Both the position numbers and the translations under genes were made by a program. Shown here in pieces: positions 1 through 35,706 of a DNA stretch of 35,706 nt; positions within the stretch are counted from its first letter, which is position 1, and each line of letters opens with the position of its first letter. Under the pieces are notes generated by a model that was given only the letters and a program-made list of their open reading frames with translations, was not told the origin of the DNA and did no database searches. The DNA is from Oceanospirillaceae bacterium (GTDB lineage: Bacteria; Pseudomonadota; Gammaproteobacteria; Pseudomonadales; Balneatricaceae): positions 271,630-307,335 of the forward strand of contig JABSRB010000001.1 of the NCBI GenBank assembly GCA_013215375.1, in the 5' to 3' direction.

Positions 1-7
1 TTGTTAT

Positions 8-82
8 TGGGGTATCGCCAAGCGGTAAGGCAACGGGTTTTGATCTCGTCATGCGTAGGTTCGAATCCTTCTACCCCAACCA
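8..82 (+). tRNA. tRNA-Gln (anticodon TTG), normal length
   Basis: A 75-nt cloverleaf including an encoded CCA. The acceptor stem is TGGGGTA with TACCCCA, followed by discriminator A and CCA. The D arm is GCC/GGC. The anticodon stem is ACGGG/CTCGT (one G-T pair) around the loop TTTTGAT, giving anticodon TTG. The T arm is GTAGG with loop TTCGAAT and CCTTC. The T stem holds a T-T mismatch at its second pair, which the usual enterobacterial tRNA-Gln lacks. The same mismatch is in the next copy, so it looks inherited rather than a sequencing error. The gene starts only 7 nt from the window edge, so a larger tRNA cluster may lie upstream. Confidence 0.95.
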
Positions 83-179
83 ATTTTTTATATCATCGCT
101 CTCTTTATACCGCTGACATCCAACTATTATTGATCTCATCAATTTAGTGTTAGCATTCTCAAACGGTATAAAACACTAT

Positions 180-278
180 TGGGGTATCGCCAAGCGGTAA
201 GGCAACGGGTTTTGATCTCGTCATGCCAACGGGTTTTGATCTCGTCATGCGTAGGTTCGAATCCTTCTACCCCAACCA
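180..278 (+). tRNA. tRNA-Gln (TTG) with duplicated anticodon arm, probable pseudo-tRNA
   Basis: This copy matches the first tRNA-Gln except for an exact 24-bp tandem duplication that covers the anticodon arm and the variable loop. The unit runs from CAACGGG to GTCATGC and occurs at 213-236 and 237-260, so the gene is 99 nt instead of 75. Acceptor stem, D arm, T arm and CCA are intact. The RNA could fold with two stacked anticodon arms, or pair the first ACGGG with the second CTCGT and expose a loop carrying two TTG triplets. Normal charging and decoding seem unlikely, so I infer a pseudogene unless the extra arm is tolerated. A short read or assembly duplication is the main alternative. Confidence 0.85.
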
Positions 279-327
279 ACTTTCTCCATCTCAACAATCT
301 CTTTTTACCTTCCTCTACTATCTTTAG

Positions 328-350
328 ATTTTCGACTCGAAAATTTACAT
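328..350 (+). terminator. possible weak terminator of the tRNA-Gln transcript
   Basis: ATTTTCG and CGAAAAT form a 7-bp stem around ACT, about 50 nt after the second tRNA. The stem is AT-rich and only a short T run follows, so this is a weak call. Confidence 0.3.
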
Positions 351-523
351 CCATAAACACATGTATTACCGTAGTTTTCTGGCATAGATGTCATGAGCGC
401 CTATACTTACCAAGTTATTTGCCCTGAAAAACATGTTTAACTTAACTGTTTCTCTCTGGGCCATTCCCACAGTAATGAAGCAAGTATCCGTTCGTATCTT
501 ATCTAACAAGGAGTGTGGCCAAG

Positions 524-2629
524 ATGGATAGTTCCAAATCATTAAGTAGTAATAGTTCACTGCTAGAGAAAGCAGACACAGGGCCTGTTCGAAAAAATAT
601 TTATATCATATTTGTAGAATTTGACAGCACTCACACCAGCTCAATTATTTCTTTCTTGAGGGACAACCAATTTGCCCCGCGCGGCAAGAACCTCGATACG
701 ATGGACGAACTGCTCACCACACTTTCTGAACGCTCTTGGGACCTGATACTTTGCAAGTCTCAGTTTAGTAGTTTTGATCCCTTTTTAATGAGTAGAGAAC
801 TTGCCGCTCTGGAAAAAGACATCCCTGTAATACAGCTCCATCAACAACCTACACCTCAAGACATTACACAAGCGCTTCTAAACAAGATACAAGCCGTTTT
901 ACCAATAGACGACCACCCTTTGTTGCTTTTGTTCATTCAACGCGAATACGCTCAGTTAGAGGACAGGAGACAAGCTCGACAATTGCAGCAACGTCTTGAA
1001 GACAGCAAAAAGCGCTGCAAGTTGCTGATGGACCATTCTGCGCTCTCTATCGCCTTCCTAGACAACCACAGAATCGTCTACTTAAATGAGGCTTTCTGCC
1101 AGCTGTTTGGCTATCAAGTCACCGCTTTGTTACTCAACAAATCGATTCTAAAACTAGTTGCATCAGGGGAGAGAACCGGCGTAGAACAGCTTATTGCTAC
1201 CTTTGGCGACAACGGCCATACTCGACAAACGTATCAGTTACTGGCCCAACGCGCCGACAAAAGTAACTTTACTGCGCACATAGAACTACAACAAATTGAG
1301 TTTAAAGATCGTGAATGCATAGAAATTTTAATCAACAGTAAGCAACAGCAGTTAAACAAAAATATTTTTGAAGATATGGATGCCATTACCGGTCTCTACA
1401 ACTTAAACCATTTCACCAACGCTTTAGAGAGCATTGTACGACAAGCGCAACGCGGTGGTCACGACTGTCATCTCATCTATATAAATATCATAAACTTACT
1501 GAGCATTCGCAGCCAACTAGGCAGTGAGGCAAGCCGTAGCTTAGCTCGTGATTGCGCTGACATTATGAATGACGAATTGTCTAAAGTGCACCTTAAAGCG
1601 CGGATATCTGATAATACTTTTGCGATTGTTTACTCGGACCCCGATATGCAAAAAAGCAAGGTGATAGCGACCGCCCTTTTTGATCGACTCTCTAATCATA
1701 TTACTCACTTTGAAGACAATTTAATCGAGCCCCAATACATTGTGGCTATTGTACCTTTAACAGACACCTCTCCCAGCGTGCAGTGCCTACTTGAACGCGG
1801 CCAGACCACCATTAGCCATTGTAATGCACAACCTCAAGTAACGGTGTTTAATGCTGAGAAAGATGAGTTGTCTAACAGTGATGTGCAGAGTATTACCCAA
1901 GTCAAAAGCGCCTTAAAGAAAGATCAACTACAGTTACTATTCCAACCTCTAGTCCCCTTAGTCTTTAACAGCAAATACCAACACTACGAAGTACTGCTGC
2001 GCTTGATCGATGAAAACAATCGCAGTCTTCCCCCCGCCCAGTTTCTCTCCAGTATAGGTAATGCCGATTTAAATGAAGAGATGGACAGGTGGGTAATCAG
2101 CCAAAGCATCAATCGCTTTCGAGAACAGTTGGATAAAAAACAGCAGCTGAAACTTTTTATCAGTGTCACTGACACGGTTTGGCAGCGCGAAGGATTACTA
2201 CTGTGGCTCGCCGAACAATTGCGCTTAAGTAGAATTCAAGCGGATCACATTGTTATTCAAATCAGCGAATCTGAGTCTGCAAACAAACTCAGCGAAGCCG
2301 AATTTTTTGTTAATGGCCTGCGCCAGCTTAATTGCCTCGTCTGCTTAAAACACTACGGCAGCACTAATAACTCCAAGGCGATACTGGAAACTTTAAATCC
2401 TGATTACGTCAAATTTGACGGTAGTTTTATTCAAGAGCTGGCAGATGATGCCATTTTGGACAGTAACTTTGCCGCACTGCTAAGCAACTTAACCAATCTT
2501 GGAAAAGTGACTATTGCACCGCAGGTAGAGCATCCTCATGTGATGAGTTTATTATGGAAATCAGGTTTGGGAATGGTGCAGGGCTATTACTTACAACCCC
2601 CCGAAAAAGAAATGGATTACCAGTTCTAA
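524..2629 (+). CDS. fimX: FimX-like REC-PAS-GGDEF-EAL c-di-GMP effector (degenerate)
   Basis: About 701 residues with the FimX layout: a REC-like N-terminus (about 20-140), a PAS domain (about 155-270), a GGDEF-like domain (about 285-420) and an EAL domain (about 445-690). Both catalytic sites are degenerate. The GGDEF signature reads SDNTF, the EAL motif reads EVLLRL (near residue 489), and the usual DDFG reads KHYG. An EVLLR motif with a lost DDFG is the state of Pseudomonas FimX, which binds c-di-GMP without hydrolysing it and controls type IV pilus assembly at the pole. A role in twitching is inferred by homology; no pil gene is in view. I chose ATG 524 over GTG 515 because AAGGAG (508-513) lies 10 nt before the ATG but 1 nt before the GTG. 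Confidence 0.78.
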   Translation: MDSSKSLSSNSSLLEKADTGPVRKNIYIIFVEFDSTHTSSIISFLRDNQFAPRGKNLDTMDELLTTLSERSWDLILCKSQFSSFDPFLMSRELAALEKDIPVIQLHQQPTPQDITQALLNKIQAVLPIDDHPLLLLFIQREYAQLEDRRQARQLQQRLEDSKKRCKLLMDHSALSIAFLDNHRIVYLNEAFCQLFGYQVTALLLNKSILKLVASGERTGVEQLIATFGDNGHTRQTYQLLAQRADKSNFTAHIELQQIEFKDRECIEILINSKQQQLNKNIFEDMDAITGLYNLNHFTNALESIVRQAQRGGHDCHLIYINIINLLSIRSQLGSEASRSLARDCADIMNDELSKVHLKARISDNTFAIVYSDPDMQKSKVIATALFDRLSNHITHFEDNLIEPQYIVAIVPLTDTSPSVQCLLERGQTTISHCNAQPQVTVFNAEKDELSNSDVQSITQVKSALKKDQLQLLFQPLVPLVFNSKYQHYEVLLRLIDENNRSLPPAQFLSSIGNADLNEEMDRWVISQSINRFREQLDKKQQLKLFISVTDTVWQREGLLLWLAEQLRLSRIQADHIVIQISESESANKLSEAEFFVNGLRQLNCLVCLKHYGSTNNSKAILETLNPDYVKFDGSFIQELADDAILDSNFAALLSNLTNLGKVTIAPQVEHPHVMSLLWKSGLGMVQGYYLQPPEKEMDYQF

Positions 2630-2664
2630 TAGACCAGCGTCTGGCATTGGTTAGTTTAAGCAAC

Positions 2665-2695
2665 TTATAAGGGCCCCATTGGAGCCCCTTATTTA
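2665..2695 (+). terminator. probable terminator after fimX-like gene
   Basis: An imperfect stem begins ATAAGGG and closes with CCCTTAT, with further pairing inside, then ATTTAG. It lies about 35 nt after the stop codon. The bulged stem and short T run keep confidence moderate. Confidence 0.5.
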
Positions 2696-2697
2696 GC

Positions 2698-2724
2698 TTA
2701 AAAAGTCTGTGTGATTACAGACTT
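2698..2724 (-). terminator. rho-independent terminator of aldB
   Basis: Read on the minus strand, AAGTCTGT and ACAGACTT form a perfect 8-bp stem around a 6-nt loop and are followed by TTTTT. It sits about 33 nt after the aldB stop codon. Confidence 0.7.
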
Positions 2725-2756
2725 ATCTACAGAGCTAAGTTTGTTGGGTTACTATT

Positions 2757-4274
2757 CTAGAAAAAGCCTAGCGGGTTGATATCATAGCTCACCAACATAT
2801 TCTTGGTTTGCTGATAATGATCTAACATCATCTTGTGATTTTCACGCCCAATACCCGACTGTTTATAGCCGCCAAATGCCGCATGCGCAGGATACAAGTG
2901 ATAACAATTAGTCCAAACTCTTCCCGCTTGAATGCCGCGTCCCATTCTATAAGAGCGATTCATATCACGGGTCCAAAGACCGGCACCTAAACCAAACTGG
3001 GTATCATTGGCAATTGCCAGTGCTTCCGCTTCATCTTTAAAAGTAGTTACGCTGATGACCGGGCCAAATATTTCCTCTTGGAAAACCCGCATATCGTTAG
3101 TGCCTTTAAGGAGAGTTGGCTGCACATAAAAACCTTGATCAAGACCTGAGACCTTCTCATACGCCCCCCCAATTAAGACCTCTGCCCCCTCGTTTTTACC
3201 GATCTCTATATAGGCTAAGATTTTATCGTACTGCTCTTTGGAAACCTGCGCACCTACCTGGCTATCGGTATCTAATGGGTTACCTTGCACAATGCCTTTA
3301 GTACGTGCAATTAAGCGCTCAATAAATTCATCGGCAATAGACTCTTGAACCAATAGTCTTGAAGGACAAGTACAAACCTCACCTTGATTGAAAAATGCCA
3401 GTGCGGCACCTTCCAAACATTTGTCGATAAAAGCATCCTCTTGCTGCATGATATCTTCAAAGAAAATATTGGGAGATTTTCCGCCGAGCTCAACCGTTGA
3501 GGGAATCAAACTCTCTGCAGCGCATTTTAAAATGTGTTTGCCCACCGGGGACGAACCGGTAAAGGCTACTTTGGCAATTCTACTGGAAGTTGCCAGTGCT
3601 TGACCCGCCTCTGCGCCATAGCCATTCACTACATTGAGTACGCCTGGTGGCAGCAAATCACCGATAAGATCCATTAAGATCAAGATCGACAGTGGTGTCT
3701 GCTCAGCGGGTTTTAATACAATGCAGTTACCCGTGGCCAACGCTGGTGGTATTTTCCACGCAGCCATTAACAAGGGGAAATTCCACGGGATAATTTGCCC
3801 AACTACACCTAAAGGCTCATGAAAATGATAGGCAACAGTGTTGTTGTCAATTTCCCCGATGGAGCCTTCTTGGGCGCGAATACAACCGGCAAAGTATCTA
3901 AAATGGTCTGCAGCAAGGGGTACATCAGCAGCCATCGTCTCACGAATACACTTGCCGTTATCCCAAGTCTCTACTAGTGCTAGCAGCTCTAAATTTTGTT
4001 CAATACGATCAGCTATCTTAAGCAGGATATTAGAGCGCTCAGTCACAGAAGTGATAGCCCAGCTGGTTTTTGCTGCATGAGCTGCATCTAAGGCTAAATC
4101 GATATCTTGCGCATCGGAGCGTGGTATTTCACAAATCACTTCACCGGTTACCGGGGTGATATTATCAAAGTATTTGCCGGCAACAGGCGCCACCCACTCA
4201 CCGTTTATATAGTTATGATAACGCTGTTTGAACTGTATTTTAGATTGGGCTGAACCTGGATTTGGATAAATCAT
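2757..4274 (-). CDS. aldB: AldB/ExaC-type NAD(P)-dependent aldehyde dehydrogenase
   Basis: About 505 residues, full length for the AldB/ExaC branch, which oxidises acetaldehyde and other short aldehydes to acids during alcohol use. The chain is close to E. coli AldB throughout. It has the cofactor-binding IIPWNFPLL, the general-base ELGGKSPN, and the active-site [12 protein letters not shown], whose first Cys aligns with the catalytic Cys. EEIFGPV and the C-terminal [13 protein letters not shown] are also present. ATG 4274 is chosen over an upstream in-frame TTG (4280) because AGAGG lies 8 nt before the ATG. An AraC-type gene is divergent, and a 165-bp repeat lies between them. Control by that AraC protein is an inference from position. 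Confidence 0.93.
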
Positions 4275-4385
4275 AATCAATGCCTCTAGTTATTTTTGTT
4301 GTCTGCTGTACTATCCTAGGAGCAACCTTGCTAGAACACTGTGCTGTCAATTCACTTTTTTTGCCTCTCAGTCCAAAAATAATAG

Positions 4386-4550
4386 TCCTAGATCCGGCGA
4401 TTGAGCGCGAAAAAGGAGTGCAAGATATTGGTGTGCATAGGAAATTAGAAAATTTTGTGGTCACCTTATTGGTGATTAAAATATTTTCTGGTTTTCTAGG
4501 TATATCAAGAGCTTGTGCTTACTTTCGTGATTCAACTGCCGAATTTAGGA
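4386..4550 (+). repeat. 165-bp MITE-like element with terminal inverted repeats, copy 1
   Basis: The left end starts TCCTAGATCCGGCGATTGA and the right end, read inward on the other strand, starts TCCTAAATTCGGCAGTTGAA. These are imperfect terminal inverted repeats of about 19 bp. A second copy of identical length and orientation lies at 7558-7722, with roughly 90% identity by eye. No target-site duplication is obvious. The element occupies the divergent control region of aldB and the AraC gene and ends 21 nt before the AraC start, so it may affect transcription of either. It encodes nothing credible. I infer a non-autonomous, transposon-derived element. Confidence 0.75.
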
Positions 4551-4571
4551 TAATCCAAAATAGGCTATTTT

Positions 4572-5480
4572 ATGATTAGGGAAATCATAGAAAAACACCG
4601 GCGAGATCCGCGTGTCTTGGTTGAAAACAAGATATCTTTTGCCGCTGCCAACTCAGAATTAAGCATCTATGATACTTTTGAGAAAGCTTCTCGGGTGGAA
4701 CTTGCCTCTGATCAGCTGATGTTTTGCGGTATGGTCAGTGGTAAAAAAGTCATGCACGCCAACAGTGACGATTATGAATGTGAGTTTTTACCGCACGAAT
4801 CATTTGTAATGGCACCTAACAGCCCCGTTCAAATCGACTTTCCCACAGCTTCCCTCACCCAGCCCACTACTTGTCTGGCTATTGAAATCGACTCACAGCG
4901 CGTGCAACAAATTATTAGCGGGCTTAACAGCAGCGCCTCTTTAGCGCGCTACCAAAAAGAATGGCAGTATCAAACGGAGTTAGTTCACACCCATCACAAC
5001 AGCGAAACCCAAGCGTTACTCAATCGGATAGTGCACATTTTCACGGAAAACCATCAAGATAGAAGTTTTATGATAGACCTTGCGGTCACAGAATTGATTG
5101 TCAGGTTACTGCGGCATCAAACCCGAGAGTTCATTATTTCGCACAGCAACACCCAGCCCGATCACAACGGCATTAATGCGGTAATTTCTTATATCCAAGA
5201 AAATATTGAGAGTAATCTAGATTTTGCTAAGTTATGTAAGCTTGCCTGCATGAGCAGAACCAAGTTTTTTAATGAATTCAAGCAAATCCTTGGCTGCACC
5301 CCCAAAGAGTTCCTTTTCCAGCAGCGCTTAAAACGCGCCGCCCAAATGTTGCAGCAAGGCAGCAGTATAACTGCCGTGTGTTTTGAGACCGGCTATAGCA
5401 ACAGCAGTCATTTCAGCCGCAGTTTTAAAGCTTTTTACGGCATGAGCCCCAGGCAATATAAACAGCAGCATAGTATTTAG
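4572..5480 (+). CDS. AraC-family transcriptional regulator
   Basis: 302 residues, the usual length for an AraC activator with a ligand-sensing N-terminal half. The C-terminal 100 residues are a double helix-turn-helix. The first runs near DFAKLCKLACMSRTKFFNEF, and the second holds ITAVCFETGYSNSSHFSRSF followed by FYGMSPRQYKQ, the family signature. The N-terminal half is a probable cupin-like effector domain of the AraC_N kind; its ligand is unknown. The gene is divergent from aldB, the most likely target. Its stop overlaps the convergent gene by 4 nt. Only a weak Shine-Dalgarno (AGG, about 8 nt upstream) is visible. Confidence 0.88.
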   Translation: MIREIIEKHRRDPRVLVENKISFAAANSELSIYDTFEKASRVELASDQLMFCGMVSGKKVMHANSDDYECEFLPHESFVMAPNSPVQIDFPTASLTQPTTCLAIEIDSQRVQQIISGLNSSASLARYQKEWQYQTELVHTHHNSETQALLNRIVHIFTENHQDRSFMIDLAVTELIVRLLRHQTREFIISHSNTQPDHNGINAVISYIQENIESNLDFAKLCKLACMSRTKFFNEFKQILGCTPKEFLFQQRLKRAAQMLQQGSSITAVCFETGYSNSSHFSRSFKAFYGMSPRQYKQQHSI

Positions 5481-6724
5481 TCTCGAATGAGATAAATAGG
5501 GCTTTGGCCAATAAAAATATCACCGGTTAATGCTTCGCCCATTTTATCAATTACCCGATGCTCGGTAATGAGAGACTGTTGCTGCTCGCCACTATTCCAC
5601 AGCACTTCAATCACGCTGTCCGCTTTACTGCAGATAAGATGATGCGCATCCCCCTCTTTACGAAAAGAGACCACACAAGAGCCCTGTAGCTGCGCTAACA
5701 TAGTTTTAAACACATAGAAGGCCCCACGTTTAACCAGCCCCTCACGCGCATCCACTAAGCCGTAACCCGACGCTATAAGCTGATGCCAGTAGACGCTTTC
5801 GACCTTATCGCTGGCAAAAGCCAACAGGTAATACCTAAGCAGGTAGTTGGCGTAATCCTCTTCGTCAATACACTCTGTTTCACTGGTCGGCGCCCAGGGA
5901 GCGGTATTAGACAGTGGCCAGTTAGCTTCGCTTATTATAATCTCATCGCTGGATTTACCGCTGAGCTTTGCCAGAGCATACAAAAAGTCTATTTTACGGG
6001 TGGTATCAAAAATACCCGTCTGAGTATTTTCCGGGGCGCCGCGTCTATCCACGTACAACAGTGCCGCCAGCTTATCAAACTTAATCCGGTAACCATTAAA
6101 CAGCGCTCTGATTGTGAAGTGATACTCGTAGTCGATAACCGCCGGGCCCACCAGCTTAATATCAGGAAACTCGCTATCTCTAAGCTGCTGTACCTGCTGA
6201 TAGAAGCTAAGATATTCAGCCACAGAAAAGAACCCCCACTTGGTTCTATTGATGGCATTGCCTATTTGAAAAGTAGCGACAGAACCGGCAAAAGCGTTAA
6301 ATATCTTCCGGGTATTTTCCAGCAACAACGAATGATTTTCGATGTGATTGCGATCTTGTAATACATTGATCAACACCTCACAGTGAGCAAACTCTTCCCT
6401 GAAAGCGACATACTTATCCAGATTATCAATATCGGCCAAAGGCAGTCTTATCTGTAATTGCTGGCAGCCGAGCTCGGCTATTAATTGTTGCTGTTGATCA
6501 CCTTTATCAAGATTGACACACAAGCCAAAAAATTTGTCGCGCTTAACCTTTTTCCCTTTAATAAAGAAAGCGGCGATCAACGCCAGTGGGAAGTAAAATA
6601 GGTTGGTTACCAGCAGCAGCCAAATGTCAGCGCGATGCTTTTTCTTCATCGCTTTTTTGTAGCTTTTATCAGCCAGTTGATAGGGCTGATCAGAGTGGTG
6701 ATCCCACTTAAACTTATCATTCAT
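5477..6724 (-). CDS. membrane-anchored TIM-barrel glycosidase-like protein, likely inactive
   Basis: 415 residues. A basic N-terminus (about 1-32) is followed by one membrane segment (about 33-55, LLLVTNLFYFPLALIAAFFI) and then a soluble domain that reads like a clan GH-A barrel. The acid/base position, normally GNEPN, reads GNAINR, so the Glu is replaced by Ala (codon GCC). The probable nucleophile is kept in IISEANWPLS. An EYLSFYQQ stretch follows as in GH-A enzymes. I infer a substrate-binding or otherwise altered protein rather than an ordinary hydrolase. It is the second gene of an operon, 8 nt after a sugar-kinase-like gene, suggesting a joint role at the cell surface. The family assignment rests on motifs only. 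Confidence 0.6.
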   Translation of the reverse strand: MNDKFKWDHHSDQPYQLADKSYKKAMKKKHRADIWLLLVTNLFYFPLALIAAFFIKGKKVKRDKFFGLCVNLDKGDQQQQLIAELGCQQLQIRLPLADIDNLDKYVAFREEFAHCEVLINVLQDRNHIENHSLLLENTRKIFNAFAGSVATFQIGNAINRTKWGFFSVAEYLSFYQQVQQLRDSEFPDIKLVGPAVIDYEYHFTIRALFNGYRIKFDKLAALLYVDRRGAPENTQTGIFDTTRKIDFLYALAKLSGKSSDEIIISEANWPLSNTAPWAPTSETECIDEEDYANYLLRYYLLAFASDKVESVYWHQLIASGYGLVDAREGLVKRGAFYVFKTMLAQLQGSCVVSFRKEGDAHHLICSKADSVIEVLWNSGEQQQSLITEHRVIDKMGEALTGDIFIGQSPIYLIRD

Positions 6725-6732
6725 GCTTTAGA

Positions 6733-7473
6733 TTACTGCATTATCGGCCGGCCTTTAAGCCGACGTTTGAAGTTTTTAAAGCGTTTATGACGATGATTAA
6801 AATCCATCGCTAGCGCCTGACACTGCGCGATATCGTAACCGCCTAGTTGAGCATATTCAGACACGATATCATCTAACACTTGATCCGTGGCCCAGAGCAT
6901 TTTAAAACAGCGCATACGCTCTTTAATGGCAAGATCACCAAAGGCCATACGATTGATATCGATAATTTTAAATTGATACTCGCCATCGCGCTGACAAATT
7001 AGAATATTCCCGGGAGAGTAATCTTTATGCAAGATACCGCGCTGATGCAAAGCTAAGGTAAATTTGGCAAAGGCTTTAAAGATGACATCTCTATCAGTGA
7101 AAGATAGGTCCTTTAATGGCTCGCGAATGGTGAAGTCATAATCAAACATCTCACTGACAAAATAACTCTTACTCAGTAGCCGACCTTCACGATACTCAAC
7201 ATAAGCCACTGCACGGGGTACAAACTCAGCTATTTTCATCGAGTAATCAAAGGAGCGTTTTGCCTTAGATTCACGGACAAAAGTATAAATTAAACGATTT
7301 AGAAAATTTGGCGTTTTAAAAGATTTCACCACGTAATCGCGGTTTTCAAAACGTACTTTTTTAATTTTATTGCGTGCATCTTGCAGCACACAATCACTGT
7401 TGGCAAACAGCCCTTCAATGTCATCGATAATCGCACGACTCTGGGCAATTTCTGAATTGATCTGAGTTTTCAT
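6733..7473 (-). CDS. WaaP/InaA-like lipopolysaccharide-type kinase
   Basis: About 246 residues with a small eukaryotic-like kinase core. The catalytic loop is HKDYSPGNIL (Asp as base, Asn for metal) and the DFG-equivalent is IIDINR. The N-lobe Lys is probably the one in YVVKSF. This layout is shared by LPS core sugar kinases (WaaP, RfaY, KdkA) and InaA-like proteins, which phosphorylate heptose or Kdo at the inner face of the membrane. The substrate cannot be read from the sequence. I chose ATG 7473 rather than GTG 7542 because a TATAAT box (7510-7515) lies inside the longer reading. The glycosidase-like gene follows 8 nt downstream and is probably co-transcribed. Confidence 0.72.
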   Translation of the reverse strand: MKTQINSEIAQSRAIIDDIEGLFANSDCVLQDARNKIKKVRFENRDYVVKSFKTPNFLNRLIYTFVRESKAKRSFDYSMKIAEFVPRAVAYVEYREGRLLSKSYFVSEMFDYDFTIREPLKDLSFTDRDVIFKAFAKFTLALHQRGILHKDYSPGNILICQRDGEYQFKIIDINRMAFGDLAIKERMRCFKMLWATDQVLDDIVSEYAQLGGYDIAQCQALAMDFNHRHKRFKNFKRRLKGRPIMQ

Positions 7474-7509
7474 CTGGCTCTTAATGTATCGCTTAAGGAA
7501 TAAGTGCGC

Positions 7510-7538
7510 ATTATAGCCCGTTTGAAGGGCCCAAAACA
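7510..7538 (-). promoter_or_regulatory. candidate sigma-70 promoter for the kinase operon
   Basis: On the minus strand a consensus -10 TATAAT (7515-7510) has a weak -35 TGTTTT (7538-7533) at 17-bp spacing. Transcription would start about 30 nt before ATG 7473. The box lies just inside the flank of the second 165-bp element. Confidence 0.45.
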
Positions 7539-7557
7539 GCACGGGCTTTTCACATCA

Positions 7558-7722
7558 TCCTAGATTCGGCGATTGAGCGCGAAAAAGGAGTGTAAGATAT
7601 TGGTGTGCATAGGGAATCAGAAAATTTTGTGGTCACCTTATTGGTAATGAAAATATTTTCTGGTTTACTAGGTGCATCAAGAGCTTGTGCTTACTTTCGT
7701 AATTCAACTGCCAAATTTAGGA
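7558..7722 (+). repeat. 165-bp MITE-like element with terminal inverted repeats, copy 2
   Basis: Same length and orientation as the copy at 4386-4550. It begins TCCTAGATTCGGCGATTGA and ends with the complement of TCCTAAATTTGGCAGTTGAA. Differences between copies are scattered point changes, so both are old but recognisable. It fills the space between the stop of the membrane-protein gene (13 nt away) and the promoter of the kinase operon. The two copies are direct repeats around a 3-kb block, so homologous recombination could delete that block. Confidence 0.75.
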
Positions 7723-7734
7723 TCCTCCTATTTG

Positions 7735-9045
7735 CTAAAGCAAAAATTTATCTAAGACAAAGATCACTGCTATCACCACTGTTGTCATGACTAAAGCGTA
7801 GCGAAAGTTCCAGCGCTGTATTTTATGGCTACTCACACCATAGGTGCCTTGTATTGATATATTCATACCGGACAATGGCCCAACTGCTGCACCAATCGCC
7901 CAAGACGCCAAAATAATAAACGCTAACAAACTGGGATCGGGATCCAGAGGCAACACCATTGGCGCGACGATAGAAATGCCTATCAACATATGAAAGCCAA
8001 GCATAGACAAACCAATCATCAACATAAAACACACACTGGCGGCGCTAGCATCAAATACATTAAAGGGGGCAAACCAACTTTGATTAGACAAAATAGCATT
8101 GAGCCCCACGCCAAATACGCCCGCCGATAAAAACAGCACTATCTCGTTTTGCATGTTAGATAATCTTTTTTCAATATGTTGCTGAATAAGTTCTTTTGGA
8201 TTTGCTTTAAAGGCTAAAAACACTAGGCATAACAATGGCGAGCACAAGGTAATAATAAAAAGGATCGACAAATCAGGAAATAAATAATGGATGATAAACA
8301 CTAGCGCCGTCAGTAATGAGGGTAAAAGCAAACTATTGACGCGTAACGGAAAACCATAAAAGAGCGTATCGCTATGACGATACTTAATTTCGAAAAAAGT
8401 AAAACACATCGCCAGCACTGAGATACCGCCGCCAATTAACATCAACAGGGCTAAATTTGCGCTGGGAACATAACTTAATGCCACCGCCATCGCGGCAAAA
8501 AAGGGAGACCAGAACGCCCCACAAGAAAAGCCTCGAGTTAATACCATCAATTGCCCGGGACTAAGTGCCCTATTAGCAGACATCCTATCGGCGTGAATAA
8601 ACACCGAGGACATATTGATCACTGCTCCAAATAAGTGGACACCCAAGAAAGTGCTGATGATAGTGCGATTACCGATAGGCAGGGATTCTTTCTGGCCAAT
8701 TTTTGGCTGGCTAATCATGGTGAGGAAACTCACCCCTGCCAACATCGACACAATAGTCACATTCGCCTCTAGTATCTCCAGCAAAGAAACTCGCTGGTCT
8801 TGTCCATAGGCAATAATACATAAACAGACACCTATACTAACCAAAACCAATGACTGTATGGCATTGCGTGTGCTAATTTTACTGCGTAATTGGTAACTTG
8901 CCAACCAGTAAAGAATACTGGCGATAATGATAGCCGGTGCATAGAGACTGCTGATTAAACTAAAAAAAACACCCAAGAGAACCCAGACCCCAGCGGGTAA
9001 TTGCTGGGTTTTACGCAGGTACTGCACGATTGTCGATAAATTCAT
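7735..9045 (-). CDS. polytopic membrane protein, putative ion or organic-acid transporter
   Basis: About 436 residues and some 11-12 hydrophobic segments, so an inner-membrane protein. Two similar halves are suggested by re-entrant-like motifs: CGAFWSPFFAAMAVALSY in the first and GAAVGPLSGMNISIQGTYG in the second. A long charged loop (about residues 290-310, KANPKELIQQHIEKRLSN) separates them. Length and layout recall the ion-transporter superfamily (DASS, ArsB/NhaD-like), but no diagnostic motif lets me name substrate or family. The start is uncertain: ATG 9045 or GTG 9096, neither with a clear Shine-Dalgarno. A GH43 gene lies about 100 nt upstream on the same strand. A 7-bp AT-rich hairpin (9107-9132) lies between them, so co-transcription is possible but unproven. 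Confidence 0.6.
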   Translation of the reverse strand: MNLSTIVQYLRKTQQLPAGVWVLLGVFFSLISSLYAPAIIIASILYWLASYQLRSKISTRNAIQSLVLVSIGVCLCIIAYGQDQRVSLLEILEANVTIVSMLAGVSFLTMISQPKIGQKESLPIGNRTIISTFLGVHLFGAVINMSSVFIHADRMSANRALSPGQLMVLTRGFSCGAFWSPFFAAMAVALSYVPSANLALLMLIGGGISVLAMCFTFFEIKYRHSDTLFYGFPLRVNSLLLPSLLTALVFIIHYLFPDLSILFIITLCSPLLCLVFLAFKANPKELIQQHIEKRLSNMQNEIVLFLSAGVFGVGLNAILSNQSWFAPFNVFDASAASVCFMLMIGLSMLGFHMLIGISIVAPMVLPLDPDPSLLAFIILASWAIGAAVGPLSGMNISIQGTYGVSSHKIQRWNFRYALVMTTVVIAVIFVLDKFLL

Positions 9046-9149
9046 GGAAAGGTCTTTACAGAATTCTGAAGTTTCCGATTGTACGCGCTCTTGCACTAAT
9101 ATTGTTCGCTATTTTTATTTTATTTAATAGCGACAAAGGTTATGTGGGA

Positions 9150-10166
9150 CTATGGAACATAGGGGTCTATTGTTTTAATAGAGCCATTGTCTAAATGTGT
9201 TAAAGGCGTCATTTTCATGCTGCGCAAATGTGTCACTCCCTTTGACAAACTCGCATCGTGGTAAAACAAATACCATTGATCTTCTATCTGACAGATAGAG
9301 TGGTGAGTAGTCCAGCCCAATACAGGGGTAAGAATGACGCCTTGATAGACGAAGGGGCCATAAGGATTATCGGCAATGGCGTAACAGATAAGATGTGTGT
9401 CGCCGGTAGAGTATGACAGGTAATAAGTACCTTGATGTTTATGCATCCATGGCCCTTCAAAGAAACGCCGACTACTGTCTCCTGCGAGCAACTGGCGTCC
9501 TTGATCATCGACAATGTGAATTTCTCGAACCGTTTCTTTAAGCCCTAACATATCATCGGACAATTGCGCCACACGAGGACCCAAAGCGACTTGATGATCC
9601 GCTCTTAATTCGCTGCTCTGATCATAATCATTTTTCGGGTAGTGTTGTAACTGCCCCCCCCACAAACCTCCCCAATATAGATATTCAGTACCATCATCGT
9701 CACTAAAAGCGGCGGGATCAATTGAGTAGCTGCCTGCTATTGGCTCTGGTTCTGCAACAAATGGGCCCTGTGGGCTATCGCCAACGGCCACGCCTATTTT
9801 AAACAGACCATCGTAGGCACGAGCTGGAAAATAAAAGTAATATTTACCCTTTTTACAGGCAATATCCGGTGCCCACATTTGGCGCTGCGCCCAGGGAACA
9901 TCTTTTACGTCTAATACCACTCCATGATCGACTACTGGCGCATCGGGGTTGTCCATGGAGAAAACATGATAATCATGCATCGCAAAATGATCGCCGTTAT
10001 CATTAAACGCTATCCCCCCCTCAATATCATGGGAGGGGTAAATAAAAATCCGACCATCGAAGACATGTACCGAAGGGTCCGCTGTATAAACGTGCTTAAC
10101 TAGCGCTGTGGAGATTTCTGTTCGTTTAATTTCATCCTGATCAATTTTCGATTCGTCTGAGTTCAT
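9150..10166 (-). CDS. GH43-family glycosidase (arabinosidase/xylosidase type)
   Basis: About 338 residues forming a five-bladed propeller. The catalytic triad is readable: base Asp30 in YTADPSVHV, pKa-tuning Asp150 in SYSIDPAAF, and acid Glu237 in FFEGPWMHK. The WAPDI motif (about 99-102) is also typical. GH43 enzymes remove arabinose or xylose from plant or algal polysaccharide fragments. There is no signal peptide, so it probably acts in the cytoplasm on imported oligosaccharides. ATG 10166 is chosen over the upstream reading to 10226 because AGAGG lies 5 nt before it. The neighbouring membrane protein might be its importer, but that is only positional. Confidence 0.88.
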   Translation of the reverse strand: MNSDESKIDQDEIKRTEISTALVKHVYTADPSVHVFDGRIFIYPSHDIEGGIAFNDNGDHFAMHDYHVFSMDNPDAPVVDHGVVLDVKDVPWAQRQMWAPDIACKKGKYYFYFPARAYDGLFKIGVAVGDSPQGPFVAEPEPIAGSYSIDPAAFSDDDGTEYLYWGGLWGGQLQHYPKNDYDQSSELRADHQVALGPRVAQLSDDMLGLKETVREIHIVDDQGRQLLAGDSSRRFFEGPWMHKHQGTYYLSYSTGDTHLICYAIADNPYGPFVYQGVILTPVLGWTTHHSICQIEDQWYLFYHDASLSKGVTHLRSMKMTPLTHLDNGSIKTIDPYVP

Positions 10167-10194
10167 TACTGCCTCTATGGTCACAAAACTGTTT

Positions 10195-10455
10195 GAGAAA
10201 TTAGGGAAACAGCGAATAAGTCCCAAATGTTCCCTGTGCTTTTTTTATAACGTAAGTCTAAGCGGTTAATACCCATAAACAGGGGCACACTGATCCGCGG
10301 AAGAACGCGAATTGAATGGCTAGTCCTTTACAAGCGTTCTGACAAATCAACAGCAGATGAAACAAGGTTTCATCTCTGTGACCGCTTAGCTTTCTTGAAA
10401 ACGTAAGTACCCTACGGGGCGTACAGGATAGTTCGCTGTTTCCTTAGTTCGAGCA
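10195..10455. repeat. large imperfect palindrome in a 375-nt gene-free gap
   Basis: Nested inverted repeats share one centre near 10321. The outer pair is TTAGGGAAACAGCGAA (from about 10201) with its complement at about 10431-10447. The next pair is CTAAGCGGTTA (10258-10268) with TGACCGCTTAG (10379-10389). The inner pair is AGAACGC (10302-10308) with GCGTTCT (10334-10340). The distances between pairs are nearly equal on both sides, as expected for a decayed long palindrome. A separate 9-bp hairpin with a 3-nt loop lies at 10355-10375. AACGTAAGT occurs as a direct repeat (10249 and 10400). No coding potential is seen. It may be a fold-back or MITE-like element, or a structured RNA. Confidence 0.5.
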
Positions 10456-10541
10456 TAGCGAGATAGCAGCTAGATGGATACGGCGGTAAGATTAGGAATT
10501 GTCCTTTAACGATTGTGTTTTTAAGTTAAGCACTGTGAATT

Positions 10542-10862
10542 TCACTTCATCACCAGCTTTTTCTTAGCCTTCTTTTTCTTTGGAGCTAGTCCCATATCAT
10601 CAAGTGTCATTAATATTTCTGTTTTTCTGTCTCTAGCCACATCTAACCAAGAAATATTTTCTCGTGCACCAATCATGGCATAGATAGAGTTCATCCCTAT
10701 CCCCTTGATAGGCAACAACCTTTTATAGAGCTGGTAGGGGTCTGCTTGCATAAATTCATCTACCGAATAAATTCCAATCTGTGCAAAAATATCTTCGCTT
10801 TTAGGCCCAAAGCCATTTAGATCGCGCAGTCTCTGTATTTTTTTGGGGTAGCTATTTTCCAT
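10542..10862 (-). CDS. TfoX C-terminal-domain-like protein
   Basis: 106 residues. The first 80 resemble the TfoX C-terminal domain alone: RLRDLNGFGPKSEDIFAQIG, then a GIYSVDEFMQ helix, a central YKRLLPIKG and SIYAMIGARENISWLDV. TfoX/Sxy proteins help induce competence genes, but the N-terminal TfoX domain is missing, so a role in competence cannot be assumed. The C-terminus is very basic (PKKKKAKKK), which could aid nucleic-acid binding. The helix-hairpin-helix look of FGPKSE and IKGIGMN fits this. It stands alone, with gaps of about 250 nt upstream and 375 nt downstream. Confidence 0.7.
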   Translation of the reverse strand: MENSYPKKIQRLRDLNGFGPKSEDIFAQIGIYSVDEFMQADPYQLYKRLLPIKGIGMNSIYAMIGARENISWLDVARDRKTEILMTLDDMGLAPKKKKAKKKLVMK

Positions 10863-11111
10863 GGTAGCTCGTTGTTTAATTAAGATATTTGTATTCTATA
10901 TTTATTAATAGCGCGGATAAAACTGTTAGTTTCATTTTGACAAAGGACAACATCCTCTCTATTTCATCACCTAAAAATCTGCACGAGTGGCCGCGATTAT
11001 TACTGACATTCCTATCGGCTATTTATTAACATCACTGTCATAAATGCAGCTAGAAAAAAATACTTACACATGCTTATTGCTGCTGGAATAATAATTTTTT
11101 TTGGTTGGCGA

Positions 11112-12476
11112 TTAAACTTCTGGCTGGTAAATACAACTGCGATTTCGGCCTTGCTGCTTCGCCTGATAGAGCGCAGTATCTGCTGAAACGATCAACTCTG
11201 AGGCGCTATTTTCGCCACAAGGCATTAGCGAGGCAATACCTATGCTTACCGTCACTACGCTGGCGCTACTGGAATATTGATGCTCAATCGCTAAATTTTC
11301 TATAGCGGCGCGCACTTTTTCAGCGAGGATCGCCGCCCCTTCAATATTAGTATTCGCCAGTAAAATAACGAACTCTTCGCCACCGTAACGACAAAATAAA
11401 TCAGAAGCTCTTCTGACTTGAGCTGCGCCCTGCTGTGCTATTTGAATCAGCACTTTATCCCCACCTTGGTGACCATAGTTATCGTTATAGGCTTTAAAGT
11501 GATCCACATCCAACATAATCACACTCAATGGCATCTGATTGCGACGTCCTATACGCCATTGAAGATCAAATTCTTGATCAAATTTTCTTCTGTTGAATAC
11601 GTCGGTTAACCCATCTGTCACACTAATTTCTAGTAATTTTTCCTGCACGGCCTTTCTACTTAGTATTTCACTTTCCAGCCTTTTATTGACTTTTTTAGTT
11701 TCTAAAGCTGAGTTCCTGGCTTCTTCTCGTTTGATGTTTAAGCCGATCAACACCGACATTATGCCTATAAATGAAAGCAACAAAATAGCAATAAGCAGTA
11801 TAAGCGTTTGACGAATAACAGAATTAGCAGAAAGCAAATCCAATTCTATAGGGATGATCACTTCTAATACTCCAGCCACATCTCCCGTCTTCCAGTCACT
11901 TTTAGGTGTATCAGAATGGCTATTATGACAGCCCGTACAACTGTCTCGCATCAGATCAGCCCTGGCATAACGCAGCGATATTTTCCCTTGATACTCTTCA
12001 AATTTGTAGAAAGGACGATGGGGAAATGCCTGCAAAGCTTGCCAGGCATCTTTTGCAAACTTATCTTTAAGCCCGCCGTTTTTCTCTCGCCACGGAAAAG
12101 GATACTCACTGTATAGCCGGCTCGACAGATTACTTTGAGCATCTCCCATAGTATTTCCTAACAGCATGCTAAAAGTTGCAGGTAGTGGAATAGCCGACCT
12201 ATTATTTTTATAATCATGGGTTATCATCATGCCCTGACTCTTTGCTTTCACCACTACTTCAGATGTGTATAAAGACCTAAACTCTGTCAGTACTTGTGAG
12301 TAGACTTTGGCGTTTTTTAAGGCGAGTTCATGGACTTGTTGATTGGCGAGATTATTGAGATAAAAATAAATGATAAGTGCTATTAGACCAAAAAGGCTCC
12401 CTAAATAAAAAGTAGTGCGCACCATTAACCGATCAAAGCCAATTATTTTTTGTTCACTTACGCTCTTGTTGAACAT
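11112..12476 (-). CDS. membrane diguanylate cyclase with haem c-type sensor domain
   Basis: 454 residues. A membrane segment (about 20-41) leads to a periplasmic domain of the DUF3365/Tll0287 kind (about 45-215) bearing CTGCH (Cys180, Cys183, His184), a covalent haem c site. A second membrane segment (about 222-247) and a short coiled stretch precede the GGDEF domain (about 285-450). The active site is GGEEF (365-369). The inhibitory RxxD site is intact (R356, D359). The protein should make c-di-GMP in response to redox state or a gas ligand at the haem; the signal is inferred. ATG 12476 has a G-rich ribosome site just upstream. It is monocistronic in this view. Confidence 0.9.
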   Translation of the reverse strand: MFNKSVSEQKIIGFDRLMVRTTFYLGSLFGLIALIIYFYLNNLANQQVHELALKNAKVYSQVLTEFRSLYTSEVVVKAKSQGMMITHDYKNNRSAIPLPATFSMLLGNTMGDAQSNLSSRLYSEYPFPWREKNGGLKDKFAKDAWQALQAFPHRPFYKFEEYQGKISLRYARADLMRDSCTGCHNSHSDTPKSDWKTGDVAGVLEVIIPIELDLLSANSVIRQTLILLIAILLLSFIGIMSVLIGLNIKREEARNSALETKKVNKRLESEILSRKAVQEKLLEISVTDGLTDVFNRRKFDQEFDLQWRIGRRNQMPLSVIMLDVDHFKAYNDNYGHQGGDKVLIQIAQQGAAQVRRASDLFCRYGGEEFVILLANTNIEGAAILAEKVRAAIENLAIEHQYSSSASVVTVSIGIASLMPCGENSASELIVSADTALYQAKQQGRNRSCIYQPEV

Positions 12477-12610
12477 AAAGCCCCCACCATCAATTTACAC
12501 TTAAATTAACCGCTTCTGTCTGCGCCACTTAGCCTCTGTGTAAGACTTACATTTTTTACCCTGTTTAAGATTATCGACATCTCAGCAAAAAATATACTTT
12601 CCTATAAACA

Positions 12611-14014
12611 TTAAGATTTTATATTAACCCTTGGATACTTAGCCACTTTCAAAAATGAAACCCTCACCAACAGCCCCAAAGATCCCTCTCCCTCCGACAG
12701 CTCTATGCGAGCATCGTGATTAAGAGCAATTTCACGGGCGATATCTAAGCCTAATCCACAGCCCTCTCCACTGCGTTCATCTAAACGAACAAATCTTTCA
12801 AATACTTTTTGCCGCGATGCAGCGGGGATTCCCGGCCCATTATCCTCGACTTCAAAGACTATATTCCCATCAATTTCACAGATGCGCACTGATATAATAT
12901 CGCCACCGTAGTGCAGTGCATTTTCAATCAAATTCGACATCATTTCTTTGACTTGAAATTCACTGCCCATTAGCTGGGCATCATCCAAATAAGTTTCAAA
13001 ACCCAAGTCTTTATCTTGGTTTATAAAACGGGTTACCCAACTTAAGGTAAGTGATTTTGCAAGCGCTACAAGATCAAACGGCTGTGACTGGTTAGCGCCT
13101 TTAGGGTTACTGCGCACGCTGGTCAAACTCAATAATTGTTTGGCTAATCTTGAGGTCTGTTTAGTGCCTTTTAAGATATTACTCAATGCCTGTCTAAGAG
13201 GAATTTCACCTTTTTCGCGCTGCGCTAATTCGGCCTCCGCTTGCAAGGCAGCTAGTGGAGTGCGCAATTGGTGCGAGGCATTAGAAATAAAACGCCGCTG
13301 ACTTTCAATACTATCGTCTAGGCGATAAAGTAAATTATTCAGAGCAAAAACGACATCTTCTAGCTCAGCAGGCATTTTTTTATTGATAGGCCGTAAGTCT
13401 TGGTAAGAACGTTTTTGAATTGAAGCGCTTAATCTGGTTAAGGGCGCTAAGCCACGATTTACCCCGATAATAGCCAGCAGAGTCGCCAGCAAAATGACCA
13501 ACGTAATACGTAGTGCTGACTGCAACACCGCTTTAACCAGTAGGCTCTCTCTCTCAGTGCGGGTCTGTGCCACCCGTACTTGCACCCAACCGTTGATTTC
13601 CTCCCCTTCAATTAAAAACTTTATCGCCATCATGCGCATATCTACGCCTTCAAAACTAGCATTGTAAAACAGCGGTAAACCACCTGACACATGGCTGCCT
13701 AGCGGCGGATGTGGTAATTCGGCATGACCGGTTATAAAGCTATTATCTGGACCTATTACTTGATAGATCAGTTTCTCGTTAGTGGAGAAACTTAATAGTT
13801 CTATCACTTGATCGGAAAGTAGATCGCCGCCACTTTGTACCACGGAATCGGAGATCGACCAGGCGAGAGCAACCATCATTCTATCGTGAATTTCCTCAAT
13901 GGATTTTCTGGCACTAAAGTAAGACTCTGCCACTAAAGCAATTGCCATAATAACCAAGGGCACTATCAGCCATAATAGCAACCGACTTTTAAGGGAGACA
14001 GAATTATCTCTCAC
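12611..14014 (-). CDS. tctE: TctE-like sensor histidine kinase
   Basis: About 467 residues. Membrane segments lie at about 12-33 and 170-187, enclosing a periplasmic sensor. HAMP-like residues precede the H-box FISNASHQLRTPLAAL, whose His is residue 250 counted from the upstream TTG. The ATPase domain has NLIENALHYG (N box), DNGPGIP and GCGLGLDIA. TctE kinases sense tri- or dicarboxylates and phosphorylate TctD. The reading can begin at TTG 14020 or GTG 14014. I prefer the GTG because it overlaps the tctD stop as GTGA, a usual sign of coupled translation. The pair is divergent from the TTT transport operon it presumably controls. Confidence 0.88.
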   Translation of the reverse strand: MRDNSVSLKSRLLLWLIVPLVIMAIALVAESYFSARKSIEEIHDRMMVALAWSISDSVVQSGGDLLSDQVIELLSFSTNEKLIYQVIGPDNSFITGHAELPHPPLGSHVSGGLPLFYNASFEGVDMRMMAIKFLIEGEEINGWVQVRVAQTRTERESLLVKAVLQSALRITLVILLATLLAIIGVNRGLAPLTRLSASIQKRSYQDLRPINKKMPAELEDVVFALNNLLYRLDDSIESQRRFISNASHQLRTPLAALQAEAELAQREKGEIPLRQALSNILKGTKQTSRLAKQLLSLTSVRSNPKGANQSQPFDLVALAKSLTLSWVTRFINQDKDLGFETYLDDAQLMGSEFQVKEMMSNLIENALHYGGDIISVRICEIDGNIVFEVEDNGPGIPAASRQKVFERFVRLDERSGEGCGLGLDIAREIALNHDARIELSEGEGSLGLLVRVSFLKVAKYPRVNIKS

Positions 14015-14676
14015 TGGCAATTCAACATGTAGCCTAGGCCTCGCACGGTGTGAATTTTCACATCTGCGCCGCTAATCTTTTTTCGTACCCTAGATATATA
14101 TATTTCAATAGCCGACATGTTAACGTCATCGTCAATACCAAATATCTTCTCAAAGATGACCTCCTTGGGCACTACTTGGGCACTATTACTGATTAACACT
14201 TCTAACACACTGCGCTCGCGTGGTGTCAACTGCAGCACTTCGCCTTTCAGCGTAAAAGCGCGCATATTGGTATCAAACATCAACTCGCCAAGCTCAATGG
14301 TTAAATTGCGCTTACTTTGATGACGGCGCAATAGTGCCCTGATCCGCGCCTCCAATTCCACCAGCTCAAACGGCTTAGTTAAATAGTCATCAGCGCCGTG
14401 ATCTAAGCCCATCACTCTGTCTTCAACTTCCGCTCGCGCGGTGAGCACGAGTACCGGAGACACACCACCGCTCTCTCTAAATCCTTTCAGGACTTGCAAG
14501 CCATCCACAGAGGGCAAATTTAAATCTAACACTAATAAATCATAGGATTCCGATTGCAAAATCTGTTTTGCCTGCAAGCCATCTGTGATCAGATCCACGG
14601 CATGGCCCATTTGTTTTATTGCCCTGTTGATGGCACTACCCAGTTCAGGGTGATCTTCTACCACTAATATTCTCAT
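14011..14676 (-). CDS. tctD: TctD-like OmpR-family response regulator
   Basis: About 221 residues from ATG 14676, the usual start (MRILVVEDHPELG) for this family. A longer in-frame reading to ATG 14712 adds 12 residues of low value. The receiver domain has acidic pocket ED (7-8), phospho-acceptor Asp51 in LVLDLNLP, the Thr in LVLTARAE and Lys in LTKPFE. The C-terminal winged helix has the transactivation-loop region LTPRERSVLEVL and ends HTVRGLGYML. It overlaps tctE by 4 nt. It faces tctC across a 234-nt gap with palindromes suited to regulator binding. I see no clear Shine-Dalgarno at either start. Confidence 0.9.
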   Translation of the reverse strand: MRILVVEDHPELGSAINRAIKQMGHAVDLITDGLQAKQILQSESYDLLVLDLNLPSVDGLQVLKGFRESGGVSPVLVLTARAEVEDRVMGLDHGADDYLTKPFELVELEARIRALLRRHQSKRNLTIELGELMFDTNMRAFTLKGEVLQLTPRERSVLEVLISNSAQVVPKEVIFEKIFGIDDDVNMSAIEIYISRVRKKISGADVKIHTVRGLGYMLNCQ

Positions 14677-14728
14677 TAATAAATCATACTGATTTTTTGA
14701 ATTTATAGACATCGATTTTATATTTAAC

Positions 14729-14743
14729 CAGATTTCTAATCTG
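14729..14743. promoter_or_regulatory. palindrome upstream of tctD, candidate operator
   Basis: CAGATT and AATCTG form a perfect inverted repeat around TCT. It lies about 50 nt before the tctD start in the divergent tctD-tctC control region. Binding by TctD is a guess from position. Confidence 0.35.
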
Positions 14744-14824
14744 CTGATGATTTGTTATCTTTATTAGATCGACAATTTCCATGCACTGAAAGCTGAATGA
14801 AAGGTTGTGAATATATTATCTATC

Positions 14825-14840
14825 GATGGGTACACCCATC
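14825..14840. promoter_or_regulatory. palindrome upstream of tctC, candidate operator
   Basis: GATGGGT and ACCCATC are a perfect 7-bp inverted repeat around AC, about 70 nt before the tctC ATG. A second small hairpin (CTCGG/CCGAG) follows at about 14845-14862. Either could be an operator or a leader structure of the transport operon. Confidence 0.4.
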
Positions 14841-14910
14841 ATGACTCGGCAATGAACCCCGAGGCATTCCATATAAAAAAAATAGCAAAACCCAAGTGGA
14901 GATTTCACCA

Positions 14911-15999
14911 ATGTTTTCAAAATTAGTTAACAATTTATCGATTGCACTAGTGTGTGTGGCTAGTACCGGCGCCATGGTAGGTAATGCCTACGCCGCTGAC
15001 TTTTCCGGTAAACGTATCGAATGGACCGTACCTTTCAAAGAAGGCGGTGGCTCTGATCGCTGGGCGAGATTCTACGCGCCATTATTAAGTGACGCACTAC
15101 CGGGCAACCCTGTTATCGTGGTAAAAAACGTACCTGGTGGTGGCTCAACGAAAGGCGCTAATCAATTTGCTGTTCGCGCCAAGCCTAATGGTTTAGCCAT
15201 TTTAGGCACTTCTGCTTCTACTCAGTTCCCTTTCCTACTAGGTGACAAACGCGTTAGATATGACTATAAGGATTGGAATGTGGTACTGGCAACTGCAACA
15301 GGCGGTGTCTTTTATGCCTCCTCAGAGCTGGGTGTAAACTCAGTTGCCGAACTGGCTAAACTGCAAGGTATCACGCTAAAGTATGGCTCCCAAGGGGCTA
15401 CGTCTATCGATCTAATCACCTTGCTCTCGTTAAAAATGCTCGATATTGATGTGAAAGCCGTCTTTGGTATGAAAGGGCGTGGTTCAGCTCGTCTGGCTTT
15501 TGAAAGAGGCGAAGTGAATATCGATTTTCAAACCTCTTCTGGTTTCTTGAAAAAAACCATGCCACTGGTTAAGGAAGGCAAGGCTATTCCACTGATGTCT
15601 TGGGGCGCGTTAAACGCCGCAGGCGATGTGGTACGTGACCCGACGTTCCCTGATTTGCCTAGCTTTCCTGAAGTCTACGAGCAAATCCATGGTAAGAAAC
15701 CTGCCGGCGAAGCGTGGAATGCTTGGAAAGCTTTTTTCAGTGCGGGATTTCCTGGCCAGAAAATGGTCTTTCTTCCCAAAGGTACATCACAAGATATCAT
15801 CGATACCTACACTGAAGCATTTAAGCGTGTGATCTCTCACCCCGATTTCGCAGCAAGAGCGCACCAGACACTCGGTACTTACCCACAGTTTACCGCCCAA
15901 GCGGCACAAGATGTGAAAAACATCGCCACTACGGTTCCCAAAACCGCACGTGAATATGTGCAGAATTGGTTAACTGACACCTATCACGTTAAGTTCTAA
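14911..15999 (+). CDS. tctC: TctC-type periplasmic substrate-binding protein of a TTT transporter
   Basis: About 362 residues. A signal peptide (1-28; basic start, hydrophobic core, AYA-AD cleavage) sends it to the periplasm. The mature chain opens with IEWTVPFKEGGGSDRWAR, the TctC (Bug) signature in which backbone groups of the first loops hold the carboxylates. It delivers the ligand to TctAB. The ligand is unknown; a polycarboxylate fits the isomerase encoded downstream. ATG 14911 is chosen over GTG 14896 because GGAG lies about 9 nt before it and the signal peptide then starts normally. It is the first gene of the tctC-tctAB-galD-like operon. Confidence 0.9.
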   Translation: MFSKLVNNLSIALVCVASTGAMVGNAYAADFSGKRIEWTVPFKEGGGSDRWARFYAPLLSDALPGNPVIVVKNVPGGGSTKGANQFAVRAKPNGLAILGTSASTQFPFLLGDKRVRYDYKDWNVVLATATGGVFYASSELGVNSVAELAKLQGITLKYGSQGATSIDLITLLSLKMLDIDVKAVFGMKGRGSARLAFERGEVNIDFQTSSGFLKKTMPLVKEGKAIPLMSWGALNAAGDVVRDPTFPDLPSFPEVYEQIHGKKPAGEAWNAWKAFFSAGFPGQKMVFLPKGTSQDIIDTYTEAFKRVISHPDFAARAHQTLGTYPQFTAQAAQDVKNIATTVPKTAREYVQNWLTDTYHVKF

Positions 16000-16009
16000 G
16001 CATCACTTC

Positions 16010-16043
16010 GCGGGCTCTTTTTAGCTAACTTCAAACAGCCCGC
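16010..16043 (+). promoter_or_regulatory. intra-operon hairpin between tctC and tctAB
   Basis: GCGGGCT and AGCCCGC form a 7-bp GC-rich stem around a 20-nt loop. No T run follows the stem, so it is probably not a full terminator. Such hairpins after a binding-protein gene often stabilise its mRNA and lower output of the permease genes. Confidence 0.45.
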
Positions 16044-16079
16044 TCATCTATTTGTAAATTCAAATCTCAGGTTTCTATT

Positions 16080-18056
16080 ATGTTAGACGCATTGTTGACG
16101 GCGCTCGCGACCGTCACTAGTGGCGGCCATATACTCTATTTATTCGGCGGAGTATTACTTGGTTTAGCTGTTGGTATATTCCCAGGGCTTGGCGGTATTG
16201 TCGGGTTATCCCTATGCTTGCCTTTTCTCTACGGCATGGATCCCATTTCAGCGCTCGCTATGCTGATCGGTTTAGTCGCAGTTATCCCCACCTCAGACAC
16301 CTTCACGTCAGTGTTGATGGGCATCCCTGGATCTTCAGCCTCACAGGCAACGGTACTCGATGGCTTCCCTCTCGCTAAACAGGGACATGCAGCCCGCGCA
16401 CTTGGCGCAGCTTTTAGCGCCTCGTTACTCGGTGGCCTATTTGGCGCCATCGTATTAACTGGCTTTGTGCTGGTGGCACGCCCTTTCATATTGGCCTTCG
16501 GCTCCGCTGAGCTTTTCATGCTCGCGTTACTTGGCTTATCAATGGTGGGCGTACTCGCCGGTAACAGTTTATCGAAGGGCCTTGCCGCCTGCGGTATCGG
16601 TCTATTACTAGGATCTGTCGGTGGCGCTCCCGCTACCGGTGAATTTCGCATGTCGATGGATGTCTCCTATCTAATGGACGGTTTCAAACTGGTCATTGTT
16701 GGTTTAGGCATCTTTGCCATCCCTGAAATATTAGACCTGGCTCGTCAAAACCGCGCTATTTCTAAAACGGCGACGCTGGGTTCAGGTTGGCTCGATGGCG
16801 CCAAAGACATGATCAAATATAAATGGCTTTGTCTGCGCTGTTCCGTGATCGGTTGTATCGTTGGCGCACTACCGGGCTTAGGTGGATCTGTGGTCGATTG
16901 GATTGCCTACGGCCATGCGGTACAAACCGCTAAAGACAAATCACAATTTGGCAAGGGAGATATCCGCGGCGTGCTCGCCCCTGAATCTGCCAATAACGCC
17001 AAAGAGGGTGGCGGTTTAATCCCCACTTTGCTGTTCGGTATTCCAGGCTCCGGCAGTATGGCAGTATTCCTCGGCGGCATGATTCTAATCGGTTTAGAAC
17101 CTGGCCCAAGTTTAGTGGGTGCCGATTTAGATATTACCTACACCATCGTTTGGTCACTGGCAATCGCCAATGTATTAGGCGCGGGACTGTGCTTGTTTTT
17201 ATCCCCCGTAGTGGCGCGTTTAACCACTATCCCCTACACCTATCTTGCACCTTTTATGATCACTGTTATCTGCTTTGCCGCTTTTCAGGCGACCCGTGAT
17301 CTAAATGACCTGCTAGCGCTATTAGGCGTCAGCTTGCTCGGCATAGCCATGAAGCGATTCGGCTGGCCCCGCCCGGCATTTTTAATAGGTTTTGTATTAG
17401 CAGGCACCGCAGAAACTTACCTTTATCAAGCAGTACAGTTTTACGAATGGTCATTTTTAACCCGTCCAGGGGTGATCATCATCGGTATTTTAATCGCGCT
17501 GTCTATCTACTTCAGCGTGCGTAATAAGCCCCAGCAACCGGAGGATAAAGACACTGCTAAGCCCAAGGCTATTAACTTAACACCCCAAGCCATTTTTGCC
17601 GGCGTAGTAGTACTTTTCTTTGCCCTAGGTTTGCTCGATGCCAGCGGCCACTCTTTTCTTGGCGGCGTCTTTAGCGGCGGCGTGAGTGCGGTGATGTTGG
17701 TGTTCAGCGGCATCGTATTTTACAAGCTAGTCACTGGCCGCGGCGCCGATGGTGTCAATTACGACCACGAATGCGAAGGCGAACACGTCGGTGTTGAAGG
17801 TGTGCAAACACTCGCACTACAACTCGCTTGGTTCGTTGGTTTTATTGCCGGCATTGCGCTGATCGGTTTCCTTGCGGCACTGGCTATATTTATGACCAGT
17901 TATTTACGCGTCAGAGCGAATGCTAGTTGGCCCAAAACACTCCTACTGGTCTCTTGTACCCTCTGTGCCCTGACTGCCATGGCGCATGTCATGATCCTCG
18001 ATTTTCCACGCGGCTATCTACAGCACTTGGTAGAACTACCATGGCCAATTGCTTAA
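16080..18056 (+). CDS. tctA: fused TctA-TctB membrane subunits of a TTT transporter
   Basis: 658 residues. Residues 1 to about 500 are TctA, the large 12-helix channel subunit, with the paired motifs GIFPGLGG (about 32-39) and GALPGLGG (about 261-268). After a charged linker (about 480-500, PQQPEDKDTAKPKAIN), residues 500-655 are the four-helix TctB subunit. TctA and TctB are usually separate proteins of about 500 and 150 residues, so this is a natural fusion; the reading frame is continuous through the linker. The pair uses an ion gradient to import the solute bound by TctC. ATG 16080 has a CAGG 9 nt upstream. Confidence 0.88.
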   Translation: MLDALLTALATVTSGGHILYLFGGVLLGLAVGIFPGLGGIVGLSLCLPFLYGMDPISALAMLIGLVAVIPTSDTFTSVLMGIPGSSASQATVLDGFPLAKQGHAARALGAAFSASLLGGLFGAIVLTGFVLVARPFILAFGSAELFMLALLGLSMVGVLAGNSLSKGLAACGIGLLLGSVGGAPATGEFRMSMDVSYLMDGFKLVIVGLGIFAIPEILDLARQNRAISKTATLGSGWLDGAKDMIKYKWLCLRCSVIGCIVGALPGLGGSVVDWIAYGHAVQTAKDKSQFGKGDIRGVLAPESANNAKEGGGLIPTLLFGIPGSGSMAVFLGGMILIGLEPGPSLVGADLDITYTIVWSLAIANVLGAGLCLFLSPVVARLTTIPYTYLAPFMITVICFAAFQATRDLNDLLALLGVSLLGIAMKRFGWPRPAFLIGFVLAGTAETYLYQAVQFYEWSFLTRPGVIIIGILIALSIYFSVRNKPQQPEDKDTAKPKAINLTPQAIFAGVVVLFFALGLLDASGHSFLGGVFSGGVSAVMLVFSGIVFYKLVTGRGADGVNYDHECEGEHVGVEGVQTLALQLAWFVGFIAGIALIGFLAALAIFMTSYLRVRANASWPKTLLLVSCTLCALTAMAHVMILDFPRGYLQHLVELPWPIA

Positions 18057-18066
18057 GGAGCAAATA

Positions 18067-19152
18067 ATGAGTAAACAAAAAGCAATCCCCTGTGTATTAA
18101 TGCGTGGTGGCACATCTAAGGCTCCTTACTTTAAGAAAGCTGATTTACCCGAGGATGACGCATCCAGAGATGCGGTATTACTGGCGGTGATGGGCTCACC
18201 CGATCCTATGCAGATTAACGGTATTGGCGGAGCACAAGCCGTCACTAGCAAAGTGGCGATCGTGTCCCCCTCCCCCTGTGAGGGAGTGGATGTCGATTAT
18301 TTATTTGCCCAAGTGGCTATCGATCGGAAAGTGGTCGATATTGAGCCCTCCTGTGGCAACGTGCTTTCAGGCGTCGGACCCTTTGCGATTGATGAGGGAA
18401 TGGTAACCGCTATGACGGATGAGACCTTAGTAAGAATCCGCAACCTCAATACTAACTCACGTATTGACGCCTTAATTCAAACACCCAATGGGGTTGTTCA
18501 ATACGATGGCAACGCTACCATTGATGGTGTGGCAGGCTCAGCCGCGCCTATTATGTTGCGTTTTATGGGGGTAGATGGCTCTAAAACGGGGAAGATTTTA
18601 CCGACCGGAAAATGCATTGAATCTATAGATAATATAGAAGTCACTTGTATGGATGTTGCCATGCCGATGGTGATGATGCGTGCCGCTGATTTTTCCCTGA
18701 AAGGCAATGAAAGCAAAGCTGAATTGGATGCGATGCCCAAGCTAATCGCCCGCCTTGAAAAGATTCGCCTTGAAGCCGGACTACGTATGGGTCTAGGCGA
18801 TGTCACTGATAAAGTGATCCCTAAAATTGGTTTATTATCTGCGCCTAGAAATGGTGGAGCTATTACCTCACGTTACTTTGTACCGCAAACTTGTCACCCA
18901 TCACATGCCGTTACGGGTGCCCAATGTGTCGCTACTTGCGCAGTCATGCGAGGCACAGTGGCCGAAGGTTTATCACAAGTTGGCTACAAAGAAACTGAAA
19001 CTATCACCATCGAGCACCCCTGTGGCAATCTCGATGTTGAGTTATCCGTGAATGGCCACGATAGCAAAATGACCTTTAATCATGCGGGAATATTACGTAC
19101 AGCACGCCGGCTTTTTCAAGGGGAAGTATTGGTGCCCGAAAATACTTATTAA
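18067..19152 (+). CDS. PrpF/GalD-family 4-oxalomesaconate tautomerase-like isomerase
   Basis: 361 residues, the length of Pseudomonas putida GalD. It has the family opening CVLMRGGTSKAPYF, then INGIGGAQAVTSKVA, a conserved SCGN (95-98), and LSAPRNGG with HPSHAV in the second half. The fold is the two-domain diaminopimelate-epimerase type. GalD interconverts forms of 4-oxalomesaconate in gallate breakdown; PrpF acts on methylaconitate with AcnD. No acnD, prp or gal gene is in view, so the substrate is open. Location right after a tricarboxylate transporter suggests it acts on the imported acid. AAGGAG lies 6 nt before ATG 18067, and the gap to tctAB is 10 nt. Confidence 0.82.
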   Translation: MSKQKAIPCVLMRGGTSKAPYFKKADLPEDDASRDAVLLAVMGSPDPMQINGIGGAQAVTSKVAIVSPSPCEGVDVDYLFAQVAIDRKVVDIEPSCGNVLSGVGPFAIDEGMVTAMTDETLVRIRNLNTNSRIDALIQTPNGVVQYDGNATIDGVAGSAAPIMLRFMGVDGSKTGKILPTGKCIESIDNIEVTCMDVAMPMVMMRAADFSLKGNESKAELDAMPKLIARLEKIRLEAGLRMGLGDVTDKVIPKIGLLSAPRNGGAITSRYFVPQTCHPSHAVTGAQCVATCAVMRGTVAEGLSQVGYKETETITIEHPCGNLDVELSVNGHDSKMTFNHAGILRTARRLFQGEVLVPENTY

Positions 19153-19178
19153 AACCTCATTTAACTTTTTACTTCTTT

Positions 19179-19208
19179 GCGCTTAAGAGGGACCTTAAGC
19201 GCTTTTTT
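19179..19208 (+). terminator. strong rho-independent terminator of the tct operon
   Basis: GCGCTTAAG and CTTAAGCGC form a perfect 9-bp stem around AGGGAC, followed by TTTTTT. It lies 27 nt after the last gene. Confidence 0.92.
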
Positions 19209-19250
19209 CGATCCAAAGATCCCGCCTGCCTATCTAAAATGATCCGTTCA

Positions 19251-20768
19251 CTATTTATCACAGACCACCTGTTCATATTTATCCAAATTTTCTAACACAA
19301 TATCCACTAGCTCTGGATCAAAGTGAATGCCTTTTTGCTCGGTGAATAATTCTACGATTTTCTCAATCGGCCAAGCGGGCTTGTAACAGCGATGATGATA
19401 GAGCGCATCAAATACATCTGAGACCGCTGTTATTCTTCCATATATATGAATTTCCTCACCTTTCTTACCATTTGGATAGCCGGAGCCGTCCCATTTCTCA
19501 TGGTGGTCTATCGCAATTAAAGCGGCGGCTTTGAGCAGGCTACGGTCTGATGAATTAAAAATTTCATAGCCAATTTGCGCGTGTGTTTTCATTACTTCAA
19601 ACTCTTCCTCGGTCAGCTTGCCGGGCTTGAGCAGTATCGCATCGGGGATACCCACTTTACCTATATCGTGCATAGGGGATGCCGAATTGAGCAATTTGGC
19701 ATCGGTTTCATTGAGCCCATAGTCCTGCGCTAACAGGTAGGAGAATTCGGCGACACGTTTAACGTGTTGAGAAGCTTCACTGGAGCGTTTTTCGACCACC
19801 TCCCCCAATTTTTCAATCAGTTCTTTTTGGGTGTTGATAATTTCTTCATTGAGGAATAAATTTTCCAGGGCAATATTGATATTACCAGCAAAGATATTTA
19901 ATAAGTTTTTATCTATCTCCTGTAATTCATGACTCCCCGCCAAACAGAAAATATAAGCATGATCTTTACCAAAATGGAAATAACCTGCGTATAAGTTATC
20001 TCTGATTATATTACTCTCTTCTCGATGACAATCTGTAATAATAGCCTGCACATCCATTGTCAAATCGGAGAAGGAGTTGGTGAGCAGCACTCGGTTACCC
20101 ATAGAAGACATAATGGTATAGCGATTATCCGCTTCACAGGCAATGGTGTAACAACTGCTGCGCTCTGTCGTGACAGGACTTTCGCTGGCGTCTAAAATAA
20201 ACACTAGTTGATCTAAAATCCCCTCGAGAAACATGCCGATGGATTTTTTCTTAGTGATAGTTTTGGTCGCCTCTATGACTTTTCTCAAGCCCTGTTTACT
20301 CTGTTCCAAATTTATCAAATCTTGATAGGAGCGAATAGCCGTCACTACACAAGAAAACAGTTTAGAGGCGGTTAAATCTGTTTTCTCTTTATAATCATTG
20401 ATCCTGTATTTGATGATTACTTCATTTTCTGGCGCGGACCCTGGCTGCCCTGTGCGCAAAATGATTCTGACTAAATCATTTTTAAGCTCTTCTCGAATGC
20501 GCCTACAAGCTTCTAAACCGGCTTCGTTAGTTTCCATCACAACATCAAGGAACACTACCGCTATATCATCAATACTCCCCAATAATTCAATGGCTTCTCC
20601 ACCACTGAATGCACTATAAAATTTGAGACCACGGCCATCAATCTCCTGGTTTTTAAGTACTGATTTAGTAATAGCATGCACACCTTCATCGTCATCTACT
20701 ATCAACACTTTCCATGGAGCAACTTCAGGGCCAACTTCGGCTTCATCAGCAAACATTATATCGTTCAT
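19251..20768 (-). CDS. REC-DUF3369-HD-GYP response regulator, putative c-di-GMP phosphodiesterase
   Basis: 505 residues. An N-terminal receiver (about 18-150) has phospho-acceptor Asp75 in VFLDVVM. A central region (about 165-310) matches the DUF3369 type that accompanies such proteins. The C-terminal HD-GYP domain has His335, HDIGK (His367-Asp368) and HHEKWDGSGYP (422-432). The GYP-equivalent reads GSGYP, usual in this group. It should hydrolyse c-di-GMP when phosphorylated. ATG 20768 is preferred over the longer reading because AGAGG lies 5 nt before it. A histidine kinase gene lies 196 nt upstream on the same strand and is the likely partner. Confidence 0.87.
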   Translation of the reverse strand: MNDIMFADEAEVGPEVAPWKVLIVDDDEGVHAITKSVLKNQEIDGRGLKFYSAFSGGEAIELLGSIDDIAVVFLDVVMETNEAGLEACRRIREELKNDLVRIILRTGQPGSAPENEVIIKYRINDYKEKTDLTASKLFSCVVTAIRSYQDLINLEQSKQGLRKVIEATKTITKKKSIGMFLEGILDQLVFILDASESPVTTERSSCYTIACEADNRYTIMSSMGNRVLLTNSFSDLTMDVQAIITDCHREESNIIRDNLYAGYFHFGKDHAYIFCLAGSHELQEIDKNLLNIFAGNINIALENLFLNEEIINTQKELIEKLGEVVEKRSSEASQHVKRVAEFSYLLAQDYGLNETDAKLLNSASPMHDIGKVGIPDAILLKPGKLTEEEFEVMKTHAQIGYEIFNSSDRSLLKAAALIAIDHHEKWDGSGYPNGKKGEEIHIYGRITAVSDVFDALYHHRCYKPAWPIEKIVELFTEQKGIHFDPELVDIVLENLDKYEQVVCDK

Positions 20769-20964
20769 TAGAACCTCTTTAATCAATCGATAATGCCATT
20801 TAACCAACTACAAATTGACATGCTTTCAGTATTTGTTTTAAAAACTCAAAGTACTATTAATATTAGGATATATTTCTGAAATTGCGATTATTTGACGTTA
20901 AATAAATTGTAATTTTACGGGACTCACTGCAGCGCTAAAAAAGGAGTACAGGTAATCGTGATTG

Positions 20965-22632
20965 TTATTCATCAAGGTGAGGAATTAGGAAGCTGAAGGT
21001 CGTCCCATGTTCAAGCTCACTACTCACTTCTATGTTGCCAAACAGTTTTTCATTGACTAAGTTAAAGATAATATTCATGCCCAATCCTGTCCCCCCATTA
21101 GCTCTTTTAGTGGTAAAGAACGGCTCGAATACTTTTTTAAGTACTTCTGGGCTCATGCCAATGCCATCATCTGTAAAGGTCATGTGCAAGCCATCTTGTT
21201 CATAGTTAGCAGCAATGGTAATTGAGCCTTTTTCTCGACCTTCAAATCCATGTAACACTGCGTTGTTAATAAGATTGGTATATATTTGGTAGAAAACCCC
21301 AGGGTAGCTGCACAAGCTAATGCCTTCATCTATATTATTAATAAGCTCAATTTTCTTTTCTTTGAGGCTAGGACCTATGCTGTACAAGATATCTACCAAA
21401 TTTTCTCGTACATCAAAAACTTGTTTGAGTTCTTCGTGCTGCTCCACAGAGACCAATTTGAATGAGCGAATTAAGCTCGCCGCTTTATCTAAACTGACAC
21501 AAATTGAGGTCGTTAAATTGCCGGTCTCTGTGAAATAATCATCCAAATCGGATCGCTTCATTTTGTTTTCGGACAATAGTTTCACAATACGTGCCGTGTC
21601 ATTTTTTATGTGACTAGCGCCAGTAATAGAAAGACCTATAGGAGTATTCAACTCATGGGCAACACCTTGTACCATTCCCCCCAATGCTGCCATTTTTTCA
21701 GAATTAACCAATTTATCTTGGGTACTTTTCAACTCCAGTATGGTTGATTCTAATTCCTGATTTGATTCAGCCAATTTGGCATTCTTAGCTTCTATTTCTC
21801 GCTGGAATAACTTATCACTCTGTTCCTTTTGCTCCCGCTGGGCTATTTCAAGTTCCATTTTCACTGAAGCTTCTGACGTTTCTATCAATTTTTTTAGATT
21901 CGACTTAGTATCATTAATCGCCTGTAGCATTAGTGATATTTCATCATTTTGAGAGGCCGATTTTCGATTTAGCTGCAATGTTTCATCCAAATTAGAAGTG
22001 GAGGTGTTATTGGCAAAATCAGCCATGGTTATAAGATGCCTAGTCACTAAAAAATGAAAAATGGCCAAGATAAATGCTGACATCAAAAATGTTTTTATCA
22101 ATTGGAATATCAGAATAAAAATCACCGTTCCATATAAATCTTGATAGAGCGTATCTAGGCTAATAACGACATTTAAGGCGCCTATTTCTACTTGTTCGCC
22201 GCGGCTCTCAATAAAAATAGGCATGGTTTTTTGCAGCGATCCCTCATCGGGAATACCACCCGCCTCAGCCAGTATTACTCCCTGTGCTCCCATATTTTCA
22301 TCCGTTTCCCATACTGTCACTTTAACGACATCCGGTAGCTGCAACATCCCCTGTAAAGTACTCTCGATTTGTGACTTGTTTACCTCCCATATACTGCGGG
22401 ATAGGCTGCCCTGATAACTCAAATTTATCTGTTCAAAGCGTCGATCAATTTCTGAAATCCCCAAATTATAATCATTGTAAACTTGCACTAACGTTTGAAA
22501 AATAACAAATAAAGAACTCACCGCTAATACACAGACTAATAACCTAGCACCAATACTATTCGTCCTTTTTCGACTAAATAAGGAGACCTTATAAAACTCT
22601 CGAAATTGATTTAGTATTTGATAAAAATACAT
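20965..22632 (-). CDS. membrane sensor histidine kinase, partner of the HD-GYP regulator
   Basis: 555 residues. Membrane segments lie at about 29-50 and 169-197 around a periplasmic sensor of about 120 residues. A long coiled coil (about 240-312) links to the H-box GGMVQGVAHELNTPIG, with His326. The kinase domain has NLINNAVLHGF (N box), DDGIGM and GTGLGMNI. The AHELNTPIG type of H-box marks the large kinases often paired with REC-DUF3369-HD-GYP proteins. ATG 22632 follows a good AAGGGG site. I see no promoter motif I can defend in the 309-nt gap upstream. The signal is unknown. Confidence 0.87.
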   Translation of the reverse strand: MYFYQILNQFREFYKVSLFSRKRTNSIGARLLVCVLAVSSLFVIFQTLVQVYNDYNLGISEIDRRFEQINLSYQGSLSRSIWEVNKSQIESTLQGMLQLPDVVKVTVWETDENMGAQGVILAEAGGIPDEGSLQKTMPIFIESRGEQVEIGALNVVISLDTLYQDLYGTVIFILIFQLIKTFLMSAFILAIFHFLVTRHLITMADFANNTSTSNLDETLQLNRKSASQNDEISLMLQAINDTKSNLKKLIETSEASVKMELEIAQREQKEQSDKLFQREIEAKNAKLAESNQELESTILELKSTQDKLVNSEKMAALGGMVQGVAHELNTPIGLSITGASHIKNDTARIVKLLSENKMKRSDLDDYFTETGNLTTSICVSLDKAASLIRSFKLVSVEQHEELKQVFDVRENLVDILYSIGPSLKEKKIELINNIDEGISLCSYPGVFYQIYTNLINNAVLHGFEGREKGSITIAANYEQDGLHMTFTDDGIGMSPEVLKKVFEPFFTTKRANGGTGLGMNIIFNLVNEKLFGNIEVSSELEHGTTFSFLIPHLDE

Positions 22633-22941
22633 CTTTTCCCCTTAAAGAAATCTGCTCACTGACAAGCCTATAAAAGCTTAGTTTAAATCAAGAGAACTGC
22701 TGGTATATATTAAGTTCATATGCGATTGATTAAAGTGTAGTAGCGAATAGTTGATAAACAACTGTAAGAGAGAAATAATGGCGGCTTTGAAGTGAAATTC
22801 TAGTAGCAGGACAACCCTAGAAACGCAGTTAAATATAGAGATTTAATCAGAATTTTAGCGATGGAACAAAAAGAGACATTTATTTAAAATATCTTATTAT
22901 CAATTAGTTATATATAGATTCCAGAGAGAAACGACAGAAAA
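22633..22941. other. 309-nt intergenic gap, AT-rich, no gene seen
   Basis: The gap separates the kinase gene from the LD-carboxypeptidase gene, both on the minus strand. It must hold the kinase promoter, but I find no clear -10/-35 pair, repeat or hairpin with a T run. No start codon with a ribosome site opens a long reading. Confidence 0.5.
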
Positions 22942-23907
22942 TTACCAGCTTAAAAATTCCAAATCATTCTCCTCACAAAGGCGATAATTAGCCAATAGGG
23001 GTAGAGGAGAATTCTCAGCACAATGTCCCACGGTAACACTGGCACAAACGGGAACATTTAACGCTGAACCAAAATCAGAAAAAACCCTTTGCATTGCCTG
23101 CTCTGGGGTTAATACGACACGCAAATTATGTCTAGCTTCATCAACGTCTGATATCAAGCCACGGGGAGAGGAATCAAAGCAGTTTGAGAATTCACCCAGC
23201 ACCACCGCTTTACACTTATCTAACAGCCCACTGAGCAGTAACTGTTGTAACATTCGCTCTATCTTGCACCAGCTCTCTCCTATCTCTTCAAGAAAAACAA
23301 TCTTACCTGAAAAGTCTAACTGCCAAGGTGTACCTATCATCGAGCAAATGACTGCTAAATTACCGCCGTTAAGTCGAGCTTCAATAGGGTTATCTAGTGC
23401 CGAATTAACGCGGTGAATCCAAGTGAGAGCAGCCTCTTTAGTACGAATCTTTGCCACATTTCCACTGATAAAACTCATCAGTGCAGCCTCATCATCAATC
23501 CTCATCTGATGAAAGTCATTAGAGGCGATCATAGGTGCATGTAAAATTTTCCAACCCCAACGCTCACTGACAAATTGATTGAGCGCGGTTAGATCTGAGT
23601 AACCGATTAATATTTTAGGTTTAGGAGTGGCTGCATTGGCATCAAGAGCAGCAAGATGGCGCAATAGCATTGCGGCACCATAGCCACCTCTAATTGCCCA
23701 AACAAGCTCTGAATCGCTCATGGCAGCGTCATAAAAAGCTTTAGCTCGCTGTTGGGGGTCCCCTGCATAAGCAAAGTCTTGTGTTAACGCATTCTCTGCC
23801 AGAGAAAAACTGAAGCCAAGTGCGGACAGTTTGACTAAACCGCGCTCTAATTCTACTTTAGGCACCACTGAAGAGGTGGCTACTACATCAACCTTGATTT
23901 TTGTCAC
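22942..23907 (-). CDS. ldcA: LD-carboxypeptidase, peptidase family S66
   Basis: About 321 residues, the family length. LdcA removes the terminal D-Ala from tetrapeptides during murein recycling in the cytoplasm; MccF relatives cleave microcin C-like toxins. The catalytic triad is visible (numbers from the upstream GTG): Ser106 in ILIGYSDLTALN, Glu209 or 210 in FLEEIGE, and His297 in TVGHCAEN. AIRGGYGA (73-80) is the oxyanion-side motif. No signal peptide is present. I start at GTG 23907 because AGAGG lies 5 nt before it; it abuts the upstream GTG at 23913. MccF-like immunity cannot be excluded, but no microcin gene is near. Confidence 0.88.
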   Translation of the reverse strand: MTKIKVDVVATSSVVPKVELERGLVKLSALGFSFSLAENALTQDFAYAGDPQQRAKAFYDAAMSDSELVWAIRGGYGAAMLLRHLAALDANAATPKPKILIGYSDLTALNQFVSERWGWKILHAPMIASNDFHQMRIDDEAALMSFISGNVAKIRTKEAALTWIHRVNSALDNPIEARLNGGNLAVICSMIGTPWQLDFSGKIVFLEEIGESWCKIERMLQQLLLSGLLDKCKAVVLGEFSNCFDSSPRGLISDVDEARHNLRVVLTPEQAMQRVFSDFGSALNVPVCASVTVGHCAENSPLPLLANYRLCEENDLEFLSW

Positions 23908-24084
23908 TGCCACCTCTTTAACTTCTACAATGAATAACTTACCCGCAGATAATACCGGATAAAAAGTTAATCTGCAGCTTAGCTTCGCATATCTCTAAAC
24001 TAACTGCGCTAAATTACTTAGGCTCTACGTCTCTTAGCCGATAACCATTAAGATGGTAAGAATAGCTTAACAGGGAGAGGTGTG

Positions 24085-25620
24085 ATGAAAATTAGTACTT
24101 CGCAAGTCATGTTTAATGTGCAACAGAACAAGCAGACCTCAGAGCAATATTTGCAAAGCTCAAGCATCAGTACCACCCCTGAAAGCCTCTTTGGAACACC
24201 AGTACAACAAGTCATTGATTTATCCTATAGCGCCCAAATGCGCGCGAAAGATAGCAGCAATGTACAAGCGAACTCACAAGTTAAATTGGGATTAAATCAA
24301 GCTTCCTTTGAGAAGACCCAAGCCACTAGTACTCTCACCCAAACAAGTATTGGTATAACCGCAACCATTTCCAATGTGCAAATCAACGCGAACTCCCCGA
24401 CTTTACTCGCCCCTGCCAAGGGCGCTGCCTATCAAGAAATAGCACAACTTGATATCCAGCGATCCACATTCAGTAACACCAATGAAGCTAGGGTGGAAAT
24501 AAAAGAGCAATATAGTTTTACTCAAGATGAGCAATTACACGTGGGAACACAAGGGCGTGTGACTACTGAGGATGGTCGGGAAATAGATTTCATGTTGCAA
24601 TTAGAGATGAGTAGAAGCTTTGAATTAGAAGAATCCTTACAGTTGCAACGCAGTGAACGCCAACTGATGGATCCTTTGGTCATTAATTTCGACGGTGGCG
24701 CAGCTAGCTTAACCAGCCATAGCTTTAGTTTTGATTTAAATGCCGATGGCGTAGAAGAGCAAATATCCTTTACCGGTGCTGGCAGTGGATTCTTAGCGAT
24801 TGATAAAAACCAAGATGGCAAGATCAACAATGGTAGTGAATTATTCGGCACCGGCAGTAAAGACGGCTTTGCCGATCTAGCCCAGTATGATCTAGACAAT
24901 AATAAGTGGATTGATGAAAATGACGAAATTTTCGCAAAACTTAAAATCTGGACAAAAGATGAGTCAGGTCAAGATCAATTAATAAGCCTTAAAGCGGCGG
25001 GTGTCGGCGCTATCTATTTAGGCTCTGTAACCTCCTCATTTGATCTAAAAGATGCACAAAACAATTTATTAGGACAGGTAAAACGCAGCGGGATTTTTTT
25101 AACCGAACGCGGTGAAGTAGCCAGCATTCAAGAACTTGATATAGCGATAAGGGAAAACAATCAACAAGCTATAACTCCAGGCCATACACAGTCAATTGAG
25201 CTGCAAATAAACCAGTGGAATCAACCCGACAATTCGCTGAGCAACCAGTTTGTAAATCTTAACGTTAGCCAAGAGAGTAATGTAGCCCCCGCTGATGCTG
25301 AAGATATGCCCACTTTAATAGATTATTTATTCCCTAAACCTGGCAGCCGATTCGATCACTCCTCTAAAATAGATAAAACCACGCATATAGAACAGCAGAG
25401 CGAGACGATAACAACAGTGAATATAGGATTTGAAATCACTCCAGATCCTGTCGAAAATATAGTTATTGAGCGCAGTAGTTTTGACTCTTTAGGGGTGCTG
25501 GAGCAAAAAACTGACCAAATACTGAAAACAGAACAAGATAAATATAATCACCTTAAAGCGATCATTGAATCACTGCATAAACAGCACCAACAATTAACAA
25601 TGAAGCGAGAGCAGCCCTAA
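24085..25620 (+). CDS. acidic EF-hand/dockerin-like calcium-binding protein, function unknown
   Basis: 511 residues, rich in Gln, Ser and Asn, without signal peptide or membrane segment. The centre (about 195-290) carries DLNADGVEEQ, then AIDKNQDGKINNGSELFG and QYDLDNNKWIDENDEIF. These are EF-hand-like DxDxDG loops around an LFG motif, a module seen in many proteobacterial proteins of unknown role, some secreted. The N-terminal 150 residues look disordered. The C-terminus ends in a charged helix (about 475-511). If exported, it would need a route without a cleaved signal, such as type I secretion, but no glycine-rich RTX nonapeptides or transporter genes are present. AGGGAG lies 7 nt before ATG 24085. 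Confidence 0.7.
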   Translation: MKISTSQVMFNVQQNKQTSEQYLQSSSISTTPESLFGTPVQQVIDLSYSAQMRAKDSSNVQANSQVKLGLNQASFEKTQATSTLTQTSIGITATISNVQINANSPTLLAPAKGAAYQEIAQLDIQRSTFSNTNEARVEIKEQYSFTQDEQLHVGTQGRVTTEDGREIDFMLQLEMSRSFELEESLQLQRSERQLMDPLVINFDGGAASLTSHSFSFDLNADGVEEQISFTGAGSGFLAIDKNQDGKINNGSELFGTGSKDGFADLAQYDLDNNKWIDENDEIFAKLKIWTKDESGQDQLISLKAAGVGAIYLGSVTSSFDLKDAQNNLLGQVKRSGIFLTERGEVASIQELDIAIRENNQQAITPGHTQSIELQINQWNQPDNSLSNQFVNLNVSQESNVAPADAEDMPTLIDYLFPKPGSRFDHSSKIDKTTHIEQQSETITTVNIGFEITPDPVENIVIERSSFDSLGVLEQKTDQILKTEQDKYNHLKAIIESLHKQHQQLTMKREQP

Positions 25621-25634
25621 GATTACGCCCACAT

Positions 25635-26117
25635 TCAACGCTCAGTGGATGCCTCTATACTCAATGCTGTACCATATTTCAGGCAATCTAATAAAATATA
25701 AGAATGAATAGCCACCACATATTTACTCAGTAGCTGGTTATTTATTAGCTTTGAATAGGCGCGCATCCCCGTGCAATTAACCCGTAAAATAAAATCGTAT
25801 TCTCCTGATGCGCTGTAACACTCTTGAATTTCATCTAAAGATTGGATAACTTCCAGTAAATTTTCCCGAGCACCTACTTCACTTTTAGAAAAGCTAACCA
25901 TCACCATTGCCTGCACATCAAACCCAGCTTTTTCGAGATTTAATAACGTCACATAGCGCTCAATTAATCCCGATGACTCTAAGCGCTTTAAGCGGCGATA
26001 ACATTGAGAGGCCGATAAGTTAACCGACTCAGCCAACTCAGTGCGCGAGATACGCGAGTCTCGCTGTAATTTATCCAAAATGCGTACATCTTGTCTATCT
26101 AGGCTAATTCTATGCAT
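25635..26117 (-). CDS. Lrp/AsnC-family transcriptional regulator
   Basis: About 160 residues, normal for the family. An N-terminal helix-turn-helix (about 8-60) reads DVRILDKLQRDSRISRTELA followed by VNLSASQCYRRLKRLESSG. A C-terminal RAM (ligand-binding) domain (about 70-150) has CYSASGEYDFILRV. Such proteins usually sense an amino acid. I choose ATG 26117, giving the typical short N-terminus; the longer reading to 26159 adds 14 hydrophobic residues. It is divergent from a PLP aminotransferase gene, a common pairing, and probably controls it. It converges with the EF-hand-like gene, with 14 nt between stops. Confidence 0.9.
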   Translation of the reverse strand: MHRISLDRQDVRILDKLQRDSRISRTELAESVNLSASQCYRRLKRLESSGLIERYVTLLNLEKAGFDVQAMVMVSFSKSEVGARENLLEVIQSLDEIQECYSASGEYDFILRVNCTGMRAYSKLINNQLLSKYVVAIHSYILLDCLKYGTALSIEASTER

Positions 26118-26235
26118 GATATCGGTCTTATATTTAAAAAATTCAGTAAATAATAGCACTTCTGCTTATTTATTATTATAAAGTTGAACAGATTTAAGCA
26201 GCCATTATTGGCTAAAATAGCCTTATCATTCCCTT

Positions 26236-26408
26236 GGAGGCTGTCGCAAAAGGTAGCGAACGATGATAAGGCAAGGCAAAAACTGGTGAAATAGCGGAGT
26301 TTATAGTTATAAATGAGCTATTGGATGAGTTAGCTCTGACTAATTCATCTTTATTGAGCCAGTTTTTAACGCCGAATTATCGAGTGCAGTACTTTTTCGA
26401 TACCCTCC
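26236..26408. repeat. about 173-bp long inverted-repeat element (MITE-like)
   Basis: The left end GGAGGCTGTCGCAAAAG and the complement of the right end, GGAGGGTATCGAAAAAG, are imperfect terminal repeats. Matching continues inward to AAAAACTGG on both arms, about 46 bp each. The centre holds the small palindrome TTTATAGTTATAAA. The element lies between the Lrp gene and the aminotransferase gene. It supplies an open frame that fuses to the aminotransferase N-terminus, which is not real coding. It differs from the 165-bp element. Confidence 0.6.
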
Positions 26409-26425
26409 TAGCCCGAGAAGAAACT

Positions 26426-27670
26426 ATGTTGCCTAATATACCGCTAGACCTAAATTTTGTGCGCCAACAATTTCCCGCTTTTAAGGAACCAAGCCTAAAC
26501 AACAGTGCTTTTTTTGAAAATGCCGGTGGCTCATACATGTGCCAACAGGTGATAGATAGATTAACTAGCTACTACCATAAAACCAAAGTTCAGCCCTACC
26601 ACCCTTACCCGCAAGCACAGCTAGCCGGTAGCCAGATGGACAAGGCTTACAGCGAATTTGCCAGCTGGTTAAATGTGACTGAGCAGGAGATATATTTTGG
26701 TCCTTCTACCAGTCAAAATACTTATGTACTGGCGGAAGCTATGCTGGGCTGGTTAAAGGAGGGCGATGAAATAATAGTGACTAATCAGGATCATGAGGCC
26801 AACTCAGGAGTGTGGCGTAAACTGGCGCAGCGAGGCATTATTGTCAAGCAATGGAGCGTCGAAGCTACGACTGGTAGCTTAAACATCGATCATTTAAGCA
26901 CACTTTTTAATGATAAAACTAAGCTGTTAGTATTTCCCCATTGCTCCAATATACTCGGCGAGATCAATCCAGTTGCCCAGATAGCAAAGTTGGCTCAACA
27001 AAACGGTGTAAAAACTCTAGTAGATGGCGTCTCATACGCCGGTCATGGATTACCCGATATCAACTCCCTTGGGGTTGATATCTATCTATTTTCACTTTAC
27101 AAAGTATACGGTACACATCAAGGGGTAATGGTAGTACGTTCACAAATGGACGAGCTATTGGACAATCAAGGCCATTATTTCAATAGTAATCTCCGCGAAA
27201 AACGCCTAACTCCCGCGGGCCCAGATCATGCACAAATAGCCGCGGCTACTGGTGTTTGCGACTATTTCAATACGCTTTATGAGCACCATTTTGATACTAG
27301 CAAAAGCGCAGATGGTAACAGAAACGAAGCAGTGCACAATTTGTTAATACAGGCAGAGCAGCAAGTTTTGCAGCCCTTATTAGATTTTTTCAATAGGCAC
27401 TCCAAAATACGACTATTGGGCCCAGACACAGTCACTAATCGTGCGCCAACAGTCTCTATCATTATTCAGGGTCACTCCTCAATGGCGCTGGCTAGCGCTT
27501 TAGGTGAGCAGGGTATTATGTGTGGCGCTGGGCACTTTTATTCCGTGAGATTACTCGAGGCGATGGGTATTGATACTGAGGATGGAGTACTGCGCTTCTC
27601 CCTAGTGCACTACACTAGTGCCGCTGAAGTAGAGCTACTGATCGCTAAACTTACTGCTATTATCGACTAA
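26426..27670 (+). CDS. class V PLP-dependent aminotransferase (cysteine desulfurase-like)
   Basis: 414 residues with a fold-type I layout. PLP contacts are readable: STSQN (94-98) for the phosphate, DHEAN (122-126), LVDGVSYAGHG (198-208) with Asp200, and the Schiff-base Lys226 in LFSLYKVYG. The chain resembles the SufS/CsdA-like class V group. It shows no clear active-site Cys loop, so desulfurase or selenocysteine lyase activity is doubtful. The Lrp-type regulator next door hints at an amino-acid substrate. ATG 26426 is chosen over 26321 because the longer N-terminus lies inside the inverted-repeat element and GAGAAG precedes this ATG. A terminator follows the gene. Confidence 0.82.
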   Translation: MLPNIPLDLNFVRQQFPAFKEPSLNNSAFFENAGGSYMCQQVIDRLTSYYHKTKVQPYHPYPQAQLAGSQMDKAYSEFASWLNVTEQEIYFGPSTSQNTYVLAEAMLGWLKEGDEIIVTNQDHEANSGVWRKLAQRGIIVKQWSVEATTGSLNIDHLSTLFNDKTKLLVFPHCSNILGEINPVAQIAKLAQQNGVKTLVDGVSYAGHGLPDINSLGVDIYLFSLYKVYGTHQGVMVVRSQMDELLDNQGHYFNSNLREKRLTPAGPDHAQIAAATGVCDYFNTLYEHHFDTSKSADGNRNEAVHNLLIQAEQQVLQPLLDFFNRHSKIRLLGPDTVTNRAPTVSIIIQGHSSMALASALGEQGIMCGAGHFYSVRLLEAMGIDTEDGVLRFSLVHYTSAAEVELLIAKLTAIID

Positions 27671-27700
27671 GTATTTTGCAACACTGATAACTTAAAGACC

Positions 27701-27740
27701 AACACAAGTTAAACGGAAAATTTGTTTAACTTGTGTTTTA
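27701..27740 (+). terminator. rho-independent terminator after the aminotransferase gene
   Basis: AACACAAGTTAAAC and GTTTAACTTGTGTT form a perfect 14-bp stem around a 9-nt loop, then TTATTAAT. It lies 30 nt after the stop codon. Confidence 0.75.
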
Positions 27741-27763
27741 TTAATACAATCCTATACAACAGA

Positions 27764-28201
27764 TCAGCGCTGTAAAAAATAGACACCTGCTAGCAGCAGA
27801 AACACTCCAATAATCCGACTGGAATTTATTTCAATCTTCACTCCCGCTAAACCATAGTGATCAAAAATCACCGACATCACCAATTGCCCCAGAATTGCCG
27901 CCGCCAGCATGTTTGCAATACCAATGCGAGGCATGAGGTATAACATACCACTGACGAACACTGCACCTAAGAAGCCTCCCAAATAGAGGTACCAATCAAT
28001 ACTCGCTAAGCGTTTGTAATCTGGAATACTCGCCTGCGCAATCAATAAGACAAAAACACAGGCGATAGTGCCGCCTATATAAGAGACGAGTGTTGCTTGC
28101 ATAGGATGCAACATCAGCGCGCCTAAACGCGCGTTCAGCGCCCCCTGCATAGGGAGCATGGTTCCCGCTACTACAGCCATAGCGATTAACATCCAATTCA
28201 T
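27764..28201 (-). CDS. YdcZ-family (DMT superfamily) small membrane protein, intact copy
   Basis: 145 residues with five hydrophobic segments, the full length of the YdcZ/DUF606 group. It opens MNWMLIAMAVVAGTMLPMQG and has the family LNARLG. It is the last of three tandem copies downstream of tas. Its first 40 or so codons are identical in DNA to both truncated copies, whereas codons after SYIGGTIAC diverge. That pattern points to recent unequal crossover or gene conversion. ATG 28201 follows GAGG by 8 nt; an in-frame TTG at 28207 is less likely. Transport substrate is unknown for this family. Confidence 0.78.
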   Translation of the reverse strand: MNWMLIAMAVVAGTMLPMQGALNARLGALMLHPMQATLVSYIGGTIACVFVLLIAQASIPDYKRLASIDWYLYLGGFLGAVFVSGMLYLMPRIGIANMLAAAILGQLVMSVIFDHYGLAGVKIEINSSRIIGVFLLLAGVYFLQR

Positions 28202-28203
28202 TG

Positions 28204-28437
28204 TCAAAGCCTCAAGAATTTAAGGTAAAGAGCCATACTGGTTAAACGTTTGTCATCACAGAAACTCACCTGTGCCATCAGCAATACAAACAGACAGGCG
28301 ATTGTGCCACAGACATAAGAGACGAGTGTTGCTTGCATAGGATGCAACATCAGCGCGCCTAAACGCGCGTTCAGCGCCCCCTGCATAGGGAGCATGGTTC
28401 CCGCTACTACAGCCATAGCGATTAACATCCAATTCAT
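28204..28437 (-). pseudogene. truncated ydcZ copy 2
   Basis: The first 70 or so codons of a YdcZ-family gene, beginning MNWMLIAMAVVAG, end in an unrelated short tail (LYLKFLRL) and a stop. The tail is the leader and ribosome site of the next copy read as codons, so the break is a duplication junction. The start-to-start distance to the neighbours is exactly 236 bp on each side. It keeps a ribosome site, so a short peptide may be made, but a working transporter is unlikely. Confidence 0.75.
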
Positions 28438-28439
28438 TG

Positions 28440-28673
28440 TCAAAGCCTCAAGAATTTAAGGTAAAGAGCCATACTGGTTAAACGTTTGTCATCACAGAAA
28501 CTCACCTGTGCCATCAGCAATACAAACAGACAGGCGATTGTGCCACAGACATAAGAGACGAGTGTCGCTTGCATAGGATGCAACATCAGCGCGCCTAAAC
28601 GCGCGTTCAGCGCCCCCTGCATAGGGAGCATGGTTCCCGCTACAACAGCCATAGCGATTAACATCCAATTCAT
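28440..28673 (-). pseudogene. truncated ydcZ copy 3, nearest tas
   Basis: Almost identical to copy 2, with about two base changes over 236 bp, and the same truncated end. It starts 18 nt after the tas stop with GAGG 8 nt upstream, so it holds the original operon position. Its protein diverges from the intact copy after residue 42 (SYVCGTIACLF against SYIGGTIACVF). Confidence 0.75.
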
Positions 28674-28691
28674 TTGCAGAGCCTCAAGCGA

Positions 28692-29729
28692 TTAGGGACA
28701 AGGATTGTGACAGGCGTTGTGTATCTGTGCTATTTTCGCCAAAAGATCATCTGATAAATCTATGTTAATAGCCTCTATCGCTTGGCTTAGCTGTTCAATG
28801 TTTGTTGCACCAATAATAGTAGAACCTACGAAAGGTTGAGAGGCGACAAAAGCGATCGCCATTTGCGCCGGATCCAAACTGAATTCACGGGCTAAATCGA
28901 CATATTTTTGCGTTGCTATCAATCCATTAGGCGTTTGGTAGCGCGCGAATGTTGGAAATAGCTGTAACCTTGAATTTTGAGGTAATGCGCCATTTAAATA
29001 TTTACCGCTCAGTACCCCAAAACCCAAAGGGGAATAGGGAAGAAGGTCTATATTTTCTCTAAATAAAACTTCTGCCAGGCCAATCTCTGTGGTTCTATTT
29101 AGCAGTGAGTATGCATTTTGCACGGTGGCTATTCGCGGTAAATCAAATTCTTTGGCCAATTGTAGGAAACTCATCACGCCCCAAGGCGATTCATTAGAAA
29201 CCCCGACATAGCGAATTTTCCCCTCATCCACTAACGCTTTTAATACTCTCAAAGTTTCAGCTAAGGGCGTGCCGTCATTATCACTATTGTGCTCATAACC
29301 TAATTGACCAAAGAAATTGGTCTGCCTATCGGGCCAGTGCAATTGATACAGGTCGATATAATCAGTTTGCAGTCTTTTCAAACTGCCTTCTACCGCAGCG
29401 CGAATGTTGCGCTCATCATGGGCAATATTAGGCCGTAAATATTCAACCATAGGTGCAGGGCCGCACACTTTGGTGGCTATAATTAACTGCTCTCTATTCT
29501 TGCGTTGTGCCAGCCAGTTACCCAGGTACTCCTCAGTCAAACAACGCGTTGTAGCACTTGTCGGGACCGGGTACAACTCTGCTGTATCAATAAAATTAAC
29601 GCCTTGGGCAACGGCATAATCTAGCTGTTCAAAAGCTTGCTGTTGGGTATTTTGTTGACCAAATGTCATGGTACCTAAACAGATACGACTCACTTTCAAA
29701 TCAGTGCTAGCTAGTGTTTTGTACTTCAT
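28692..29729 (-). CDS. tas: Tas-type NADP-dependent aldo/keto reductase
   Basis: 345 residues, one short of E. coli Tas, and similar throughout. The TIM barrel has the active-site Asp in GVNFIDTAELYP (about residue 48) with the Tyr after it, the Lys in IIATKV and the His in YQLHWP. NADP contacts lie in VGVSNES, YSPLGFGVLSGKYL and IIGATN near the C-terminus. E. coli Tas suppresses a tyrosine auxotroph; the natural substrate is uncertain. It is the first gene of an apparent operon with the ydcZ copies on the same strand. Confidence 0.9.
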   Translation of the reverse strand: MKYKTLASTDLKVSRICLGTMTFGQQNTQQQAFEQLDYAVAQGVNFIDTAELYPVPTSATTRCLTEEYLGNWLAQRKNREQLIIATKVCGPAPMVEYLRPNIAHDERNIRAAVEGSLKRLQTDYIDLYQLHWPDRQTNFFGQLGYEHNSDNDGTPLAETLRVLKALVDEGKIRYVGVSNESPWGVMSFLQLAKEFDLPRIATVQNAYSLLNRTTEIGLAEVLFRENIDLLPYSPLGFGVLSGKYLNGALPQNSRLQLFPTFARYQTPNGLIATQKYVDLAREFSLDPAQMAIAFVASQPFVGSTIIGATNIEQLSQAIEAINIDLSDDLLAKIAQIHNACHNPCP

Positions 29730-29780
29730 TTAAACCTCTCTAATAACAACATTTAGTATGGAGTCTATCTCTGAGAAAAC

Positions 29781-29803
29781 AGCGCAAACGAAAGCGCTAA
29801 GCT
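29781..29803 (-). terminator. possible terminator after small membrane-protein gene
   Basis: AGCGC and GCGCT pair around AAACGAAA. On the minus strand GTTTTC follows. It lies 49 nt after the stop of the gene at 29847. The stem is short. Confidence 0.35.
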
Positions 29804-29846
29804 CGCAATCCCACGATCTACACTTGGCTTTTTGGCTAGGGGAGTT

Positions 29847-30305
29847 TTACTGTAGCGGTAATTTTTCATTCATAGCATCATGTTTTTCTTGAGCTTTCTT
29901 GAAACCACGGTTATCACCAAATACTTCTCGCAACTGTGCTAAATCTTGGTCGCGGATAAATAAGTGCCCACCCCACTGACAGCCAATCACAGTACCCGCT
30001 AATAGACTAAAACCCATTGCGCACTGCCCGAGCACCAACAGTAGCGAATCACCATAATTTAGAGAAAATAATGCGATGACGCCAAAGAAAAAACTGGCAC
30101 AAGTGGCACTCAGTAAACTGGGGAAAATTGCAAACATGCCAAAATTTTTACCACTAAATATTCCGATGAAAATCCCCGCGATCACACCAGTAATAGCGAT
30201 GGCATCTAAACCTGACAAGCTACCAAAAATTTCATAAATTACCACACCGCCCAATAAACTAATAAAGACAAGCATCGATAATTGGACTCTAAAAAGTTTC
30301 ATCAT
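29847..30305 (-). CDS. hypothetical small membrane protein
   Basis: I do not recognise it. About 152 residues with four hydrophobic segments: LSMLVFISLLGGVVIYEIF, a glycine-rich AITGVIAGIFIGIFSG, the ATCASFFFGVIALFSL segment and LLAGTVIGC. A charged tail of about 40 residues follows. The start is uncertain: paired ATGs lie at 30305 and 30302, and in-frame starts upstream (30359, 30380) would add a hydrophobic stretch. None has a clear ribosome site. It follows another unknown membrane protein on the same strand after about 190 nt. Confidence 0.5.
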   Translation of the reverse strand: MMKLFRVQLSMLVFISLLGGVVIYEIFGSLSGLDAIAITGVIAGIFIGIFSGKNFGMFAIFPSLLSATCASFFFGVIALFSLNYGDSLLLVLGQCAMGFSLLAGTVIGCQWGGHLFIRDQDLAQLREVFGDNRGFKKAQEKHDAMNEKLPLQ

Positions 30306-30498
30306 ATTCAAAAAAACAAACACTAGGTCAAGGAAAGTTATTGATAAGCTTAAGGACATGAAAATAACACGAATCGACAAAGAAAAGAATATTCAATTGC
30401 ATCGCGTTTGCTGAACAGAAGATAAAAGATAAATTAAAAAATGGTATACAATTTAAAAGAGAGAAGGCTGAATTTTATTGAGTCTCAGCGCAGTGGCG

Positions 30499-31068
30499 TT
30501 AACCCTTACCAGCCACTTTCAATTTCGCACGCTTTAAACGCTGTTGTTTAAGTGCATCTTGCTTTAATGCGTCTTGATTCATTAATACAGCACTGGCTTG
30601 CGTCTTGGCTTTAATGCTCTTTGGTAATTCTTGAGTAGCCATTGTTTTACTCCAAAATAATGGAGCTTTATAGCCTAAAAATACCGTGAGCACTAAAACA
30701 CGTGTCAAAGAGGTAATATCGTTATTAATGGCACCAACAAAAAACAGCGCAATCACAAGACCGACGACAATACCGATAAATAAATTGGCGAAATTTGAAA
30801 ATAAACCGGTGAATATCCGCTTGAAGAAAGGCTCTTGGGAATGATTTTGTTTAACGTAAATCATCGAGGAAACTAACACTCCAAGTGTTGCCAAAATAGG
30901 GCAAAGCACTAAAAGTGCGACATCCACAGTATTCACTTCAATCCCAGCTATATTCATACTGGCGTTGACAAATAATCCTGCGTCCATACTCTCGGCAAAA
31001 GGAAATGACGAGATGCTACCTTGTGCGGTAGAAGCGATTAACTCAACTTGCGGTAATTGTGTATCCAT
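30499..31068 (-). CDS. hypothetical membrane protein with basic tail
   Basis: I do not recognise it. 189 residues: an N-terminal region of about 45 residues, then three hydrophobic segments (VDVALLVLCPILATLGVLVS, LFIGIVVGLVIALFFVGAI and VLVLTVFLGYKAPLFW). A C-terminal tail of about 50 residues carries a short repeat (QDALKQDALKQQ) and many Lys and Arg. The tail should lie in the cytoplasm and could bind a partner or nucleic acid. ATG 31068 is preferred over 31074 because AAGGG lies 9 nt before it. Confidence 0.55.
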   Translation of the reverse strand: MDTQLPQVELIASTAQGSISSFPFAESMDAGLFVNASMNIAGIEVNTVDVALLVLCPILATLGVLVSSMIYVKQNHSQEPFFKRIFTGLFSNFANLFIGIVVGLVIALFFVGAINNDITSLTRVLVLTVFLGYKAPLFWSKTMATQELPKSIKAKTQASAVLMNQDALKQDALKQQRLKRAKLKVAGKG

Positions 31069-31436
31069 TTTCAATGGCCCTTAGCATAGGATGACAAAAA
31101 GCTAGCAAGACACTTGAACAATAATTGAGTCCAATTCTACTTTGTTCTAAAGCTATATTAGTCTAATAAGTGCTAAATCTTTTATAAGTATTATTAGCAT
31201 TCTAAGCAAATATACACAGATAAGATATTAGAAATGCATATTTTTTTCTGATAGGAAATCATCAATTTAGCGCAGAGGCCTCATCACTAGTCTAAACCCA
31301 GTAACAAGTTAATGGAATGAATGCATAATAGCAAAGCTATGTGAGCGAGATATAAACATTAAGCGGTGAAAAAAAGCTAATAAAAGCCGAGAGTCAGGTG
31401 TAATAGTGACAGATTAACAACCGGCGATTTCCTTAG
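31069..31436. other. 368-nt intergenic gap, AT-rich, no gene seen
   Basis: The gap lies between the chemoreceptor stop and the membrane-protein start, both on the minus strand. I see only a short ATAGC/GCTAT hairpin near 31328-31340 and no strong terminator or consensus promoter. Confidence 0.5.
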
Positions 31437-33149
31437 TTAAACAGCGTATCGCGATACAATTTTGTCTAATTTGGTCGCCATATTTTCCAGTTCGAGGCTG
31501 GTTTTAGACGTTTTCTCTGCTCCCTGCTCTGTATCTGCGGTCATCTCACTGATGTAGATTATGTTACGATTTATTTCATCACTTACCTGCTCCTGCTCAA
31601 TCGCTGAAGCCGATATTTTCTCACACATATTACTTATCTGCTCTACCTCTTGAGAGATGACAGAAAAAGCATCCCCTGAATCTTTCGCGCAAGCGACCGC
31701 AGCGGCAGTCTGCTCTAAACTTTTTTGCATGATGGATACTGCCGTTTCAGTACCGCTCTGAAGCTTTATAATCATAGCATTTATTTCTTTAGTAGAAGCT
31801 TGAGTTCGCACCGCAAGCGTACGTACTTCATCGGCGACCACGGCGAAACCACGCCCTTGTTCCCCTGCTCGGGCCGCTTCAATCGCTGCATTTAAAGCCA
31901 GTAAATTGGTCTGTTCAGCAATTCCTTCGATTACACTCATCACTGAATTAATACTTTTGCTGTGTTCACTTAGCTCGTTTATGGTATCTGCGGCAGCACT
32001 TATTTGCTCAGATAACTTATTTATCTCCCGTACCGCAGCTTCGACAACAATACTGCCTTTAGATGTTAACTCTGTTGCTTTAAGCGCTGAACTGGCGGTA
32101 TTATTTATATCTTCTGCTACACTGCGATTAGTATTGGTCATTTGATTTATTGCGGAGACCACCAACTCTGTTTCATCACGCTGCTTTGAAATAACAGTAC
32201 TAGTATGACTCGTCTGGCTGCTCATCTCTAATGACGAACTGCTTAAATCTGTGGTAATCGTGGTAATTTCACGCAGCATGGTCAATAACTTGCTCTTCAT
32301 GGCGTTCATGGCTGTCAGCAATTCACCTATCTCATCAGAACTTTCTATTAATATTTCAGAAGACAAGTCACCATTTGCGGTTGATATAGCTGTTTTAATG
32401 CCCTTTACAATGAAATTACCAATAATAACACTTAGAAAAATTCCTACAAAAAGGCTAATAACAGCAATAATAATTAAAGTCGTGACCGTTGATTTCTCGT
32501 GATCTCGGGCGATTTCGGCACTTTGGCGGGTAAATTCTTGCAAATCAAATAACAAAGCTTCTGTCTCTTTGTCCAATACATGCTCTTCTTTCTCAACTTT
32601 TTCAGCTAATGCCTCTGCTAATTCAAACTTCCCTTGCTTAAACAGAGCGAAGGTTTGATGTGCATGCAACTCGAAACTTTTGTGCGCTTCCTCTATGTGA
32701 TAAAGAGACTTGGAGATTTGTTGCAGTTTTTCTAATTGTAGCGGATCATGAATATTTTCGGTGTGTTCAGCTAATGCTTCTGCTTCCTTAAGGATCTTCT
32801 CTATATAAACGGTGCCTTGATCGAAATCATCAACTGCACGATTAAATCTTTCATTGAAGCTAGGTGCATCAGCATCATGATGTAAATTTAGGGACTTCTC
32901 GAAAATCATTAAAGTACCAAAGTGAATAGCCGTTTCAAATGAAATAGCTTGCTCAAGTTGAGTGACGGTAATTTTTCCTACTTTTTGCGTCAAGGGGATA
33001 TCTTCTTCTACAATAGTATCTAGTTCTACACCAATATTGACTAATGAATAGACGGCAAAGCTAAAGCTGATACCTAGTAGTAACAGCATTATTGCGCCAT
33101 ACCCTAATAACTTGCCTCGAAGCGGCATATTTTTAAATATTCTAGTCAT
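31437..33149 (-). CDS. methyl-accepting chemotaxis protein
   Basis: 570 residues. Membrane segment one is at about 12-37 and segment two at about 225-250. The periplasmic helical domain between them resembles four-helix-bundle sensors and has paired His residues (HLHHDADAP type) that may bind metal or an acid; the ligand is unknown. A HAMP-like region leads to the signalling coiled coil with the hairpin [20 protein letters not shown] and [15 protein letters not shown]. These contact CheA and CheW. There is no C-terminal CheR-binding pentapeptide. ATG 33149 is chosen because AGAGG lies 6 nt before it. No other che gene is in view. Confidence 0.9.
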
Positions 33150-33306
33150 AACTATCCTCTTGAGAAAACTTAGTTGCCCGGGGGACAAAACTACTCAATG
33201 AATACTAGACCAAATACTGCCAATAGCTAATGCATTGTATAAACGGTGTTTTTAGAAGATTATGGATTGGAAAATGCTGTCATAATTCGCACTCAACCTA
33301 GGCATC

Positions 33307-33939
33307 TTAACTGTTATTAACCCTAAACCAACCCGCAATACTGAACCTTTCACGTTTTGCTGGTAATACTTGATGGGGAAATTTTTCGCTGAGGAAAAGG
33401 ACCATGGTGCCTAACTGAGGACTTACAGAAGCTAAGATAACATCATTGTGTGGATCATGAATAAGTAGTTCACCCGAATATTCCTCAAGCCAGTTTGCGT
33501 TTAAATATAAAACGCTAGATAGAACTCTATTACTTTTGCCCTTCAAAGCGTCTAGATGTTTTTTATAAAACATACCATTAGCATATTTTGCATAGTGGCT
33601 TTCGTAATCATAAAGTCCTAAGTAAAGGCGCCGATTCAATCCCAGCCTTAAACTTTCCATCAACTCTAAGAATTGATTTTCGGCCTGAACAGCACCATTA
33701 ATCCAATGAATTTTATCAGATCGAATGCTTCGATCAATTTGGTGATGCTCTTTCCTACCAATGCCCGCTTCACGCCAATGATCCGCACTGAGACACTTTG
33801 CCTGAAGCAAAAGTCCCTCTAATAGCTCATTATCTACGGCATCTTTTAAGACTAGGTATCCCTGGTCCGTTATTTTATCTGCAATAGTATCTAATTGCTG
33901 CTCGCTAAAAAATGCGCTTTTCGAAGCTTCCAAGATCAT
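33307..33939 (-). CDS. 2-oxoglutarate/Fe(II)-dependent oxygenase (prolyl 4-hydroxylase-like)
   Basis: 210 residues, a single double-stranded beta-helix domain. The iron facial triad is His128 and Asp130 in YKKHLDALKG with His189 in KFPHQVLP. Arg198 in RERFSIAGWFR would hold 2-oxoglutarate. VLYLN after the first motif matches SM-20/PHD-like enzymes. The substrate, possibly a protein prolyl residue or small molecule, cannot be told. A long spacer between His-x-Asp and His is normal. ATG 33939 has a weak AGG site. It is probably monocistronic, about 130 nt after the unknown gene upstream of it. Confidence 0.83.
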   Translation of the reverse strand: MILEASKSAFFSEQQLDTIADKITDQGYLVLKDAVDNELLEGLLLQAKCLSADHWREAGIGRKEHHQIDRSIRSDKIHWINGAVQAENQFLELMESLRLGLNRRLYLGLYDYESHYAKYANGMFYKKHLDALKGKSNRVLSSVLYLNANWLEEYSGELLIHDPHNDVILASVSPQLGTMVLFLSEKFPHQVLPAKRERFSIAGWFRVNNS

Positions 33940-34027
33940 TAACCTAGTATTATATAAACGCTAATTATACCGATAAAAGATCTATGTGTAAGGATTGCCA
34001 ATACAGATAAATCTCAGCAACTACACC

Positions 34028-34046
34028 TAGTGTGTTAACCACACTA
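34028..34046. other. perfect hairpin between two minus-strand genes
   Basis: TAGTGTG and CACACTA form a 7-bp stem around TTAAC. It lies between the unknown 34070-34399 gene and the oxygenase gene. No T run follows on either strand, so it is not a clear terminator. Confidence 0.35.
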
Positions 34047-34069
34047 CCCTAGGGATAGCCGCTAAGCTT

Positions 34070-34399
34070 TCAATAACAAAGGCTATTCCAATAATTAGAA
34101 GTCTCTTCCATCTTTTTAATACAAAGCTTTGTATCGCGATCATTGTTTTTAATCAGAGACTGAATACTTGATACTTGCTCATTAAGAATGGATTCTGTTT
34201 GAGGGTCTTGTGCATACTCTGCAATAACTTTAACGACAGAGTCTAAATAGAAACTTAAAAAATCTAATTTTGCTTTCTCAGCTTCGCGCTGATAACCCAC
34301 GGTAATGGCGGATTCTTTACTGTTGATTAAACTTAAATATTGTTGGAAAATTTTAGTTTCTGATTTTAGCTTTGCGTTTAATTCCTGATTAATTTTCAT
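34070..34399 (-). CDS. hypothetical helical protein
   Basis: I do not recognise it. 109 residues, charged and predicted largely alpha-helical, with no membrane segment or signal peptide. The spacing of apolar residues (YLSLINS, LDFLSFYLDSVVKVI, SIQSLIK) suggests a helical bundle or coiled coil, as in phasin-like proteins, but no phasin motif or polyhydroxyalkanoate gene is seen. Three ATGs stand in a row (34405, 34402, 34399). AGGGA abuts the first and gives a 6-nt spacing to the third, which I choose. Confidence 0.5.
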   Translation of the reverse strand: MKINQELNAKLKSETKIFQQYLSLINSKESAITVGYQREAEKAKLDFLSFYLDSVVKVIAEYAQDPQTESILNEQVSSIQSLIKNNDRDTKLCIKKMEETSNYWNSLCY

Positions 34400-34534
34400 C
34401 ATCATTCCCTGATTTAGTAAATAGTCATATGAAGCTTAGCTGGCTTTTAAAATTTTGCAGAAAATTAATCTACAATTAAATAGCCACTTAAATCAGGTAA
34501 ATAATAGTGTATAAATTAGCTTGATAACGACCAC

Positions 34535-34795
34535 TCAGCCACGCCCTGCCATTACATTTTTAAGTTTAATCGAAAATATCACCCCAGATAAACTCACAGT
34601 AATCGCATTAGCCACAATAATAGGCACTGATTCAAGCACCACACCGTAAGCCAACCAGCAAAGGGTACCTATTAGAAATAGTGTATACATAGTCAGCGAT
34701 ATACTACTGGTATCTTTAACCTTGATGGTGTGGATAACCTGCGGTAAAAAACTGGCTGTTGTTAATACAGCCGCAATATAACCGATATATTCCAT
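34535..34795 (-). CDS. SemiSWEET sugar transporter (PQ-loop, MtN3 type)
   Basis: 86 residues, the standard SemiSWEET size, with three membrane helices forming half of a SWEET fold; it works as a homodimer moving sugars across the inner membrane. The PQ motif sits in LTTASFLPQVIHT (helix 1), followed by SSISLTMYTLF and the helix-2 Trp in CWLAYGV, with NAITVSLSG in helix 3. The sugar is not evident. ATG 34795 follows an AAGGAA site with good spacing. It is isolated, with about 135 nt to the next gene downstream and a repeat region upstream. Confidence 0.9.
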   Translation of the reverse strand: MEYIGYIAAVLTTASFLPQVIHTIKVKDTSSISLTMYTLFLIGTLCWLAYGVVLESVPIIVANAITVSLSGVIFSIKLKNVMAGRG

Positions 34796-35128
34796 ATAGA
34801 TTCCTTGTTGGTTTTTTCAATTTTTTAGCAGATGGCGTTTACGTTTAAGACTGCTAGGGCATTCAATATTTGTTAATTGAATTTAGATTCAGTCACAAAA
34901 ACACGAGGTGGATTGTAAGATTGGTTGGTCGTTGAAAATATTGCATTGCGGGGAGATGCTGAGAGGGACTATAGCGGATAGTGGTAATTAGCCACATGCG
35001 ACTTATGCTTAATATAGTGTTAGATATGGGATTCTAAAGCCGTGTGCACAAGCGGTTTTACTGAGGAGGCTTCGGATAATATTGAGTGCCTTCCCTACTA
35101 TTAGTATGCCCCTATTTTTGAGTACTCA
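34796..35128. other. gene-free stretch between SemiSWEET gene and repeat array
   Basis: No credible reading frame is present. A small hairpin GTGG/CCAC lies at about 34981-34995. A run at 35037-35100 (CTAAAGCCGTG onward) may be a decayed extra unit of the array that follows, but the match is too poor to claim. Confidence 0.4.
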
Positions 35129-35590
35129 TCTATGGGAGAGTTGGTCATCGGTTTAAGCTTTAATGACGAAATCATCTACAAGTGAAATTTGAGAGCTGCG
35201 TGAAGTAGATGTGTGGTACTGACTTGCTAAAGCTTGGCGTGGTGAACCTTAAAGGAATACGCAAGCGCAGCTACGGGAGAGCCTTCATCGAATAGGGTGT
35301 CGATTAAAGCTGTGCTTTAAGGGACTCGAAAATCCCCCCTATTATCATATCTATGTGAGAGTACGGTCATCGCCTCTAAGCTTTAAGACGAAAAAACAAC
35401 CAAGTGGATTTAAAGAGCTGTGTGAATTGAAAATGTCGTACTTCGCAGCTAAAGCTTGGCGTGGTAAACCTTAGAGGAATGCGCAAGCGCAGCTACGGGA
35501 TTTTCGATTAAAGCTGAGCTTTAAGGCACTCGAAAATACCCCCTACTATCACATCTATGTGAGAGTACGGTCATCGCTTTGGTTCTGATA
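35129..35590 (+). repeat. tandem repeats carrying a 5S rRNA 3'-end-like segment
   Basis: Three related segments start at about 35130, 35351 and 35555, spaced 221 and 204 bp. Each has CTATGTGAGAGTA (CTATGGGAGAGTT in the first), then GGTCATCG. The genuine 5S gene on the other strand ends ATGTGAGAGTAGGTCATCGCC then AAGCTTTA. The middle copy matches it apart from 1- and 3-nt insertions. Before the second and third segments lie AAAGCTTGGCG (35229 and 35451), a TTAAAGC/GCTTTAA hairpin and a TCGAAAAT stretch. In the last unit ATTTTCGA/TCGAAAAT closes a larger stem (about 35495-35545). The insides do not align with 5S, so these are 5S-end-like structured repeats, not 5S genes. Confidence 0.65.
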
Positions 35591-35595
35591 GAACG

Positions 35596-35627
35596 AAAAA
35601 AGCCCCAAGTACAAAGTACTTGGGGCT
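35596..35627 (-). terminator. rho-independent terminator of the rRNA operon
   Basis: On the minus strand AGCCCCAAGTAC and GTACTTGGGGCT form a perfect 12-bp stem around TTT, followed by TTTTT. It lies about 14 nt past the 5S end. Confidence 0.95.
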
Positions 35628-35641
35628 TCTTACGTATTAAA

Positions 35642-35706
35642 GCTTGGCGATGACCTACTCTCACATGGGGAGACCCCACACTACCATCGGCGCTAAATCG
35701 TTTCAC
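35642..35706 (-). rRNA. rrf: 5S ribosomal RNA, 3' part (continues off the right edge)
   Basis: The minus strand reads GTGAAACGATTTAGCGCCG, then GATGGTAGTGTGGGGTCTCC, then CCATGTGAGAGTAGGTCATCG and CCAAGC. This is the last 65 or so nt of a gammaproteobacterial 5S rRNA. The 5' part, and presumably 23S and 16S, lie beyond the window. The 3' end at 35642 is set by the helix I strand CGCCAAGC. The strong terminator downstream confirms that this is the end of the operon. Confidence 0.93.

Follow-up and report, generated by a model that had tools for sequence, protein, structure and literature searches.

Does a tRNA-Gln gene that carries its anticodon arm twice still specify a working tRNA, or is it a gene beginning to die, or an error of assembly? 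The question is raised by the third gene of a tRNA-Met/Gln/Gln cluster in an Oceanospirillaceae bacterium (genome G000, a 95%-complete draft with 5.0 Mb on 96 contigs). The window referred to below is the whole stretch of DNA analyzed, 35,706 nt long (G000:C1:271630–307335), and its relevant features are collected in Table 1. Our tentative answer, to which we would give a little less than an even chance, is that a genuine and recent 24-bp tandem duplication occurred in a redundant gene and that the resulting 99-nt RNA retains some function.

Table 1. Features of the tRNA-Gln pair, in window positions
Feature	Positions	Strand	Basis
Intact tRNA-Gln(TTG), 75 nt, with U50:U64 mismatch in the T-stem and A73	8–82	+	ARAGORN; Rfam tRNA, 58.6 bits (8–79); T-stem/N73 survey
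Spacer between the two tRNA-Gln genes, 97 nt	83–179	+	Nothing listed by ARAGORN or Rfam
tRNA-Gln(TTG) gene in which the anticodon module is duplicated; CCA is encoded	180–278	+	99 nt; Rfam tRNA, 51.2 bits over 180–275; no ARAGORN call
24-bp unit, first copy (tRNA positions 25–48), anticodon TTG at 212–214	203–226	+	TRF, exact search
24-bp unit, second copy, anticodon TTG at 236–238	227–250	+	TRF, exact search
Anticodon arm 1, putative working arm, adjoining the D-arm	205–221	+	Sequence; fold energies
Putative class-II-like variable arm, 29 nt, containing anticodon arm 2 (229–245)	222–250	+	Sequence; fold energies
T-arm with U50:U64 mismatch (GTAGG/CCTTC)	251–267	+	Sequence; Rfam tRNA; T-stem survey

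TRF reports an array at 203–250 with the unit CAACGGGTTTTGATCTCGTCATGC, a period of 24, 2.0 copies and a match of 100%. The unit occurs exactly three times in the window, once in the intact gene (31–54) and twice in the doubled one, and it found no match in 100 dinucleotide shuffles with up to three mismatches allowed. It comprises the last base of the D-stem, A26, the anticodon arm and the 5-nt variable loop. When one unit is taken out, the 99-nt gene and the intact gene agree at 75 of 75 bases, which confirms the initial annotation in its description of a 99-nt tRNA-Gln with an exact 24-bp tandem repeat over the anticodon arm and variable loop. A covariance model, named there as a means of checking the gene, recognizes it as well: the Rfam tRNA family (RF00005) aligns over its whole length (model 1–71 of 71) with a 26-nt alignment insert, and the score is above the gathering score of 29. 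ARAGORN lists just the intact gene in the window, a call by this program serving here as a tool check and not as a defining feature of a tRNA. Since it misses the 99-nt gene, genes of this kind may be under-counted; it does call an 85-nt enlarged tRNA-Gln (in the congener G003) and a 90-nt one.

Apart from the duplication, no lesion was found in the 99-nt gene on comparison with the intact gene. The gene bodies are identical, whereas the 50 bases 3′ of each tRNA-Gln gene align only partially, so we see no sign of decay besides the duplication itself. Microhomology that might explain slippage at the unit junction was absent from the flanking bases. The junction (217–233; L004 3217–3233) contains a small weak hairpin, CTCGT/ACGGG, followed by TTTT, with a terminator-like score.

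The tRNA-Met gene of the cluster lies outside the window, 12 nt upstream of the intact tRNA-Gln, and is preceded by a reading frame that we take, from its ending, to be ychF. A promoter-like TTGACA-17-AATAAT (11/12) ends 18 nt before tRNA-Met, in a scan that gave 5 such sites per 1 kb where 2.7 were expected. Downstream of the cluster is the gene for a PAS-GGDEF-EAL protein, and the gene order of the locus is kept in the congeners G003, G004, G006 and G002. Searches by DNA, covariance model and pattern detected no tRNA-Gln in G000 beyond these two; 150 of 271 candidates were scored with the covariance model, and Trp and Ile are missing from the tRNA list of this genome, which is therefore incomplete. 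Integration of a mobile element was rejected as the source of the second copy, both tRNA-Gln genes being complete at their 5′ and 3′ ends and 97 nt apart, so that neither is the partial tRNA expected at the border of an element. Partial tRNA copies in prokaryotes have been traced to mobile elements and to CRISPR uptake (PMC9897764), and neither origin fits the locus. No remnant of tRNA-Met appears between the two tRNA-Gln copies in the ARAGORN or Rfam results. Farther along the window (27999–28688) a 236-bp unit is repeated in tandem (2.9 copies, 94% matches), and this array overlaps a minus-strand frame at 27764–28207.

How might a tRNA-Gln with a doubled arm still operate? The 99-nt gene would be co-transcribed and processed like its neighbors. 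Anticodon arm 1 would stack on the D-arm as usual and serve decoding, and the second copy would protrude between arm 1 and the T-arm, forming a class-II-like variable arm of 29 nt. Most of the contact points for Gln would stay available, so that charging would be at least partial, and the RNA would be tolerated because an intact copy exists. Separate use of the two anticodons is not expected.

Folding calculations are consistent with this arrangement. With ViennaRNA, which ignores tertiary contacts and modified bases, the 99-nt RNA held in a cloverleaf has an energy of −23.8 kcal/mol when both anticodon arms are formed, −18.9 when the first or the second is formed alone, and −17.2 when a single 31-nt loop displays both anticodons. 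The initial annotation had offered five arms or one large loop with two anticodons as possible shapes, and the energies favor the former over the latter. When the acceptor, D- and T-arms are held, each anticodon arm forms with a probability of about 0.65–0.68, and alternative pairings between the units reach about 0.31. The unconstrained minimum-energy folds of the 99-nt RNA, the intact 75-nt RNA and the G003 RNA have no proper T-arm; the ordinary sequence of G004, used as a folding control, has its anticodon and T-arms with a shifted D-arm. The intact gene of G000 is also weaker as a cloverleaf than the ordinary sequence (−18.9 versus −25.8), because of its T-stem mismatch. Fold energies of this kind cannot decide the activity of the 99-nt RNA. 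The region at 222–250, like a class II variable arm, is longer than 10 nt and could form a stem-loop with a 5-bp stem; this is a resemblance to class II tRNAs and no more. From the modeled energies, the 99-nt RNA probably adopts a five-arm, class-II-like fold.

Judged from its sequence, the 99-nt RNA may be charged by GlnRS at least partly. Class I synthetases generally approach the tRNA on the face opposite the variable loop. In E. coli, the determinants of Gln identity are acceptor stem, discriminator base, 10–25 pair and anticodon (PMC9976931). The 99-nt gene keeps U1:A72, the acceptor stem, G10:C25 and the anticodon UUG, with C25 still supplied by the first 24-bp unit. Both tRNA-Gln genes of G000 have A73 as discriminator where G73 is usual, so this base does not single out the doubled one; the U50:U64 mismatch is likewise common to both. 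The enzyme itself is encoded, as GlnRS (TIGR00440) scores above its cut-off in all seven genomes of the genus, G000 included. PMC9976931 also describes an amber tRNA-Ser, of class II, that became a Gln acceptor through changes in two acceptor-stem pairs; a long variable arm alone is therefore no bar to GlnRS.

The genus provides a second enlarged gene. Among its seven genomes, G001, G002, G004 and G006 have an ordinary 75-nt tRNA-Gln at 100% identity (single-copy as found in G004 and G006), and a search of G005, which is 87% complete, found no tRNA-Gln. These ordinary tRNA-Gln(UUG) genes agree with the 99-nt gene in acceptor stem, D-arm, anticodon arm, CCA and a place downstream of tRNA-Met, whereas the 99-nt gene differs in its 24 extra bases, in U50:U64 for a paired T-stem and in A73 for G73. 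In G003 (98% complete), the sole detected tRNA-Gln is 85 nt long and directly follows tRNA-Met (L006 1501–1586; G003:C93:20585–20670, minus strand). A 10-nt insert after its anticodon stem produces a 15-nt variable loop. The insert, TTTTTCTCGT, equals tRNA positions 32–43 (TTTTGATCTCGT) minus GA; 547 of 200,000 shuffles of the insert were derivable from the neighborhood with a deletion of at most 4 bases, in a test framed after the insert was seen. By its sequence the insert reads as a decayed copy of positions 32–43, and its origin was probably similar to that of the doubled arm in G000. The G003 gene thus resembles the 99-nt gene in carrying U50:U64 and, past the anticodon stem, additional bases that are derivable from adjoining sequence; unlike it, the G003 gene has no second anticodon, carries G73, stands first after tRNA-Met and has no intact second copy that we could find.

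No further tRNA-Gln was found among the 57 tRNAs inventoried in G003, a draft of about 230 contigs whose list is without Ile and some Leu isoacceptors and for which the covariance search scored 150 of 261 candidates. Pattern searches for a hidden tRNA-Gln there, with the usual spacing or one base less, gave 24 matches at up to two mismatches and 4 at up to one, none of them Gln by eye. The best of these (G003:C31:1929; L220 around 1501) was set aside as a 3′ tRNA-like fragment, with a T-arm, the acceptor 3′ strand and CCA, with no 5′ half and no ARAGORN call. A family-wide pattern scan returned enlarged tRNA-Gln genes in 2 of 116 genomes, namely G000 and G003, both of one genus. A search of related genomes for the 99-nt form, as the initial annotation had suggested, thus met that form, by this pattern, in no other genome of the family and met enlargement of another length in the congener. 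Because the enlarged gene of G003 is its sole detected tRNA-Gln, the balance shifts toward a tolerated oddity, and tRNA-Gln in these two species may tolerate an extra arm.

The T-stem change has a similar distribution. Across 51 distinct tRNA-Gln contexts in loci L004–L053, which are a part of the loci fetched, a T-stem mismatch is found in 4 only, all with U50:U64 and from G000 (three rows, two genes) or G003 (one row); A73 is limited to the three G000 rows, and the other 48 contexts have G73. Evidence on relatedness conflicts, with GlnRS and YchF placing G004 nearer to G000 than G003 is and Pth indicating the opposite. By most measures G004 is closer to G000 than G003 is, yet it has one ordinary tRNA-Gln. 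A genus tree built on three proteins, in which G005 and the outgroups have gaps, gives the relevant nodes support of 64, 70 and 76 and is too weak to tell whether U50:U64 arose once.

Retention of some function by the duplicated gene is favored by its unspoilt body, by a congener whose only detected copy is enlarged and by the determinants that are kept. Against it are A73, the weak T-stem, the free folds without a proper T-arm, the alternative pairings between the units, the junction hairpin with TTTT, the draft state of G003 with its incomplete tRNA list, and the ordinary gene of G004. A close rival, which we nevertheless consider unlikely, is a fresh pseudogene: the duplication would have killed the second copy, the gene at 8–82 would do all the work, and too little time would have passed for further decay. 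With an intact gene 97 nt upstream, the second one is dispensable, and G004 and G006 have, as found, one intact gene each. The pairings between units that compete with the cloverleaf and the missing ARAGORN call point the same way. However, no further lesion is seen in 75 positions despite diverged flanks, a soft argument since gene conversion could also keep the body identical, and G003 has kept an enlarged form as the one tRNA-Gln detected in it. Ancestry shared with G003, which is compatible with the other readings, would have the module duplicated in a common ancestor that also had the T-stem change, then eroded to a 15-nt loop in G003 and kept whole in G000. It accords with the limitation of U50:U64 to these two species among the 51 contexts, with the fact that the G003 insert can be derived from the corresponding segment and with the confinement of enlargement to these two of 116 family genomes. 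We do not favor it and regard it as improbable, because the units of G000 are identical, as suits a recent event, because the enlarged gene is first after tRNA-Met in G003 and second in G000, and because the genus tree is unsettled; the ordinary sequence of G004 also speaks against it.

An assembly or read artefact is less likely than a fresh pseudogene, and we hold it to be improbable. A 24-base contig overlap within a repeated tRNA could have been joined unmerged, or chimeric reads could have been built in. The assembly is a 96-contig draft, the duplicated sequence lies within a gene present twice, a contig of the congener G001 starts inside a tRNA-Gln (C24:1–71), and an unmerged overlap would leave the two units exactly identical, as they are. 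Yet no other exact tandem duplication of 15–80 bp was found in 235.7 kb of G000, a total that comprises the window plus ten stretches of 20 kb from contig 1; ten stretches of five other genomes (199.3 kb) contained one, a short GC-rich repeat run in G003. The contig is 307 kb long with the gene about 35 kb inside it, gene order there is kept relative to G003, G004, G006 and G002, and a k-mer assembler requires the junction k-mers to be present in the reads. The enlargement in G003 is no exact repeat and hence not a slip of this type. A pseudogene, a tolerated oddity and an assembly slip were the alternatives listed in the initial annotation; they proved to be the right three, with the balance between them now tilted toward tolerance by G003 and the slip made less likely by the 235.7 kb searched.

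A bolder form of the favored reading would make this RNA a five-arm tRNA that occurs naturally in bacteria: it would work as a tRNA-Gln with a duplicate of its own anticodon arm serving as variable arm, and tRNA-Gln in this genus would have gained long variable regions repeatedly through internal duplication. We regard this as doubtful. If it were true, a path leading from class I to a class-II-like tRNA would have been observed. To our knowledge, gain and loss of long variable arms in tRNAs has mostly been inferred from deep comparisons. If the 99-nt and 85-nt RNAs work, a class I tRNA can gain an arm by tandem duplication in nature while its synthetase is kept. If they do not, the locus offers a clean view of a redundant tRNA gene that begins to die.

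Class II tRNAs have variable arms of more than 10 nt (PMC7609411). The 99-nt gene resembles these tRNAs (Leu, Ser and bacterial Tyr) in having an extra arm between the anticodon arm and the T-arm, and differs from them in that this arm, of 29 nt, repeats the anticodon arm and belongs to an otherwise class I tRNA-Gln. Natural tRNAs off the standard cloverleaf include tRNA-Sec, allo-tRNA, selC tRNA-Cys and tRNA-Pyl, which in the passages of PMC7609411 that describe them differ in the length of the acceptor, anticodon stem or variable arm and have no repeated anticodon arm; the word stem "duplicat" is absent from the text of that paper. In the open-licence literature, no bacterial tRNA with a repeated anticodon arm was recognized from titles and the beginnings of abstracts. 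The initial annotation knew of no standard bacterial tRNA of this form, and no example of exactly this form came from that literature or from the collections scanned.

A broader pattern, which requires AAGGCA and a GGTTCRARTCC T-loop, returned at least 1 of 390 genomes in an order sample (G000) and at least 2 of 369 in a class sample (G000 and G656), both samples being without G003; the family pattern above was Gln-specific and differed from it, with a similar limit. In the G656 match (L219 1490–1579; G656:C32, minus strand), about 20 foreign bases follow the anticodon loop and the 3′ strand of the acceptor is mismatched; the match was judged to be a chimeric pseudogene beside an intact copy, although ARAGORN calls it. 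Among GTDB r220 contigs, in a scan that may leave out the window's own or very near records, a TTTTGAT/TTTTGAT/T-loop pattern gave 78 matches in 73 records, none of the 73 with a duplicated anticodon arm. The first TTTTGAT lay within the leader of an ordinary ARAGORN-called tRNA-Gln in 59 of the 73, and the other 14 were, by eye, non-tRNA sequence, tRNA-Lys or tRNA fragments. A viral scan gave 7 records, none with a duplicated arm; the patterns of all these scans were exact in loop and T-loop, so that diverged cases would be missed. The GTDB r220 scan also brought up a locus of Paraglaciecola arctica (L127 4961–5191) in which an intact tRNA-Gln is accompanied by repeated 3′ parts of tRNA-Gln whose upstream halves are degenerate.
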